Source: Haloarcula sp. CBA1127
Lineage (GTDB): Archaea > Halobacteriota > Halobacteria > Halobacteriales > Haloarculaceae
Direction: 5' to 3'
DNA length: 64,000 nt
Assembly (NCBI RefSeq): GCF_001485575.1
Contig: NZ_BCNB01000006.1
Location: forward strand, 2,604,001 to 2,668,000
Shown one piece after another: positions 1-64,000 of the stretch; within the stretch, counting starts at the first letter, position 1; every line of letters begins with the position of its first letter. A model generated the notes under the pieces. It was not told where the DNA came from, made no database searches, and saw only the letters and a list, made by a program, of their open reading frames with translations. The translations under genes and the position numbers were made by a program.

Positions 1-821
1 CGCGAGAGGCTCTTGGGGTCGCCTTTCGGCGTCACCGAGCGCTCGTCCTCGCCGCGGGCGTAACGGCGTATTTCACGACCGCGCTCGCCGAAGCGTTCGG
101 CCAACAGTTCCGGGTCAGCGGCCGCGAGGTCCCCCGCCGTTTCGATATCGAGTGCGGCGAGTTCTCTGGCGGTGACCGGACCGACGCCGTGGACGTCCTC
201 GACGGGCAGATCGGCGAAGAAGTCCCGGACGGCCCCCGGTTCAACGATGACCAGCCCGTCCGGCTTGTCGCGGTCGCTAGCCACCTTCGCGGCGCTCATC
301 GTCGGCGCGACACCGACGCTCGCGACCACGCCGACCGCTGATTCGATTGTGTCTTTCAGATCTCTTGCCCACGACTCGACAGTCTCCCACGAGACCCGCT
401 CAGTTACATCCAGATACGCCTCGTCGATGCTCACCTCGCGGACGACGTCCGCTTCCGTGTGGAGGATGTCCCGGACATCCGCAGCGACGGACTCGTAGAA
501 ATCCATGTCGACTGGGCGGTAGAGGCCGGCGTCTTCGACATCGAGGTCCGGGTCCTCGACGGCCTTGACCTTGCGTGGAAGGCGTTCCAGTGCCTCGGAG
601 ATAGCCATCGCTGATTCGACACCGTACTCTCGGGCCTCGTAGCTCGCTGTCGCCACGGCCCCGTGGGTCGCGCCATTCTCGTAGCCCATCCCCACGACGA
701 GCGGCTCATCTCTGAGTGCCGGCTCCCGACGCTGTTCGCAGGCGGCGTAGAAACAGTCCATGTCGACGTGCGCGACTATCTGCTCGGGGCCGCTGGTCCC
801 GGGGAGCCGCGCAGCGTCCAT
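1..821 (-). CDS. dinB: DNA polymerase IV (Y-family), C-terminus cut by window edge
   Basis: Error-prone translesion DNA polymerase. The frame opens at ATG 821, and the first metal-binding aspartates lie in HVDMDCFYAACE about 20 residues in. The catalytic VSIDEAYLDVT follows near residue 110, and a helix-hairpin-helix (VHGVGPVTARELAALDI) lies near residue 190. The frame is open to base 1, so the little-finger domain and any PCNA-binding tail are outside the window. An alternative start is the internal ATG at 761, but the 20 residues before it read as in-frame and are common in haloarchaeal DinB. Family assignment is from the motifs; the start is the less certain part. Confidence 0.93.
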   Translation of the reverse strand, partial: MDAARLPGTSGPEQIVAHVDMDCFYAACEQRREPALRDEPLVVGMGYENGATHGAVATASYEAREYGVESAMAISEALERLPRKVKAVEDPDLDVEDAGLYRPVDMDFYESVAADVRDILHTEADVVREVSIDEAYLDVTERVSWETVESWARDLKDTIESAVGVVASVGVAPTMSAAKVASDRDKPDGLVIVEPGAVRDFFADLPVEDVHGVGPVTARELAALDIETAGDLAAADPELLAERFGERGREIRRYARGEDERSVTPKGDPKSLS

Positions 822-1215
822 ACCCGACGCTACGCGTACTGGCAGAAAACCCCACCGGCCCTCGCCGGCCCTATCAGGACAACGTACGGACTGCTGTATC
901 GGAGACACCTCGAAAAACGGGAGCAGGGAAAGTGGTGGGGGTGGGGGTGAGGTGTCAGCTGCTCCGTCTGCCGTTGGTTTCAAAGCGATACGTGACCGGT
1001 GGAGTGGCCAGCCTCCACCGGCGATGATCGTCCGCCGATGCCAATCCCGGATGGTACGACGGTCGTTCCCGCCGGGAGCGTAGGAAGCTCCATGTTAACA
1101 AAAGTCATGATAGTACTTCAATGTTGGCCGACGTTATGTTTGTCTCACACTTTGGAGTTCCATGACCGCATCCCGCTCGAAACGCTTTCAATCCTCTCTC
1201 CACGACGGCGACGTA
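822..1215. other. Intergenic region with a strong hairpin
   Basis: No convincing gene lies between dinB and the next protein. It contains an inverted repeat with 9-bp arms and an 8-nt loop at 996-1021 (arm CCGGTGGAG). It could be a structured transcript end or an operator; nothing decides this. The dinB promoter must lie in the left half. Confidence 0.5.
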
Positions 1216-1530
1216 ATGACCGAACTGACGGACTCGCTGCCGGACAGACCGCTCTCGACGAGCGAAATCTCGACCCTCGAAGCCCAGCACAAGGACTATG
1301 GATTCGCGCCAGTCGGGTTCTTCCCTGACCTCGATGTAGTGGCCGCGTTCGTCGTCATCATCAACGGCGACCGTGGCTACAGTCTCGGCTACGACCGCAA
1401 CGGCGACGGTTGGGTCGTCGTCGAGTCCTTCGAGGACGGCGAGGACTTCGCCGGGGTCACCGACCGCCTGCAGGAGTGGATGGGCGACGACTGGGAGGAG
1501 TTCGAGCAGGCCGCCGTCGAACCGGAGTGA
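1216..1530 (+). CDS. Small acidic haloarchaeal protein of unknown function
   Basis: 104 residues starting MTELTDSLPD at ATG 1216. An upstream in-frame ATG at 1162 would add 18 basic residues unlike the rest, so I prefer 1216. The protein is very acidic, with a hydrophobic strand (VVAAFVVIINGD) around residues 39-50 and an acidic C-terminus (DDWEEFEQ). No known motif, membrane segment or signal peptide is visible. It stands alone between dinB and tRNA-Gly. Composition and third-position GC fit a real halophile gene; function is unknown. Confidence 0.75.
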   Translation: MTELTDSLPDRPLSTSEISTLEAQHKDYGFAPVGFFPDLDVVAAFVVIINGDRGYSLGYDRNGDGWVVVESFEDGEDFAGVTDRLQEWMGDDWEEFEQAAVEPE

Positions 1531-1614
1531 AAGTGCCGACAGCTACGGAGTCGGACAGAGGACGAACGCGGCGAGTTTCAAACGCTTCGGCTGGTCGTCA
1601 GTGTCTGTGGCACA

Positions 1615-1640
1615 GTACGGCGACTGGGGTTTGAACTCGG
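1615..1640 (-). pseudogene. Degenerate copy of the tRNA-Gly 3' end
   Basis: These 26 bases match the 3' end of the tRNA-Gly gene (1726-1751) at 22 of 26 positions, in the same orientation and 111 bp downstream of it. The T-stem pairing is broken, so it cannot be functional. Duplicated tRNA 3' ends typically mark sites where integrases have acted; this looks like a worn attachment-site remnant. Confidence 0.5.
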
Positions 1641-1726
1641 CTGCAAATCCTCGCTGTCGCTCGGATTTCCGTCGTTCAAATCTCCCGATGAAGCATTTGC
1701 TGCTCGCGGATGTACTCGCAGGAAAG

Positions 1727-1797
1727 TGCGGCGACCGGGATTTGAACCCGGGCCATGAGCTTGGAAGGCTCAGGTCCTACCACTAGACCACCGCCGC
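1727..1797 (-). tRNA. tRNA-Gly (anticodon TCC)
   Basis: Read on the minus strand, the gene folds as a full cloverleaf. The 7-bp acceptor stem pairs GCGGCGG with TCGCCGC, with one G-T pair at its base. The D-arm is GGTCTAGTGGTAGGACC-like, the anticodon loop is CTTCCAA, and the T-arm CCGGG-TTCAAAT-CCCGG pairs perfectly. The discriminator base is A, and CCA is not encoded. No intron is present. Confidence 0.96.
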
Positions 1798-1800
1798 TCA

Positions 1801-1925
1801 TCGCTTCGCGTCTTCGCGGCGTGCCTCGCGATTCCGTTGGAATCGCTCGCCACCGCCGCACGCTCACTTCGTTCGCGCGCGGCGTCGTTCGCAAATCCAT
1901 CGGATTTGCTCACCACCGCCGCTCA
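1801..1925. repeat. Cluster of short palindromes upstream of tRNA-Gly
   Basis: Two perfect 8-bp hairpins with three-base loops lie at 1828-1846 (GCGATTCC arm, loop GTT) and 1891-1909 (GCAAATCC arm, loop ATC). A motif equal to the tRNA 5' end on the minus strand (ACCACCGCCGCTCA) occurs at the tRNA itself and again near 1911-1925. No gene is credible here. The triloop hairpins resemble others in this window. Confidence 0.6.
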
Positions 1926-2000
1926 CTCGCGCAGAGATGCAGTCCCGAGTGGGACTGTTCCGCCCGAGTGCGAACGTATACCCTCATAGATGGAAGGCAA

Positions 2001-2690
2001 TTAAGTGCGTTTCCCTTCTGGCTCGACAACCCCGTAACAGTTGCCGCTTGACAGCTCCATCGAGACGAGTCGGAGGTCGCTGTCGGCCACATCACGCTCG
2101 AACTCGGTCGGCGCGTAGATGTGATAGAACCGCGGGACCGTCTCGCCGCCAGGGAGCGTCCAGTCGACGGTCGTGTCGAACCCCTCGTCTGCCTCGGGGT
2201 CGGCGTCGAAGCTGTCGTGCGCCGTGCTCCACGCGCTGACGAGCGCCCGAGCGTCCGGCGCGAGGACGCGGGCCAGTTCGTCCAGACTGGCGCGGCGGGC
2301 GGCCTGCGACGGGAGGTGGTGCAACGTCGCGACGTACACCGCGAGGTCGACGGACCCGGCTGTGAGCGGGAGCCGCGTTGCATCGCCCTGCAGCAGCGCG
2401 ACGCTGTCGCCGACGCGGTCGGTCGCCGCTCGCAGGAGCGCATGGCTGGCGTCGAGGCCGACGACGCGGTCAGCGACCCCCGCGAGCAGTTCCGCGTGGC
2501 GGCCGTTGCCACAGCCGACATCGAGTGCGGTTCCAGCACTGCCAAACTCGTCGACGAACGATTCGACCTCCGGCCAGGCGTACTCGCGGGTCTTCGAGAA
2601 GTGGTCACCGATGTCCTCGTAGGTCCGGCGGACGGCGGCCCGCGAACGCGCCGGGTCGTCACTGTCGCCGCTCGAATCGGAGGGTGGCAT
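2001..2690 (-). CDS. Class I SAM-dependent methyltransferase, Trm9/ALKBH8-like
   Basis: 229 residues. Motif I is ALDVGCGNG at about residues 55-63, followed by VVGLDAS (post-I) and the catalytic-face VATLHHLPSQ segment near 115. The opening RRTYEDIGDHFSKTR and the late RFYHIYAPTEFE match the Trm9/ALKBH8 methyltransferase family, which methylates wobble-uridine side chains in tRNA. That substrate is inferred from family resemblance only. It ends 12 bp short of tyrS on the same strand, so the two are probably co-transcribed, which would suit a tRNA-modifying role. Confidence 0.85.
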   Translation of the reverse strand: MPPSDSSGDSDDPARSRAAVRRTYEDIGDHFSKTREYAWPEVESFVDEFGSAGTALDVGCGNGRHAELLAGVADRVVGLDASHALLRAATDRVGDSVALLQGDATRLPLTAGSVDLAVYVATLHHLPSQAARRASLDELARVLAPDARALVSAWSTAHDSFDADPEADEGFDTTVDWTLPGGETVPRFYHIYAPTEFERDVADSDLRLVSMELSSGNCYGVVEPEGKRT

Positions 2691-2702
2691 CGGTCGACCG
2701 CG

Positions 2703-3743
2703 TCACTCCGCGCCGTACTTTTCGGGGTAGGCCTCGGCGAGCAGCTCGTCTTCGTCGGCCAGTCGCTCCCGAACCGGGTCGATAACGTCCGAGATGGCGC
2801 TGGCGGCCGAGGGCTTCAGGTCGGCGGGGTGGAGTTCGCCGCTGACGAAGTCCGATTCGACCTCGTCGTAGCTCTCGTAGGTCAGGTCGCCGCCGTACTC
2901 CTCCGGGCGCTCGACGACGAAGGAGTCGCCGCGAACGTCCAGCACCGGAAAGACGAGGTGCTGGAGGTATTCCAGCACGCCGTTCTCCTCGACCTCGCCG
3001 GCCGGGCAGTAGGCCTGGTTGATCTTCTCGTCGACCTCGTCGGGGCTGTCGGTGAGGTTGACCTTCGACGCTTCGTCCGAGGCGCTCATCTTGCCACCGG
3101 AGAGGCCCGACAGCAGCGGCGCGAACAGACAGATCGGCGATTCGCCGCCGTGGTCCGGCAGAATCTCACGCGAGAGCATATAGATGCCGCGCTGGTCGAC
3201 ACCGCCGTAGGCGATGTCAGCGTCCAGTGCCTTCACGTCAAGCGTCTGCATCAGCGGGTAGATGAGTCCGCCAAGGTTCGGGCTCTCAGATTCACGGACG
3301 ACCTCACTGGCCGCGCGCTGTGTGCGCGAGATGGTCGTCTCGGCGGCCATCCGGTACATCTCCAGCGTGTACTCCTCGTCGAGCTGGAAGTCGGTCCCGC
3401 GGACGAAGGTCACGTCCTCGGGGTCCGCGCCGGCCGCTTCAATCATGCCCTCGATGGCCGTCTCGTAGTAGGTCGAGCGGGCATCCAGCAGGTCGAAGGG
3501 CGACTTGTTGTCGTCGAGGTGGGCGTGCAGGTCCGCGATGAGGACCGTCACGTCGACGCCGGCCCGCAGGAAGTCCGCGAGCTTTCGCATCGTCGTGAAG
3601 TGCCCGATGTGCATCTCGCCGGTCGGCGCGTAGCCGATGTACGCCGACGGGTCGCTCTCCTCGAACAGCGTCCGCAGTTCATCCTCGGTGACGACCTCTG
3701 TGGTGTGTCGCGTCACCAGATCGAGTCGCTCGGCGGTATCCAT
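2703..3743 (-). CDS. tyrS: Tyrosyl-tRNA synthetase, archaeal type
   Basis: 346 residues, the length expected of the short archaeal/eukaryotic TyrRS without a bacterial S4 tail. The class I signature HIGH is at residues 45-48 and KMSAS at 218-222. The tyrosine-pocket segments YPLMQTLD (about 162-169) and GVDQR (181-185) are intact. The enzyme charges tRNA-Tyr in the cytosol. A TATA-like CGATTAAAACG lies just upstream of the ATG at 3743. It is divergent from the helicase gene at 3848. Confidence 0.97.
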   Translation of the reverse strand: MDTAERLDLVTRHTTEVVTEDELRTLFEESDPSAYIGYAPTGEMHIGHFTTMRKLADFLRAGVDVTVLIADLHAHLDDNKSPFDLLDARSTYYETAIEGMIEAAGADPEDVTFVRGTDFQLDEEYTLEMYRMAAETTISRTQRAASEVVRESESPNLGGLIYPLMQTLDVKALDADIAYGGVDQRGIYMLSREILPDHGGESPICLFAPLLSGLSGGKMSASDEASKVNLTDSPDEVDEKINQAYCPAGEVEENGVLEYLQHLVFPVLDVRGDSFVVERPEEYGGDLTYESYDEVESDFVSGELHPADLKPSAASAISDVIDPVRERLADEDELLAEAYPEKYGAE

Positions 3744-3847
3744 ACCGCAGTGTGGCCGGTCCGGCGATTAAAACGTTCCTGTCCGGTGTGACGGGCTGTC
3801 GAGGTGGGCCGTACTGTTTTATGACAGCAGGGCACAGTCGGGGGTAG

Positions 3848-6073
3848 ATGTCCCTCCTGTTCGACCACGTCATCGGGTCCTTCGACCTTGACGACGCGTC
3901 GCTGTGTGTCCCCGACGACGACGCCCTCGACGACCACGGCGATGTCGTCCCCGCGCGGCCGGTCGCCGAGTTCGCGGGCCATCACGACGAACTTGCCCAT
4001 CCCAAGGAGGACTGGGTCTGTATCCCGTTGCACGAACCGGACTCGGCGCGGGTCACCGACGAGTTCGTCGCCTTCACCGACCACTCCCTGCACGGACAGA
4101 TCTTCGTCTTCAAGCGCGACGGCGAGCGGGACTTCGTCGATGCGGACGCCTTCAGAGCCACAGGACTGGCCGACCGGATCCGCTTCTGGCACTCCGACTA
4201 CGTCCCGGAAACGTACCCGCCCTCCTACGACTCACCGATAGACGACAGCGAACCGCCCCGAAATCCGATCCCGTCGGCGGAACTGCTCGACGGCTTGCGT
4301 TCTCACGTCGAACGCGAACGCGAGGCGACTCGCCAGCAGAACCGAGAGCGCGCCGAGGGGCGCACACCTGACGAGGTGTACGAGGCCGGTGGCGACGCAG
4401 TCCCCGAACTCCACGCGCGGGGCCGAGACGACGGAATGTATCGGTTCCGCGTCGACCCGCCCGCTGACGTCGCCGCAAGGCAGGACGGTGACTGGGCATT
4501 CGTCGTGGAATCCGTGTTCGGTATCCACGAGGGAAACGAGGTGCTGGTTCACGACGTGGACGGGACCCGAGGAGACGGCCCGCTTCCGGTCCCGGCGACA
4601 GTCGAGCGCATCCGCGGACGGTCGGTCTGGCTCGCGGTGAACTGGGCCGATATCGATGGTGCGACGACGCTCGAAAGCGCACTCACCGACGGTGACGCCA
4701 CCTACGGGCTCACAGCATTGCTCAATCCCGTTCCGTTCGACCGCGAACGGGAGGCGGTCGAGCCGCTGGCTGACCACCGCTTCCGGGACGTGCTCGCCGG
4801 CGACCGGCCGATAACCTTCTCGAATGGGGCGGCCGCCCGGAGCGACCAGTTTGACGCGGAACTGAATCAGGAGCAGCAACTGGCTGTCGAGCACGCGCTG
4901 CTGGCCGACGACCTGTTCTGTATTCACGGACCGCCGGGGACCGGGAAGACGCGGACGCTGGTCGAAATCGTCCGCCGGGCCGCACAGGCCGGTGAGGACG
5001 TGCTGGTGTGTGCGGACTCGAATCAGGCCGTCGACAACCTCGTGGCGGGGTCGTCGACGGGCGACGCGGCGGACCCGCAGTCACTGCACGCCTACGGCCA
5101 GCACGGCGACCGCGATTACACGCTCGACCGCGTGAACGCGAGCCAGTCGGCAAACGACGTTGTGCGGCGCGCCTACAGCGACGTGCCCGGGCGGGCCGAC
5201 GTAGTGGCAGTAACGAACAACAGCGCCGCCACGCTCGCCCGTGAGTTCGACCTGGTGGTGCTCGACGAAGCGACCCAGTCCACCTGTGCGGCGTCGTGTA
5301 TCCCGCTAGTCCGGGCCGACCGCGCCGTGCTCGCAGGCGACCACCGGCAGCTCCCGCCCTACAGCGCCAGCGACGAACCGCCGAAGTCGAGCTACGGCCA
5401 CTCGCTGTTCGAGCATCTCTACGCCAACGGCGGCGTCTACGATGGTGTTGGCCTCCAGCTACAGACCCAGTACCGCATGCACCGGGACATCGCGTACTTC
5501 CCGAATCGGCGGTTCTACGACCGGACGCTGCGGAACGGGCGGGCCGTCGACCCGCTTCCAGACCGACCAGCGATAGAGGGGTACAACGTCGGCGGCCGGG
5601 TCGAAACCGTCGGGCACTCCAAGTCCAATCCCACCGAAGCCCGACTGGTCGCGCATCTCGTTGAGGACCTGCTGTCGGACGTGCCCGCCGAGGAAATCGG
5701 CGTCATCACACCGTACAGCGCGCAGGTGTCGAAGATACGGGAGATACTCGCCGAGCGTACTGACGCCGCTGACGGCGTCACCGTCGACACCATCGACTCG
5801 TTTCAGGGCGGCGAACGGACGGCTATCGTCCTGTCGCTCGTCCGGAGCAACGCCGAGGGGAACGTCGGGTTCCTCGGGCGACCGGTCGACGGCCCTCGTC
5901 GGTTGAATGTCGCACTCACCCGAGCGAAGCGGTACTGCGCCGTCATCGCTGACTGGCACACGCTCCGCTACGACGCGGACGGGAAGTGTACGGACCTCTA
6001 CAGCGACTTCTATCAGTTCGTCTCGAACACCGACCGCCTGAACGACGTGGACCCCGAGTTCATTCCGGTGTAG
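3848..6073 (+). CDS. Superfamily 1 helicase of the DNA2/NAM7 (UPF1-like) group
   Basis: 741 residues. The first 335 form an accessory region with a beta-rich, OB-like stretch. The helicase core then shows Walker A GPPGTGKT (361-368), DEAT Walker B (473-476), motif III GDHRQLPP (497-504), QYRMHRDI (motif IV), VDTIDSFQGGE (motif V) and NVALTRAK (motif VI). This complete motif set marks an SF1B-type DNA/RNA helicase. Substrate and pathway are not readable from the sequence. Its own TATA-like element (TTTTATG) lies about 25 bp upstream of the ATG, so the leader is very short. Confidence 0.93.
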   Translation: MSLLFDHVIGSFDLDDASLCVPDDDALDDHGDVVPARPVAEFAGHHDELAHPKEDWVCIPLHEPDSARVTDEFVAFTDHSLHGQIFVFKRDGERDFVDADAFRATGLADRIRFWHSDYVPETYPPSYDSPIDDSEPPRNPIPSAELLDGLRSHVEREREATRQQNRERAEGRTPDEVYEAGGDAVPELHARGRDDGMYRFRVDPPADVAARQDGDWAFVVESVFGIHEGNEVLVHDVDGTRGDGPLPVPATVERIRGRSVWLAVNWADIDGATTLESALTDGDATYGLTALLNPVPFDREREAVEPLADHRFRDVLAGDRPITFSNGAAARSDQFDAELNQEQQLAVEHALLADDLFCIHGPPGTGKTRTLVEIVRRAAQAGEDVLVCADSNQAVDNLVAGSSTGDAADPQSLHAYGQHGDRDYTLDRVNASQSANDVVRRAYSDVPGRADVVAVTNNSAATLAREFDLVVLDEATQSTCAASCIPLVRADRAVLAGDHRQLPPYSASDEPPKSSYGHSLFEHLYANGGVYDGVGLQLQTQYRMHRDIAYFPNRRFYDRTLRNGRAVDPLPDRPAIEGYNVGGRVETVGHSKSNPTEARLVAHLVEDLLSDVPAEEIGVITPYSAQVSKIREILAERTDAADGVTVDTIDSFQGGERTAIVLSLVRSNAEGNVGFLGRPVDGPRRLNVALTRAKRYCAVIADWHTLRYDADGKCTDLYSDFYQFVSNTDRLNDVDPEFIPV

Positions 6074-6127
6074 GTAGCTACCGTCCGGCTGCGATGGGTC
6101 CAAATACGTCCGACCCAACTGTCTCAC

Positions 6128-6562
6128 ATGTACACGGGGAAAACGGAGAAAGCCTGCTGTCTGTGCGGGAATCCCGACACGAAGACCCGTCTGGACCTGC
6201 CGCCACGGGCGGTCCCGTTGCTCAAGCACGCCGACCCTATCGCCTGGCAGGACATCGTCGGCGAGGTGTCCATCTACTTCTGTGGCTCCGACTGGGAGAC
6301 GGTGCGGGACCTCGTGTTGGAGACTGGAATGAGCCCGCTGTCCCGGTGTAACGCCGCCCGCGCCTCCTTCGATCTCCGAGAGGACTTCGAGGCGCTGCTG
6401 AACGACATCCGGGACGAGCCAGACCACACGGAAATCGAGGCAGAGATGCGCGCCGAGGCCGAGGAGGCGCTGGCGAATCGCGACGACCCCTATGTCGAAG
6501 AGCGGGACCTCGTCGAGGCCCGCGTCATCGAATGGGTGTTCGAAGACACTGCAGACGAGTAA
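6128..6562 (+). CDS. Conserved haloarchaeal protein with N-terminal CxxC
   Basis: 144 residues from ATG 6128, 54 bp after the helicase stop and probably in the same transcript. The N-terminus has CCLCGNP (residues 10-16) and later cysteines in YFCGSDW and SRCNAAR, which could together bind one zinc ion. The C-terminal half is a highly charged acidic helix. I do not recognise a named family. Confidence 0.75.
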   Translation: MYTGKTEKACCLCGNPDTKTRLDLPPRAVPLLKHADPIAWQDIVGEVSIYFCGSDWETVRDLVLETGMSPLSRCNAARASFDLREDFEALLNDIRDEPDHTEIEAEMRAEAEEALANRDDPYVEERDLVEARVIEWVFEDTADE

Positions 6563-6630
6563 CCCTGCGAGGGCGGCGGTATGGCTTCGTATCCAAACTG
6601 TTTTGACCACCCGTAGCCGTGTGTCAAGCG

Positions 6631-7668
6631 ATGACTGTACGCGTAGGTGTGCTCGGTGCGACTGGCGCAGTCGGGCAGCGACTTATCCAACTGCTTGACC
6701 CCCACCCCGAGTTCGAGATCGCAGCACTGACCGCCAGCGACGCAAGCGTTGGCGAGACATACAAGGACGCCGCCAAGTGGCGCGTCGACTCCCCGATTCC
6801 CGAGGACGTAGCCGGGTCAGAGGTCCGCGCCACCGACCCGGATTCGGTGCCCGACGACGTCGATCTCATCTTCTCCTCGCTCCCGTCGAGCGTCGGCGCG
6901 GAGGTCGAACCTGAGTTCTGCGAGGCCGGCTACACTGTCTCCTCGAACTCCTCGAATGCCCGGATGGACGAGGACGTGCCCCTCATCATCCCCGAGGTCA
7001 ACGCCGATCACGTCGACCTTCTTGAAGTCCAGCGCGACGAGCGCGGCTGGGATGGCGCGCTCCTAAAGAACCCGAACTGCTCGACGATTACGATGGTCCC
7101 GCCGCTTGCTGGCCTCGACCGCGAGTTCGACCTGACCGACGTGCGCGTCTCGACCCTGCAGGCCGTCTCCGGCGCGGGCTACTCCGGCGTTACGTCGATG
7201 GAGATCATCGACAACGCAATCCCACACATTGGCGGCGAAGAGCAGAAGATGGAGAGCGAATCACGCAAGCTACTGGGCTCGTTCGACGGCGCGGAAGTCC
7301 AGCTCAACGAGATGGACGTGGCCGCCTCCTGTAACCGCATTCCGACGCTCGACGGCCACCTCGAAAACGTCTGGGCCGACACGGCCGAGGACATCTCCAC
7401 GGCCGACGCTGAGGCCGCGATGGAGTCCGTGACCGGTATCGACCTGCCGTCCTCGCCGGAGAAACTCGTCACGGTGTTCGAGGAACCGGACCGCCCACAG
7501 CCCCGCCTCGACCGCAACGTCGAGGACGGCATGGGCGTCGCGGTCGGCGGGTTCCGCGAAACGAACGACGGCGTCCAGTTCAACTGTCTGGCGCACAACA
7601 CGATGCGCGGTGCCGCCGGTGCGAGCGTGCTGAACGGCGAACTGCTGAACAAACGCGGCTATCTGTAA
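6631..7668 (+). CDS. asd: Aspartate-semialdehyde dehydrogenase
   Basis: 345 residues. It reduces aspartyl phosphate to aspartate semialdehyde for lysine, threonine and methionine synthesis. The Rossmann motif is GATGAVG at residues 9-15, and the catalytic cysteine is Cys150 in LKNPNCST. A GTG at 6619 is in frame, but the ATG at 6631 immediately precedes the conserved TVRVGVLGATG. The length suits the archaeal/fungal-type enzyme. It is transcribed alone, converging on the dehydrogenase at 7699. Confidence 0.96.
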   Translation: MTVRVGVLGATGAVGQRLIQLLDPHPEFEIAALTASDASVGETYKDAAKWRVDSPIPEDVAGSEVRATDPDSVPDDVDLIFSSLPSSVGAEVEPEFCEAGYTVSSNSSNARMDEDVPLIIPEVNADHVDLLEVQRDERGWDGALLKNPNCSTITMVPPLAGLDREFDLTDVRVSTLQAVSGAGYSGVTSMEIIDNAIPHIGGEEQKMESESRKLLGSFDGAEVQLNEMDVAASCNRIPTLDGHLENVWADTAEDISTADAEAAMESVTGIDLPSSPEKLVTVFEEPDRPQPRLDRNVEDGMGVAVGGFRETNDGVQFNCLAHNTMRGAAGASVLNGELLNKRGYL

Positions 7669-7698
7669 GGACTGTCGAGTCTCGGTTCAACGTAGCAC

Positions 7699-8652
7699 TC
7701 ACAGCTCGATCTGGTTCCTGAGCCCGTCCCACTCGCCGGTTCGCTCGGCCTGCCGAACGTTCTCAGCGACGATATCAGCAAGCCGTTCGTAGTAGCTCGG
7801 CGTGTGGCCGGCGTTGTGTGGCGTGATGAGGACGTTCTCGAAGTCCCACAGCGGATGGCCGCTGGGCAGCGGTTCGGGGTCGGTCACGTCCAGGGCCGCG
7901 CCGCCGATGTGGTTGCGCTGGAGCGCACTGACCAGCGCGTCGGTATCGACAACTGGGCCGCGGGCCACGTTGGTGAGCACGGCGTCGGGATGCATCGTCC
8001 GGAACACCTCCGCGTCGATAAGATGGCGCGTCGCGTCGGTGAGCGGGCAGGCAAGCCCGACGTACTCCGTATCGGTGACCGCCTCGTGGATCTCGTCGAA
8101 GCCGTACACCTCGTCGGTCGGGCCACCCTTCTCCGGCGAGTAGCGGACGCCAACGGTCTCCACGTCGAATCCCTGCACGCGGTCGGCGATGGCCTCGCCG
8201 ATCTCGCCGAGGCCGACGATGCAGACACGGCTGCCGGCGAAGTCGTCGGTGTGGAACGACTGCCAGACGTGGTCGCGCTGGTGGCGACGGGCAGTGAAGA
8301 AGCCCCGGGCGAAGGCGAGCCATGACCCGACGACGTTCTCGGCGACGTTCGGGCCGTGGACACCGGAGGCCGTCGTGAGCGCGATGTCACGGTCCGCCAG
8401 GTCCGAGAGTGGGAGGTGGTCGTATCCAGCGTATGTCCCTGCAAACAGCTGCAGCGAGTCGGCAGTGTCGACCAGTTCTGGCGAGACATCATTCCCAGTC
8501 AGGACTGTCGCATCCGCAATCAAGTCCCGCTCGGCTTCGGGCGTCTCTGCGACGGCGACATCCCACTCCGGCAGTCGTTCCCGGAGCGCTGTCACGTACT
8601 GGTCGACTGGCATTCCGTGAACACCGTAACGCGTCACGACGATGTTGGCCAT
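7699..8652 (-). CDS. D-isomer 2-hydroxyacid dehydrogenase
   Basis: 317 residues. The NAD-binding motif is GLGEIG at 147-152. The catalytic triad typical of the family is present: Arg231 in NVARGP, Glu260 in DPEP, and His279 in ITPHNAGH. It resembles the SerA/GyaR/hydroxypyruvate reductase branch but lacks the ACT domain of full-length SerA. The substrate, perhaps glyoxylate, hydroxypyruvate or another 2-oxoacid, cannot be told. It lies head-to-head with the HalX gene across an AT-rich 216-bp gap. Confidence 0.9.
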   Translation of the reverse strand: MANIVVTRYGVHGMPVDQYVTALRERLPEWDVAVAETPEAERDLIADATVLTGNDVSPELVDTADSLQLFAGTYAGYDHLPLSDLADRDIALTTASGVHGPNVAENVVGSWLAFARGFFTARRHQRDHVWQSFHTDDFAGSRVCIVGLGEIGEAIADRVQGFDVETVGVRYSPEKGGPTDEVYGFDEIHEAVTDTEYVGLACPLTDATRHLIDAEVFRTMHPDAVLTNVARGPVVDTDALVSALQRNHIGGAALDVTDPEPLPSGHPLWDFENVLITPHNAGHTPSYYERLADIVAENVRQAERTGEWDGLRNQIEL

Positions 8653-8868
8653 TGAACCTCTCCTGTGGCGTGCGGAGCCATACCGTCTGCTCCACGCGGG
8701 GGCCTCAAAACGGTGCCGGCAGTCTGTTGATGGTCCGCCAGAGATAGTGTTACTATTTCTATAGTTAGAGAACGGTAGAAATACCAGCCTGAATTAGTAA
8801 AATTTGTAGTAATAGTATGCCGATATCTTAGCATATTTGTAGGATGGCCAGCGTACGAGTTTCAAGGA

Positions 8869-9390
8869 ATGGGGAAATCGACGAGCGTTGCGGTAATCGA
8901 TGACGACGAAGACTTTAGACAGCTCTACAAGCTCTGGCTTCCGGAGGAATACGAGGTTATAGAGGCTGGTGACGGTCGTACGGGGTTACAGCAAATCGAC
9001 GGCTCAATAGATGCAGTACTGCTGGACCGGCAGATGCCGGAACTGAGCGGCGAAACGGTCGCCGAAAGGCTCCGACAGCGGTCAGTTACCCCCGCTGTCG
9101 TTATGATCAGTAGCGTCAAGCCGGACGTGGATATTCTGGATATTCCCGTCGATTCGTATCTCAGAAAGCCCGCTGACCGGGATACCCTGTTGTCGGTGCT
9201 CTCGACAGTTCGTGCTCGATGCGAGTACGAGACGCAACGCCGGGAGCTCCTGGGACTTGCCGACCGCCGGGCAACAGTTGCCGACGCTGTACGGGCCACA
9301 GCGCTCGCGGAGAGCGACGCGTACCAGCGGGCCGTCGAACGGCTGGAACAACACGACGTATCACTCGCCGACACAGTGTCCGAACCGTAG
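8869..9390 (+). CDS. HalX-domain response regulator
   Basis: 173 residues. A receiver domain occupies residues 5-118, with the acidic pocket DDDED at 11-15, phospho-acceptor Asp53 in LLDRQMP, and the LRKPAD lysine near 105. The last 60 residues (YETQRRELLGLADRRATV...) match the HalX helical domain found in haloarchaeal response regulators. It contains no DNA-binding fold, so output is probably by protein contact. No histidine kinase is adjacent. The upstream 200 bp is AT-rich and likely holds both divergent promoters. Confidence 0.92.
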   Translation: MGKSTSVAVIDDDEDFRQLYKLWLPEEYEVIEAGDGRTGLQQIDGSIDAVLLDRQMPELSGETVAERLRQRSVTPAVVMISSVKPDVDILDIPVDSYLRKPADRDTLLSVLSTVRARCEYETQRRELLGLADRRATVADAVRATALAESDAYQRAVERLEQHDVSLADTVSEP

Positions 9391-9486
9391 CGCACAGTGC
9401 GTTCCAGTTCAGTCAGGTGAGCGCGTCAGACCCCAGTTTCGATGCAAGACAATAGGTTTTAGCGGGCGCGGGACACCGTAGCGGGT

Positions 9487-10845
9487 ATGGAACACGTAGA
9501 CGTCGCCATTGTGGGTGGTGGCCCGGCCGGGTCGTCGGCGGCCGAGGCTGCAGCCGACCACGGGGCCGACGCCGTCCTCCTCGAAAAGGGGGTCCCCAGA
9601 GCCGACCGCGAGGGGACGGGGCCGGACTCGACGGACGCCGCCGGGCTGCTCGATTACTGGTTCGACATCATGGGTATTCCGCGGTCAGAGTTCCCCGAAG
9701 ACGTGGTGCTGAGCGAACTCGACGGGGCGAAGTTCTACGGCCCCTCGACGGAGATGACGCTTACCGAGACCGGTATCAGTTCCAGCGCTGACGGCTTCGG
9801 CATCACCTTCCACCGGGCGCGGTTCGACGACTGGCTTCGTGAGCGGGCGACGGACGCGGGCGCGGACTACCGCATCGGCGTCAGCGTCACCGGCGTCGAG
9901 ACAGACCTTCGGAGTTCGCCGCGACACACCGTTCGGCTGGCCAACGGCGAGGATATCGCCGCCGAGTACGTGATCCTCGCCGACGGCCCACAGCGGACTA
10001 TCACCGGCGGCACGCTCGACCAGTTCCTTCCGGCCGGACAGACGATGGCCGATATCATGCCCTCGAACGAGGTCAACCACATCGCCTATCAGGAACACCG
10101 CCGGATGCCAGAGGAGCTGTTCACACCGGAGTTCATCGAGTTTTGGTGGGGCATCATGCCCGGCCACACGGCGTACCCGTGGATTTTCCCGAACGACGCC
10201 CCCGTCGCCCGCATCGGTCTGACGATGCCCATCGGGCTGGATATCGACGCCTACGACAGCAGCGAGTGGGACCTCCTCAACGCGAGCGACGACAGCATCC
10301 CGCAGGGCCGGCAGTACATCGAGCGACTGCTCGAACGGGAGTTTCAGGCGTACGATCTCGACGACTTCCCGCTCGTCGAAGACCGCGGGAAATCGAAGGG
10401 GACGGAGACGTACCCTATCTCCTCGACCCGGCCGATAGAGTCCCCGGTGGGTGCCGGCATCGCTGTGGCCGGTGGGGCAATGGGGACCACCTCGGCGTTC
10501 CACGAGGGTGGCGACCACGTCGCCGTTCGCACCGGGAAAATCGCCGGCCGCCTCGCCGCGAACGACCGCCTCGAACGGTACAACGACGCCTGGCACGACG
10601 CCATCGGCGACGAAATCCTCCGGAACGTTACCTTCGCGGACATGGTTCGGGACTGGCGACCCGGCGACTGGGACCGGGCCTTTAGGACCGCCAACGACCT
10701 GATGGACGCCCGCGGAATCAAAGCCGATGCGGCGCTTCGTGGCGGCTACAACGGTATCAAGATGGTTCTGGCTTACAAATGGGGGAAGTTCTCCTCCCGC
10801 AACGGCAAGTACGTCCAGCTGCGCGAAGACGACTACGCCGTCTGA
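9487..10845 (+). CDS. FAD-dependent geranylgeranyl reductase family protein
   Basis: 452 residues. The N-terminal GGGPAGSSAA (10-19) is the FAD dinucleotide-binding motif, and a second FAD segment VAGGAMGTTSAFHEGG lies near residue 328. The overall plan matches the geranylgeranyl reductase family, which saturates isoprenoid chains of archaeal lipids or menaquinone. Which double bonds it reduces cannot be decided here. The start is preceded by an AT-rich AATAGGTTTTA promoter element. It borders the accessory island. Confidence 0.88.
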   Translation: MEHVDVAIVGGGPAGSSAAEAAADHGADAVLLEKGVPRADREGTGPDSTDAAGLLDYWFDIMGIPRSEFPEDVVLSELDGAKFYGPSTEMTLTETGISSSADGFGITFHRARFDDWLRERATDAGADYRIGVSVTGVETDLRSSPRHTVRLANGEDIAAEYVILADGPQRTITGGTLDQFLPAGQTMADIMPSNEVNHIAYQEHRRMPEELFTPEFIEFWWGIMPGHTAYPWIFPNDAPVARIGLTMPIGLDIDAYDSSEWDLLNASDDSIPQGRQYIERLLEREFQAYDLDDFPLVEDRGKSKGTETYPISSTRPIESPVGAGIAVAGGAMGTTSAFHEGGDHVAVRTGKIAGRLAANDRLERYNDAWHDAIGDEILRNVTFADMVRDWRPGDWDRAFRTANDLMDARGIKADAALRGGYNGIKMVLAYKWGKFSSRNGKYVQLREDDYAV

Positions 10846-10929
10846 ACGTCACCCTTAGGTGTGCGACCGGCTAACTACGGCTGCGTGCCTTTAATCCCCG
10901 ACTGAGACCCGTCACCGGGACAATGACGA

Positions 10930-11100
10930 CCCGGAGAACCCGGGCACGCGACATGACCGCGGTTCACACCGCATCTGGTCGTCATTCGACGACCCGCCAG
11001 ACGGTTGCACCGTCTGGGCGTTCGGTGATTACGCCGTAATCACCCGCGCTCGCGGCTGACGCCGCTTGCGCATTTGGTCGTTATTCAACGACCCGCCCGG
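10930..11100. repeat. Dense palindrome cluster framed by 28-bp direct repeats
   Basis: Two 28-bp direct repeats with three mismatches lie at 10971-10998 and 11070-11097. Between them sit three hairpins: 10997-11017 (9-bp arms, loop TGC), 11024-11044 (9-bp arms, loop GCC) and 11046-11071 (GCGGC arms with flanking GCGC). Smaller inverted repeats occur at 10930-10944 and 10959-10972. No reading frame is convincing. It could be a mobile mini-element, a structured RNA or a terminator array; nothing in the sequence decides. Confidence 0.7.
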
Positions 11101-11149
11101 CACGAGGGTTTGCCGGCTGACGTGGCACACCGCCGAGGATGATGCCGGA

Positions 11150-11390
11150 CGTTAGTGTTCCGGGCGTACATTTTAAGTATAATACGAAGATCCCCCTCAA
11201 ATAACATATGTGGATTTGGTTGTAGCCTACTGTTGAGACAGGTTATCCCCACTGAGCCCAATCCTCGTCGCGTTCTCGGGGAACAGTCGATGATGACGAG
11301 CCTAGAACGATGTCTGACGATGGTGTAGCATATCTGGCTGGTTTGAATGTCCGTACAGAATACACAGCGCGAGTCTCGCATTGAGTTAGG
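11150..11390. repeat. Dispersed degenerate repeat, copy 1 (right-hand part)
   Basis: This segment aligns along its length with 13117-13345: shared TAGTGTTCCGGGCGTACATTT, then TGTTGAGACAG, TCTCGGG, GATGACGAGC and ATACACAGCGCG in the same order and spacing. It carries no open frame. It ends about 120 bp before the regulator gene at 11507. Likely decayed mobile or duplicated non-coding DNA. Confidence 0.75.
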
Positions 11391-11506
11391 GTCGGACGGA
11401 AACATTCAGACCGGTAGATACAGTGGTTGTATCTACCGGCAGGATGCCTCCCCAGTCGAGATCGACAGGCAGCATACATAGATAGCTGGCTCCCCTCTGG
11501 TTTCTC

Positions 11507-12169
11507 ATGAGCGTCATCTTGGAGTTCACCGTAGACAACGACCAGTTCAGGCTCGGGCAAGTGCTATCGGGACCACCAGCCATGGACATCGAGCTTGAGC
11601 GAATTGTTCCGACGGGCGACGCCGTGATGCCGTTTCTGTGGGTCAACGGAGACGAGTACGAGTCCTTTGAACGGAAGGTACTCGCGGCGGACAGCGTCGA
11701 TGACCTCGTTGCACTCGACAAGGTCGATGACGGGATTCTCTATCGCATTACGTGGCGAGGCGACCACAATGATATAATTCGAGGTATCACCGAGGCAGAA
11801 GGCACAGTTCTGGAGGCGTTCAACAGTGACGGTAGCTGGGAGTTCCACATTCGATTTAACGACCATGATCGGCTCTCGCAGTTCTACAACTACTGTACAG
11901 ACCAGAATATCAGCATTCATATCAACCGAACCTACACGCTGACCGAGCGGACTGAGAGCGTCAAGCAGTTTGGCCTCTCCAACGAACAGCGGGAAGCCCT
12001 CATACTGGCCCTTCATCAAGGTTACTTCGACACACCAAGTCAGGTAAGCCTGAGTGAACTCGCTGACGAACTGAGCATCACCCAACAGGCCATGTCGAAC
12101 CGAATTCGTCGGGGGAACAAGCAAGTCCTTACCGAAACCCTCCTCACGTCGGCGACGAACATAGAGTAA
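11507..12169 (+). CDS. Bacterio-opsin-activator-like (HTH_10) transcription regulator
   Basis: 220 residues. Residues 1-150 form the sensor-like region usual in this family. The C-terminal LSNEQREALILALHQGYFD followed by VSLSELADELSITQQAMSNR (about 160-205) is the classic HTH_10 helix-turn-helix of haloarchaeal Bat-like regulators. The target genes are unknown; the two small genes directly downstream may belong to the same unit. It sits between copies of a degenerate repeat, in DNA slightly more AT-rich than the flanking chromosome. Confidence 0.9.
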   Translation: MSVILEFTVDNDQFRLGQVLSGPPAMDIELERIVPTGDAVMPFLWVNGDEYESFERKVLAADSVDDLVALDKVDDGILYRITWRGDHNDIIRGITEAEGTVLEAFNSDGSWEFHIRFNDHDRLSQFYNYCTDQNISIHINRTYTLTERTESVKQFGLSNEQREALILALHQGYFDTPSQVSLSELADELSITQQAMSNRIRRGNKQVLTETLLTSATNIE

Positions 12170-12243
12170 TCTTCCTCTATTTAAATGAGTTGTTCGAACA
12201 ATAGAGAGGGCTTTGGCCGTTTGTTGCTTCGTCACATCCAACG

Positions 12244-12576
12244 ATGGAGACCACTACTCTTGAGGTTGAGTTCGAACCAGAGACAGTCGACCAGATACTG
12301 TCGGCACTCGCTCACAAACACAATCGGGGCGTCCTGAACTACTTCCGCGAATCGTCCGAGTCGGTTGCTACGTTGAGCGAACTTGCTGACTACGTCGCCA
12401 CCGAAGGAACCAGCAGTGGTTTCGAATCGTTGGAGCAGGTCACTGTCCATCTCCATCACGCTGGACTACCGAAAATGGCAGACGCAGGTATTCTCGATTA
12501 CTACCCACAGACGAAGACCGTTCGAAGTCGAGACCATCCGCTGCTGGAGTTCAGTGAACCGCTTGAGGCCGCATAA
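12244..12576 (+). CDS. Winged-helix-like haloarchaeal protein (DUF7344-type)
   Basis: 110 residues. It opens with VDQILSALAHKHNRGVLNYF and continues through ATLSELADYV, EQVTVHLHHAGLPKMADAGI and LDYYPQTKTV. This is the pattern of the short winged-helix proteins common in haloarchaea, where the HHAGLPKMADAGI segment is the recognition helix and turn. It is probably a DNA-binding regulator. Its stop overlaps the start of the next gene by one base (TAATG), implying translational coupling. The family name is from memory of the motif. Confidence 0.8.
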   Translation: METTTLEVEFEPETVDQILSALAHKHNRGVLNYFRESSESVATLSELADYVATEGTSSGFESLEQVTVHLHHAGLPKMADAGILDYYPQTKTVRSRDHPLLEFSEPLEAA

Positions 12577-12731
12577 TGGAGATGGTGATGTGTTTGTCTT
12601 GTGGAGGTTTTACACAGGCCATGATGGAAGACAGCAAGCGAGTCCCAATAAATGAGGAGTGCTCACAGTGCGGAGAAATGGAGTTCAAGGATATTCACGA
12701 GGACAGCATCATCAAGGCCGACGACGACTAG
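12576..12731 (+). CDS. 51-residue zinc-ribbon-like protein
   Basis: ATG 12576 overlaps the preceding TAA by one base. The product has two CxxC pairs, CLSC at residues 6-9 and CSQC at 29-32, and an acidic tail ending KADDD. Twenty residues separate the pairs, as in small zinc ribbons. Tight coupling to the winged-helix gene suggests the two proteins act together. Haloarchaea encode many such micro-zinc-fingers; the function of this one is unknown. Confidence 0.8.
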   Translation: MEMVMCLSCGGFTQAMMEDSKRVPINEECSQCGEMEFKDIHEDSIIKADDD

Positions 12732-12750
12732 CTTGCCCGTGGAATCGCCG

Positions 12751-12769
12751 GTCTGTGGGGGTGACAGAC
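12751..12769. terminator. Possible transcript-end hairpin
   Basis: A GTCTGT...ACAGAC inverted repeat with a G-rich loop lies 20 bp after the zinc-ribbon stop codon. Position fits the end of the regulator transcript. The stem is only 6 bp, so support is modest. Confidence 0.35.
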
Positions 12770-12926
12770 TGCTTCAATGCTAGTCCCCGAATCGGACCTC
12801 TTCCCCAGCCCCTACTCTTCTCGTTCAGTGACCACGGATCCCCCCTCGTTATTGATACGCACTCGTACTTTATAGCTGATTCAGAGTCGTATTTGTCTAT
12901 AGAATACACCCACCATGCTGAACTTT

Positions 12927-13345
12927 TGTATTCAGCAGCCCCGTTCTAACGGAATCTCGATAGAACATCATGTGACAGGTCATAGTTCACCTGAACTCAG
13001 TCCTCTCACAGAGACCTACCGGTAATATCGGATTCACACCAGTATGACGTCTTTTCGATGCATGGGTCCCAGACCATTCCCTTTCAGTTCCACCGAGCCC
13101 ACTAGTAGATTCTCGGCCGATAGTGTTCCGGGCGTACATTTCGAATATGCCATTAGAATTATTTGCAAATAATACACGTAACTCTGACTGTAGCCGACTG
13201 TTGAGACAGAGTATCCGCTGCTGAGCCACATTCTCGTCGTATTCTCGGGAAGACAGTCGGTGATGACGAGCATGGAATGGTGTCTAGCAGGAGGAAACTA
13301 TATCTGAGAAGTTCGCGTGGCTATGCTGCATACACAGCGCGTATG
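12927..13345. repeat. Dispersed degenerate repeat, copy 2 (most complete)
   Basis: The left half (12927-13125) aligns with 14343-14540. The right half (13117-13345) aligns with 11150-11390 and, more weakly, 23562-23690. It is therefore the longest member of a family of roughly 420 bp. There are no coding frames and no clear terminal inverted repeats. Confidence 0.75.
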
Positions 13346-13434
13346 TGGCACCTCTTGGTTGGTCGATAGGAGTCGTTTACCAGAAAGAAACGGACAATCA
13401 TATTTTATGTGTCGGCAAGAAATAAGCTTTTAGC

Positions 13435-14302
13435 TTGTCTCGCAACCGGACTCTCGGCCTGTTCCTTCTCGTCACGCTCCTGTTCGGGACAGCCTTCCCG
13501 GCAGTGAAGACTGGCTTGTCATTCATCCTGCCATTGCTGTTCGCAGCAGCCCGGAGCTACTTGGCGCCGCTCTCCTATTAGTCTACGCTGGCGGACGATG
13601 GAGTACTGGTATCCTCGTTCTCGACGGGACGTGACAGCGGTGTTCGCCGGGGGCGTGTTTCTGGTCGGTGGGACGGGTATCGGGTTCATCGCCCAGCAAT
13701 TCATTACCGCCGGCGTCGCTGCGATCATCTTCAGTCTTGCCCACATCGTCACGGCAGTGCTCGCGTGGCCGCTGCTCCCGGAAGAGCGGCTTAGCGGCCG
13801 CGACTACGCCGGTGTTCTCTTGGGTTTCGTCGGAATCGCCGTCGTCATCCGTCCGGATCCGGCGAGCCTTCTTGACTCGGAACTCGGAGCCGTCCTTGTC
13901 CGACGTAGCCGGACTTCCATGCCAATCCCAACGCTCATCGGCTGGGCGATGGTGCTTGAGGGGACCGTCCACGTCGTGTTCGCAATTGCAGTCGGCGAAT
14001 CGATTGCGAGCATTCAACCGACACCGCTGGCAGTGGCGATGGTAGTCCATCTCAGCGTTTTCACCGGGGTGTTCGGGCTCGTGATGTACCTCGCACTGAT
14101 GGGCGAGGTGGGTCCGTTGAAAGCAAACCTGACGACGTATCTTACCCCTATCGTCGCCCTGGCGATTGGGTGGGTACTACTGGGCGAGCGCATCCAGCCC
14201 CTGACGCTTGTCGGCTTCGGGATCATCGTCGCCGGGTTCGCACTACTGGAGAGTCGAGAGATTACTGCCAAACTTATCAAGTACCGCAGCCTGTACCGGT
14301 GA
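13435..14302 (+). pseudogene. EamA/DMT-family membrane transporter, frameshifted
   Basis: The N-terminus reads from TTG 13435 (RTLGLFLLVTLLFGTAFPAV, the first EamA helix), then hits TAG near 13580. The protein continues in two other frames (AALLLVYAGGRW, then a frame open from 13598 to 14302 that includes VFLVGGTGIGFIAQQF and LTTYLTPIVALAIGWVLLGE). At least two frameshifts are needed. About 20 residues usually found before VLVRRSR are missing, which points to an internal deletion. The ancestor was probably a 10-helix drug/metabolite exporter. It now lies between two copies of the dispersed repeat. Confidence 0.85.
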
Positions 14303-14342
14303 AACTGTTGTCCGTGGTCGACGCTCCGAGAGATTCAACCTC

Positions 14343-14540
14343 TGTATTCAATAGACTGGTTTTGACGGAGTCTCAGCAGAACATCATACGGTAGGTCACA
14401 GCTCACCTAAACCCAGTCCCTCACAGAGGCCTATCTGCAATATCGGGTTCAGACTATAGTGGTGCATGTTCGATGTAATGGATCTAAACCGTTCGATTTC
14501 AGGTCCACCAAGCCGACTAGTAGAGTCTCGCCCGGAACGC
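14343..14540. repeat. Dispersed degenerate repeat, copy 3 (left-hand part)
   Basis: Aligns with 12927-13125, sharing AGAACATCAT, TCACAGAG, GCAATATCGG/GTAATATCGG and ACTAGTAGA in order. The right-hand half of the family is absent here. Non-coding. Confidence 0.7.
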
Positions 14541-14818
14541 TACCAGGCGAGGCTAATAATATTATAGATGGTCTTTGAAGTTTGAGACGATAATACGGTA
14601 CACGAGCTAGAAAACGAACCTACAAAGCCGAATGGTTCGTCTCTGCTTCGGTCGGCCCGGTGAAATGAAGCCAGCAAGAAAGAGGTGGTGAGTTCATCAA
14701 GACCAAGATGGGGTCTCGTCCGTAAGGGTGATGAGTCGCAGTGGAGCGAGGGACTCTGTAAACTAATCGCACTTGGCATGAACGCTTGGTGCTAGGGGCA
14801 GGTGGAGCGTGGAACTTA

Positions 14819-14962
14819 GTGTCATCCGAGCGCGTTGAGAAGCTGGAGGAACGGACACAGGAACAGCGCGAGAGGATCGCGGATTACAACATCAACTTAC
14901 CAAGGGTGACGACGGCCGAATGGACGCTGTTGATGAAGTGCACCAGATCGAAGCGTCGATAA
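14819..14962 (+). CDS. Short helical ORF, doubtful or remnant
   Basis: A GTG-started frame of 47 codons. It begins with a charged heptad-like helix (ERVEKLEERTQEQRERIADY) and ends in a basic tail unlike haloarchaeal proteins. I do not recognise it. The 14541-14818 stretch before it holds nothing else credible. It may be the front of a gene broken by the AT-rich DNA that begins at about 14960. Confidence 0.3.
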   Translation: MSSERVEKLEERTQEQRERIADYNINLPRVTTAEWTLLMKCTRSKRR

Positions 14963-14987
14963 TTAAACCCCATATTCTGTATGACCT

Positions 14988-16763
14988 TCAACAGGATCTA
15001 TTCTCAAATTGATTATATCTTGGCACAAATAGAGTATATTTTCCAGCGGATTGTTGTATAAAGTACTTATTTTCGAATAATGACGGGGAGAAACGCAATT
15101 GATCGCCGGTTGAGCCCCTAGGAAAATCATCTAAACCAATGTACATTCTGTACGCTCCATTGTTGGATTCTAATAGGATATAGTCGATTCTATCATATGG
15201 GGCCGCTCGAAATAATGAAAATGCTTCACAGCCAGATGTAGCGCTTGATATTTGCCGTAAGTAACTTATTCGATCAGAGAACTGTCCATTCGGATGGCTA
15301 TAGTATGCCTTATATGATACGTAGCTGTAGACAGGGTAGTACGAAAAAATCTCGTGGTTTGCTAAGAAGACTGAATTTGTGGTGTTGAGGCTGCTCATTG
15401 TCTGTTCAAGCTCCGGTGACGGGTTGTCTTCATACAATGATTCTTTATAATTGGGGTTGTCGATAATCCCAATCATTGATGTCTGCATGACGGCAAATAT
15501 TATTATTGTGCTAGCCAAAATTTTGATTATCGTATCTTTTTCCACGATATTTTCAATATCGGGGCGTACTGTTCCAACGGAGATACTAAGTATGACTAAT
15601 ATGAGGAGATCCGCTCTTACGTGCATTAGAGGCCGACCGATGGCTATACCAATATATCCGACCAGATACCACACATAACATGATAAGATAAGAACCAATA
15701 GAGACTGGTGTAAATCTTTCCGAGTATTGATCAAGAGATTATAGACGCCTAGTAAAAACAGAGAGCTGATTATGAGTGTTGCTTTGGTTTCTGGATCTGG
15801 AATAAATGGGAGCGGTATATTAATGAATTGTTGTTTCAAAAATCGACTATGTTGAACAGTTGATGGTTTGGTCAAGAGATTCCAAAGTAGTGGGGACCAG
15901 AATGGAGAAGCGAAAATTGCGGTTATCAGAAGCATTGGAACTGATTTTTTAATTTGGTCAACTGAACGAGTGTAGATGCTATATATGATGAGAGATACAC
16001 CCCCAATTAAAAAAGGATAGTAGTCAATTAAGAATACTATTGATCCGACTATGGCACCGATGATATAGAAGGTGAGACTTCTACGATTGTTGCGTACATT
16101 AATTCCATTTACGTAATAGATCCACCAAGGAACGAATATGACATAACTTAGTACTGTATATGTATTTGGTATAAGATTGAGGAATAAAGTTGGCGTAAGG
16201 AAAATAACATACGTAATCTTTGCCGCATCCCAGCCATTAGCAATGAATCTCCAAAAGTGATAGTTTGCAATTGGAAGTGACCATGCCGCGAATATGGCAC
16301 CCCACTTCATCATATGGTACGGCTCTAATCCGAAAACCCACGCAAATTTCCCAAGAATATAAAAATATCCTGGAGAATAAAAGGAAGGCAGGTCTTTGTA
16401 ATAATAGTCTATAAGCCCCCATTTTTCAGAGAATTTCGTGATGTATGCCGTGTGGAAGGCAGCATCCCCGGAAATGCCACCCATTCCAAATTCTGTAGTT
16501 GCAAATAAATAGATGAGCGTGCAAGTTACGAACGAGCTAAATAATATAACCGAATTATATGAGAAACTATTGGAAAGATGATGACTAAACCGGTATGTTG
16601 CCAATATGCTAATGATAAATAACACCAAACCAAAATTCACAAAGATGCGTCGTGCTGGATACACCCAAGCAGATGGTGGTAGTAATTGAGATATTCCATA
16701 GTACGTGATTATGAAAACTATTGACGCGAATAGAAACCATCTATTTTTAACATATTTTAGCAT
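14988..16763 (-). CDS. AftA-like GT-C arabinofuranosyltransferase homologue
   Basis: 591 residues with about 11-13 predicted membrane helices and a C-terminal extracytoplasmic domain (from about 430). After two helices comes GMGGISGDAAFHTAYITKF (93-111) with an acidic residue in the first loop, as in GT-C enzymes. DLPSFYSPGYFYILGKFAWV (124-143) and MMKWGAIF follow. In mycobacterial AftA the matching loop reads DQQFRTEYLTR...LPPFYPPGWFW...FKPWAI. The C-terminal FLANHEIFSYYPVYSY and the YYSHPNGQFSDR stretch also parallel AftA (FLSYYPYWGF, HYANPLAQFDKR). AftA adds the first arabinofuranose from a decaprenyl-phosphate donor to galactan; the substrate here is unknown. Base composition is far more AT-rich than the neighbours, suggesting transfer. 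The match is from memory, not a search. Confidence 0.8.
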   Translation of the reverse strand: MLKYVKNRWFLFASIVFIITYYGISQLLPPSAWVYPARRIFVNFGLVLFIISILATYRFSHHLSNSFSYNSVILFSSFVTCTLIYLFATTEFGMGGISGDAAFHTAYITKFSEKWGLIDYYYKDLPSFYSPGYFYILGKFAWVFGLEPYHMMKWGAIFAAWSLPIANYHFWRFIANGWDAAKITYVIFLTPTLFLNLIPNTYTVLSYVIFVPWWIYYVNGINVRNNRRSLTFYIIGAIVGSIVFLIDYYPFLIGGVSLIIYSIYTRSVDQIKKSVPMLLITAIFASPFWSPLLWNLLTKPSTVQHSRFLKQQFINIPLPFIPDPETKATLIISSLFLLGVYNLLINTRKDLHQSLLVLILSCYVWYLVGYIGIAIGRPLMHVRADLLILVILSISVGTVRPDIENIVEKDTIIKILASTIIIFAVMQTSMIGIIDNPNYKESLYEDNPSPELEQTMSSLNTTNSVFLANHEIFSYYPVYSYVSYKAYYSHPNGQFSDRISYLRQISSATSGCEAFSLFRAAPYDRIDYILLESNNGAYRMYIGLDDFPRGSTGDQLRFSPSLFENKYFIQQSAGKYTLFVPRYNQFENRSC

Positions 16764-16845
16764 TTTAGTTATTATAGTTCACACAACTGCAATAGTCACA
16801 CTATATTAAATCTTATCATATATCAAACCGTCTAGAGTGCATATT

Positions 16846-17047
16846 TTATTCTTCGGAAATTAATCTGATTCTAAGCAATTTGATGCCCACTTTGTCATCC
16901 CTCTCATCCAACGGCTTCAAGTCAAGTACTGTGACATCCTTGCCGTGGCCAGTGAAGTACTATAATACGTGTAGAGATCAAAACGTTCTGTCTCACTCGT
17001 GTGACAACAGAGTCATACTGGCCTTCCCTCGGAGTCTGTTCTGACAT
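16846..17047 (-). pseudogene. Decayed 5' fragment of a second NAD-dependent epimerase
   Basis: Read on the minus strand from ATG 17047, the frame begins MSEQ...QYDSVV like the epimerase pseudogene at 18400. It then shifts and resumes as KDVTVLDLKPLDERDD, matching the partner's LDVTAVDLKPFNEEDD. A TAG and at least one deletion, which removes the GGTGFLG loop, prevent function. It lies directly upstream of the AftA-like gene. Confidence 0.7.
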
Positions 17048-17360
17048 AATCATTGTGGCACAGACTTTCCCTCACCATACTTATTCCTCCCTCTTTCGAC
17101 TCTCAACATGAGCAATTGGTTACGTCCCTACACACAGTACTTCCCGACTAACGTAAACAGCGGAATTGGATCATTGAGTTGACCGCGAGAAAGTGTATGG
17201 ATTTGAATGTGTTCTGCGTGGGTAGCTTTGCTAATTAATACATAAAAACAGCAGGGAGAAGCCAAGAACGATCATAGCATGAGGTTTTCTATCTATTCTT
17301 TTATATGAGTGTTATTTTATCTGGTCATATCAAATAATTTTGGAAAATACTTTATGGGTC
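17048..17360. other. AT-rich non-coding stretch
   Basis: No credible gene. A 24-codon frame from ATG 17108 has no recognisable product. The low GC continues from the AftA-like gene and separates two decayed epimerase copies. Confidence 0.5.
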
Positions 17361-18400
17361 TTAATGCGCCCTGATCCCAGGCAACTCGGGGTCCCTTCCA
17401 GTTTCAGACTGGGTATCTTCGTAGTTTTCTAAGTACCACTGATATGTATCTACTAACGCCTCTTTGTTCGAATATTTAGGCTCCCAGCCCAACTCACGGA
17501 GCTTCTCAACTGAAACATATGAGTCTTCGTGTGCTGTTTCGTAGACCCATGATACAGCGGCAAGAGACTGAACTCATTTAGTACACGCAACGCGAACCGC
17601 GTGAGGGGGGGCCGGAGTCCCGATTACACGTTTGCCCGTCCCGGCCGCATTAATTGGTGCTTGGAAGTCTTCTTTCATTGTCCCGTACTTCGTCGCACCC
17701 ACATTGAAGCTGTCATTCACGTCAGTTTTGTCTAAGGTGAACATCATTTCGATAGCTCGAACGAGATCTTGAACGTGAAGTAATTGGTGCTCATTGTTCC
17801 CACTTCCGACCGTCGGGATGTTCGCCCCATCCTCAATCCAATCGAACAAGACCTGGAACACGCCAAGCCTCTGTGGCCCGATGAACGTCTTTGGGCGAAT
17901 AATAGGTACACACATCCCCATCCGTCGGAAGTCTCTACAAACATTCTCGGCTTCGATCTTTGCGTCCCCTACGGTCCAACACCGTCTAACGGAGATTCCT
18001 CGGTGATTGGATGTGTATCGTGTGTGCCATAGACAGCCGTGGACGAAATATAGACCACTCGTTCAACGTCGTGCTCTTTTGCGGCCCACAACACCGAACG
18101 AGTTCCCTCAACTGTTACCTCCCAGATCTCGTCGTCGTCCCACAGAGGAAGTGCCGCCGCACTGTGGACGATCACATCTGCGTCTGCTTCCTCGATTGCC
18201 TCGGACACTCTTTCTTCGTCACGCACGTCTCCTTCTATGTATTCGATGTCGTCTGTATCGTCTTCCTCGTTGAACGGTTTAAGATCAACCGCCGTTACGT
18301 CCAAGTCTTGCTCAGCAAAGTACTGGCACGTGTGAAGTCCCAGGAAGCCAGTCCCACCAGTGACAACAACAGAATCATACTGGCTATCCGTGGATTCCAT
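17361..18400 (-). pseudogene. NAD-dependent epimerase/dehydratase (extended SDR), frameshifted
   Basis: Starts at ATG 18400 with the Rossmann motif VVTGGTGFLG, then VIVHSAAALP, YISSTAVYGT and, after a frameshift, YGDAKIEAE (the YxxxK pair). One base is missing near 17973 (PLDGVGP then TAG; the next frame reads YGDAKIEAENVCRDF). Two further shifts near 17575 separate IGTPA, NEFSLLPLYH and WVYETAHEDSYVS. The C-terminus EKLRELGWEPKYSN and the final TAA at 17361 are recognisable. The ancestor was a nucleotide-sugar or lipid-linked sugar epimerase/dehydratase of about 340 residues. It is divergent from the ubiA-like operon, so it may once have supplied that pathway. Confidence 0.88.
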
Positions 18401-18735
18401 CTGTTCAGTCTACCCATAATGTCGGGAAGATTAGCGTACTGTATTTATACTTCCTATTCTGGCATATCGATAAGCTTCGACAGCTGTTATTCAGTTCACT
18501 GGCTAAGCAGATCTAACCCAATCTTACGGAGACCAGAAGATCAGTAAAACACAACTACTGGTGAAAGCTATGACTATACTAGGACTAGCATGATACACTA
18601 GTGAGTACTTAGTCCTCGTCACGACCGTTACATCTATACGCATACCCTTATGCATCTCGCCGCGGATATGCGAACCAGAGACGCCTATATTAGCCAACGA
18701 ATAGGTTCGTGCTCCGCAACGACACAACTTAACAG

Positions 18736-18748
18736 TATTTATTTATTA
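18736..18748 (+). promoter_or_regulatory. TATA box of the ubiA-PHP-flippase operon
   Basis: TATTTATTTATTA centred about 35 bp before ATG 18777, in the only AT run upstream. The spacing predicts a 5' leader of under 10 nt, as is common in haloarchaea. Confidence 0.55.
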
Positions 18749-18776
18749 TCCTGTTGTTCGCTGTATTAGGAACTGA

Positions 18777-19688
18777 ATGGTCGGCTCATCGGAGACACTT
18801 AATCCAGTAGCCACACTCACTGGACTGCTTTGGGAGATTCGTCCGTGGCAATGGTACAAGCAGGGTGTAATGCTCCTCGGAATCGTCTTTTCTCAGAACC
18901 TTCTGAATTGGGACGCCTGGCTTAGTCTTTTGATTGGTATTGCAGCGTTCACAGGAGTTACCGGCGCTACATACATTTTCAACGACATTAGTGATCTGGG
19001 AGAAGACCGTCATCACCCCGAAAAACAGCACCGACCGATTGCAAGTGGACAAGTTTCCGTCACGGTCGCCGTGGTTTTCGGCCTCTTCTTAGCTGGTATC
19101 GGACTCGGAGCCGCCTACAGTCTCGGCCCACTCTTTCTCGCAATCCTACTCACCTATCTCGCACAGAACGTCCTGTATTCACTCGTTCTAAAACAGTTCG
19201 TCTTCGTTGATGTACTGGTCGTCGCTATCGGGTTCGTGCTCCGCGCTATCGCGGGAGTCATCGCTATCAACGTGTTCTTGAGCCCGTGGTTAATCGTGTG
19301 CACATTTCTCCTTGCGTTGGTACTCGCATTTGGAAAGCGCCGCAATGAACTTGAGATAGCGGCTAATCCACAGGAAACACGGGCTGTCTTGCGTGAATAT
19401 TCGGTGAATGATATTGATCAACTCTTGGTGATGGTGATGGCCACTCTGCTGATGTCGTACTCACTATACACGTTCTCGCGAACGGACCCGGCGATGATGG
19501 CCACCCTCCTGTTTGCGTTCTTTGCCGTCTTCCGCTATCACCATCTCGTCCATACAACGAACATTGCTGGTCAGCCCGAATATCTCCTTACGGATCGCCC
19601 CTCAGTAGTGAATCTTATTCTCTGGGGTATCGTCGCTATTGCTGTCCTCTACAACATCCCAGAGATGGCTGTTGAGGTGGTTCAGTGA
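18777..19688 (+). CDS. UbiA-family lipid-phosphate phosphoribosyltransferase (DPPR synthase-like)
   Basis: 303 residues, about 8-9 membrane helices. The first Asp-rich motif is YIFNDISDLGEDRHHPEK (67-84; Asn69, Asp70, Asp73, Asp77), followed by HRPIASG. The second region is YSLVLKQFVFVDVLVVA with LRAIAG. IRPWQWYKQ near the N-terminus, the NDxxDxxxDRxHPxKxxRPIAxG run and LSPWLIVCTFLLALVLAFGKR match the decaprenyl-phosphate phosphoribosyltransferase branch (Rv3806c). That enzyme moves phosphoribose from PRPP to a polyprenyl phosphate. Here the acceptor would be a dolichyl or other isoprenyl phosphate. The GTGA overlap with the PHP gene means the two are translated together. Assignment to this branch rather than quinone or lipid UbiA is from remembered motifs. 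Confidence 0.85.
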   Translation: MVGSSETLNPVATLTGLLWEIRPWQWYKQGVMLLGIVFSQNLLNWDAWLSLLIGIAAFTGVTGATYIFNDISDLGEDRHHPEKQHRPIASGQVSVTVAVVFGLFLAGIGLGAAYSLGPLFLAILLTYLAQNVLYSLVLKQFVFVDVLVVAIGFVLRAIAGVIAINVFLSPWLIVCTFLLALVLAFGKRRNELEIAANPQETRAVLREYSVNDIDQLLVMVMATLLMSYSLYTFSRTDPAMMATLLFAFFAVFRYHHLVHTTNIAGQPEYLLTDRPSVVNLILWGIVAIAVLYNIPEMAVEVVQ

Positions 19689-20323
19689 AGCGATACGATC
19701 TTCAAGTCCATACCGACGCCTCACCATGCTCACGAGCCTCCCCCGCTGACGTCGTTGATGCGGCTGTTGATGCGGGATTAGATGGAATTGCCATCACGAA
19801 CCACGATACGTTGGAGGGATATGATTCGGTCGACGATCTTGCGCCTACTGACCTAACTGTGATCCCCGGTGTAGAAGTAACGACGACAGAGGGCCATCTT
19901 CTTGCTTTGTATGTCAAAGATGAACCACCCCAAGCCGATCCAGTAACGGTCATTGAACACGTCCACGAACAAGATGGGATTGCAATCCTCTCGCATCCAT
20001 TTGACCGGTTTCGAGAGTATTTCGACACCGATCTCGAAATGATTGCCTCACGCGTTGATGCCGTCGAAGTTCAAAATTCACGCTGTCTGCTCCCCCGGTT
20101 CAACCGTCGCGCTCGGGAGTATGCCACCCAGCACGACTTAGCAATCACGGGCGGAAGCGATGCCCACTTTCCGATGGAGGTGGGCCGGTCTACGACAGTT
20201 TGTGGTTCGCCACTTCGGGAGGCAATCGAATCTACAGCAACCCGGACGGCCGGACGAGGCGGTTATCTCTCGGGTCATACGGCAACGAAGCTGAATGACG
20301 CACTTAGGATGGTGAATCTCTAG
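19685..20323 (+). CDS. PHP-domain metal-dependent phosphoesterase
   Basis: 212 residues, starting at the GTG that overlaps the ubiA stop by 4 nt. PHP motifs run in order: YDLQVHTDAS (4-13), NHD (39-41), Glu64 in GVEVTT, SHPF (His104) and GGSDAH (156-161). The first histidine of the usual HxH is Gln7. Other ligands are kept, so a binuclear or mononuclear metal site is still plausible. PHP enzymes cleave phosphomonoesters. In this operon it could remove the 5-phosphate from a lipid-linked phosphoribose, the step done by Rv3807c in mycobacteria. That role is inference from position only. Confidence 0.85.
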   Translation: MKRYDLQVHTDASPCSRASPADVVDAAVDAGLDGIAITNHDTLEGYDSVDDLAPTDLTVIPGVEVTTTEGHLLALYVKDEPPQADPVTVIEHVHEQDGIAILSHPFDRFREYFDTDLEMIASRVDAVEVQNSRCLLPRFNRRAREYATQHDLAITGGSDAHFPMEVGRSTTVCGSPLREAIESTATRTAGRGGYLSGHTATKLNDALRMVNL

Positions 20324-21303
20324 TGAGCATCCTCTCGACAGTCCAACGAGCGATCCACCAACATGGGCTCTGGATCACGGCACTCCTGACGGTTGCCGTA
20401 TTCTTTGGGCTGTTCGTCGTCGGTGACGCCTCGAAAGTTGTTTCCTCCCTCCTTGCGGTTGATCTCTGGCGGGTCAGCGTCGTGTTCCTCCTTGCGACGA
20501 TCAGTTACGCTGTACGGTTTCTCAAGTGGGAGTACTATCTCCGCCACTTAGACATTAATATTCCACTCAAGACGAGTCTGATCGTGTTTTTCAGTGGCCT
20601 GATGATGGTTGTGACTCCTGGGAAAGCAGGAGAGGTCTGGAAGGCATGGTTCCTCCGTGACCTCCGTGATATACCAGTCAGTCAGACAGCGTCCGTGGTC
20701 GGTGCTGAGAGAGTGACCGATCTGGTTGCACTTTCGGCATTCGCATTTCTAGGGCTACTAATCTATCAGCGGTCATCCGTCGTGTTGATCGGCGTGGTTC
20801 TCCTGTTTCTTTTTGCCATCAGTCTGCTTCAGTGGCGGACGTTTTGTCTGCGTGTTTTGGGTTGGTTGGAAACGCTCCCGATTGTCGGGTCGTACGCAAC
20901 TGAATTAGAGGAGTTCTACGAAAACACGTACACGCTGTTTCAGGTACGACCACTCAGTATCGCGTTTCTCATTAGCCTCGTGGCGTGGGGCTTAGAGGGA
21001 GTTGCGCTGTGGGTGGTGCTGAGTGGATTTAGCACAGAGGCGACTCTCCTCGCCGCGTTGTTCGTGTTCGGGCTAGGATCAGTAATTGGTGCGGCCAGCC
21101 TCCTTCCAGGTGGATTAGCGGCCGCGGAAGCGAGTATGGTCGGGATGCTCGTCGTATTGGGATACACCCAGACAATTGCGGTGAGTGCGACAGTAATTAT
21201 CCGGGTTGGCACGCTCTGGTATGGAGCAATCTTGGGGACATTTGTTTTCGTTGTCTACCGGTTTGTGAGAAATCAGGCTCAGGTCACAAGCCTTAGCAAC
21301 TGA
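20323..21303 (+). CDS. Flippase-like membrane protein (LPG synthase TM / UPF0104 family)
   Basis: 326 residues, about 8 helices, starting at a GTG that shares one base with the PHP stop (TAGTG). The family hallmarks are GLMMVVTPGKAGEVWKAWFL (around 90-109) and the VVGAERVTDLVALSAFA segment. GAASLLPGGLAAAEASMVG lies near the C-terminus. Members include the membrane part of MprF and the archaeal AglD/AglR-like proteins proposed to move lipid-linked sugars across the membrane. Position after a lipid-sugar synthase makes such a role likely here. It converges on the DedA-like gene, with 1 bp between the two. Confidence 0.88.
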   Translation: MSILSTVQRAIHQHGLWITALLTVAVFFGLFVVGDASKVVSSLLAVDLWRVSVVFLLATISYAVRFLKWEYYLRHLDINIPLKTSLIVFFSGLMMVVTPGKAGEVWKAWFLRDLRDIPVSQTASVVGAERVTDLVALSAFAFLGLLIYQRSSVVLIGVVLLFLFAISLLQWRTFCLRVLGWLETLPIVGSYATELEEFYENTYTLFQVRPLSIAFLISLVAWGLEGVALWVVLSGFSTEATLLAALFVFGLGSVIGAASLLPGGLAAAEASMVGMLVVLGYTQTIAVSATVIIRVGTLWYGAILGTFVFVVYRFVRNQAQVTSLSN

Positions 21304-21304
21304 T

Positions 21305-21964
21305 TCAAACTGATTCGTCCTCGCTTTCACATATATATCGGTAGATGGGTCGTGCTAACAGAAGCAACGCAACGCTACTGACGACCAGCAGGAACTCTAC
21401 ATTGACCGTCTGAGCCGAGTCTGACGAAAAACCCCGGAGTGACTGTCCGATGGTGAGATAAAAGACGGCCCAAGGTAGTTCACCGATGAGAGTCCCGAGC
21501 GCAAAGTTCCAACTGGAAACACCGACCAAGCCAGCGCCGATAGAGATGCTATCTGCGGGTGCTGGTGATAGCCGAGCGGCAACCATTCCCCGAAGTTCGC
21601 CCGTCGTGGTCACAATTGATTGACCAGTCGCGGAGATTTGTGATACGTAACCATTCATGTCATGAAAGTAGTCCGCCAGAAGGAACGGCGGTAAACACGT
21701 GACCATTGTTCCGGCCAAGACGAACGGCAACCCGCTTGGGAATCCGACGAGATACCCTATGAAGACAGATGCGAGGGTCAGCGGCCAGAGTACGAAAGGA
21801 CGAATTAAATAAAAGATAGTAAGTCCAACAACAATGGGCATCCATCCACGTTCATCAAGCCCTTCAAATATGATTGCTGGCGAATACAACCAGTGAACGC
21901 CGATGACGAAGACAAGGCCGAGTAGTGGTAGGATCTGGAGTGTACGCCTTCGCCAAGTTGGCAT
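21305..21964 (-). CDS. TVP38/TMEM64 (DedA/VTT-type) membrane protein
   Basis: About 219 residues from ATG 21964 (MPTWRRRTLQ); an upstream in-frame start at 22000 would add 12 residues. It has five or six helices with GYLVGFPSGLPFVLAGTMVT, GELRGMVAARLSPAPADSIS and GVSSWNFALGTLIGELPWAV. These are the re-entrant loops of the VTT domain. DedA/VTT proteins are linked to recycling of polyprenyl-phosphate and phospholipid carriers. That suits the adjacent lipid-linked sugar genes, although it lies on the opposite strand. Confidence 0.82.
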   Translation of the reverse strand: MPTWRRRTLQILPLLGLVFVIGVHWLYSPAIIFEGLDERGWMPIVVGLTIFYLIRPFVLWPLTLASVFIGYLVGFPSGLPFVLAGTMVTCLPPFLLADYFHDMNGYVSQISATGQSIVTTTGELRGMVAARLSPAPADSISIGAGLVGVSSWNFALGTLIGELPWAVFYLTIGQSLRGFSSDSAQTVNVEFLLVVSSVALLLLARPIYRYICESEDESV

Positions 21965-22000
21965 CAAAACACACTGCGAGCGAAACTGAATAAAGAGCAT

Positions 22001-22410
22001 CGTTTTGATTGACCAAGAACTCGGATCAGTGTTGAAATTGATCTCCTGTGTGGCGAAGAATCACTGGGCGATACAAGATGAATACAAGCGAACCCCGCCG
22101 TCAAAACCGTCCGACCCGCCCGTCGGAATATTTCATCAGAGTCAGCATGGGCAACTGGCAAACTTGCCTCGCAATACCCGCTGTTGAGATATAGAATAGC
22201 GAGTGTTCCGAAGGAGTTGTTAGGTAAGTTTGGTTAAGAGCTTCCGGGGCAAGGTGCGCTTGATTTGGTCCAGATCCATCTACAGCCATTGAGACCACTT
22301 AGTTCGACGGAGACGACTTTCTGCTATTAGTATTATAACGGTAGTAACTTCGCATTCCTCGATTTAAGTGTATATCGCTACTAACACTCCGTTAGGAACC
22401 ATCGACTATC
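22001..22410. other. Non-coding stretch, likely decayed
   Basis: No credible gene. Scattered stops in all frames, mixed composition and a TATA-like TTAGTATTATAA at about 22326-22337 are all that can be seen. It may contain the promoter of the short genes that follow. Confidence 0.4.
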
Positions 22411-22629
22411 TTGACGGCGCTGTGGGAGGTCGCACTCGCCGAGGCCGTCTCCGACATCCCAGTACCCGGTCTGGTCGGCACAGGGGTCGCACTCCCGGTT
22501 GGGCTCTACCACCTATATCGAACAGACGTGGAGAGTCTGCTCTGGATCGGGAGGATCTTTGCGGTAGAGTTCCTCTATATCGAGCGGAGCTCGTTTACGC
22601 CCGAAATAGACAGTAGGGAAACAGAATGA
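22411..22629 (+). CDS. Short hydrophobic protein, possibly a truncated remnant
   Basis: 72 codons from TTG 22411 (there is no ATG or GTG that fits). Residues 18-35 (VPGLVGTGVALPVGLYHLYR) could form one membrane helix; an acidic tail follows. The stop overlaps the ATG of the next short frame (ATGA), which supports translation of both. No family is recognised. Confidence 0.45.
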   Translation: MTALWEVALAEAVSDIPVPGLVGTGVALPVGLYHLYRTDVESLLWIGRIFAVEFLYIERSSFTPEIDSRETE

Positions 22630-22748
22630 CCGAAGCGATAACATTCCAAAATGACGAAACGATCTCGCTGGGACTCGTCCACCGGGTCGCTAGTGCCGTC
22701 CGTGACCAACATCATAATGATTCGGACATTCTCGATGGTAGTGTTTAG
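22626..22748 (+). CDS. 39-40-residue ORF whose last codons were replaced by an IS
   Basis: Starts at ATG 22626, overlapping the preceding stop. The frame enters the insertion sequence after ATTCTCGAT and stops at 22748 inside it. Removing the IS and one copy of the 8-bp duplication joins GAT 22736 to ACG GAG TAA at 23500-23508, giving a 39-residue product ending DILDTE. The insertion thus changed only the last two or three residues. Function is unknown. Confidence 0.45.
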   Translation: MTEAITFQNDETISLGLVHRVASAVRDQHHNDSDILDGSV

Positions 22749-23438
22749 TTTGGAGCATTGTGCCAGCGAGCGAAACTCTGGAGCCAATTTTCGGCTGTTT
22801 CCGGTTCGACGTGGCTGAAGCAGTTCGAAAACGAGGAAGTTCGGCGTTTCAGTTCTCGAAAAATCCGCTCGACAGCGTTCCGATTTCCGTGGCGACACAT
22901 CTGAAATCGGAGTCCAGTTCGTTGAAGTGCAGTTTGGAGGTGTTGAGCGCCATCAACAAGAAAAACGGCGGTTTCGACATCGTGCTTTTGCTGAAGTTCG
23001 CGCAGGAAAATTTCCGTGAGAGCGGTCGTAGTTGTCGTAAACAACCGGACGTGAAGCAATTCGTTCGACTGCGGATCGGCGGCGTTCACAAGAGCACAGC
23101 TCTTGTGCAGCCCATCAGAATGGCTCTGCCATTCTGAGGACGGCGTACAGCCAGAACTGCTCGTCGTTGATCCGAATCACTGTTTCGTCGAGCGCGATCT
23201 GATTCGGTGATTTCCCGGATTCAGGCTGTAAATCGGCTTTCTGCACCCAATCATGGATTGCTTTTCGACTTCGTTGGACACCCAGCGAATCGAGTAATTC
23301 GACGGTATTCGACAGCGACAGCCCCGCAACGTACGATTGAATACCCAGTGCCATCGCTGGCTCGGGTGTCCGCTCGCGCTCCACAAAATCCAAATCAATC
23401 CAGTCTCTATGACCGGTGAGGCGGGCGATTTCTGCCAT
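22745..23438 (-). pseudogene. IS6 transposase interrupted by a 56-bp hairpin insertion
   Basis: The 5' part (MAEIARLTGHRDWIDLDFVE onward) carries the first catalytic aspartate in ALDETVIRINDEQFWLYA. The 3' part continues ADPQSNELLHVRLF, then VFLVDGA (second Asp) and NAVERIFRELKRRT (Glu), the DDE triad. Between them a 61-bp gain shifts the frame and introduces a TGA. Deleting 23085-23140 plus one CGGCG copy restores WLYAADPQSN exactly. The transposase is therefore inactive unless supplied in trans. Confidence 0.9.
23085..23140. mobile_element. 56-bp double-hairpin insertion inside the transposase
   Basis: It consists of two perfect hairpins in tandem: 9-bp arms (CACAAGAGC) and 10-bp arms (TCAGAATGGC), each with a three-base loop. 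It is flanked by a direct repeat of 5 bp (CGGCG at 23080-23084 and 23141-23145). It has no coding capacity. Precise removal restores the host gene, so this is an insertion, not decay. Confidence 0.8.
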
Positions 23439-23561
23439 AGACCAGCAAGAAATTCTCCCGCCTCACCTTTCACGCTTAACTAAACACGACCTTCTCGATA
23501 CGGAGTAACTACGATGTGTCCCCTCCTTCTGTAGAGAATACCGCTCACTTCTACCGACGGT

Positions 23562-23690
23562 ACTAGTAGAGTCTCATTCGGTAGTGTCCTGAGCGTACAT
23601 TTCCAGTACCATTGAATACCGTTAAAATAATACAGACACTGTCCACATTGGCTCTACTGTGTCATTGAGACAGGTCCCTCCGTAGTTGCA
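23562..23690. repeat. Dispersed degenerate repeat, copy 4 (partial)
   Basis: Shares ACTAGTAGA, TAGTGTCCTGAGCGTACATTT, AATAATACA and CATTGAGACAG in order with 13105-13220, then loses similarity. The rest of 23509-23890 shows no credible gene. Confidence 0.6.
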
Positions 23691-23890
23691 CCCTGTTGGC
23701 CGGGTCTTCGGGATTGATTGATCGCGGCGCTCCCAAGACCGGGGCTGTCGAGTGGACACTCATCGCCCATTTTTACAGTCTCGATAATGGTGCTGAGTGG
23801 TCACTCTTGCCCGAGGTTTGAAGATTCGGTCGGGGCTGCGTTGTATGTTTCCGCAGCCGATGTCAGTATGACAAAAATATTTGCAGTAAC

Positions 23891-23901
23891 ATTTAAATAT
23901 A
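23891..23901 (+). promoter_or_regulatory. TATA box of the TRAP operon
   Basis: ATTTAAATATA centred about 37 bp upstream of ATG 23934, in a locally AT-rich run. It implies a leader of roughly 10 nt. Confidence 0.55.
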
Positions 23902-23933
23902 GGTTGGTTGACACCATAGTTGTAGCTTAACTA

Positions 23934-25091
23934 ATGTTCAGAAACGATCAAGATGGTTCGATTTCCGAGCGGCGTAGCTTCTTGAAAATGGTAGGTACAG
24001 CTGGCCTAGCAGGCCTCACTGGCTGTAGTGGGGACGGCAGTAGTGGCGGCAGCGGTGGCGGCGAGGGTAGTGGCGGGGATAGCGGTGGTAGTGGCGACAG
24101 TGATGGTAGTGATGGTAGTGATGGCAGTGCAAATTGGACAATTGGGACGTCGGGGCCGGAGACAGCGACTCACGCGTCGGGGGTAGCGATGGCACAGCTG
24201 CTCTCCGAAAAGTCCGACGACATCAGCATGAGCGCACAGACGACCGGCGGGACTGCCGCAAACCCTCGGTTGATCGCCCAAGGAGACATCGATATTGCCC
24301 AGAGTACCGACTGGGCAGTCGCGCGCTCAAACAGCGGGGGAGACCCTTACGGGGAACCGGTCGGGAAGACGATGACGCAGGTGTTACCGTTCATGACCCT
24401 GGAGTACTACCTCGTCAGGCGGACTGACGACGCACTCGAAGGCATTGAGTCGGTGTCGGACATTCCGCAGGACGGGTCGGTCTCGATGGCGTTCGGCCAG
24501 CGCGGCGGGACGAACTACTTCGCGGGCCTTGACGGGTTCCGACTGTCCGGTATCGACAATGTCGAGGACAAGTACGACCTCCAGTCGATGAGCTGGGGAG
24601 ATCAGGGGGCGCAGTTTGCTGACGGTCGTCTCGATATGATGATGGTCTACGGGGTCAGTCGCGAGGTCCTGACCGGATGGGCGCAGGAGGCCAGCGCACA
24701 GGCCGACGTCGCGGTCGTCAACTGGGAGTTCGACGAGTCAGATTTGGCCAACTCCGATCTGCCCTACACGTACATCGAAACGCCGGCCAGCCTCTGGGAC
24801 GGCCAGGATATTCGAATGGACTCCATTCCGGCGGTCGGTGTCGGCTACGAGACGATCTTCCCGGCCGACGTATCTGAGGAACTGGGCTACGAGTTCGTAC
24901 GTACCGTCATGGAAGACATTGATGCGGTCCGTGAGGCGAGCTCAGTGCTCTCGCGCGCCGGCCCGGACTTCGCGCAGGAGTTCTTACTTCCCTCGGCGAA
25001 CGCACCCGTCCATCCCGGTGCGGAGAAGTACTACAAGGAACAGGATCTGTGGAAGGACGGACTAACCACACTTGAGGAGTATGAGGGGTAG
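23934..25091 (+). CDS. TAXI-family TRAP transporter solute-binding lipoprotein
   Basis: 385 residues. A twin-arginine signal (ERRSFLKMVGTAGLAGLTGC) ends in a lipobox cysteine near residue 30, so it is Tat-exported and lipid-anchored. A Gly/Ser/Asp low-complexity linker (about 31-65) follows. The TAXI domain opens WTIGTSGPETATHASGVAMA and continues through AQSTDWAVARS. It binds a small organic acid, possibly glutamate or another carboxylate, outside the cell and passes it to the permease 45 bp downstream. Ligand identity is not readable. Confidence 0.92.
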   Translation: MFRNDQDGSISERRSFLKMVGTAGLAGLTGCSGDGSSGGSGGGEGSGGDSGGSGDSDGSDGSDGSANWTIGTSGPETATHASGVAMAQLLSEKSDDISMSAQTTGGTAANPRLIAQGDIDIAQSTDWAVARSNSGGDPYGEPVGKTMTQVLPFMTLEYYLVRRTDDALEGIESVSDIPQDGSVSMAFGQRGGTNYFAGLDGFRLSGIDNVEDKYDLQSMSWGDQGAQFADGRLDMMMVYGVSREVLTGWAQEASAQADVAVVNWEFDESDLANSDLPYTYIETPASLWDGQDIRMDSIPAVGVGYETIFPADVSEELGYEFVRTVMEDIDAVREASSVLSRAGPDFAQEFLLPSANAPVHPGAEKYYKEQDLWKDGLTTLEEYEG

Positions 25092-25136
25092 TTCGAGCTC
25101 TCCGTACACCGTCCGGCCACCCCATCAACGCCAGCC

Positions 25137-27197
25137 ATGACGGGGGAACACACAACCGGCAGCTGGGTCGACCCGTCCCGGGTACGCATGGCCAAGTACG
25201 GGTTCCTGATCGCCTTGGGAGTCGCCTCGACAGTCTATCATCTCTGGTTCACCCAGCTGTTCCCGTTCGAACAGGACCAGCACAAGATCGCCCACCTCGG
25301 ATTCATGCTCGTCGGGGCGGCTGTCCTCGCGTATAACCCCGAACCCGAGACGCGCCGGGAGCGGTTCGGAAACTACGCGACGTTACTTGAGGCCGCTCTC
25401 TCGGCTGTCGTCGCCGTTTACCTCTTTACGGCCTTCAACCGCATCGTCTACGAGCAACTCGGAATATACACCGACCTCGATTTGTTCATGGGGCTGTTGA
25501 TCATTCTGCTGTTGTTGGATGTCTGCCGGCGGGTCTACGGTCCGATGCTGTCCTTGGTCGGTGTAGTTGGCCTTGCATATGCACTGTACGGCCCATACTT
25601 TCCAGGGATTTTGAACCACAACGGGGTTCAGGCCGAACGACTGGTGCAGGGTCTGACAGTTGAGTTCGGCAGCGGCGTCTTCGGCGTCATTGTCGAGGTT
25701 TCAGGGACGTTCATTATTATCTTCATGATCCTTGCGGGACTGCTGGAAGCGTATGGTGCGCTGGAGTATTTTGTCCAGGTTGGAACGTTGATCGGCAAGC
25801 GGGTCCGGTCCGGGTTAGCGCAGATGACAACGGTCGCAAGCATGGGCATGGGGTCAGTCAATGGCAGCGCGGCCGCCAACGCGGCGACGACGGGCGCGTT
25901 TACCATCCCGTTGCTCAAGCGTCACGGACTCGATAGAGATACCGCAGCGGCCTACGAGGCGGTGGCTTCCAGCGGCGGCCAGATTATGCCACCGATCATG
26001 GGTGCAGCGGCATTCATAATGGCCGAGATCACCGGGACGAGCTACCTGAAGATCATCGTCGTTGGGTTCCTGCCGGCACTCCTGTTCTACGGAACGGTCG
26101 CTATCGGCGTCCATCTGACAACCATCAAAGAAGGGCTCACGAGCGAGATTGACGAGGAAGAACTGACCGACGTCGAGACGGTCGACAGGGATCGGAAAAA
26201 CGCACTCAATAGGATCTTCGGTCGGACAACAACCGCTGTTTCGTTCGGACAGATATCAGTTCGTAACCTAATCGTTGAAGGACTCGCGCTGTGGGTCCCG
26301 CTGAGCGTTCTCCTGTACGCACTGGTCGTCCTCATGTACGACCCGCTGTACGCAGGGTTTCTCTCGATAATGTCCGCGTTCCCGGCTGCGTTCGTCCAGG
26401 GGATCTTTTTCCGCGATGGCTACGGGAGCCGCGACTTTTTCGTGGACACTATGGATGGCCTGGGTCGCGGGATGGAAAACGCGGCCCCGATTGCGGTATC
26501 GCTGGGCGTGATGAACATCTTTGTCGGTGTGTTGAACCTCACCGGATTCACGCAGGTGTTCGCCTCCAGCCTCGTTGAACTCTCGGGGGGCGTGCTCGCG
26601 CTGTTGCTCATGTTCGCGATGGTCGCCGCACTTCTCTTTGGTCTCGGGATGCCGACCGTCGCAGCCTACATCACGGCCGTGCTGCTGATCGCACCGGCAC
26701 TGACCGAGGCCGGTATCGACCTGCTTGCTGCCCACTTCTTTGTGTTCTACTTCGCAATTCTCTCGGCGCTGACGCCGCCGGTTGCCATCGCTTGCCTCGT
26801 CACGGCACGGGTCGCAGGCGGGAACTTCTGGCGGACCGCCGGAAAGTCGCTCGTGCTCGGAGCGCCGCTGTTTGTTCTCCCGTACATTTTCGTCGTCAAC
26901 GATAGTCTGTTGTTCTGGTCGGTTCCGGCAACACCGATTACGTTCGTCGTCGTTGGTGTTGCTCTCGTCGCCACCGTGACAGCCATTGTCAACTATTTCT
27001 CAGGCCAACTCAGGCTGCCGAATCGCGCCGGGCTACTGGTGGCTGCGGGAGCAGCGATGTTCGCTCCACTGGTGCCGATGACCGTTGCCGTGCAGGCCGT
27101 CGCAACACTCACGATCTTGGCATTGCTGTACATAGAGGTGAGATACGGTTCCGAGTCCGAAACCGGACAGCCCGAACAGGCCGCAGTCGATGACTGA
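25137..27197 (+). CDS. TRAP transporter permease, fused 4TM/12TM (DctQM type)
   Basis: 686 residues with about 16 or more membrane helices. The N-terminal small-subunit helices (FLIALGVASTVYHLWF) are joined to the large subunit. The large-subunit signatures are MGMGSVNGSAAANAATTGAF and ASSGGQIMPPIMGAAAFIMA in the first repeat. LLFGLGMPTVAAYITAVLL and SALTPPVAIACLVTARVAGG mark the second. Fused permeases like this usually pair with TAXI binding proteins, as here. Sodium-coupled uptake is the family mechanism. No separate small subunit is present. Confidence 0.94.
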   Translation: MTGEHTTGSWVDPSRVRMAKYGFLIALGVASTVYHLWFTQLFPFEQDQHKIAHLGFMLVGAAVLAYNPEPETRRERFGNYATLLEAALSAVVAVYLFTAFNRIVYEQLGIYTDLDLFMGLLIILLLLDVCRRVYGPMLSLVGVVGLAYALYGPYFPGILNHNGVQAERLVQGLTVEFGSGVFGVIVEVSGTFIIIFMILAGLLEAYGALEYFVQVGTLIGKRVRSGLAQMTTVASMGMGSVNGSAAANAATTGAFTIPLLKRHGLDRDTAAAYEAVASSGGQIMPPIMGAAAFIMAEITGTSYLKIIVVGFLPALLFYGTVAIGVHLTTIKEGLTSEIDEEELTDVETVDRDRKNALNRIFGRTTTAVSFGQISVRNLIVEGLALWVPLSVLLYALVVLMYDPLYAGFLSIMSAFPAAFVQGIFFRDGYGSRDFFVDTMDGLGRGMENAAPIAVSLGVMNIFVGVLNLTGFTQVFASSLVELSGGVLALLLMFAMVAALLFGLGMPTVAAYITAVLLIAPALTEAGIDLLAAHFFVFYFAILSALTPPVAIACLVTARVAGGNFWRTAGKSLVLGAPLFVLPYIFVVNDSLLFWSVPATPITFVVVGVALVATVTAIVNYFSGQLRLPNRAGLLVAAGAAMFAPLVPMTVAVQAVATLTILALLYIEVRYGSESETGQPEQAAVDD

Positions 27198-27264
27198 CCT
27201 GCCCGCGATCAATCAGGCCGTACGTCAGCACGATCCGTAGCCCAACGGGTTCATCTCCAGATTT

Positions 27265-28914
27265 TCACGTCTTCAGGGGCCACTGGATCTGTCCATCACG
27301 TCGGCTCAGTTCGTATTTGAGCCAGCGGGTGAGTAGTTCGACGAAGGCCTGTTCGTCCTGTCTAAACTGGCCCGACCGGGAGTCACGGGCAACGAAACAG
27401 ACCGTCCCGAACAGCTCACCGTCGACTTCGACTTTCGCACCGAGGTAACAGCCGATCCCATACTGCTGGTATGCGAGGTCATCATCCAGACCCTGCTGCT
27501 CGGCGTTGTAGACCGAAAGCATACCGTCGGATTCGATAGTTCGCCGGCAGTAGGTCTCGGAGAGCGACCTGATGTCGCCGGGAGTGGTGAGAGACGGTTC
27601 GCCGCTGGTAGCGATTATTTCATGTGTTCCCGCCTTGGGATCGATTGCGACGAGATGGCCCTGATCGACGTCAAGATACTCGACACCGAGTTCCAGTACA
27701 TCGACTAACCGCTGTTCGAACCGTCGGTCCGTATCGTTCGTGATCTCGTAGAGTTTCTCTCGGTAGCGTTCGGCCGTCGCCTGTAGCCGCTCCCGTTCGA
27801 TTTCCTCCGTGATGTCCTTGATCACTTTCGCAAAGCCGCGGGCGTCGCCGTTTTCCCGGAGTTCAGTGATGACCACATCTGCCCAGAACGTGCTCCCGTC
27901 CTTCCGAACCCGGAGGCCGCGGTCGGTGGCCTTACCGCACTCACCGGCTTCTTGCAGCAGTTGCTCGGGGATGCCATCGGCTATCTGTTTCTCGGTGTGA
28001 AACGCCGAGAAATGCTCGCCGAGGATATCAGATTCCTCGTACTGGGTGAGCTGTTTCGCACCGGCGTTCCACGACTGGATGAGACCGTCGGGGTCGAGCA
28101 GGAACATCGCGTAATTCTCGACTGCATCGACAAGCAGCCGGAACCGCTCGCGCTCGTGTCGCAGTTGTTTGTCGAGTTCTTCGCGGTCAGTCCGGTCACG
28201 GACCACGCAGACAGCGCCGTCATTTTCGAGACTCGCAACGGTGTGTTCGCCGATGAACTGTGTCCCGTCGGCGCGTTCGAGCAGTGTCTCACCCGTCCAC
28301 GTCCCGTTTTCGTTGACAGTCGGGAGGGTTTCATCGTCAACCGTTTTGAGGCTCTCTGCCGAGTGGATTTTCTGCCAGTGTTCGCCCAGAAGCTCGTCGC
28401 GCTCGTAGCCGAACGTGGCCGCGTAGGCATCGTTCAGATAGGTGAACCGACCCTCGTTGTCCAGTGTGCTGATGCCGTCCCAGGCCGCGTTCATTGCGCG
28501 ATGCCCACGCGTGACTTGCAGTTCGTCTCTGCGGGCTTCGACGGCGTTTTGCACCCGGTTCGCTAGCACCGTGTACTGAGACGTTCCCGGTTCCTTCTGA
28601 ATATAGTCCGTGACACCTGCGGAGATTGCCTCGGCCGCGATCTCTTCGCTGCCCTTCCCGGTGTAGAGGATGAACGGAAGCTTCGGTGCGTCCTCGCGAA
28701 TCCGTTCGAGGAACTCCAGCCCGTTCATTCCAGGCATCTCGTAGTCGCTGATAATACAGTCATACGTGTCCTGCGGGCGGTCCGTGATGACCTCGTCGGC
28801 CCGCACCGCGGTGTCGACATCGAAACAATCCATGGCCCTCTCGAGATATTCTGACGTTATATCGGCAAATCCTGGTTCATCATCGACATGCAAAACGCGA
28901 ATTGAGACAACCAT
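27265..28914 (-). CDS. Signalling protein REC-PAS-PAS-GAF without kinase domain
   Basis: 549 residues from ATG 28914 (MVVSIRVLHVDDEPG); the upstream start at 28980 adds unlikely hydrophobic residues. The receiver domain is residues 3-125 with phospho-acceptor Asp57 in CIISDYEMPGMNG. Two PAS domains follow (about 145-250 and 270-385) with PAC segments. A C-terminal GAF domain (about 405-530) includes GIGCYLGAKVEVDGELFGTV. There is no HisKA/HATPase or DNA-binding domain, so it probably relays a signal by contact. Haloarchaea carry many such proteins. It is transcribed alone. Confidence 0.9.
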   Translation of the reverse strand: MVVSIRVLHVDDEPGFADITSEYLERAMDCFDVDTAVRADEVITDRPQDTYDCIISDYEMPGMNGLEFLERIREDAPKLPFILYTGKGSEEIAAEAISAGVTDYIQKEPGTSQYTVLANRVQNAVEARRDELQVTRGHRAMNAAWDGISTLDNEGRFTYLNDAYAATFGYERDELLGEHWQKIHSAESLKTVDDETLPTVNENGTWTGETLLERADGTQFIGEHTVASLENDGAVCVVRDRTDREELDKQLRHERERFRLLVDAVENYAMFLLDPDGLIQSWNAGAKQLTQYEESDILGEHFSAFHTEKQIADGIPEQLLQEAGECGKATDRGLRVRKDGSTFWADVVITELRENGDARGFAKVIKDITEEIERERLQATAERYREKLYEITNDTDRRFEQRLVDVLELGVEYLDVDQGHLVAIDPKAGTHEIIATSGEPSLTTPGDIRSLSETYCRRTIESDGMLSVYNAEQQGLDDDLAYQQYGIGCYLGAKVEVDGELFGTVCFVARDSRSGQFRQDEQAFVELLTRWLKYELSRRDGQIQWPLKT

Positions 28915-29177
28915 CTGTTTATACAGTGAATAAAACGGTAATAAGACGCTTGTCATTTTAAAGTAGTATAACCAACGCATATTCTAGCACTATTTAAAAA
29001 TGATGGTGTGCGATAGAGACTAGAATGACAGTTAGGTGGTGTATAAGTGCGGAAAATGCTCTTTTAGAAATCGCCAGGATGTATAGCTGTCAACTTCCCC
29101 TGCCTATACAAGTATGTCTGACCGGTCGCATTATTTACAAACGTGCTATATCGCGGACCTGGTGGGACAGTGGTCGA

Positions 29178-30038
29178 TCAGAACCCGCTGCTACTGAGGA
29201 CGCCCGCAGCGGACGAGAGTTCACCACTGAATTTGACAGTGACATACAGGCCAGTAAACAGCGTGGCGTTGTACGCGCCGTGGATGAGTGACGGGACGAC
29301 GATGTTGTCCGTGTACTCGTAGGTTGTGCCGAGGATGAGTGACGGAATGAGGAGGCCACCTACCCCGACGAGTTTCCCCGTGACCGACCCACCGCTGAGG
29401 GCGGGGTAGTGAATGCCGGCGAAGATGACACTCGCGATGGTGACGCCCGAAATCGGGCCGAAGTAGTCCCGAATGCGGCCCTGAACGACGCCGCGGAACA
29501 GCAGTTCCTCGCCAGGGCCGATGAGGAGGAACGAGGCTGGAATCAATAGGAGGAGGACATCGGGGTTCTCCATTCCGATCTCAGCCGCCTGATTGCTCGC
29601 CGTTTCTATCCCGAACATCGAGACGAGCCTAGTGATGATTGCGGCCACTACCACGAGCCCGACCATCGCGCTCGCGTAGCCCAACACGACGATGCCGGCC
29701 TCACGGAGGCTCGGCACAGAAATGCCGATACTGAATGCACCGGTGTCTGGCGCATACGAGAACACCTCGCGGAGCTTCGCTTTGATTACCGGCCTGAGTT
29801 TGATGTACGTGTACGCGATGGCCGGGCAGCCGATTCCCTGAATCGTTATCAGCCCAAGAACCAGCGTCTGTACTTCGGTAATCTGTACTCCTGCGCCGAG
29901 TGACAGCGAAAAAGCGATGGTGAGGAGCAGGACCGAGCCGAACCCGAGTCCTATCACGCCCAGCGAAAGGGCCGAGAAAAGCGTAAACCCGTACTGGAAG
30001 GCCTGCAAAATCGGACGGTCGCGGGTCGCCGTTGCCAT
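29178..30038 (-). CDS. CPBP intramembrane metalloprotease
   Basis: 286 residues, about 7-8 helices. The CAAX-protease/bacteriocin-processing motif is GEELLFRGVVQGRIR, with Glu177-Glu178 and Arg182. The second motif VIFAGIHYPAL supplies the histidine. It acts within the membrane; known relatives process prenylated proteins or peptides, or serve in immunity to bacteriocins. No substrate is encoded nearby. The start ATG at 30038 is well supported by the hydrophobic N-terminus. Confidence 0.9.
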   Translation of the reverse strand: MATATRDRPILQAFQYGFTLFSALSLGVIGLGFGSVLLLTIAFSLSLGAGVQITEVQTLVLGLITIQGIGCPAIAYTYIKLRPVIKAKLREVFSYAPDTGAFSIGISVPSLREAGIVVLGYASAMVGLVVVAAIITRLVSMFGIETASNQAAEIGMENPDVLLLLIPASFLLIGPGEELLFRGVVQGRIRDYFGPISGVTIASVIFAGIHYPALSGGSVTGKLVGVGGLLIPSLILGTTYEYTDNIVVPSLIHGAYNATLFTGLYVTVKFSGELSSAAGVLSSSGF

Positions 30039-30110
30039 ACACTGCCTTGGTCGTGGTGATGTGTAAACAATTCGTTTGGTGTTGGTGTCATGACTGCCAG
30101 CAAAGACGCC

Positions 30111-30659
30111 TCAGTCTATCCGTTCCCCGGCCGTCACCGCGGTTTCGAGCCAGTTTGACTCCGGCGGGAGCGGACAGGAGAAGGTGTCGCTGTAGGCGCA
30201 GAACGGCGAGTACGCGAGGTTGAAATCCAGCGTAATCTCGTCGCCGTCGCTCAGGTCGCGGTCGGGTTCCAGCTCCATGTATCGGCCGCCGTCGTAGCTC
30301 TGTTGCCCGGTCGTCTTGTCCCGGAACGGAACAAAGAGCGTCCGTGACTCATCGGCGGCCTGCCGGAACGCATGGAGTTCGCGGGACTCGTCGTCGAGGT
30401 CGAACGAGAGCGTTGCGACGTGGAGATAGCGCACCGTTCGGTCGTCGCTCGTCTCCAGATCGACCGATTCCGGTGTCTCGTGGACCGTAACCGTTGCTTC
30501 GACCCGATAGTCGGGGTCCGGGTCGAAGTAGCTGAGTCCGTCGAAATCGTCGCGTTCCTCCGGCGGAATCGGTGATTGGCGGTGCTCCGCAAAGAAGCGG
30601 TCTTTCTCGTCTCGGTTGGCCTGCAACTGTGTCTCCCAGTCCTCGGTGTCTTCGTCCAT
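30111..30659 (-). CDS. DUF1684-family protein
   Basis: 182 residues from ATG 30659 (MDEDTEDWETQLQANRDEKD); upstream sequence lacks haloarchaeal character. DUF1684 landmarks are RFFAEHRQSPIPPEERDDF and GLSYFDPDPDYR early, GGRYMELE in the middle, and LDFNLAYSPFCAYSDTFSCP with LPPESNWL at the end. The family is widespread and uncharacterised. It is soluble and acidic. It lies divergent from the J-protein gene. Confidence 0.88.
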   Translation of the reverse strand: MDEDTEDWETQLQANRDEKDRFFAEHRQSPIPPEERDDFDGLSYFDPDPDYRVEATVTVHETPESVDLETSDDRTVRYLHVATLSFDLDDESRELHAFRQAADESRTLFVPFRDKTTGQQSYDGGRYMELEPDRDLSDGDEITLDFNLAYSPFCAYSDTFSCPLPPESNWLETAVTAGERID

Positions 30660-30786
30660 ACGGAGACGGTGGTGGCCACGCAGTTTCAGTCCGGCGACTC
30701 GGCGACAGACGCGCGATATCGTGGCGTGAGGGAGTGAATACCTTATTATACGCCTAGTCCAACTGGATAAATACACAGGGGTGTGT

Positions 30787-31446
30787 ATGGAAGCGACGTT
30801 CTACGGTATTCTGGGGGTGGACCCAGATGCCACCGAAGAGACGATAGTCCGCGCCTACCGGGAGCAGACGAAAACGCATCACCCGGACGTGAGTGACGAC
30901 CCTGCCGCCGGAGAACGGTTCAAGCGACTCACGCAGGCGAAGAACGTGCTCACAGACGAGGCCGAGCGAGCGCGATACGACCGGCTCGGTCACGACGCAT
31001 ACGTCAACAGGCACGTCGACGGCGGCGCGGGCGGAGGAACAGCCACAGGTGGTGTCAGTGACATCGCACAGCAGTACGTTGACCAGCGGGTCGACGCAGA
31101 AACGACGGACGAGGCAACGGCGAAAGCGACACAGCGGCCCACCCAGACCCGTGGAGGAAGCACGGGCTACGGGACTGCCGCGGAGTACTACCGGCCTGGC
31201 CAGCGAGTCCGGCCGACGCAGTCGTCGGGAGTCGAGACGCTGCTCGGTTCACTGCGACGTGTCGGCCCGTGGCTGTTCGTCCATCTGGCACTGCTGGTCT
31301 GTACTATCATTGCCGCCGTACTACTCGCAGTCGGTGGCCTCACTGGGAACTTCTCACCGGTCGTCGCCAGTGTCATGGCTGTCTCGATGGTGACGATTTC
31401 GCTGGTCGTCTCCGCAACCCACGTCCTCACACACGTGTCGGGCTGA
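30787..31446 (+). CDS. Membrane-anchored J-domain protein
   Basis: 219 residues from ATG 30787; a GTG two codons earlier is possible. Residues 1-65 are a J-domain with HPD at 32-34, which stimulates the ATPase of a DnaK-type chaperone. A Gly/Thr-rich linker follows. The C-terminus has two membrane helices (GPWLFVHLALLVCTIIAAVL and VVASVMAVSMVTISLVVSA). It lacks the zinc-finger and substrate domains of true DnaJ, so it probably recruits DnaK to the membrane. Confidence 0.9.
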   Translation: MEATFYGILGVDPDATEETIVRAYREQTKTHHPDVSDDPAAGERFKRLTQAKNVLTDEAERARYDRLGHDAYVNRHVDGGAGGGTATGGVSDIAQQYVDQRVDAETTDEATAKATQRPTQTRGGSTGYGTAAEYYRPGQRVRPTQSSGVETLLGSLRRVGPWLFVHLALLVCTIIAAVLLAVGGLTGNFSPVVASVMAVSMVTISLVVSATHVLTHVSG

Positions 31447-31519
31447 CCGACGAGGACGGTTTCGAGCGATAGCAGTTTCGAACAGCACCGGACACATGAC
31501 TGCCCGAACAGCCCTACCC

Positions 31520-32374
31520 TCACGATAGCGGCCGGAACCAGACAGCGGTAACGAGGACGGCCAACAGGAGATACGACCCGCGAATCAAAAGCATCGTCGC
31601 AGTTTCGGGGTCACCTCGCTGGGCAATAGCCGCGACCGCCCCGAAAACGAGCGCGGCCGCCGCAGCACTCGGCGGGATGCCGGGCAATGCCACGGACAGC
31701 CCGACGATTCCGAGGAGGCCTGCTCCGAACAGGCCGAACGCGAGCCGCCGGGCACGTTGGTGGCCCAGGACGACGGCGACGGTCCGTTTCTGTATCGACC
31801 GGTCGTAGTCGTAGTCTTGCTCGTCGTCAATGATCTTGATGCCGGTCAGCAACAGGAGGAACACGGCCGCGAGACCGACGGCACGCGGCGTCAGCGTCGT
31901 CACCTGCGCGTAGTAGCCGCCCAGCAGCGCCAGCGCGATACCCGTCGGGTAGCCCATCGTCGCACCAATGGGATTCATATCCAGTTGCGGCGCGTGGGTG
32001 TACCCAATAACCCAGGTCGGAAGCGTCAGCAGCGCCGCGTCGGGACCGACCAGCAGCCAGATGGCCGCCGTACAGAGCGCGAAGCCGACACCAGCACCGA
32101 CTAGCGCCATGCGACAGCCAGCACCAGTGAGGGGATGGTCGTCGTCCTCGCCTCGCACGTGGAAATCGATGTAGCCGTCCTTGACGTGGGCCGTGTAGAC
32201 GGCGAAGAACATCGCGCCCGCGTGGAGCGCTGCCACTGGAGGACAGAACCCGCCGGAGAGCAACCCCCCGAACAGCGAGGTCGCAAGCGGTGGCAGCATA
32301 AACACCGGGTGAACCTGCGAGGCCAGGGCACTCACGGTCGCGAACGGACCGCTCTCGTGTCGGGCGACTGCCAT
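31520..32374 (-). CDS. UbiA-like membrane prenyltransferase family protein
   Basis: 284 residues, about 8 helices. The C-terminal Asp-rich motif is TGIKIIDDEQDYDYDRSIQK, followed by VAVVLGHQRARRLA, as in UbiA superfamily enzymes. The first motif region reads AHVKDGYIDFHVRGEDDDHP, an unusual form of NDxxDxxxD. It is unlike the DPPR-type enzyme at 18777. Substrate is unknown; archaeal lipid, quinone or haem farnesylation are all possible for the family. Confidence 0.8.
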   Translation of the reverse strand: MAVARHESGPFATVSALASQVHPVFMLPPLATSLFGGLLSGGFCPPVAALHAGAMFFAVYTAHVKDGYIDFHVRGEDDDHPLTGAGCRMALVGAGVGFALCTAAIWLLVGPDAALLTLPTWVIGYTHAPQLDMNPIGATMGYPTGIALALLGGYYAQVTTLTPRAVGLAAVFLLLLTGIKIIDDEQDYDYDRSIQKRTVAVVLGHQRARRLAFGLFGAGLLGIVGLSVALPGIPPSAAAAALVFGAVAAIAQRGDPETATMLLIRGSYLLLAVLVTAVWFRPLS

Positions 32375-32426
32375 ACGAACTCAAGGCGCGGCTGTGGGAA
32401 AAATCCCCATCCGCGTTGTTTCGGTA

Positions 32427-32798
32427 CTATCGCCAGTTCGACCGGTCCAGCACGAACCCCGAGATGTGCGAGGCCAGTTCTCTGGCAGCCTGTTCGGTGT
32501 CCGCGTGGAGTTCGCCGGACACCGGGCCGGCCTCGCCGCCGACGCCCTCGGTCTCCGAGATCGGGTCCGTGGTCGTCGGGTACGGTCGGCGGGACCGGAC
32601 ACGGTCACGAAGCGCCTGCACGGTAGTGTCCGAGAGTTCGTAGGACAGGTGCTGGAGGTCGTACCGGACGATGCACCCCCGCGTCGCGTCTCTGACAGCG
32701 AGGACTGGCTGTCCCCGGTCCCGACACCGCTCCCAGATCTCGCGCTGGTGGTCCCGCGTGGCGTACACCGGCACGTTCGACGGTGCGAGGTGTTCCAT
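32427..32798 (-). CDS. Uncharacterised haloarchaeal protein
   Basis: 123 residues from ATG 32798. It starts MEHLAPSNVPVYATRDHQRE and has a strand-helix pattern (PVLAVRDATRGCIVRYDLQH) then an acidic C-terminal helix (DTEQAARELASHI). No motif is recognised. A longer frame on the same strand covering 32381-32887 is its shadow: it is rich in Arg/Thr/Ser and not acidic. Confidence 0.7.
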   Translation of the reverse strand: MEHLAPSNVPVYATRDHQREIWERCRDRGQPVLAVRDATRGCIVRYDLQHLSYELSDTTVQALRDRVRSRRPYPTTTDPISETEGVGGEAGPVSGELHADTEQAARELASHISGFVLDRSNWR

Positions 32799-32960
32799 TG
32801 CCCGTTTGTACGGGCTGGAGGTGTATTATCTTTCGGCAGTGACCGTCGGTCTACCCGCGGTATCCCGGTGCCACGCTGGTGAGTCACTGGTTTTCGCGCC
32901 CGCCGGCAGAAATGCCATGCAGGAACTGTTTAGGGGGAGGGCTGTGTCCACAGGAGTGCT

Positions 32961-33356
32961 ATGGCAGATATCGAAGTCGAGAGCACATGCGAGGAAGGTT
33001 ACACGGTAGAGAGCGTCATCAACGGCGAATGGGAGCTCATCGTCGACGCACTGAGCGAGAACGGTCCGTCGCCGAACGAGGTGCTGGCCGCCGACTACGC
33101 CTCCTGTTACATTCCGGCACTGCGCGTCGCCGCCGACAAGTACGGGCACGAGGACATCGGCAGTGTCGACGTCGAAGTCGCGGCGGGTCTCGACGAGGAC
33201 GACGACCTGGAGTACATCGACTTCCACGTCGAGGTCGAGGAATCGCTTGCCGACGAGGAACAGGACATCGTCGAACTCGCCGAGGACATCTGTCACGTCC
33301 ACTCGGCGCTGCAGGACGAACTGCACGCCGAAATCACCATCGAGTCCGGCGTCTGA
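32961..33356 (+). CDS. OsmC-family protein
   Basis: 131 residues. The OsmC fold is suggested by the central LSENGPSPNEVLAADYASCY, where the cysteine after the helix start corresponds to a family redox cysteine. AALRVAADKYGHE-type helix and VEVEESL strands follow. OsmC/Ohr proteins detoxify organic hydroperoxides. Only one obvious conserved cysteine is seen; the second pairs with CHVHSAL near the C-terminus. Very acidic, cytosolic. Confidence 0.87.
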   Translation: MADIEVESTCEEGYTVESVINGEWELIVDALSENGPSPNEVLAADYASCYIPALRVAADKYGHEDIGSVDVEVAAGLDEDDDLEYIDFHVEVEESLADEEQDIVELAEDICHVHSALQDELHAEITIESGV

Positions 33357-33411
33357 GCAGGCAGGAACAGGAGGCGACGTTTATTTTTCGCTGGTAGCAG
33401 GCCTGTCGTCG

Positions 33412-34695
33412 TCACTCCGGGAACAGCAGTATGACTGAGGACGTGTTGTGATAGCCCGTGTAATCCTCGTCGGCCGAACAGACTTCGCCGTAGGTTTCGA
33501 AGCCGGCGAAGGGCGCGTCGATAGCGCTGTGAATCGTTTCGACGGCCTCATCGAAATCCTCGCCGAGTATCATCGCACGGCAGGCGCAGTCGTACACGAA
33601 CCCACCCGCGACGTTTCCGCCGCGGAGTTCGTTGACAGCGTTGGTTGCGGCGTTCCGGACAGCATACACCTGGTCGGATTTATTGCTATGTGTCACCACC
33701 ACTTCCGTTCCTTCGGAGACGGCGACAGCGAAATCCAGCGGCCCCTCGGTGTCGGTTGTATGACCCGGCCACCGGATGTTGTACCCCTTCGTTGAGATGA
33801 GTTTGCTCTCGATGAAGGTCTTGATCCGGGAGGCGAGTCCGTCTGCATCCGCGTCCGGTTCCGACTCGATACCGAGTTCGTAGCGGCCGAGCAACATGAC
33901 GAGGTCCTCGGACCCTGCTTCCAGCTCGTCGACATCGATATCGTATGTCTCCATCGCATCCTCTCGAATCGCGTCCCGCCAGGCCTCGAAGGCCGGTCTA
34001 CCGTCGAGTTCGTACACGGTGCTTCCCTCCGCTCGGGTTACCGTCATCGCCTCGGATATCGGCTCGTGGCCGTGGTTGACTGTCACCGGAAGTGGATCCT
34101 CTGAGGCAATGAGCACGAGGACGACGGCATCCGTCTCCACGCGGTCGTTCCGGAAGACGTGGGTCTGCTGTAACTGGAGGTCGTCACCCGCAGACCCCCC
34201 GACGACAGGCGTCTCCTCGTCGTCGAGGTACTGCTCGGTGAGTCGCGTGACCTTGTTTCCGATTCCGGCCATGCCGTCGTGGAGGTTGATGATCGTCCGA
34301 TGCGGATACCCATCGACAGCAGGGTCCTCGCTCGCAGGGAGGTCATGAACCGCTTCGAACAGACAGCGCTCGGGATCAGCGCTGAGTTCAGTCGAAAGGC
34401 TGGAGAAGAACCGCATCGAGTCCGACGAGACGACGCCGACTGTAACAGTCCCGTTCCCCGAGCCGGTTTCAGTGAACTCTCCGGAAGACGAACAGCCCAC
34501 GATTTCGGTATCTGAACCGACAACACTTCGCGCACCCCATAGCACCGCATCGTAATCATATGCCGGGGAGCAGAAGATCTGACAGAAGTCCGGTTCGCTG
34601 GCCGAGATGTCGGCCATAGCTTCCCGTATGGCGTCCATCGCTGCTGCATCTCCCGAATCCCCCGTCGCCTGCCCTGTCCCAAACTCAGTACTCAT
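33412..34695 (-). CDS. FIST N- and C-domain sensory protein
   Basis: 427 residues. The FIST N domain spans about 35-235, with VLWGARSVVGSDTEIVGCSS and INLHDGMAGIGNKVTRLTEQ. FIST C spans about 240-410, ending GFETYGEVCSADEDYTGYHN. FIST proteins are putative small-ligand sensors, usually tied to chemotaxis or two-component signalling. No such partner is adjacent. The frame is full length. Confidence 0.92.
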   Translation of the reverse strand: MSTEFGTGQATGDSGDAAAMDAIREAMADISASEPDFCQIFCSPAYDYDAVLWGARSVVGSDTEIVGCSSSGEFTETGSGNGTVTVGVVSSDSMRFFSSLSTELSADPERCLFEAVHDLPASEDPAVDGYPHRTIINLHDGMAGIGNKVTRLTEQYLDDEETPVVGGSAGDDLQLQQTHVFRNDRVETDAVVLVLIASEDPLPVTVNHGHEPISEAMTVTRAEGSTVYELDGRPAFEAWRDAIREDAMETYDIDVDELEAGSEDLVMLLGRYELGIESEPDADADGLASRIKTFIESKLISTKGYNIRWPGHTTDTEGPLDFAVAVSEGTEVVVTHSNKSDQVYAVRNAATNAVNELRGGNVAGGFVYDCACRAMILGEDFDEAVETIHSAIDAPFAGFETYGEVCSADEDYTGYHNTSSVILLFPE

Positions 34696-34871
34696 TGAGA
34701 TACAAGTATATCGTGAGCTAACTTAACATATTGGAACCGTTTTGAAGACAATAAAACGTAGCGGTCGCGGCAGCCGGTGGCGTGACAGTCAGCCCAGAAA
34801 TGGTACGTTTTACTGTAGAACACCACACGGAGCGGGAAACGCTCATACCGCCGGCCCGCAAACACCAGTTT

Positions 34872-35321
34872 ATGAGCGATTCAAACTGGACCGACCGCAT
34901 CGCCGGCGAACGGATGGCGGTCGACCAGCGGTTCAACGAACAGGTCAAAGCGTCGTCGTTCTCAAGCCAGCAGTGGGGGCTGGTGATGACTGCCGTCGAG
35001 TTCGAGATCGAGAACCCGGGTGACCCGGACGCCGCTCGGATCGTCGCCGATACGTCGAAGCTCTCTAGCGTCATGCCAGAGATGGAACGGGTCGCCAATC
35101 AAGGGCCGATGGGCGGTCCCGGCGGTGACCAGTCCGGAGGCTCAGGTGGCGGCCTCCTCTCAGGTGTCAAGGACGCCCTTGGACTAGGTGGGTCCGGTGG
35201 CGGGAACAAACAACAGGAGGAAGAGGCAGCACGGCTCGCACAGGCGTACGCTGAGCAACTGCAGGAGAAACTGGAGTCGAACGGGCGCTGGAAGTCCGTC
35301 TGCGAGCAGGCCCAGGGTTAG
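34872..35321 (+). CDS. Conserved haloarchaeal protein (DUF5799-like)
   Basis: 149 residues from ATG 34872 (MSDSNWTDRIAGERMAVDQR); an earlier start would add basic residues. The N-terminal half is helical with SSFSSQQWGLVMTAVEFEIE. A Gly-rich linker (GGPGGDQSGGSGGG) follows, then an Ala/Glu-rich C-terminal helix. The function is unknown, and the family name is from memory. It ends tail-to-tail with the small gene at 35318, overlapping by a few bases. Confidence 0.78.
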   Translation: MSDSNWTDRIAGERMAVDQRFNEQVKASSFSSQQWGLVMTAVEFEIENPGDPDAARIVADTSKLSSVMPEMERVANQGPMGGPGGDQSGGSGGGLLSGVKDALGLGGSGGGNKQQEEEAARLAQAYAEQLQEKLESNGRWKSVCEQAQG

Positions 35322-35461
35322 TCGCCGCTGTGAAACAGTGTTAGCTCCTCAGCCTCGTAAATGTTGATGAGTTCCGTCACGATGTCGTCGTACGACTCGT
35401 CCTCGACACGAAGGTCGTCAAGACGCTCCACTGTTTCGGCGTCCAGTTCAACGGATGGCAT
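35318..35461 (-). CDS. 47-residue VapB/RHH-like acidic protein
   Basis: ATG at 35461, product beginning MPSVELDAETVERLDDLRVE and ending LINIYEAEELTLFHSGD. A short strand followed by two helices resembles the ribbon-helix-helix or VapB-type N-domain widespread in haloarchaea. No toxin partner is adjacent, so an antitoxin role is unsupported. Acidic composition and a convergent arrangement with the upstream gene support it being real. Confidence 0.78.
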   Translation of the reverse strand: MPSVELDAETVERLDDLRVEDESYDDIVTELINIYEAEELTLFHSGD

Positions 35462-35580
35462 AGCCGAACCTTTCACTGGAACACACTTAATTCCCGCCCT
35501 CGCTCAAAAACAAACGCGAACAGTAGTAACAAATCAGAACCGAAAACGGTTAATGGTCGTTCTGGGTAGAAACACGACAT

Positions 35581-36363
35581 ATGCGACCACTGGGTGACTC
35601 ACCGCTCGTACGGAACGACAAGACGCTCGTGCTGGCTCACGACCACGGGCTAGAACACGGTCCCAAGCAGTTCAGCGGCGTCGAGGAGCGCCTCGACCCG
35701 CATGAGGTGTTCGAGATGGCGACCCACGACGCCGTGACGGCGCTGGCTGTCGGGAAGGGCCTCGCCGAAACGTACTACCCGAGCTACGAAGACGACGTGA
35801 ACCTGCTGGCGAAGCTCAACGGCGGCTCGGACCTCTGGATGGGCGATCCGTACTCGCCCCAGAACTGGTCAGTCGACTACGCGGCTGAACTCGGTGCTGA
35901 CGCCATCGGCTACACCGTCTACCCGGGTGTCAACCGTGAGACCGATATGTTCGAGGACTTCCGCCCGGTGCAGGAGAACGCCCGCGACCACGACCTGCCG
36001 ATTGCGATGTGGTCGTACCCGCGCGGACAGGCCATCAAGGAGCACCGCAGTCCGTCGACCATCGCCTACGCGGCCCGCATCGGGCTCGAACTCGGCGCTG
36101 ACTTCACGAAGGTCAAGTACCCGCGCGACAAGGAAGCGATGGCCCACGCCGTCCGCTCAGCCGCTGACAACCGCGTCCTGCTCTCCGGCGGGTCGAAGAC
36201 CTCGGACCGCGACTTCCTCGAACTCGTTGAGGACTGCATGGACGTCGGCGTCGCCGGCCTCGCGGTCGGCCGCAACGTCTGGCAGCGCGATGACCCCTAC
36301 GACATTCTGGACAAGCTCGAAGGCGTCATCTTCGAAGACGCGACAGCCGACGACGTCCTGTAG
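35581..36363 (+). CDS. fba: Class I fructose-bisphosphate aldolase (archaeal DhnA type)
   Basis: 260 residues. The DhnA/FbaB barrel begins LVLAHDHGLEHGPKQF. The Schiff-base lysine is in GADFTKVKYP (Lys177 or Lys179), and the phosphate loop is VLLSGGSKTSDRDF. It splits fructose 1,6-bisphosphate in the cytosol. Relatives make aminodideoxy-heptulosonate for aromatic amino acids, so motif alone is not conclusive. The sugar-kinase gene 3 bp downstream and the 1-phosphofructokinase/glpR pair opposite favour the sugar role. Confidence 0.9.
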   Translation: MRPLGDSPLVRNDKTLVLAHDHGLEHGPKQFSGVEERLDPHEVFEMATHDAVTALAVGKGLAETYYPSYEDDVNLLAKLNGGSDLWMGDPYSPQNWSVDYAAELGADAIGYTVYPGVNRETDMFEDFRPVQENARDHDLPIAMWSYPRGQAIKEHRSPSTIAYAARIGLELGADFTKVKYPRDKEAMAHAVRSAADNRVLLSGGSKTSDRDFLELVEDCMDVGVAGLAVGRNVWQRDDPYDILDKLEGVIFEDATADDVL

Positions 36364-36366
36364 GCC

Positions 36367-37494
36367 ATGGACGAGGAGACGCGCCGAGCCGTCGCCACAG
36401 CGGACGAGGCGTTGCCACCCGGCGACGCGCTTCCCGACGCTATCGATACCGGGCGGGTCGTCTTTGGTTTCGACGGCTACCTCGACCGCGTCCGGGAGGT
36501 CGTCGCTGACCGCATCGACCCCGAGAGCCACGAGCGCCTTGCCACGCTGGAAGGGTTTGGTGACCGCATCGACCGCTCCGTCGCCGCCGACAGCTCCCTC
36601 TCCTTCGAGTGGCTCCAGCAGGGCAGTCGAACCGGCGGCCACACCAGCCACCTCGCACGGGCGTTCGGCGGCTGGTCGTTCGACCCCGTGATGGTCGGGA
36701 TGTACGGCGACCCAGTCCACGACGCCTTCGAGACGGAGTTCGGCGAGTACGAACTCCATTCGCTGGGTGAACCCGGAGTCACCGACGCCGTCGAGTTCGA
36801 CGACGGAAAGCTCATGCTCACGGAAATCGGTGACACGATGGCGCTTGACTGGGCCGAACTCGACGCGGCCTTCGGCCACGACCGACTGGCCGAGAAACTC
36901 GACGGCGCGAGCCTGTTAGGAACTGGCTACTGGTCAGAGACGCCAGACCTACCGACGGTTTTCGACGGCCTCTGTACCCTGTGGGATGATATCGACGCCC
37001 CGCCTGAGACCGTGCTGGTCGACCCCGGCGACGTGCGAAAGCTCGACGCCGACCGCCTGCACGCCGGTCGGGAGGCAATCGGCCGGCTGGACGAGGTGAC
37101 AGATGTAGTGGTCACCGCGAACCGCGCCGAGACGGGCGTCCTCGCGGACGCCTACGCCGGCGACGGCGAGCGCTCGTTTGCCGAGGACGCCGAGGCGGTG
37201 TTCGCGGCGCTGGAACCGACCTGGTTCGTCGGTCACGGCGTCGAGCGTTCGGTCGTCGTCACTGCGGACGGCACCGACAGCGTGGCTGTCCCCGCGGTCT
37301 CGGACCCGGAACTGACGACCAGTTCCGGGGACCACTTCAACGCCGGACTGGGGCTGGCCCGCATTGCCGACCTCCCGCCCACCGCTGCCGTCGTCGTCGG
37401 CAACGCCGTCGCCGGCTACTTCGTTCGGACCGCGGACCAGCCGTCGCTGGCCGACGTACATGCGTTCGTCGACGACTACCTGGAAAAGTTCTGA
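36367..37494 (+). CDS. PfkB/ribokinase-family sugar kinase, divergent
   Basis: 375 residues, longer than most PfkB kinases (about 300). Early FGFDGYLDRV and QQGSRTGGHTSHLARAFGGW match the sugar-binding lid. The catalytic loop is SSGDHFNAGLGL, which keeps the family aspartate (GD) but changes the usual GAGD anion hole. It starts 3 bp after the aldolase stop, so the two are one operon. The substrate is unknown; a hexose or hexose phosphate is likely from context. Confidence 0.85.
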   Translation: MDEETRRAVATADEALPPGDALPDAIDTGRVVFGFDGYLDRVREVVADRIDPESHERLATLEGFGDRIDRSVAADSSLSFEWLQQGSRTGGHTSHLARAFGGWSFDPVMVGMYGDPVHDAFETEFGEYELHSLGEPGVTDAVEFDDGKLMLTEIGDTMALDWAELDAAFGHDRLAEKLDGASLLGTGYWSETPDLPTVFDGLCTLWDDIDAPPETVLVDPGDVRKLDADRLHAGREAIGRLDEVTDVVVTANRAETGVLADAYAGDGERSFAEDAEAVFAALEPTWFVGHGVERSVVVTADGTDSVAVPAVSDPELTTSSGDHFNAGLGLARIADLPPTAAVVVGNAVAGYFVRTADQPSLADVHAFVDDYLEKF

Positions 37495-37530
37495 GTTGCT
37501 GTCTCCGCTTTCTACGACTCTTTTTGCCCG

Positions 37531-38439
37531 CTACAGCTGTCGGACCGTCACGCCATCCCGGAGTGAGTCGATGTCGTTCAGGTCGGGAACGGCCGTGCCG
37601 GCCCGCTGGACGACCTGCGAGGAGACGGCCACACCGGTCCGGAGCGCCGTCTCGTCGTCCGCGCCGGCTTCCCAGGCGCTCAGAACGCCCGAGAGAAGCG
37701 CGTCACCGGCCCCGACGGTGTCGATAACATCGATGTCGAGCGCCTCCGCGTACAGTCGGCCTGTGTCGCCGACAAGGACCGCGCCGTCCCCGCCGAGGGA
37801 AGCCAGCACGCGGTCGAAGCCCCGGTCCCGGAACGCGTCCGCCGCGTCCGCACACCCCTCGACGGTAGAGACGTCGGCCCCGGTCGCGTCACCGAGTTCG
37901 GCGCGGTTCGGCTTACAGAGCCCATACTGCGCGTCAAGTTCTCGAAGAACGTCGCCGCCGGTGTCGACGATGGTCTCCCAGTCGCCGCCGGCCGCGATGC
38001 GGTCGATAGCATCGGGGGACAGCCCCGGCGGCAGGCTCCCACCGATGAGTATGCGGTCGGGGGACTGCGCTCGCACCTGTTCGAGCAGTGAGTCGACGAC
38101 CGACTCGTCGACGGCTGGTCCGGCCTGGTTCAGCTTGTATTCCTCCGCGGCTGCGATGGCAGTGGTGTTGAGCCGGGTCGTTCCGTCCACGTCGACAAAG
38201 GCCGTCTCGACGCCGTCGTCCTGCAGCGTCTCTCTGATGAACGAGCCGGTGAACCCACCCAACAGGCCCGTCGCGACGCAGGGCCGGTCCATCGCGGTGA
38301 GGAACTGCGCGGCGTTGATGCCTTTCCCGCCGGCGTCAAACTGCGCTTTGTCGGCCCGCATGACACGCTCGGGAGCCATCTGCTCGTCGAACTGGATCGT
38401 CTGGTCGACCGCGGGGTTGTAGGTGACGGTGACGATCAT
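37531..38439 (-). CDS. pfkB: 1-phosphofructokinase
   Basis: 302 residues. The PfkB family N-motif is FDAGGKGINAAQFLTAM (37-53) and the catalytic motif is DTVGAGDALLSG (about 240-251). Opening TVTYNPAVDQTIQF is typical of FruK/LacC. It phosphorylates fructose 1-phosphate to fructose 1,6-bisphosphate, the substrate of the aldolase encoded opposite. The start overlaps the glpR stop by 4 nt (ATGA), so both are translated together. It is equivalent to the haloarchaeal glpR-pfkB operon. Confidence 0.93.
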   Translation of the reverse strand: MIVTVTYNPAVDQTIQFDEQMAPERVMRADKAQFDAGGKGINAAQFLTAMDRPCVATGLLGGFTGSFIRETLQDDGVETAFVDVDGTTRLNTTAIAAAEEYKLNQAGPAVDESVVDSLLEQVRAQSPDRILIGGSLPPGLSPDAIDRIAAGGDWETIVDTGGDVLRELDAQYGLCKPNRAELGDATGADVSTVEGCADAADAFRDRGFDRVLASLGGDGAVLVGDTGRLYAEALDIDVIDTVGAGDALLSGVLSAWEAGADDETALRTGVAVSSQVVQRAGTAVPDLNDIDSLRDGVTVRQL

Positions 38440-39197
38440 GTGCTGACCTCCTCGACAGTCACGTCGGCGTCCGCAAGTGCCGTAGCGAGCGCCCCTGACG
38501 GGCTGGCGTCAGTGACCAGCAGGTCGACCTGCTCCAGATCGGCAAAGCTGACGAAACTCCGGTCGCCGAACTTCGACGCGTCAGCGACCAGCACGACTCG
38601 GCGGGCGCGCTCGACCATCATTTCCTTGACGGCCGCCTCGTCTTCATTTGGCGTCGACAGCCCGGCGGCACTGTCGAGGGCGTTCGTCCCCAGAAACAGC
38701 AGATCAAAGTTCATTCGTCCGATGGCTCGCTCGGCCATCGGTCCGACGAGCGCCCGGGTCCGCGGTCGGAGACTCCCGCCGGTGAGCTTCGCGTCGACGT
38801 CTCGCTCGGCCACTTCAGTGGCGAGTTCCGGCATATTCGTTGCCGCGACGTAGTCAGTATCCGGAATCGCGCGAGCGACTTCCATCGTCGTCGAGCCCGC
38901 ATCGAAGCAGATCACATGGCCCTCACGGACTTCCTGTGCAGCCCGCTCGCCGATGGCCTGTTTCTCCGCGTAGTGGTCAACCTCGCGCTGGCCGTACGGT
39001 CGTTCTGTCCCGGCGGAGGACGCCGGTACTGCACCGCCGTGGGACCGCTTGATGCGGCCTTGCGACTCCAGGTCTCGGAGGTCACGGCGTATCGTCGCCT
39101 TCGAGAACTCGAGTTCCGCGGCCAGCTCCGACACTGAACAGCCGTCTCGCTCTGTCACCAACTGGACGATAGTGCGCTTTCGCTCGGCCGGGAGCAT
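38436..39197 (-). CDS. glpR: DeoR/GlpR-family transcription repressor
   Basis: 253 residues. An N-terminal winged helix (CSVSELAAELEFSKATIRRD) is followed by the DeoR sensor domain with CFDAGSTTMEVAR and DLLFLGTNALD. In haloarchaea GlpR represses fructose and glucose kinase genes when glycerol is used; this is established for Haloferax. The overlap with pfkB suggests it controls its own operon and perhaps the divergent sugar block. Confidence 0.93.
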   Translation of the reverse strand: MLPAERKRTIVQLVTERDGCSVSELAAELEFSKATIRRDLRDLESQGRIKRSHGGAVPASSAGTERPYGQREVDHYAEKQAIGERAAQEVREGHVICFDAGSTTMEVARAIPDTDYVAATNMPELATEVAERDVDAKLTGGSLRPRTRALVGPMAERAIGRMNFDLLFLGTNALDSAAGLSTPNEDEAAVKEMMVERARRVVLVADASKFGDRSFVSFADLEQVDLLVTDASPSGALATALADADVTVEEVST

Positions 39198-39285
39198 TCT
39201 CTCGGCTGTGATTGTTTCGCTTCGGTTTTACCTCTTTCTATTGGGCCGTGCTTGTTTCTGCCCAGATAGGACGCGAGAAAACCGT

Positions 39286-40269
39286 CTACAGTTCGTCGAT
39301 AACCGCGGCAGTCACGTCCTCAGTGGATGCGTCGCCGCCCAGATCCGGCGTTCGAGGCCCGGAGTCGAGTACGGACTCGACGGCTGTTCGAACTGCATCG
39401 CCCTGTTCGTCGTAGCCGAGGTGGTCGAGCAACATCGCTGCGGAGAGAATCATCGCCGAGGGGTTGGCGATGCCTTCGCCGGCGATGTCCGGGGCAGAGC
39501 CGTGGACCGGCTCGAATAGCGCGTTCTCCTCGCCGATGTTGGCCGACGGCAGCAGACCGAGGCCGCCGACGAGGCCCGCGGCGAGATCCGACAGCATATC
39601 GCCGGCGAGGTTCGGACAGATGACGACGCCGTAGTCCTGTGGGTTCATGACCAGATGCATCGCAAGCGCGTCCATGAGCGCCGTATCGTAGGACGTGTCG
39701 CGGTCCTCTCCGACCGCCGATGCCGCATCGAGGAACAACCCGTCCGTAGTGCGCATGACGTTGGCTTTGTGGGCAATCGTCACGTCGTCGTAGCCGTTCT
39801 GCTTCGCGTAGCTGAACCCGTATTCGGCGATTTTCTCAGAGGCGTCTTCGGTGATGACCCGTGTGCAGGTAGTGACGCCCTCTGAAATCTCGCTCTCGAT
39901 GCCCTTGTAGACACCCTCGGTGTTCTCCCGGATGAACACGATGTCCGTGTCGGGCTGGACGGCGTCGAGCCCCGGATACGAGCGGGCCGGGCGGACGTTG
40001 GCGAAGGAACCGACGACTTGCCGGAGGGGCAGGATGACATCGGCCGCTGTCTCACCAGCCGCGCCGAACAGCGTCGCGTCGGCGTCGGCCGCCAGTTCGC
40101 GTGTCTCCTCTGGGAGCGCGTCGCCGGTTTCTTCCTTCACTGCGTCGCCGGCCTCACCCTCGACGAAGTCGAAGTCGACGGCGTCGATGGCCTCCAGCAC
40201 TTCGACCGCGGCGGGCGTGACCTCCTGTCCGATTCCATCGCCCGGAATAACGGCTATCTCGTGTGTCAT
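39286..40269 (-). CDS. leuB: 3-isopropylmalate dehydrogenase
   Basis: 327 residues from ATG 40269; a GTG four codons earlier is less likely. It has the beta-decarboxylating dehydrogenase pattern: [10 protein letters not shown], the substrate arginines in [18 protein letters not shown] (isopropylmalate/isocitrate loop), and [11 protein letters not shown] with [19 protein letters not shown]. It oxidises 3-isopropylmalate in leucine synthesis. The surrounding leuCD genes make LeuB more likely than isocitrate or homoisocitrate dehydrogenase. It has its own long leader upstream (40270-40660). Confidence 0.93.
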
Positions 40270-40690
40270 AGCGGGAGGCACGTAGCCGGCTGGTGAAAGT
40301 GGTTCGGTTCGCTGGTTCCATAGGCTACTCGGGAGGTATCGGGGTCCGGCAATCGGTTATTGCTGGAGCCGACTCGGGTCCAAGGCAGCGCCATGCTCGT
40401 ACAGTGCGTCAGCGGTGGACCGTCCCGACCCGGCGAGCCGGAGGACGGCTCCGGGTCGAGACAGGGATGGCAGCGCGGTGGCACGGCTCCCCAGCGAGCG
40501 CATCGAACTGGTGGAGGGCCGAAGCGACGGGAACAGCGCGTCGCCGGGGACCGTGCGCACCCGAGTATTGTGGTGGTTCATATGTATTTACTACCTCAAT
40601 ACTATCAATACTATAGATACTACAGATGGTGATTTTACTATCTATACTATTCGTCCATCGAGTATTGCCGCCGCCGAAGTAGTGACAGCG
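40270..40690 (-). promoter_or_regulatory. Putative structured leader and promoter of leuB
   Basis: Upstream of leuB lies an AT-rich run with tandem nonamers (CAATACTAT twice, then AGATACTAC) at about 40600-40627 and another ATACTAT near 40648. This is the likeliest promoter or operator. Between it and leuB is about 300 bp of GC-rich DNA holding a long hairpin at 40427-40457 (two 6-bp stems stacked across a 2-nt bulge). A 74-codon frame from ATG 40581 is basic and not haloarchaeal in composition, so I do not call it. Confidence 0.5.
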
Positions 40691-40705
40691 AGACCGACAC
40701 CCGTT

Positions 40706-41446
40706 TCAGAGCTTGTGTCGGAAGGCGTGGAGGACATTCTCGCCGGTTTCAGTCAGTTCGATCTGTTTTGTCCGGCCGACATCGCTGACCGCGATGTAGC
40801 CGTCCTCAACCAGCGGGTCGACGATGTTGGCGTTCAACAGCGCGAACTTCGCCTTCTCGTTTGTCGGGTCGGCATCGGTGATAAACGAAAGGTCGGCGTC
40901 CTCGGCAAACCCGATGAGGTCCGACTTTTTTGCGGTGTAGGTGTCCGTGTTTGTCCGCTTGAGATAGTCCAGCACCGCAACTTGGTCACGAGAAATAGCT
41001 TCAATAGGATACGACGGGAGGACCTCCGCGCGCTCCATCCCTTGGGTGAGTGGCTCCGCAGAGACCGATGGGACGTGTTCCTCGGGATGGACGTAGTATG
41101 CCGTCGCCGCCGTCGCCATACACGCAATTGCGCTTCCGATAGCCGCCACCTTCGGCCCGCTCGAGACGTTGACGCGCACGATGTCTTCCGGATGGTCGGC
41201 TGTCAGCGTCGTGACCTCGGCCAGCACGTCGTAGAGGTCGTGTAAATCCGCTCGATGTAGTTCGACGTTGACGCCGTTGGCGTCCAGTTCCTCGACGAGT
41301 GCCTGCTGGTACGGCGTCAACCGTGACGGCTCTGTGGTCGCTGTGAGGAGGTACACGTCGTCAGCGTTGTGCTGGTGAATCGGCTCGGCGATTCGGTCAC
41401 GCTCGTGCCCCAGCGGCGCGATGTGTATCTCCCGAATCTGGTCCAT
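40706..41446 (-). CDS. CARF-like plus winged-helix regulator (DUF6293/HFX_2341 type)
   Basis: 246 residues. The N-terminal half opens IREIHIAPLGHERDRI and VYLLTA and includes VRVNVSSGPKVAAIGSAIAC. That nucleotide-binding Rossmann-like pattern resembles CARF ligand-sensing domains. The C-terminal 90 residues are a winged helix (ISRDQVAVLDYLKRTN to LTETGENVLHAF). Many haloarchaea have this family, often next to biosynthetic genes. No CRISPR array or cas gene is in the window. It follows leuD by 93 bp on the same strand. Confidence 0.82.
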   Translation of the reverse strand: MDQIREIHIAPLGHERDRIAEPIHQHNADDVYLLTATTEPSRLTPYQQALVEELDANGVNVELHRADLHDLYDVLAEVTTLTADHPEDIVRVNVSSGPKVAAIGSAIACMATAATAYYVHPEEHVPSVSAEPLTQGMERAEVLPSYPIEAISRDQVAVLDYLKRTNTDTYTAKKSDLIGFAEDADLSFITDADPTNEKAKFALLNANIVDPLVEDGYIAVSDVGRTKQIELTETGENVLHAFRHKL

Positions 41447-41517
41447 GCAGGAAGAACGCGCCCCGCATAGCTATTGGTCTTGCCATCTCCGAGACAGAAA
41501 CTCCGTTCGCACAAACC

Positions 41518-41536
41518 GAGGTCGCGAAGCGACCTC
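41518..41536. repeat. 8-bp triloop hairpin after leuD
   Basis: A perfect palindrome, GAGGTCGC-GAA-GCGACCTC, lies 4 bp beyond the leuD stop. Placement fits a transcript end between leuD and the downstream regulator. Its shape (8-bp arms, three-base loop) equals that of other hairpins in the window. Confidence 0.6.
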
Positions 41537-41539
41537 GCG

Positions 41540-42184
41540 TCAATCGTCCGCTTCGATATCCGACCGCGTCTGATCGAGATAGGGCAACTCCGAGGCCGTC
41601 TCCTCGATAGCGTTCTGGTTGGCCTTCATCAGCGCCGTCGTGTCCCAGTTGCCCTCGACGAGGGCCTCGCGCTGGGCGCGGTCGACGCTGACATTGATTT
41701 CGTTGTCGCCGTAGGTGACAGTCTCCGCCCGTACGTCGACCTCAATCTCGCCGTCGGGGTTGTCATCGACCCACTGCTGGAGCGCGTTGATCGTCTCGTG
41801 GTCGGCGGTAACCGTCGGGATGCCAAGCGCCAGACAGTTCCCGGCGAAAATCTCGGCGAAGCCCTCGCCGATGATAGCGTCGATGCCCCAGCGCATCAGG
41901 GCCTGTGGCGCGTGTTCGCGGGACGAGCCACAGCCGAAGTTGTTGTTGACGACCATCACGTTCGAGTCCTGGAACTGCTCTTCGTTGAATGGATGGTCCT
42001 TCTCGTTGTCCTCGTCGTCGAACCGCAGGTCGAAGAAGGCGAACTCGCCCAGCCCGTCGAAGGTGACGACCTTCATGAACCGCGCGGGGATTATCTGGTC
42101 CGTGTCAATGTCGTTCCCGCGGATCGGGATACCAGACCCCTCAACGTAGTCGACTTCGGGGATGTCTTCAGTCGCGTCGCTCAT
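41540..42184 (-). CDS. leuD: 3-isopropylmalate dehydratase small subunit
   Basis: 214 residues. The swivelling-domain fold has [16 protein letters not shown] at about 22-37, [20 protein letters not shown] in the centre, and [20 protein letters not shown]. It joins LeuC to isomerise 2-isopropylmalate. The start ATG overlaps the leuC stop by 4 nt. Position within the ilv-leu operon confirms the assignment over aconitase-type relatives. Confidence 0.95.
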
Positions 42185-43602
42185 GCTAGGGTCACCTCCT
42201 TCAGGTCGCGCACGTCAGAGACTTCGCCGGTGATCGCCGCGGCGGCCACCATCCGAGGGTTCATCAGAACGGTTCGACCGTCCTTGCTGCCCTGCCGGCC
42301 AACGAAGTTCCGGTTCGAAGAAGAGGCACAGGCTTCGTCGCCTTCCAGCTGGTCCTCGTTCATGCCCAGACACATCGAACAGCCGGCGTTGCGCCACTCG
42401 AAGCCGGCCTCCTCGAAGATGTCCTTCAGGCCTTCCTCCTCGGCGGCGCGCTGAACGCGCTGGCTACCGGGGACGACGAACGCTCGCACGTCGTCAGCGA
42501 CCTCGCGGCCCTTGACGATGCGGGCCGCACGGCGGAGGTCAGGCAGCCGAGCGTTGGTACAGGAGCCAAGGAAGGCAACGTCGATGTCGTACCCTTCCAT
42601 CGTCTCGCCGGGCTCGACGCGCATGTGCTCCTGAGCACGGCGGGCAGTGTCGACCTTGTCGTCGGCCAGATCCTCTGGGGCCGGAATCGGGTCGTCGATG
42701 CCGATGCCCTGGCCGGGCGTGGTCCCCCACGTGACGACGGGGTCCAGTTCGCTGGCGTCGATTTCGACCACGTCGTCGTACTCGGCGTCGTCGTCCGAGC
42801 GGATGGACTCCCAGTACGGCTTGAGTTCCTCGAATTTCTCGGGGTGCTCCTGGAAGTAGTCCGTCTCTTCGAGCCACTCGTAGGTGGTCTCGTCGGGGTT
42901 GACATAGCCCGCACGAGCGCCGCCCTCGATGGACATGTTACAGATGGACATCCGACCTTCCATGTCGAGGTTCTCGATGGTCTCGCCGGCGTACTCGTAC
43001 ACGTAGCCGACACCACCCTCGGTCCCGAGCCGACGGATGATTTCGAGGATGATGTCCTTGGCCTCGACGCCCTCGTCGAGTTCGCCGGTGACCTCGATCT
43101 TTCGGACCTTCTGTTTCTCCATCGCGATAGTCTGAGTCGCCAGCACGTCGCGGATCTGGCTCGTCCCGATACCGAACGCGAGCGCGCCGAACGCGCCGTG
43201 GGTAGAGGTGTGGCTGTCACCACAGACGATGGTCTTGCCGGGCTGGGTGATGCCCTGCTCCGGGCCGATGACGTGGACGATACCCTGGTCGCCCGTCGTC
43301 GGGTCAGAGAACTGGATACCGGCGTCACGGACGTTCTCTTCGAGTTCGGCCATCATCGTCTCGGCCGCGTCGTCACTGTAGGGCCGGTCCTGATTGGCGG
43401 TCGGGACGATGTGGTCGACCGTTGCGTGAGTCAGGTCAGGGCGCGCAACCTCAAGGCCGCGCTCCTTGAGCATCCCGAACGCCTGCGGACTGGTGACCTC
43501 GTGGATGAGGTGCAGCCCGACGAACAGCTGGTCCTGGCCGTTCGGCAGAGTCGTGACTTTGTGCTGGTCCCATACCTTGTCGTACAGCGTTCCCGAACTC
43601 AT
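42181..43602 (-). CDS. leuC: 3-isopropylmalate dehydratase large subunit
   Basis: 473 residues. Iron-sulfur ligands are visible: [36 protein letters not shown], and [19 protein letters not shown] near the C-terminus. The opening DKVWDQHKV and HTIVPTANQ-type substrate segment ([16 protein letters not shown]) match LeuC. It binds a 4Fe-4S cluster and works with LeuD. Its ATG overlaps the stop of the preceding 90-aa gene by 4 nt. Confidence 0.96.
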
Positions 43603-43871
43603 ACTGACTCGTCCCGTCCTTCCGTTCCACGCTCGTACGCGCGGGTGACACCTTCGTCGGGCGCTTCGTGGTCGATGTCCTCCATCTTCTCGTCAGTCTC
43701 CTCCCCCTCCTCTGCGTCGCGTTCGCCGCCATCAGCGGCCACAACTGGGCCGCGGCGGAACACCGCGCCGAAGGTTCCGTTCGTCTCGGGGTGCGTGTGC
43801 TCAATGCTCCCCATCGTTGTGCGTGAGTCGCTCTGTTCGCCGTCCGTTGGATTTGTACGTTCGTTAGTCAT
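43599..43871 (-). CDS. 90-residue acidic protein embedded between ilvC and leuC
   Basis: ATG at 43871, overlapping the ilvC end by 8 nt, and TGA overlapping the leuC start by 4 nt. The product is hydrophilic and acidic: [20 protein letters not shown] early, [18 protein letters not shown] in the middle, then a Glu/Asp-rich tail. It has no motif or membrane segment and is probably disordered outside the RRGPVV stretch. Coupling on both sides argues that it is translated. Function unknown. Confidence 0.75.
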
Positions 43872-44895
43872 CTGCTGGGGCTTCTGTCTTCTCTGCGTCG
43901 GCGTCCTCGCCCCACGCGAACAGGTCGCGCAGGTTCTCACCGACGGCTTCGATCTGGTGGTTCTGTTCAGCGTCGCGGTACTGCTTGTAGGCGGGCCGGT
44001 TGGCCTGGTTCTCGTTGATCCACTCGCGAGCGAACTCGCCGTTCTGGACCTCCTCGAGGATTTTCTCCATGCCCTCGCGGTCGATGACATCCTCACCGCG
44101 GGTCAGCCCGCCGTACTCGGCGGTGTCAGAGACGGAGTTCCACATCCCCATGTGGCCGCCCTCGTACATCAGGTCGACAATGAGCTTGAGTTCGTTCAGG
44201 CACTCGAAGTAGGCCATCTCCGGCGCGTAGCCGGCGTCGACCAGCGTCTCGAAGCCGGCTTTGACCATCTCGGTAACGCCGCCACAGAGGACGGCCTGCT
44301 CGCCGAAGAGGTCCGTCTCGACCTCTTCCTGGAAGGAAGTCTCGATGACGCCAGCGCGGGTACAGCCGACGCCCTTCGCGTAGGCCAGCGACTCCTGCTT
44401 GGCGTTGCCGGTCGCGTCCTGATACACCGCGATGAGGCCTGGCGTCCCCTCGCCGCGCTCGTAGGTCCGGCGCACGAGGTGGCCGGGCGATTTGGGCGCG
44501 ACCATCGTCACGTCGACGTCTTCCGGCGGTTCAATCTGGCCGTAGTGGATGTTGAAGCCGTGTGCGAACTGGAGCGTGTCGCCGGCGTCCAGTTTGTCCT
44601 CGATGGCCTCGTAGACCGCGGGCTGGATCGTGTCAGGGACGAGCATCACGACGCGGTCCGCCTCACCGGCGGCCACGTCGGGCGTCTCGACACGGAGGCC
44701 CGCGTCCTCGGCGTCGGCCCACGACGAAGAGTCCTCGCGGAGGCCGACGATTACGTCGACGCCGGACTCGTGAAGGTTCAGCGCGTGGGCGTGGCCCTGC
44801 GACCCGTAGCCCAGCACGGCTACGGTCTCGTCGTCGATGGTCGATACGTCAGCGTCTTCGTCGTAGTAGACTGTTGTGGTAAGTTCGTCAGACAT
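43864..44895 (-). CDS. ilvC: Ketol-acid reductoisomerase
   Basis: 343 residues, class I length. The NADPH site is [20 protein letters not shown] (27-46). The metal/substrate ligands in the C-domain include [20 protein letters not shown] and the ending [18 protein letters not shown]. It converts acetolactate to dihydroxy-isovalerate in valine and isoleucine synthesis. It starts 8 nt inside the ilvN end, in the same operon. Confidence 0.97.
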
Positions 44896-45487
44896 CTTTC
44901 TCTAGTGTTTTCGGGCCGCGTTCCAGTGCGGCGGCACCAGTTCGCACAATTTCCTGCACATCGAACTGCTTGAACGCCTCGATGGCGGCGTCGATCTTCT
45001 GCTTGCTACCCGTGATTTCGACGGTGACCGAGTCGGTCGACGCGTCGACGGCCTGGCCGTCGTACATATCAGCGACAGCGTTGACGTCGTCGGGCTTCTC
45101 GCCGCTGACTTTCACCAGCGCGAGCTCCCGACGGACGGCCTCGCCTTCGAGTTCCCTGACCGAAACGACGGGCACGAGCTTCCGCAGTTGCTTTTTCGCC
45201 TGATCGATCCCCGGTTCCGGCTCCTCGATGAGAATCGTCATCCGGGCTGTGTCGTCGTCGACTGTCGGCCCGACGGTCAGACTTTCGATGTTGAACTGCC
45301 GTCGGCTGAACAGCGCCGACACTTCCGACAGCACGCCCGGCCGGTGTTTGACCAGCGCGGACAGCACCGCCTGTCGCGGTTCGTGGGTCACTTCGGCCTC
45401 GGGGTCGACGCGGATTCCCTGCGTGTTGCGTCGGCCCTTCGGGCGCATCCGTTCGTCCGGCGCGGGGCCTGGCATTCCTCCAGTCAT
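44888..45487 (-). CDS. ilvN: Acetolactate synthase small (regulatory) subunit
   Basis: 199 residues. The ACT domain runs [20 protein letters not shown] to [12 protein letters not shown], and the C-terminal IlvN domain ends [18 protein letters not shown]. It gives valine feedback control to IlvB. The first about 30 residues ([20 protein letters not shown]) are a basic extension. The start is 2 bp after the ilvB stop. Confidence 0.95.
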
Positions 45488-45489
45488 TG

Positions 45490-47247
45490 TTAGATCATGT
45501 CCAGATGGTCTTCGTTGAGCGCGAACTGGCCGTTGTCACCGCCGCTGGGGACCATCGGGAAGACGTTCTCCCCGGGGTCGATGTGGGCGTCGATGACGCT
45601 TGGGCCGTCGTACTCGCGTGCTTCCTGTATCGTCTCCTCGACGTTGTCGTAGGATTCGAGCGTGAACCCGCGTGCGCCGAAGGCCTCGGCGAGCTTGTCG
45701 AACTGCGGGATCCACGGGTACTCGGAGGCCATCCGGCGGCCCTCGTAGAAGCCGTCCTGCCACTGGCGGACCATCCCGACCGCCTCGTTGTTCAGGACGA
45801 CGTAGGTGATATCGAGTTGCTCGCGCACCGCGACTGACAGTCCCTGCACGGTCATCAGGAACGAGCCGTCACCGTCGAAACAGACGACTTCCTGGTCCGG
45901 TGCGGCAAGTTTCGCGCCGATGGCAGCGGGCACGCCGTACCCCATCGTCCCGAGACCGTGGGAAGACACCCATGTCCGGGGCTCGGTGTACTCCCAGAAC
46001 TGGGAGGCCCACATCTGGTGTTGGCCGACGCCGGTACAGACGATAGTGTCGTCCGGCGTCATCTCAGAGAACTGCTCGACGACGTACTGTGGCTTCAGCG
46101 GCTCGTCGTCGGGCGTGTCGTAGTCCATCGGGTACTCGTCTTTCCAGGTCTGGCACTGGTCGCGCCACTCGTCGGCGTCCGGCGCGCGCGGCATCGCGTC
46201 GAACAGCTGCCGGAGCACTTCCCGGGCATCCCCGATGAGCGGGTAGTCAGCGTAGACGTTCTTGCTGATTTCGGCGGGGTCGATGTCGATGTGGATGACC
46301 TCCGCATCGGGGGCGAAGGAGTCGACGCCGCCGGTCAGGCGGTCGTCGAAGCGCGTCCCGATGGCCAGCATGCAGTCGGTGTTGCTAATCGCCATGTTGG
46401 CGTAGCCGGTGCCGTGCATCCCGGCCCACTCGAGCGAGAGTTCGTGGTCCTCGGGGAAGCTTCCGATGCCGGGCATCGTCGTGATGACCGGAATCTCGTA
46501 CTCCTTCGCAAACTCACGGAGCGCGTTTGAGGCGTCTGCCTTGATGACGCCGCCGCCCGAGAGAATGACCGGGCGGTCGGCTTCGGCTAGAGCTTCTGCG
46601 GCCTCCTGGACGTTTTCGTCGTCGGCCTCCTCCGGCACCTCATAGGTCTCCGGCGTCTCAGAGGAGCCAGGTTCGACCTCGGTTTCGCCCTGGGTCACGT
46701 CCTTTGGCAGGTCGACCAGCGTTGGTCCCTGCCGGCCGGCATCAGCGAGCGCGAACGCTTCGCTGACATCGTCGCCGACGGTGTCTGAGTCGGCGGCGAA
46801 GTAGCTCTCCTTTGTGATTGGCTGGGTGATGCCCACCGTGTCCGTCTCCTGAAACGCGTCGTTGCCGACGAACTCTGTCGGGACCTGCCCGGTCAGTGCG
46901 ATGACCGGGTCCGAGTCCATGTTGGCGTCGGCGATGCCGGTCACGAGGTTCGTCGCGCCGGGGCCGGACGTGGCGAAACAGACGCCGGGGTCGCCGGTGA
47001 CGACGCCGTACGCGTCCGCCGCGTGTGAGGCCCCCTGTTCGTGGGCCATCGTGACGTGGTTGATGTCGGAGTCGTACAGCGCGTCGTAGACGGGCATGAT
47101 CGCGCCGCCCTGAACGCCGAAGACGTAGTCGGTCCCGGCGTTTTCAAGCGCTCGGATGACCGACTGCGCGCCCGTCGTAACGGGCTCCTGTTCGGTTTCT
47201 GGCTCCGCTTCTTCCTCTTCCTTGGGGACGGATGCGCGTTCGCTCAT
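45490..47247 (-). CDS. ilvB: Acetolactate synthase large (catalytic) subunit
   Basis: 585 residues. ThDP-enzyme layout: FGVQGGAIMPVYDAL with catalytic Glu in MAHEQGASHAADAY, the FAD/linker domain in the centre, and the ThDP motif GDGSFLMTVQGLSVAVREQL through YVVLNNEAVGMVRQW. It condenses pyruvate with pyruvate or 2-oxobutyrate. It opens with an acidic N-terminal stretch (EEEEAEPETEQEP) typical of halophiles. The start ATG overlaps a 22-codon leader frame. Confidence 0.96.
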   Translation of the reverse strand: MSERASVPKEEEEAEPETEQEPVTTGAQSVIRALENAGTDYVFGVQGGAIMPVYDALYDSDINHVTMAHEQGASHAADAYGVVTGDPGVCFATSGPGATNLVTGIADANMDSDPVIALTGQVPTEFVGNDAFQETDTVGITQPITKESYFAADSDTVGDDVSEAFALADAGRQGPTLVDLPKDVTQGETEVEPGSSETPETYEVPEEADDENVQEAAEALAEADRPVILSGGGVIKADASNALREFAKEYEIPVITTMPGIGSFPEDHELSLEWAGMHGTGYANMAISNTDCMLAIGTRFDDRLTGGVDSFAPDAEVIHIDIDPAEISKNVYADYPLIGDAREVLRQLFDAMPRAPDADEWRDQCQTWKDEYPMDYDTPDDEPLKPQYVVEQFSEMTPDDTIVCTGVGQHQMWASQFWEYTEPRTWVSSHGLGTMGYGVPAAIGAKLAAPDQEVVCFDGDGSFLMTVQGLSVAVREQLDITYVVLNNEAVGMVRQWQDGFYEGRRMASEYPWIPQFDKLAEAFGARGFTLESYDNVEETIQEAREYDGPSVIDAHIDPGENVFPMVPSGGDNGQFALNEDHLDMI

Positions 47248-47312
47248 CGTGTCATCCCTCCGTCTGTTCGTGTTCGGGGTCGATACCGCGGTGATGTGTG
47301 TGCTGCGTGCAT
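47244..47312 (-). CDS. 22-residue leader frame coupled to ilvB
   Basis: ATG 47312, product beginning MHAAHTSPRYRPRTRTDGG and ending with TGA that overlaps the ilvB ATG (ATGA). It is basic and rich in His, Thr and Arg, with no run of Ile, Leu or Val, so classic branched-chain attenuation is unlikely. The overlap suggests translational coupling. Whether it is made is unproven. Confidence 0.4.
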   Translation of the reverse strand: MHAAHTSPRYRPRTRTDGGMTR

Positions 47313-47360
47313 GACTGATGACTCTGTGGTGGTATGACGAATCGATTCGGCCGGGGGTGA

Positions 47361-47442
47361 AAAGGTAAAGAGAGGGGCTATAGTGCCCCTACAATACGCA
47401 CGCCGAGAATAGCGGTCGCGGTGCTGGCGGAGGTTCGAACCT
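47361..47442 (-). promoter_or_regulatory. ilvB promoter region with two palindromes
   Basis: A TATA-like TTTACCTTTT run lies at about 47361-47372. Immediately upstream is an inverted repeat, AGGGGC...GCCCCT at 47374-47391, and further up a perfect 12-bp palindrome, AGGTTCGAACCT, at 47431-47442. Such placement fits operator sites for a regulator of branched-chain synthesis. The rest of 47443-47592 contains nothing else notable. Confidence 0.45.
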
Positions 47443-47592
47443 GACGCCCAGCAGCCGCGGTCATCACATCCGAATGCAGTTCGTCCCGAATAATAAACGT
47501 TCTGTGATAGTTGTTGGCGGGCAGCCGTTCGAAACCGGGTACTCACCGGTGGCTGCTCACTCGTAGTGACGGCCGGAAGCGAGGTCATTGGC

Positions 47593-48811
47593 CTACGCCC
47601 GGACCTCCTCGCTCTCCTCGGTCACGCCGATCTCCTCGGCGAACCGTTCAAGCACCGACATGGTGACCTGCTCCTCCGCGCCGTACTCCTTGACGCGGCG
47701 AGTCACTTCGCGGACCTCCGCCTCGGTCGGGTCGTAGCCGGCATCGACGAGCCGTTCCCGAACCGAGTGGGCCCCGGTGTGCTTGCCGAGCACAAGCTCA
47801 CGCGTGGCGCCGACCATCTCGGGAGTCATGACGCCCGGCTCGAACGTGTCGGAGTTCTCGATGACACCGGCAGCGTGGATGCCGCTCTCGTGGGAGAAGG
47901 CGTTACGCCCGACGACGGGCTTATTCGCCGGCACCCCGATGTCGGACTTCTCCTCGACGATCCGCGATAGCTCCGTGATGCGGGTGGTGTCGATTCCGGT
48001 GTCAACGTCGTAGAGCGACTCCAGCGCCATCACGACCTCTTCGTAGGCCGCGTTGCCGGCGCGTTCGCCGATGCCGTTGACCGACACTTGCGCCTGGCTG
48101 GCTCCGGCCTCAAAGCCGGAGATGGCGTTGGCCGACGCCAGTCCGAAGTCGTCGTGCGTGTGCACGTCGATATAGGCGTCGGTGCAGTCGTCGACGATCT
48201 CGATGAGGTCGTAGAACCGCCGCGGCGTGGCGACCCCACACGTGTCCGGAATGTTGATCCAGTCCGCCCCCGCCGCGGACGTGGCCTCGATGACTTCGAC
48301 GAGGAAGTCCTCGTCAGTCCTCGTGGCGTCCATCGGCGAGAACATGCATTCGACGCCCGCATCTTTGATCATCTCGACACAGTCGACGGCAGTGTCGAGT
48401 GCCTCCTGACGGGTCGCGTGCATGGAATCCTGCAACTGTACGTCCGACGTCGAGACGAAGGTGTGGACCATGTCCACACCAGAATCCAAGGCCGCCTCGA
48501 TGTCTTTCTCGACCACACGCGCCAGTCCGCAGGTCGTCACTCGCGTGGACTCGGCGATGTCGCGCACTGCCTCGAACTCCGCGTCGGAGTTGACGGGGAA
48601 CCCGGCCTCGATGACGTGGGTGCCCATCTCGTCGAGCAGCGCGGCTATTTCGCGTTTGTCCTCGTAGTTGAACGACGTACGTGGTGACTGCTCACCATCG
48701 CGCAGCGTGGTGTCGAAAATCCGTGCGTCTGTTATCTCAGACGTGGAATCCAGTGTGCCCTGGAAGAACTCGATCCGCCGGAGATTCCGACGTGCCCTCG
48801 TTGTTGGACAT
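47593..48811 (-). CDS. leuA: 2-isopropylmalate synthase / (R)-citramalate synthase, with a probable 5' frameshift
   Basis: DRE-TIM metallolyase: RIFDTTLRDGEQSPRTSF, HTHDDFGLASANAISGFEAG, VNGIGERAGNAAYEEVVM and HESGIHAAGVIENS, covering the catalytic core, with a short C-terminus. The length (about 400) lacks the full LeuA allosteric domain and suits CimA or a short LeuA; I cannot separate the two. The best start by promoter spacing is ATG 48811, 30 bp after a TATA box. That ATG is out of frame with the core: it gives MSNNEGTSESPA and stops soon after. The only in-frame start, GTG 48837, lies inside the TATA box. Confidence 0.88.
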
Positions 48812-48836
48812 AAGCACCCGTAACTGGATGCTTCCA

Positions 48837-48845
48837 CTATTTATA
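48837..48845 (-). promoter_or_regulatory. TATA box of leuA
   Basis: TATAAATAG on the minus strand, centred 30 bp before ATG 48811, the standard spacing for a leaderless haloarchaeal transcript. It rules out the in-frame GTG at 48837 as the start. Confidence 0.65.
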
Positions 48846-48964
48846 CTTGTTCATAAGGCGGTGATGCGTGCACACGGCACACAGGAACAACCGCGGCCAG
48901 CGTGACTGCCGCGCGTCAGACGGCTTGGGGAGGATTTTTGCTCCATCCGCGCGTGTGTGTGTCC

Positions 48965-49267
48965 ATGAGTGATTTCGAGGGCCTTGACCTGCAGGCCGTG
49001 GAGGACCAGATGGATGAGGACCGTGATGGGGCCGGTAGCAACCGCGTCGTGCTCGGCGTCCTTGACGGGTCGGAATCGCCCGACCAGTGGATCGATACCA
49101 TCGAAAACGGGTCCGTACTGGTCCTCAATGTCGAAGGTGACCTGAACGAACTCGCCGCCGGGTTCGCCCGACCGGTCCGGGAGGCCGGCGGCGAGCTGAT
49201 GCACTTCCGCGGGTTCCTGATTGTGACGCCGCCGGGGGTCAGTATCGACTCCGAGCGGCTAGAGTGA
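48965..49267 (+). CDS. Conserved haloarchaeal protein (DUF5779-like)
   Basis: 100 residues from ATG 48965 (MSDFEGLDLQAVEDQMDEDR). Alternating strands and loops include NRVVLGVLDGSESPDQWIDT and VLVLNVEGDLNELAAGFARP, ending in FRGFLIVTPPGVSIDSERLE. This SepF-like/DUF552 pattern of a short alpha-beta fold is suggestive only. It is single-gene and divergent from leuA. The family label is from memory. Confidence 0.8.
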   Translation: MSDFEGLDLQAVEDQMDEDRDGAGSNRVVLGVLDGSESPDQWIDTIENGSVLVLNVEGDLNELAAGFARPVREAGGELMHFRGFLIVTPPGVSIDSERLE

Positions 49268-49336
49268 GACAGCGGCCGCCCACTTGGTGGCGAGACGCGC
49301 TGTGCAGACTGTGACGTTGCCAGCTACGTATGGGAG

Positions 49337-50662
49337 TCATTCCTCGCCGACGACTGTCCGGTACACGGCGGGATACTGTTTGAGCTTCGCTCGACCGAGA
49401 AGCGCATAGAGGTACGCATCGAGTCGCTCGCGCCACATCGGCTGTTCGTAGCTGCCTGCAAATCCGACGACAGCGACCTGCAGGTCCTCGATGGCCCGGG
49501 CCGCCTGGCGGGTAAGTAAGGGTGGCGGGTTCGAGCCGATGACCTGCTCGTGGACGCGGCGGGCGCGACGCTTCTCGGCGAGGGCGTGCCCCGAATCGAA
49601 CCCCTCGTCGCCCTGCTCCACGACGAGGTGATCCACCGCGAACTCGTGGGCCCGAATCCGGGCGACACCTTTCGAGAGCCCCACAGCAGTGCTGACGAGC
49701 AGTTCGTCGTCGACATCGATGGTCCACGGAATCGGGACGCCGGAGTCAAAGCACCATCTAGCGAGGTCCCTGTGGGCGACCTCGTACGGACCGACCGACT
49801 CCGGGTCGCTGACCCCGTATCGGGACTCTACTTCCTGGGTTGTCGGTGTGCCCTCAAGTTGGGTCCGGAACTGGTCTGCCGCTGTTTTCAGTTGCTCTGC
49901 ATAGGGGGTGGCGGACCCGCTACGCGTCTCGGCCAGCAGGCCCCGGAACCGCTCGGCGGTCCGAACGTAGACCTGTGCCCTCCGGACGTTGGCCATGAGG
50001 GTGCCGTACTCGCGCGGCTTGAAGCTCCCGGCGTTGTTGTTCTCGACGCCCTTAGCCACGGGCTCCATACCGTCCCAGGTCGCCAGGTGCTTACCCATCA
50101 TGGCCTCCTGTTCGATACGTAGATACCACGCCAGGTCAGTTCCCGGGTCGTCGACGAGGTACGGCGTGATGTCACTTACCACCTTTTGGCTCCGGTCTCG
50201 GAGGGCAATCGCCTGGGCCGCACGCGCCTGGAGGTCAGCGTTCCCAAGTTTGGCCCGGGCCTCGCCGAGGCCTTCTGCCGCGAACTGGAGTCCATACGTT
50301 GCGTCGAAGAGCGCTTCGTTCGTGTTGCCGTCCCGGAGTGCTTGGCGTGCGTCCTCCAGCCACCCCCCAGCACCGCTGAAATACTGGTTCGTGTCGAGTT
50401 GCGACCAGAGCTGTTCAGCCTCTTCGGTGGTTTCTGCGAGCAGGTCAATGGCTTCCTGTGCGTGGGACTCAGTCACCGTCGGCTGCCAGTGGGCGGACAC
50501 TTCCGGCGGCGTCGGGTAGTGTTTCGTCGCCTCATCGGTCAGGACATCCGGCAGTGCTGCCGGCTTTGTGAGGCCGACGGCGACTGTACCCGCCGCAGCA
50601 CAGAGGCTCCCGAGACCACCTAGTAGTCGCCGTCGGCTAAGCGTTGGAGGAGCGGGGACCAT
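49337..50662 (-). CDS. Tat-exported helical protein of unknown function
   Basis: 441 residues. A twin-arginine leader (SRRRLLGGLGSLCAAAGTVA) with a hydrophobic core indicates Tat export; no clear lipobox follows. The mature part is almost entirely helical (AQEAIDLLAETTEEAEQLWS, ADLQARAAQAIALRDRSQKV, YVRTAERFRGLLAE), giving the look of an alpha-solenoid or coiled bundle on the outer surface. I do not recognise a family. Confidence 0.82.
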   Translation of the reverse strand: MVPAPPTLSRRRLLGGLGSLCAAAGTVAVGLTKPAALPDVLTDEATKHYPTPPEVSAHWQPTVTESHAQEAIDLLAETTEEAEQLWSQLDTNQYFSGAGGWLEDARQALRDGNTNEALFDATYGLQFAAEGLGEARAKLGNADLQARAAQAIALRDRSQKVVSDITPYLVDDPGTDLAWYLRIEQEAMMGKHLATWDGMEPVAKGVENNNAGSFKPREYGTLMANVRRAQVYVRTAERFRGLLAETRSGSATPYAEQLKTAADQFRTQLEGTPTTQEVESRYGVSDPESVGPYEVAHRDLARWCFDSGVPIPWTIDVDDELLVSTAVGLSKGVARIRAHEFAVDHLVVEQGDEGFDSGHALAEKRRARRVHEQVIGSNPPPLLTRQAARAIEDLQVAVVGFAGSYEQPMWRERLDAYLYALLGRAKLKQYPAVYRTVVGEE

Positions 50663-50792
50663 CTGGACAGTCAGGCTGTAGCCAACTCCGGCCGATAAAA
50701 GTATCTAACATCCGACCTTTTGCCGGGCAACGACAAATAGACAGACCGTTCAGCACAATAGACGCGGTCTGGACGGTCCACCTATGATTCGA

Positions 50793-51071
50793 CTACGGTG
50801 AGAGAAGTCGCTGCAACAGTCCGTTCCACACGCGAATGCCGTGGTTCCACGCTTGCCAGTAGGTGTCGAAGAACTGGGGTGAACCACTGTCAGTGTGGCG
50901 CGGTCGGGTCGTAATCTGCGTGTGGCACTCCGGGCAGCGGTAGTGCGTGCTACCACGCCGTTCGACCACAGCCCAGTCACCGTCGTACCTGCTCTGGTGC
51001 CCACAGTCCGGACAGAACAGCGTCGCCTTCGCGGGGACATCGTGTTCAGTCCGGGAGTCAGTCGGGGACAT
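50793..51071 (-). CDS. Zinc-ribbon haloarchaeal protein (DUF8106-like)
   Basis: 92 residues. Two cysteine pairs, CPDCGH (20-25) and CPECH (46-50), form a zinc ribbon. The C-terminus has an aromatic amphipathic helix (FFDTYWQAWNHGIRVWNGLL). Other frames here are shadows. The function is unknown; small zinc ribbons of this kind may bind nucleic acid or protein. Confidence 0.82.
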   Translation of the reverse strand: MSPTDSRTEHDVPAKATLFCPDCGHQSRYDGDWAVVERRGSTHYRCPECHTQITTRPRHTDSGSPQFFDTYWQAWNHGIRVWNGLLQRLLSP

Positions 51072-51219
51072 CCTCGACTCAAACGTGGCTCTCGATACGA
51101 AAAGAACCTACCTATGAGGGCCCTATACGGCTACTAGTACAGGGGATGGTCATTATATTCGCACCCAGCGAGTGCATCCCCGAGTATCACTGGGCGGCCA
51201 CGCCGACACCAGCGGCCGC

Positions 51220-51906
51220 CTACGCTGACACCAGCGTCAGGTAGTGGCCGTCCGGGTCCCTAATTCGGACCCCCTCTTCGACCGATGTGACCGAGAGCGC
51301 GTCGTCAGCGACCTCTCTGGCCGTCGATTTCGGGTCCTCGGCGACGAGGCCGAAGTCGACGTGGACGCCGCCGCGGGCGTCGGCGATACCGAGCCGTGGT
51401 GACCACAGTTCCAGGTCGAGGTCGCCGGTCGACAGCCTGACCCGGCCTTCGTCACGGCTGTCATCAACCAGTTCGAACCCCAGCGTGGTGTAGAACTCCA
51501 CCGCCGAGGACAGCCCCTCGACTTCGAGGACAAGTTCGAACAGGCCAGTGACGCCAGCGCCGTCGACCGCCCGCTCGCCGAGTTCCACGCAGTTGCCCTG
51601 CGGGTCATAGAAGTATAGCGACCGCGCGTCCCCGAAGGTGTGTTCGACTAGGTCGAAACGCTCGTCCAGCCGGTCGGACCAGTCGTCGTACTCCCGCTCG
51701 GGAATCGTGAGCGCATAGTGGGTGTGGAGCCCGCCGCGTGGAACTGTTCCCGGCGCGCGGAGCCTGAGTTCGGTGTCGCCGGCCGCGAGCACGGCCTCGT
51801 CTGGCGTCGCTGAAACGACGTCGAGTTCCAGAAAGGCCTCGTAGAACGCCGTCGCACGGTCTGGGTACTTCACCTCTAGCGTGAGCCAGGCGGGCGATGA
51901 GAGCAT
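51220..51906 (-). CDS. Tandem VOC/glyoxalase-family protein
   Basis: 228 residues from ATG 51906 (MLSSPAWLTLEVKYPDRA). Two VOC modules are visible: residues 5-118 ending SLYFYDPQGNCVELGER, and 125-228 ending GVRIRDPDGHYLTLVSA. The DPxGxxxxL strand recurs at both ends, and Glu in CVELGE and His in LHTHYAL could be metal ligands. The family includes glyoxalase I, extradiol dioxygenases and resistance proteins; the substrate is unknown. Confidence 0.88.
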   Translation of the reverse strand: MLSSPAWLTLEVKYPDRATAFYEAFLELDVVSATPDEAVLAAGDTELRLRAPGTVPRGGLHTHYALTIPEREYDDWSDRLDERFDLVEHTFGDARSLYFYDPQGNCVELGERAVDGAGVTGLFELVLEVEGLSSAVEFYTTLGFELVDDSRDEGRVRLSTGDLDLELWSPRLGIADARGGVHVDFGLVAEDPKSTAREVADDALSVTSVEEGVRIRDPDGHYLTLVSA

Positions 51907-52027
51907 ATCGGCGCTTCGACCGCCACCGACAAAGCCGCTGTGGAGGCTGGTACACAGGCAAAACAATCCCAGCTCGCGTGTTTCCCGTTCTCAACCATTT
52001 ATTCGCGTCAGGCTCGTACAGAGGCGT

Positions 52028-52708
52028 ATGCCACTCAAAGATCAGGACGAAACCGCAGGCTGGATGGAGACGAACCGCTGGGAGCGCGGTGTGAGCTACA
52101 TACCCTATCCCGACGAGATGATGGTCCGGGCGAGTCACGTTCTCAAGACGGATGCCGGCGTGTTCGTCGCCGACCCGATAGACGTCGACGGTATCGACGA
52201 CCTGTTCGCGGAGTTCGGCGAGGTGGCTGGCGTCGTCATTCTGTTAGACCGGCACAAACGCGACAGCGCCGCCGTTGCGAATCGACACGACGTGCCGGTG
52301 TATATCCCTGACTGGATGTCGGGTGTCGAAGAAGATATCGACGCACCGGTCGAACGTATGCATCAACAACTACCGGGCACGGACTACGGCGTCCACAAGA
52401 TTATCGACAACACGTTCTGGCAAGAGGCCGCGCTGTACGGCGACGAGGACGACACGCTGGTCGTCCCCGAAGCGGTCGGGGCGGCGGACTACTTCCTCGC
52501 CGGTGACGAACGCCTCGGCGTCCACCCGATGTTGCGCCTGTTCCCACCCAAGAAACTCACGCGGCTTGACCCCGAGCGAGTGCTGGTCGGGCACGGAGAA
52601 GGTGTGATGGAAGACGCCGCCGAGGCCATCGCTTATGCGCTTCGCGGGTCCCGCGGCCGAACGCCGGGGCTGTACGCGAAGAACCTCAAGTCGCTCGTGC
52701 TCGGCTGA
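52028..52708 (+). CDS. Metallo-beta-lactamase-fold-like protein, divergent
   Basis: 226 residues from ATG 52028 (MPLKDQDETAGWMETNRWER). The run VASHVLKTDAGVFVADPIDV-type strand pair, VVILLDRHKRDSAAVANRHD (in the place of HxHxDH) and final RVLVGHGEGVMEDAAEAI recall the MBL fold. The key zinc histidines are only partly present, so enzymatic activity is doubtful. Conserved haloarchaeal family; soluble and acidic. Confidence 0.7.
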   Translation: MPLKDQDETAGWMETNRWERGVSYIPYPDEMMVRASHVLKTDAGVFVADPIDVDGIDDLFAEFGEVAGVVILLDRHKRDSAAVANRHDVPVYIPDWMSGVEEDIDAPVERMHQQLPGTDYGVHKIIDNTFWQEAALYGDEDDTLVVPEAVGAADYFLAGDERLGVHPMLRLFPPKKLTRLDPERVLVGHGEGVMEDAAEAIAYALRGSRGRTPGLYAKNLKSLVLG

Positions 52709-52755
52709 ATCGGGTCAAACGACGCCGTTTTACCCAGGCCGTGCGAAAGCATAGC

Positions 52756-53166
52756 GTGGTCTACGTCACACGCGGACTCGTCGAAACGCTGTTACGGCTC
52801 GCCAGCGAGGCCGAACCTGACGAGGTGACGATTTCGCTGGCCGTCACGCCTGCAGAGGAGCTTCCTGATGCGGATCTACCGGACGAGACGCCGGTATTCA
52901 CTGATTTTTATCTCCCGTCAGCGGGGGCCTCAGTGAATGCAGTGTTTGGCGTCGATCTGGGGACGCCGGCCGGCCAGACGCAGGGTCGGTTCGTCTCTCA
53001 TCCCGACGGATACATGGGTGTTAGCAAGACCGACGACCTGCACGAGGTGGTCTTCGTCGGCATCCCGCCGTGGGACATCGACGCCTTCGGGGCCTTCGAC
53101 AGAGCCGGGCAAGCGCAGGAGGTCACGGTTCTCGACATCGAGCCGCCCGAGAAGTATCCGCAATAG
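52756..53166 (+). CDS. Conserved haloarchaeal protein of unknown function
   Basis: About 136 residues from GTG 52756 (VVYVTRGLVETLLRLASEAE); a GTG at 52741 would add five residues. Strands such as VTISLAVTPAEEL, NAVFGVDLGTPAGQTQGRFV and EVVFVGIPPWDIDAFGAFDR suggest a compact alpha-beta protein, loosely like JAB/MPN or proteasome-associated folds, but no catalytic motif is visible. It follows the MBL-like gene by about 45 bp and may share its transcript. Confidence 0.72.
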   Translation: MVYVTRGLVETLLRLASEAEPDEVTISLAVTPAEELPDADLPDETPVFTDFYLPSAGASVNAVFGVDLGTPAGQTQGRFVSHPDGYMGVSKTDDLHEVVFVGIPPWDIDAFGAFDRAGQAQEVTVLDIEPPEKYPQ

Positions 53167-53174
53167 CGACCGAA

Positions 53175-53384
53175 CTACTCCAGATAGCCCAGGTCCCGCA
53201 GCTGGTCGGTGATATCCTGAAACTGCGCTTCGGTCAGTTCTCCTTCCCGCTGGTGTTCAACGACGATACTCCGGAGCAGGAACCGGACGAGGTCGGACGT
53301 ACTGGAGAAACTCGTCCCTTCGATGGTCTCTTCGACGCGCTCCGCGAGGTCCTTCGGAATCGATACTGTGGTGTAATCAGCCAT
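53175..53384 (-). CDS. Ribbon-helix-helix (CopG-type) DNA-binding protein
   Basis: 69 residues. The RHH pattern is complete: strand YTTVSIPKDL, helix 1 AERVEETIEG, turn and helix 2 SSTSDLVRFLLRSIVVEHQ, followed by an acidic C-terminal extension. It probably dimerises and binds DNA as a repressor. No toxin gene is adjacent, so an antitoxin function is not supported. Confidence 0.85.
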   Translation of the reverse strand: MADYTTVSIPKDLAERVEETIEGTSFSSTSDLVRFLLRSIVVEHQREGELTEAQFQDITDQLRDLGYLE

Positions 53385-53799
53385 ATCGACACGGAGGTTT
53401 GCCTGCGGGATATGCGTTGTGTCCCAGTTTAGCGCGGGTCCCTGGCCTCAGTGTCGAACTGGCCCATCGTGGCGTGATTGGTCGGCGAGAACATTTTCGG
53501 CGCGCGGCGGGACTTGCTCTCCGCGTTGTCAAAGGGCAGCGTGGTTGTCGGGTACGAGTCCTCGTTTCGGGGGGTCGTGATTCGTGTTGTCATCCTGGGG
53601 GTCGTGTCGGCCGGCGTCTGTGGTTCGTGGGCAGTGCAGTGTGGGGGTCGCGTGCAGGGCGTACGTCGGATACAAGCATTGAGTACCATCACCTTTCGAC
53701 CCATTCATAATAAATGTTCATGATGGAGTTGCGGAAAATACAGGTGCATGGTAACAAGTATCTTGACAAAGGCAGTCATAGCTTGAAACGGTGGCCAGA
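53385..53799. other. Intergenic stretch without a supported gene
   Basis: Overlapping short frames on both strands (53429-53704 minus, 53478-53723 plus) have non-acidic, Arg/Thr- or Gly/Val-rich products and no motif. An AT-rich ATTCATAATAAATG run near 53703-53716 may be a promoter for the small gene at 53800. Confidence 0.4.
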
Positions 53800-53949
53800 A
53801 TGAAACTGCTACCCAGACTTTCGGGACTATTCGACACGGACAGCGGCGATTCGACTCGCATGCGCTATGAGTGTACGCTCTGTGGGACCCGGACCGAGGA
53901 CGCCAAAGCGGCCTGTCCGTCCTGTGGCGGCCAGATGGAACGGCTCTAA
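53800..53949 (+). CDS. 49-residue zinc-ribbon protein
   Basis: ATG 53800, product MKLLPRLSGLFDTDSGDSTR and then CTLC and CPSC pairs 13 residues apart (rubredoxin-like knuckles). The N-terminus is short and hydrophobic. Many haloarchaeal genomes encode such proteins beside unrelated genes; no specific role can be given. It ends 10 bp short of the convergent peptidase gene. Confidence 0.8.
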   Translation: MKLLPRLSGLFDTDSGDSTRMRYECTLCGTRTEDAKAACPSCGGQMERL

Positions 53950-53959
53950 AACGGCGGGC

Positions 53960-55135
53960 TCAGACGATTAGCTGGATCTCGTACTCGGTCAGGTTTTCGT
54001 AGCCGTCGGCAGTGACGACGGCGATGTCCTCGATTCGGACCCCGCCAACATCGGGGTCGTAGAGGCCGGGCTCGATAGTGACGATGTGCCCCGGTTCGAG
54101 TTCGCTGCCGTTCGGTGCCAGCCGTGGAAGCTCGTGGACGTCCAGCCCGACGCCGTGGCCTGTGCTGTGGATGAATCCCGTCTCCGTTCGGTCGTCGTCA
54201 CGCAGCGTCGGTTCGCCGGCATCCTCGTACACGTCACAGACCGCGTCGTGTACGTCCGCGCCGGTCGCGCCGGGTTCCAGCGCGTCGAACGCGGCTTCCA
54301 TCGCACGCTCAGTGAGGTCGTACCACTCACGCACCGTCTCGCTTGGTTCGCCTTTCACGAACGTCCGCGTCATGTCGGCGTGGTACTTCGTCGCCTTGTC
54401 CTGCGGGAAGATGTCGATGATAACCGGCTCGTGAGCGACGAGCGGCCCGCTCCCAGAGTCGTGAGGGTCCGCAGCGTCCGCGCCACAGGCGACGATGGTC
54501 TCGTCCAGCGAGCAGCCGTGCCGGAGCAGCGTCACCTCGATCTCCTCTTTCACCCGCTCGCTCGTCAGCGTCTCGCCGTCGACTTCGAGCGTGTCGTCTT
54601 CGGCGATATCCGACGCTTCGAGCAGCGATTCAGCGGCCTCCATCGCCGCTTCGTTGGCCCGCTGTGCCGTCCGGACGTGGTCGACTTCTGTCTCAGTCTT
54701 GGTTGCCCGGATCTCCGTGACGATACCGTCGGTGTCTGCCGACACGTCGACACCACGTTCGCGCAGGCTGTCTGCGGTCCGGAGCGGGAACCGCGGCGGG
54801 ACGGCCACGCTGTCTACGTCATAGGCCGCGAGGAAGTCCGCGAGAACGTGTGAAACGGCCTCGTCAGGGCCGTACTCCTCGACTTTGCTCTGGTGGTCGA
54901 AATCGACGTAGCGTTCGACGGTCTCGGCCCGCGACTCGCGCTTGGCTCGGCCGAATTCCAGACTCCGCGGGAAGAGCAGATGTGTGTCACCGTCGTACAG
55001 CGTGATGAACGGGTCCGGCGCGTCGAAACCGGAGAGGTAGTACTGGTCTGACACCTCAGAATCCGCATCGAGGAGGTAGCCGTCGACGCCGGCGTCATCG
55101 AGATATGCGTCCAGTGCTGAGAGATCAGGTTCCAT
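53960..55135 (-). CDS. M24-family Xaa-Pro aminopeptidase-like peptidase
   Basis: 391 residues from ATG 55135 (MEPDLSALDAYLDD). A creatinase-type N-domain precedes the pita-bread domain. Metal ligands are in VIIDIFPQDKATKYHADMTR (two Asp), FIHSTGHGVGLDVHELP (His), VTIEPGLYDP (Glu) and VRIEDIAVVT (Glu). It removes N-terminal residues before proline, most likely from peptides in the cytosol. A full-length enzyme. Confidence 0.92.
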   Translation of the reverse strand: MEPDLSALDAYLDDAGVDGYLLDADSEVSDQYYLSGFDAPDPFITLYDGDTHLLFPRSLEFGRAKRESRAETVERYVDFDHQSKVEEYGPDEAVSHVLADFLAAYDVDSVAVPPRFPLRTADSLRERGVDVSADTDGIVTEIRATKTETEVDHVRTAQRANEAAMEAAESLLEASDIAEDDTLEVDGETLTSERVKEEIEVTLLRHGCSLDETIVACGADAADPHDSGSGPLVAHEPVIIDIFPQDKATKYHADMTRTFVKGEPSETVREWYDLTERAMEAAFDALEPGATGADVHDAVCDVYEDAGEPTLRDDDRTETGFIHSTGHGVGLDVHELPRLAPNGSELEPGHIVTIEPGLYDPDVGGVRIEDIAVVTADGYENLTEYEIQLIV

Positions 55136-55234
55136 ACGTGTCAGTCTGTTCCCCATCCCCATATACGTCTCCCACTGAGCCGCTCGATGTCCCGGTATAT
55201 GACCACGAATGTCATACCGATGCAGTTTGGCCGC

Positions 55235-55244
55235 TCATTTATTG
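55235..55244 (+). promoter_or_regulatory. TATA box of the carotenoid operon
   Basis: TCATTTATTG, centred 31 bp upstream of ATG 55270, the spacing for a near-leaderless transcript of crtD-lyeJ-cruF. Confidence 0.5.
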
Positions 55245-55269
55245 ACGTTCCAGCCCCTCAATACTAGTA

Positions 55270-56757
55270 ATGAGTGACTTGTCCGGTGAAGACGTGACTG
55301 TCGTCGGTGGCGGCATCGGTGGGCTCTCCGCTGCGTGCTACCTGGCGGACGCAGATGCGAACGTTTCGTTACTGGAGAAAAACGAGCAGCTTGGGGGCCG
55401 CGCCTCCCGGCTAGAGGTGGATGGGTTCCGGTTCGACATGGGTCCGTCGTGGTATCTGATGCCCGACGTGTTCGAGCGGTTCTTCGCGTACTTCGGGAAG
55501 GAGCCACGCGATTACTACGACCTCCAGCGGCTCGACCCGCACTACCGCATCTTCTTCAAGGACGGCGACCAGATCGACGTGACCGGCGACAACGACGAGA
55601 TGGCCCAGAAATTTGAGGAGTACGAACCCGGTGCGGGCGAGGCGTTCGAAGAATATCTGTCGACCAGCGAACGCCACTACGAGACAGCAATGAACAAGTT
55701 CGTCTACGAGGACCGCTCGGAGCTGCGCGACTGGGTCGACCTCGACGTCATGACTGCCGCGCCGGTTGGCCTCCAACTCATCGGCACGATGCAGAGCCAC
55801 GTTGAGGACTACTTCGAGCACCCGAAGCTCCAGCAGATCATGCAGTACACGCTGGTCTTCCTCGGTGGCTCTCCGCGGACGACGCCAGCGCTGTACAACA
55901 TGATGAGCCACGTCGATTTCAACCTCGGCGTCTACTACCCCGACGGCGGCGTCGGCGCGGTCGTCGATGGCCTCGTCGAACTCGGCGACGAACTCGGTGT
56001 TACCTACGAAACCGATGCCGAGGTCGACGAGATTTCCCGGCGGAAGGATGGATTCCTCGTCGAGACGGTCCACGGCGACACGACCCACCCCGACGAAGTG
56101 GTCGTCAACGCCGACTACGGCCACGCCGAACGGGAACTCCTTCCGGACCATGAGCGCCAGTACGACGACGACTACTGGGAGGACAAGACGTACGCACCGT
56201 CGGCCTTCCTCATGTACATGGGCGTCGAGGGCGACGTGGAGCCACTGAAACACCACACGCTCGTCCTGCCGACGGACTGGGACCCCCACTTCGACGATAT
56301 CTTCGACGAGCCCGCGTGGCCCGACGACCCGGCGTACTACCTCTGTGTGCCCTCGAAGACCGACGACACCGTCGCCCCAGACGGGCACTCGAACCTGTTC
56401 GTTCTGGTCCCTATCGCGCCGGGCCTGCACGACGGCGACGAAATCCGCGAGGAGTACCGCGAGAAAGTGCTTGCCGACATCGCTGACAACACCGGCGTCG
56501 ACCTGCGCGACCGCATCGTCTACGAGAAGCAGTTCGCCGTCTCCGACTTCGGCGAGCGGTACAACGCCACGGAGGGCACAGCACTCGGGCTGGCACACAC
56601 GCTCCGCCAGACCGCCCTGTTGCGGCCCAACAACCGCTCGTCGGCCGTCGACGGGCTCTACTTCACGGGGTCGTTCACGACGCCCGGAATCGGCGTGCCG
56701 ATGTGTCTCATCAGCGGCGAACACACCGCAGAGGCGCTCATCGAGGATATCGCCTGA
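55270..56757 (+). CDS. crtD: Carotenoid 3,4-desaturase (CrtI-type)
   Basis: 495 residues. FAD motif VVGGGIGGLSAACYLADADA (14-33), LLEKNEQLGGRASRLE, and GSFTTPGIGVPMCLISGEHT at the C-terminus are CrtI-family hallmarks. Co-transcription with lyeJ and cruF, in the order described for Haloarcula japonica, points to the desaturase that makes the 3,4 double bonds of bacterioruberin rather than phytoene desaturase. Membrane-associated. The next gene starts 3 bp after the stop. Confidence 0.92.
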   Translation: MSDLSGEDVTVVGGGIGGLSAACYLADADANVSLLEKNEQLGGRASRLEVDGFRFDMGPSWYLMPDVFERFFAYFGKEPRDYYDLQRLDPHYRIFFKDGDQIDVTGDNDEMAQKFEEYEPGAGEAFEEYLSTSERHYETAMNKFVYEDRSELRDWVDLDVMTAAPVGLQLIGTMQSHVEDYFEHPKLQQIMQYTLVFLGGSPRTTPALYNMMSHVDFNLGVYYPDGGVGAVVDGLVELGDELGVTYETDAEVDEISRRKDGFLVETVHGDTTHPDEVVVNADYGHAERELLPDHERQYDDDYWEDKTYAPSAFLMYMGVEGDVEPLKHHTLVLPTDWDPHFDDIFDEPAWPDDPAYYLCVPSKTDDTVAPDGHSNLFVLVPIAPGLHDGDEIREEYREKVLADIADNTGVDLRDRIVYEKQFAVSDFGERYNATEGTALGLAHTLRQTALLRPNNRSSAVDGLYFTGSFTTPGIGVPMCLISGEHTAEALIEDIA

Positions 56758-56760
56758 GTA

Positions 56761-57645
56761 ATGCCCGAACTCCCGACCGACCGCATTACCGCCGTCATTC
56801 CGCCGGAGGAGACGCTTGTGGGCTACCTGCTGCGGCTCTCCCGGCCGCGATTCTGGCTCTACCTCGGCGGCCCGGTCATCGTCGGTGTCAGCTACGCGGC
56901 TGACGGCCCGGGAGAACTGTTCTCGCTGCTGGCTATCGCGCTGTTTCTGTACTTCACCATCCCTGGGAACGTGTTCCTCTATGGCGTCAACGACATCTTC
57001 GACGCCGACATCGACGAGCACAATCCCAAGAAAGACGACGGCCGGGAAGTCAGCTACCGTGGGGACAGCGCTATCACGGCCATCGTCGTCGCCAGCGGCG
57101 CGCTCGCGTTACTGTTCGTCCTCGGACTGCCGACGCTCGGGGTCGTGGCCTTGCTCGCCTGGATTGGGCTATCTATCGAGTACTCGGCCCCGCCGCTCCG
57201 GTTCAAGACGACGCCGTTTCTGGACTCCATCTCGAACGGCCTGTACATCCTGCCCGGTGTCATCGGCTACGCCGCTATCGAAGGGGTGGCCCCGCCAGCG
57301 ACAGCGGTCGCCGGCGCGTGGCTCTGGGCGATGGGGATGCACACCTTCTCGGCGATTCCCGATATCGAACCCGACCGCGAGGCTGGCATCCAGACGACGG
57401 CAACGTTTCTGGGCGAGTCAAACACGTACTACTACTGCGTGATGTGCTGGCTCATGGCCGCGTTCGTATTCACGTACACACACTGGGTGTTCGGCCTGAT
57501 ACTGCTCATCTATCCCGGCCTCGTCTTCGGGATTCTCGGCATCGGCGTCGACATCGACGAGGCGTACTGGTGGTATCCCGCGATCAACACCGTTGTCGGG
57601 ATGGTTTTCACGCTCATCGCGCTGTGGGTGATGCTGTATGGGTAG
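56761..57645 (+). CDS. lyeJ: Lycopene elongase / 1,2-hydratase (UbiA family)
   Basis: 294 residues, about 8 helices. Asp-rich motifs are FLYGVNDIFDADIDEHNPKK (Asn-Asp-x-x-Asp) and FSAIPDIEPDREAGIQTTA. It adds C5 isoprenyl units from dimethylallyl diphosphate to both ends of lycopene for C50 carotenoids. Contextual support is strong: it sits between crtD and cruF, overlapping cruF by 8 nt. It is one of three UbiA-superfamily proteins in the window. Confidence 0.94.
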   Translation: MPELPTDRITAVIPPEETLVGYLLRLSRPRFWLYLGGPVIVGVSYAADGPGELFSLLAIALFLYFTIPGNVFLYGVNDIFDADIDEHNPKKDDGREVSYRGDSAITAIVVASGALALLFVLGLPTLGVVALLAWIGLSIEYSAPPLRFKTTPFLDSISNGLYILPGVIGYAAIEGVAPPATAVAGAWLWAMGMHTFSAIPDIEPDREAGIQTTATFLGESNTYYYCVMCWLMAAFVFTYTHWVFGLILLIYPGLVFGILGIGVDIDEAYWWYPAINTVVGMVFTLIALWVMLYG

Positions 57646-58519
57646 TGGCGAAGACAGAACGCTGGCGGGCTGGACGCTCCCGGAGACAAAAACCGACGCG
57701 ACCGCGCAGTTCGACCAGTTCGTCACCGAGAACCGATTTACCATCGCCGTCGTCTTTCCGCTCGTCGGCGCGGTGACCCTGCTCGCGAGTGCCGAGGGAC
57801 TCCTGCCGGACCCGCTCGCGTTCAATCCCTACTTCGTCCTCTTTGGCACGTTCGTGATGCGACTCCCGCTAGTCGCCGGCGTCTTTCCGCTTGTGGACCG
57901 CCGGGCCGGGCTGGCGCTAGTCGCGTTGACGCTCTACTCGTACGGCATCGAACTCATTGGCGTCCAGACCGGCTGGCCCTACGGCGAGTTCAGCTATGGC
58001 GTCGACCTCGGCCCAATGCTGCTCGGTGCGGTACCGTTCGGGCTCCCGGTTTTCTTCTTCCCACTAGTCCTGAATGCCTACCTGCTCGTCCTGCTGTTAC
58101 TTGGCAACAGGGCGGCGTCAACCGCGGTTCGGCTGCTGGCGACGCTGGCGACGGTCATGCTCGTCGACCTCGTGCTCGATCCGGGGGCCGTGGCAATCGG
58201 CTTCTGGATTTACGAGATGCCACAGTTCTACGGCGTCCCGTGGCAGAACTACGCCGGGTGGCTCCTGTCGGGGTCAGTCGCTGTCCTGCTGTTTGACCTC
58301 GGGTTCGACCGTGCAGGGCTCCGCCAGCGACTCCGGGACTGCCCGTTCATGCTCGATGACCTGGTGAGTTTCGTCCTGCTGTGGGGTGGTATCAACCTCT
58401 TTTACGCGAACTGGGTGCCGGTCGGCCTGGCTGCGCTGCTGGGGGCTGGCCTCCTCTGGACGGACCGCTTTGACTTCGACCTCTCGGAAACCCGGCTCGG
58501 CCGTGCTGTCCGGTGGTGA
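57638..58519 (+). CDS. cruF: Bisanhydrobacterioruberin hydratase
   Basis: 293 residues, about 7 helices with few charges. GVQTGWPYGEFSYGVDLGPM and VDLVLDPGAVAIGFWIYEMP resemble the CruF/DUF422 carotenoid hydratase family. It adds water to the C50 end groups in the last step of bacterioruberin synthesis. It starts 8 nt before the lyeJ stop. With the two preceding genes this completes the pathway from lycopene. Confidence 0.93.
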   Translation: MGSGEDRTLAGWTLPETKTDATAQFDQFVTENRFTIAVVFPLVGAVTLLASAEGLLPDPLAFNPYFVLFGTFVMRLPLVAGVFPLVDRRAGLALVALTLYSYGIELIGVQTGWPYGEFSYGVDLGPMLLGAVPFGLPVFFFPLVLNAYLLVLLLLGNRAASTAVRLLATLATVMLVDLVLDPGAVAIGFWIYEMPQFYGVPWQNYAGWLLSGSVAVLLFDLGFDRAGLRQRLRDCPFMLDDLVSFVLLWGGINLFYANWVPVGLAALLGAGLLWTDRFDFDLSETRLGRAVRW

Positions 58520-58600
58520 CTTCGTGGCTTGCTGTTGCCCGCCTGTCACGACCGCCGAAACAGGCCAAGCGTTTAAGCAACCGCGTAGGTAGGTGGACGT

Positions 58601-59437
58601 ATGGATCGAATCCCGTTTGGAATCCGCCAGCTTGACTCCATCATCAACGGTGGAGCGCCTGCGGGGAGCGTCGTCCTGCTCTCCGGCGAGGCCGGCGCTG
58701 GCTCCCGGGAGTTCATGCATACGAGCGCACTCATCAACGGGCTCGAACAGGTAGACACGGAGCTGCACGACCTCTACTACGGCGACCGCTCGCCCGACGC
58801 TGTCGCCCCGGACGAGGTCCACTACATTTCGTTTACGACAAACGAATCGCAACTGGTCAGCGAGATGCGGCTAGCGATGGACGACGATGTGGTCGACAAG
58901 GGGAGCCGGGCGGTCGAGTTCCACGACCTCTCAGAGCGATATTTCCACATCAGCCCAGTGCCACGGGAATGGTACGCCAGCGAAACCGCATCGATTACCG
59001 ACCTCCGGGCGCGGCACGAGCGAGAGGACCTGCTCGGGACGCTCGGCATGGTGCTGAACGAGGTGGCGGCGAACAACCTCGTCGTCATCGACTCGCTATC
59101 GGATCTTGTCAGCGCCATGGGTGAGGAAATCGAGTGGTCGGACATCAGCTCACTCGTTCAGGGGCTTCAGAAGGCGGCCCATCAGTGGGGCTGTCTGCTC
59201 CTCTTGCACATTAATCCTGAGACGCTGTCGACGGTGCGACACGGGCAACTCGTTGACGCCTCCCACGGCACGATGGAGTTCGCGTGGGAATCCGGCGGCT
59301 CCACCCGCGCCCGAACCCTCGTCGTCCAGCAGTTCCGTGGCGTCCTCTCACAGATCGAGGACGAGGACATCGTTCAGTTCGAGACTGAACTGGGCGATGC
59401 CGGCTTCGACATCAGCGATGTGCGCAAGATTCGATAG
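58601..59437 (+). CDS. RecA/KaiC-superfamily protein (HTR-like) with degenerate P-loop
   Basis: 278 residues. Layout like RAD55/KaiC: FGIRQLDSIINGGAPAGSVV, then the P-loop position reads SGEAGAGSRE (28-37), so the usual lysine is Ser/Arg. LVVIDSLSDLVSAMG (Walker B) and LLLLHINPETLS follow. The lost lysine suggests ATP is bound weakly or not hydrolysed. A role in signalling or a complex with the adjacent coiled-coil protein is possible but unsupported. Preceded by a TATA-like GTTTAAG. Confidence 0.85.
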   Translation: MDRIPFGIRQLDSIINGGAPAGSVVLLSGEAGAGSREFMHTSALINGLEQVDTELHDLYYGDRSPDAVAPDEVHYISFTTNESQLVSEMRLAMDDDVVDKGSRAVEFHDLSERYFHISPVPREWYASETASITDLRARHEREDLLGTLGMVLNEVAANNLVVIDSLSDLVSAMGEEIEWSDISSLVQGLQKAAHQWGCLLLLHINPETLSTVRHGQLVDASHGTMEFAWESGGSTRARTLVVQQFRGVLSQIEDEDIVQFETELGDAGFDISDVRKIR

Positions 59438-59570
59438 CGATAGTCGGCGGAACAACTGGCTGTAGCTGTCGACACAGAACAACGAGAGGGCTGCTGCGTG
59501 GTCGCTTCCACTCTCGGTATCTGAAATCGGCGGTAAACCCTTATCAGTGTTGTTCGTCAAGGATGTCGTA

Positions 59571-60443
59571 ATGTCCTCCGAGTCGACTGATGACGGGGGA
59601 GTGTACGTCGAGCTATCTGCAGATCTAGACGAGTGGCTGACCGAGCAAGCCGAGGCACTCGGCGTGCCTCGCGACGCCGTCATGGAGCAACTGCTGGCCG
59701 CATACATGACAACAGCCGATTCGGACGGCGAAATGAGCGACCACCTCCAGCCGTCGTCGGACGAACTGGATGCCGTCGTCGCCGCAACCGTGGACGAGAA
59801 GCTGAACGGCTCAGTCGAAGCGGCGACCAAGAGCGCTGTGAGTGCCCAGGTCCCCGATATCGTCGACACGGTGGAACGCCAGCTTGCCGATCGGTTCGAT
59901 GCGCTCGAAGCGGACTTTCAGACGAAAATCGACGACGTTCGCGAGCGCGTTGTGCAGGTCAAACGAGAGACTGACGAGAAAGCACCGGCCGACCACAGCC
60001 ACGAGGAGTTCGACCGCATCGATGCACTCTCACAGGAGATTGACGCGATGGAGGCGGAACTCACCGCGCTTCAAGATGACCTGAGCGAATCGCTCGAAAC
60101 GCAGGACGAACGAGTCGCCGATATCGACGCCCGTCTCGACGATGTCGAAGACAAACTCACCCGCGTCGCCTGGGTCGTCAGCGACCTCCGCGACGACCAG
60201 GGCGGCCGGGACCAGAACCAGAAAGCAGTCGACCGACTGAAACGCGCCGCGGCACAGGAGAATATCTCGACGGCACGGTGTTCAAACTGTGACGAGCAGG
60301 TCGATATCGGGCTCCTGACCGAACCCCAGTGTCCGCACTGCAACACGACGGTGTCAGACGTGCGACCCGAGGGCGGCATTATCCGCTCGAAGGCGCGGCT
60401 GGTGGCCGCAGCACAGCTTGAACCGGGCGAGACCAATGAGTGA
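59571..60443 (+). CDS. CopG-like N-domain, long coiled coil and zinc ribbon
   Basis: 290 residues from ATG 59571. Residues 10-40 (GVYVELSADLDEWLTEQAEA) resemble a ribbon-helix-helix start. A long coiled coil follows (about 100-225: VERQLADRFDALEADFQTKI through ARLDDVEDKLTRVAWVV). The C-terminus has CSNC and CPHC pairs. It overlaps the next gene by 8 nt, so the two are coupled. It may be a structural or scaffold protein; function unknown. Confidence 0.82.
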   Translation: MSSESTDDGGVYVELSADLDEWLTEQAEALGVPRDAVMEQLLAAYMTTADSDGEMSDHLQPSSDELDAVVAATVDEKLNGSVEAATKSAVSAQVPDIVDTVERQLADRFDALEADFQTKIDDVRERVVQVKRETDEKAPADHSHEEFDRIDALSQEIDAMEAELTALQDDLSESLETQDERVADIDARLDDVEDKLTRVAWVVSDLRDDQGGRDQNQKAVDRLKRAAAQENISTARCSNCDEQVDIGLLTEPQCPHCNTTVSDVRPEGGIIRSKARLVAAAQLEPGETNE

Positions 60444-61077
60444 CGACGAACGAGACCCCTTCGAAGAACTCGATTCCGGCGACGACCGCGAGGGCGACCC
60501 GTTCGAGCGCCTCGATGCGGGGCCTGACGACGCGGACGACTCGACAGACGCACGCCAGCCACCCGACGATGGCTGGACCGACATCGAATCGAGCGACGAA
60601 TCGACCGACGAGGCGTCCGAGACGGGTCCCAGTGCAACCGATGGTGATGATGACGACCTGCTCTCGGCCGTCGACACCGAAGAGTTTCGTTCAGATTCGG
60701 CAACTAACTCTGACAGGCCGCTTTCTGGGTCGTCACCCAACCCGGACGACCCCTTCTCGGGAATGGACGAGCGCGGCGAGGACCCCTTCGGAAGCGGCGA
60801 GAGCGCGTTCGAGCGGGTCGATGTCGACCACATCGACGCGGATAAGGTGTGGGCGGAAATCGCTGCGGACGACGATAGCGAAACCACGCCAGAGAGCCGA
60901 TACGCGGAGGTGTCGAAACACCGCTACTGCGAGCAGTGTGAGCACTTCTCCGCACCGCCGAACGCACACTGCACGAACGACGGGACCGAAATCATGGAGT
61001 TCATCGACATGGAGACGGTCCGACTGCTGGACTGTCCGGTCGTCGCCGAGCAACACGAAATCGAGGACGAGCAGTAA
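60436..61077 (+). CDS. Acidic protein with repeated DPF motifs
   Basis: 213 residues from ATG 60436. The disordered, Asp/Ser-rich N-terminal two thirds repeat the tripeptide DPF: DPFEELD, DPFERLD, DDPFSGM and EDPFGSG, then a related AFERVD. The C-terminal part is folded and has CEQCEHF and CTNDGTE cysteines, so a small zinc site is likely. DPF repeats are typical short binding motifs; the partner is unknown. Coupled to the coiled-coil gene. Confidence 0.82.
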   Translation: MSDDERDPFEELDSGDDREGDPFERLDAGPDDADDSTDARQPPDDGWTDIESSDESTDEASETGPSATDGDDDDLLSAVDTEEFRSDSATNSDRPLSGSSPNPDDPFSGMDERGEDPFGSGESAFERVDVDHIDADKVWAEIAADDDSETTPESRYAEVSKHRYCEQCEHFSAPPNAHCTNDGTEIMEFIDMETVRLLDCPVVAEQHEIEDEQ

Positions 61078-61109
61078 CGGCTTTTTGTTTCGGTGTCCGA
61101 CGAGCGTGT

Positions 61110-61433
61110 ATGCAGTTCTGCGACGACTGTGGTTCGATGATGCACGCCGATGGTGACGAGATGGTCTGTCAGTCCTGTGGCGCGCGGGTCGCGAAAGACG
61201 AGGACCGCGCGGCGGCGTTCGTCAGCACGGACGAACAGAGCGGCGACGAACTGATAGAGACCGAAGAAGGGTCAAACTTCGAGGGGAAGCCCACGGCCGA
61301 CGACGTGACCTGTGAGGAATGCGGACACGGAAAAGCGTGGTACACGATCAAACAGACCGGGTCAGCCGACGAACCGCCGACGCGGTTCTTCAAATGTCAA
61401 GAATGTGGCCACCGATGGCGAGAGTACAACTGA
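61110..61433 (+). CDS. tfs: Transcription factor S (TFIIS-like)
   Basis: 107 residues. The N-terminal zinc ribbon is CDDCGSMMHADGDEMVCQSC. The C-terminal TFIIS ribbon is CEECGHGKAWYTIKQTGSAD through CQECGHRWREYN and keeps the catalytic acidic hairpin (ADE in GSADEPP). It enters the RNA polymerase channel and stimulates transcript cleavage. Length is normal. Its last about 40 bases are duplicated 375 bp downstream. Confidence 0.96.
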   Translation: MQFCDDCGSMMHADGDEMVCQSCGARVAKDEDRAAAFVSTDEQSGDELIETEEGSNFEGKPTADDVTCEECGHGKAWYTIKQTGSADEPPTRFFKCQECGHRWREYN

Positions 61434-61479
61434 ACCTCTCCTCAGATATGTCTTAGTAGTGAATCCAGAATTCAGAGCG

Positions 61480-61665
61480 TTAGATTCCGCGATATACAAA
61501 GAGGGCGAATAGGACGCCCAGTGTCAAAGAGATAGCTAATCCGTATAGATCCTCAGTGAATATTTGAATTATTAATGAAGAAGAAATTGTAACAAACGCC
61601 CATACTACAAGAGCCAGCTTGATACGTAGATACTCACCACCTATTTTATCAAATCCATCAACCAT
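61480..61665 (-). CDS. Small two-helix membrane protein
   Basis: 61 residues. Helices about 16-36 (KLALVVWAFVTISSSLIIQI) and 41-58 (YGLAISLTLGVLFALFVYRG). AT-rich compared with its neighbours. It lies in the insert between the tfs end and its duplicate, so it is probably carried by that insert. No family is recognised. Confidence 0.55.
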   Translation of the reverse strand: MVDGFDKIGGEYLRIKLALVVWAFVTISSSLIIQIFTEDLYGLAISLTLGVLFALFVYRGI

Positions 61666-61794
61666 ATGACCACTCCTGCTCTGTGAGTATTAAAACAGGA
61701 CTGTTTCAACGCAACTTTCGCTACCCAGACGGTGTGTAGAGAGCCTGGTATGTAGCAGTGTGAGGGCATGATTTGCGGTAACACGGCTTTTCAA

Positions 61795-61832
61795 GTACTA
61801 AGAGTCGGCCACCGGTGGCGAGAGTACAACTA
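61795..61832 (+). repeat. Duplicate of the tfs 3' end
   Basis: GGCCACCGGTGGCGAGAGTA and the following AACTAG match the last codons of tfs (61407-61433) apart from one base and the stop. A weaker match extends about 15 bases further left. This is a direct repeat flanking the AT-rich 61434-61794 segment. Confidence 0.75.
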
Positions 61833-62645
61833 GAGCAGCGAATCCAGAATCCGGAGCTCTTCCTCTTCGGATATTTTGTCGGAGTCCATACACGCGTGGA
61901 CGACCTTGTGGACAAGCTCCGGGTCCTGAAACGGCTGTGGAGAGCCGCCGCCGTCGGTGACGGTTTCGACCTGACCTTCAAGTTCGGCCAGCTGTGCGGA
62001 GAGGTCCTCGACAGTCGACTGGAACGTAGTCAGCGTGGTGTTCACCTCGCCGGCCGCTGTCTCGACCTCCCTTGGCGAGCGGTTGCCGTCGTCGGGCGCA
62101 GTATCAGGGCCTGCTTGACTGTCAGCTCCGTCGGGGTTGTCTGTTGACTCCGGCGATTGGGTATCGGGTACCTGGGTTGCTGTCTCGTCCGATATCGTCG
62201 CTGATTCGGCTTCTCCATCGCTGAACACGGCGTTTGCGAACGCTTCTCGGTTCGCCCAGTCGAACCCGTCGATCCCGTTGACGCGGTTGCTCACCGTCGA
62301 GGCAGTGACGCCGAGCTTCTCCGCGAGGTCCCGCTGGGACGCAGTGGGGTGGTGCTGAATCGCCCGGATCGTCTCACGTTCTGTCGACGAGAGGTCCGCA
62401 GGGGCTGGATATGACTGTGATTCTGTCGACGGTTCACTCTGTGACTGGTCGGCTGTTTCCGTCTCGTCGGCCTCAGCTGGGTCGCCGTGTTCCTCAAGAA
62501 CTCGCTCGACCAGTTCCGCTGTCGCACTCGGTACCTCGGCCGCAAGCTCTGCGATAGACGCTTCAGGGTTCTCAGCCGCTACATCGAGTATTTGCTTGTG
62601 ACGCATCGATTTGGGGGCCGTTCGGCCGTTCGTTGATTTGCTCAT
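61830..62645 (-). CDS. Winged-helix transcription regulator with coiled-coil tail
   Basis: 271 residues from ATG 62645 (MSKSTNGRTAPKSMRHKQIL). Two helix-turn-helix-like segments are visible: MRHKQILDVAAENPEASIAE and ERETIRAIQHHPTASQRDLA with KLGVTASTVSNRVNGI. An acidic linker follows, then a coiled coil (NTTLTTFQSTVEDLSAQLAE) and an acidic C-terminus. It probably binds DNA as a dimer. The upstream 62646-62911 holds an AT-rich promoter region. Confidence 0.87.
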   Translation of the reverse strand: MSKSTNGRTAPKSMRHKQILDVAAENPEASIAELAAEVPSATAELVERVLEEHGDPAEADETETADQSQSEPSTESQSYPAPADLSSTERETIRAIQHHPTASQRDLAEKLGVTASTVSNRVNGIDGFDWANREAFANAVFSDGEAESATISDETATQVPDTQSPESTDNPDGADSQAGPDTAPDDGNRSPREVETAAGEVNTTLTTFQSTVEDLSAQLAELEGQVETVTDGGGSPQPFQDPELVHKVVHACMDSDKISEEEELRILDSLL

Positions 62646-62911
62646 TGATATCACCACGGAGGGAAGGTCCCGCCACCCGATCCCCCAACCTGATACACAT
62701 TTGACTGAAACCAACGGAATTGTCAAAAGCTTTTGGTTAGCCACAAACATTAATTAAGATGTTATTTAACCTGACGTCGCCTGCTCCATCAGCGACACAG
62801 ACGACCCAGAGCGAGGAGACACGTCTATTCCGGACCGGACTGGAAACGGTCGGTCAAAACTGAACCCAACCCTTCTGAAAGCATTTATCCGGGGCAGGGC
62901 AACGCAGAGCC

Positions 62912-63739
62912 ATGTACCGCCGTCGCGTTCTGGCACTCTGCGGACTGGCTATCACCGGTGCAGGGTGTCAGGGTGAGACCGAGGACACCGGGACAGTGAC
63001 GCCGGTGCCGTCACCAGAAGTCAGCGAAACCGACACTGGGTCGCCGCCCGATGTGGCCGTCACGAACGCCGTAGTGGTACCGGGCGTCGTGATTCCCCGC
63101 ACTGACTCTATCAGCGTTGAACCGACAGCCGGCCAGTTCCTCGTCCTCACGACGACCGTCAAGGACTCGGGCGTAGACCGGGGCGCGTTCTCGCTCAGAT
63201 TCAATGGGTCGACGTACAGCCCCGAGACGTTCAGGAACGGTCTGTATCGCGACGGCGAGTGGGGCCGACAGTTCACCGAGGCCGGTGGGCCGCTGGTCTT
63301 CGATCTCCCGGAAACCGGCTCAGCCAGCGACGCCAGACTGTCCTGGCCGGGCGGAGAGTGGACGCCGCCGGAGGCAGTTCAGAACAGGCTCAAAGCGCCG
63401 TTACCGTCATTCGACGTGACTCTCGACGGCCCGGAGCGCGTTACTGAGCCCGCCATGCCGACGCTCGAAATAACGGTCACGAACACGGGCGACACCGCTG
63501 GGCGGTACGTCATCGCACTCAACCGAGCCGGCCCGCGCGTCGCCTACGCGCCCGTCGGTCGGTTTGATGGGGAACTGAAGCCGGGAGAAACAGATACTAT
63601 CACGCGCGAAGGTAAAACACCGTACGTCGACGATACAGAGCCGCGTGAAGTCACGTACCATCTCCGGGCCCCCGAAGATCACAACAACGCGACACACCGA
63701 ATCAAGCCGGTCGACGAGGAAACTGTGACCGAGTCGTAG
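62912..63739 (+). CDS. Tat-type lipoprotein of unknown function
   Basis: 275 residues. YRRRVLALCGLAITGAGCQG gives a twin-arginine leader with the lipobox cysteine near 19. A Thr/Pro/Glu linker follows, then beta-rich segments (GQFLVLTTTVKDSGVDRGAF and PTLEITVTNTGDTAGRYVIA) resembling immunoglobulin-like folds. It is anchored to the outer face of the membrane. No enzymatic motif is visible. Confidence 0.85.
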   Translation: MYRRRVLALCGLAITGAGCQGETEDTGTVTPVPSPEVSETDTGSPPDVAVTNAVVVPGVVIPRTDSISVEPTAGQFLVLTTTVKDSGVDRGAFSLRFNGSTYSPETFRNGLYRDGEWGRQFTEAGGPLVFDLPETGSASDARLSWPGGEWTPPEAVQNRLKAPLPSFDVTLDGPERVTEPAMPTLEITVTNTGDTAGRYVIALNRAGPRVAYAPVGRFDGELKPGETDTITREGKTPYVDDTEPREVTYHLRAPEDHNNATHRIKPVDEETVTES

Positions 63740-63816
63740 CGGCCCATCGGTTCGAACGCCGTCTTTTCGTCGCAGAAAGTCACCGAGCAGCCGTGCGTTG
63801 GCGCAGGAGTGCCGCC

Positions 63817-64000
63817 TCAGACCCCTTCGAGGTCGGACCGGTACTCGTTGATGGCGTCGTCGGCGTCTTCGATAGCACCAGTCACGTCTTCGGCGTCACC
63901 GCTACTGAGGTCGTTGAGCGCCGACTGGATGCGGGCGAGTCGACCGTGGTCCGGGCCGCGTTCGTCAGTCGCAAGACTGTCAAGCTGGTCGGCGAGTTCG
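63817..64000 (-). CDS. C-terminal part of a helical acidic protein (edge)
   Basis: The frame runs from the right edge to TGA at 63817-63819. It reads ELADQLDSLATDERGPDHGR, then LARIQSALNDLSSGDAEDVT and IEDADDAINEYRSDLEGV: a small helical bundle as in DUF7553-type haloarchaeal proteins. The start lies outside the window. Function unknown. Confidence 0.6.
   Translation of the reverse strand, partial: ELADQLDSLATDERGPDHGRLARIQSALNDLSSGDAEDVTGAIEDADDAINEYRSDLEGV

Follow-up and report, generated by a model that had tools for sequence, protein, structure and literature searches.

The inserted element and its host IS6 copy

The window analysed here, a 64,000-bp stretch of the Haloarcula sp. CBA1127 genome, contains an IS6-family element that is flanked by an intact 8-bp duplication (Table 1), and an intact relative matches NF033587 with an E value of 6e-54. 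The minus-strand transposase gene is interrupted by two perfect hairpins, both with 3-nt loops, as the original prediction had stated, and this insertion would have inactivated the transposase. Folding of the 58-mer as single-stranded DNA gave −19.1 kcal/mol compared with −7.0 ± 2.2 for its shuffled versions (z −5.6; none of 200 shuffles equalled it), and no double hairpin was found in 20 shuffles of the window sequence. The element, which scores 78.4 bits with our covariance model R1, is the single copy of its family in this genome.

Table 1. Coordinates of the IS6 copy and of the double-hairpin element in the window
Feature	Position	Strand	Remark or basis
Host IS6-family element, terminal inverted repeats	22737..23491	-	Aligned IS copies
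IS6 target duplication, 8 bp, TTCTCGAT, copy 1	22729..22736	.	Sequence
IS6 target duplication, 8 bp, TTCTCGAT, copy 2	23492..23499	.	Sequence
Transposase, N-terminal part, stop inside the element	23115..23438	-	Open reading frame
Transposase, C-terminal part	22745..23089	-	Open reading frame
Target dinucleotide CG, directly 5′ of the element (consensus RCG)	23083..23084	+	CG before 37/38 site clusters
Inserted double-hairpin element, TTCAC...GGACG	23085..23142	+	58 bp; empty versus filled IS6 copies
Hairpin 1: stem CACAAGAGC/GCTCTTGTG, 9 bp, loop ACA	23087..23107	+	Sequence, fold, covariation
Spacer CAGCCCA, conserved	23108..23114	+	Almost invariant in family alignment
Hairpin 2: stem TCAGAATGGC/GCCATTCTGA, 10 bp, loop TCT	23115..23137	+	Sequence, fold, covariation
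Right end GGACG, constant	23138..23142	+	Identical in 18/18 aligned copies

Comparison of IS6 copies with and without the insert, proposed earlier as a check, revealed that most copies lack the segment, so it is not an in-frame part shared by all elements of this type. The empty allele in the relatives is TAC-GCNGCNGCN-GAT (9 nt; the few divergent variants are of equal length), while the filled allele comprises 67 nt, which corresponds to a net gain of 58 nt. The empty site reads GGCG^GCGTACAG. In the filled allele L010, GGCA/TTC..GGACG/GCG, the apparent CGGCG repeat is broken, and this allele together with the 58-nt difference defines the unit as TTC...GACG placed after RCG. The CGGCG motif does occur on both sides of the insert, at 23080–23084 and 23141–23145, but its interpretation as a 5-bp target duplication around a 56-bp unit had to be rejected: the empty and filled alleles differ by 58 bp, and direct repeats of 3–9 bp showed no excess over permutation at the 38 usable site clusters (see below). 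The two CGGCG copies are a coincidence, because the target GGCG/GCG meets the constant element end ..GGACG. Since target and element both end in CG, a 2-bp duplication of CG is indistinguishable from none. The insertion is real, and there is no duplication beyond the shared CG. Removal of 56 bp and one CGGCG gives WLYAADP, as predicted, but the usual empty form is WLYAAADP, which was read in most relatives and in 6 of the 7 IS6 copies without the insert that were inspected in this genome. WLYAADP, the 6-nt form, is atypical and was represented by L008 alone among the IS6 copies inspected in this genome.

The exact IS6 site is common to seven copies of its cluster. In the IS tree, the filled copies fall into more than one clade (five label changes, with weak support), yet the elements of near relatives carry the same loop, ACA, and the same stem tip, TGGC. 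The likeliest account is that a single insertion was passed on between IS copies by recombination or through a trans-mobilized IS, while the distant IS6 types L049 and L139 acquired their elements in separate insertion events.

Layout and distribution of the family

The family members share the layout TT-hairpin-CAGCCCA-hairpin-GGACG with 3-nt loops and a length of 54–62 nt, typically about 56 nt. An alignment of 18 copies contains 27 invariant columns, and the covariation in the stems is strong compared with both shuffled and slid controls. Inversions of the loops (TTC/GAA and TCT/AGA) among the copies suggest template switching at the hairpins. Because template switching could itself keep the stems paired, the covariation is not a proof of selection for folding.

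By BLAST, 24/60 relatives were found to carry the unit, and the covariance model matched 169/195 genomes of the order at E ≤ 0.001. We rely on the stricter figure, 143/195 genomes with a best match at E ≤ 1e-10, because weak matches also catch other double hairpins. The best match in roughly 100 genomes outside the order was 5.8e-7 (30.7 bits). A scan of 84,980 species with the exact pattern returned 73 loci, all haloarchaeal, and 36 plasmid records matched, those among the matches listed being haloarchaeal without exception, while viral contigs and phage collections gave no match. Thus, both the two-hairpin pattern and its empty sites, which the original prediction had suggested searching for in haloarchaeal genomes, were found there, and related palindromes are abundant beyond this IS type. 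These comparisons show that the element in the window belongs to a haloarchaeal family of 54–62-nt noncoding mobile repeats; the many related copies, the independent sites and the exact empty sites agree with the tiny, hairpin-only mobile unit originally proposed. The two-hairpin family was not found in any paper by a literature search, which mostly did not cover subscription papers and is no proof of novelty.

Insertion sites

The 107 distinct copies were grouped into 45 site clusters, of which 38 were usable for site statistics. Exact empty sites were recognized for the insertion in a lipoprotein-like gene of Haloarcula rara (G002; 14 homologous sites) and for that in tnpB at VLG^VDL (about 19 homologous sites), and in both cases the sequences aligned gap-free with no extra base. 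Joining the flanks also restored continuous frames in genes for TnpB, a P-type ATPase, a GNAT protein and a second IS6 transposase type; TnpB was assigned by Pfam match at two positions and by eye at the third (L126). CG directly preceded the insertion in 37/38 clusters, with a purine before the CG in 32/38. Conservation of the target is confined to the 5′ side, and the ACG right end of the element matches the RCG target; a palindromic CG target appeared as a tendency in pooled base counts, while symmetry was absent site by site. Seven of the 38 sites lay within perfect hairpins (89/4000 among RCG control positions), and an IS6, TnpB or Y1 gene was present within 700 bp in 11/45 clusters compared with 12/600 background windows from four chromosomes. 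At the left-end site of IS605 elements, GATACAG^CGCCGC, related double hairpins were found in both orientations and were absent from six sister copies. These data show that the elements insert precisely, without target duplication or with just the 2-bp CG, and that their sites are overrepresented close to other mobile elements and within pre-existing hairpins.

Codons of the RuvC-I motif of tnpB were hit at VLG^VDL or GIDLG^V in different genomes (L029, L030, L039, L112, L132, L136, L141 and L154). A diverged 54-nt copy (L093) lies in frame within the P-type ATPase gene, where it would add 18 residues, which recalls the Rickettsia palindromic elements. In intergenic regions, the context cctttttcgcccacg/element/tttttg recurs (L016, L017, L028, L044–L048, L107, L129, L162 and L163), and its outer arms can pair (CCTTTTTC..GAAAAAGG). 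An inverted extragenic repeat, GGCCCCTTTCAGTCCCRCCC...GGGYGGGACTGAAAGGGGCC (L015, L019, L026, L033, L036, L272 and L275), also recurs in haloarchaea; a 400-kb sample contained six matches to its motif, and it directly adjoins 17 of the 107 element copies.

Proposed mode of mobilization

We infer that the element is non-autonomous and is mobilized in trans. Subterminal hairpins, the lack of terminal inverted repeats and target duplication, and a target on the 5′ side are hallmarks of IS200/IS605-type transposition, for which PMC3119063 provides a haloarchaeal source. Because the target is conserved only 5′ of the insertion and the right end, ACG, matches it, transposition of a single strand by an HUH/Y1-like enzyme is suggested. 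We therefore favour, with a probability of roughly 0.5, a haloarchaeal mobile repeat that inserts precisely, is non-autonomous and is moved in trans, likeliest by HUH/Y1-like single-strand cut and paste. The transposase would recognize both folded hairpins, cleave 3′ of the CG of the target on the left and 3′ of the element's own ACG on the right, and the excised strand would be rejoined into a target strand 3′ of RCG. A conserved target lying wholly 5′ of the insertion is what a Y1 substrate should have, but guide bases were not found 5′ of each hairpin foot: merely TT separates the cut from hairpin 1, which leaves no room for an IS200/IS605 left guide sequence. An autonomous Y1 element with matching ends was not present among the 40 tnpA loci examined, some genomes contain 10 or more copies and no listed Y1 gene, and the genome of the window itself has none. 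The number of Y1 genes was also rejected as a predictor of element copy number (rho 0.24, a weak correlation). Moreover, the two orientations at the IS605 left-end site would also be expected from an ordinary double-strand cut at a palindromic CG, which argues against an HUH enzyme.

In several genomes, R1 matched roughly 150 bp upstream of tnpA, and these matches were considered as a sign of an autonomous partner (“REPtron”). Most of them are hot-spot insertions, and the partner was rejected because the alignment showed both orientations and empty sister copies. When the left and right halves of the unit were sought as the ends of a longer transposon in eight genomes, no gene-bearing version was found; where the halves were spaced further apart than usual, a nested element of a second family (see below) lay between them.

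Other routes have to be weighed against this one. A site-specific recombinase, such as an IS607-like serine enzyme, that uses CG as the crossover dinucleotide would act on a circular double-hairpin unit; recombination of its junction GGA-CG-TTC with an RCG target would leave a CG on either side. The CG on both flanks of nearly all copies, the almost palindromic junction GGACGTTC and one CG site at which related elements point either way are in line with this route. Nevertheless, the symmetry around CG is absent site by site and IS607-like serine enzymes require no perfect hairpins, hence we regard this route as unlikely. A classical DDE transposase acting in trans on a MITE-like unit and producing a 2-bp CG duplication could account for the short imperfect ends CGTTC/CGTCC, and the second family nested in L083–L086 has longer ends (TCGTYCGA), but the ends of the element itself are too short, the two-hairpin structure is left unexplained, and a DDE family that invariably duplicates CG is not known to us; this possibility appears distinctly improbable.

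The family could also be a core-deleted derivative of IS200/IS605 elements, in which the left and right IS605 hairpins were fused as in the 52-bp terminal-only PATEs of Haloquadratum. Its size, the two near-terminal palindromes, the lack of duplication and the haloarchaeal setting agree with this (PMC3119063), but the IS605 ends in these genomes carry other hairpins, for example CCCACGACTTTAGTCGTGGG, no longer element with both hairpins apart was found in eight genomes, and the conserved spacer between the hairpins disfavours repeated independent deletions. Such an origin is thus rather doubtful. That the sequence is an RNA element or terminator under selection, and not a mobile unit, is hardly credible: some copies do occupy the conserved intergenic context cctttttcgcccacg/.../tttttg (clusters L016, L120 and L135), but the same sequence occurs at 45 site clusters, some within coding genes, a search of Rfam with the element gave no match, and the exact empty sites inside genes disfavour this reading.

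Comparison with known palindromic repeats

The nearest described elements are the SMRs and PATEs of Haloquadratum, and we do not claim membership in either. SMR-A and SMR-B of Haloquadratum walsbyi are 80–110 bp long, with prominent inverted terminal repeats and no target duplication; SMR-A elements target IS605-type elements, and the mobilizer of SMRs was called enigmatic (PMC3119063). Like SMRs, the two-hairpin units are haloarchaeal and noncoding, lack a target duplication, have ends unrelated to known transposons, prefer IS605-type or other mobile elements and palindromes, and have no known mobilizer (PMC3119063). Unlike SMRs, judged by their descriptions and not by their sequences, they are 54–62 nt long, and instead of prominent terminal repeats have imperfect inverted ends of at most 5 bp, just CGTTC/CGTCC. 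With PATEs, including the 52-bp terminal-only forms, they share near-terminal palindromes, the lack of inverted terminal repeats and of target duplication (apart from the ambiguous 2-bp CG), a size too short to code and a similar length (PMC3119063). However, the palindromes of PATEs resemble IS605 ends (PMC3119063), whereas 40 tnpA loci carry terminal hairpins other than those described here, and the 52-bp HqIRS46 form retains one copy of a 22-bp palindrome, not two different hairpins (PMC3119063).

The REP, BIME and REPIN repeats associated with RAYTs are likewise short palindromic units, often paired and presumed to be moved by Y1 enzymes (PMC2817692, PMC3116915). The present family has no GTAG tag at the hairpin foot, and its two hairpins differ from each other and stand in a fixed head-to-tail arrangement; no RAYT gene with the repeat on its flanks was found, as the hairpins close to tnpA were inserted later and are missing from sister copies. 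CGTC-tagged REPs, with a CGTC tag, an 8–9-bp stem, a 4–5-nt loop and a CCA tail, and the Rickettsia palindromic elements are similar in the CGTC start, seen here on the minus strand, in some insertions within genes and in having no known dedicated transposase (PMC3733652). The family differs from the CGTC-tagged REPs in its 3-nt loops, tail, stem start, fixed pairing of two different hairpins and archaeal host. The resemblance to double-hairpin elements of fungal mitochondria, noted originally, holds in form: those elements and the yeast GC clusters are tiny hairpin-only insertions with two or three identical flanking bases, and their palindromic units merge and shuffle (PMC4478555). It does not extend further, since no sequence relationship was shown, the flanks are AG or ACT in yeast GC clusters (PMC4478555) and CG here, and copies were found solely in haloarchaeal genomes and plasmids, a different genetic system.

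Significance and other double-hairpin families

With sharp boundaries, known empty sites and a length of about 56 nt, these mobile DNAs form a class-wide family whose members can feasibly be synthesized whole. Given this size and the empty sites, it becomes testable how gene-less DNA without clear terminal repeats or target duplications moves, and by which enzyme. The repeated insertions in the RuvC-I motif of tnpB and in IS6 transposase genes are also relevant to the idea, put forward earlier for the Haloquadratum SMRs, that such repeats hold other mobile elements in check. More tentatively, the elements may belong to an extensive class of mobile DNA that consists of hairpins only and continues to spread, with at least three nesting, CG-targeted double-hairpin families, which preferentially break transposase and tnpB genes, parasitizing or curbing other mobile elements.

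A second family of double hairpins, GTCGTYCGA-hairpin-TGATCA-hairpin-TCGRACGAC, was seen at L083, L084, L085, L086, L074, L110 and L149. In L083–L086 it is inserted within copies of the first family, once in a hairpin loop, and a Y1 transposase gene contains the copy L074. Tandem and multi-hairpin clusters are built from a third variant, TTNACGA..-TCGCACACCAGAA..TTCTGGGGACG (L018, L021, L068, L121, L251, L254, L258, L259 and L269); several of its copies, pointing in either direction, share a single hot spot in the left end of IS605 elements with tnpA. The window itself contains another perfect double hairpin at 10997–11044, CCAGACGGT-TGC-ACCGTCTGG, gcgttc, GGTGATTAC-GCC-GTAATCACC, located downstream of a 452-aa ORF between the similar palindromes GGTCGTCATTCGACGACC and GGTCGTTATTCAACGACC; it is unrelated in sequence and is possibly another element of the same kind.
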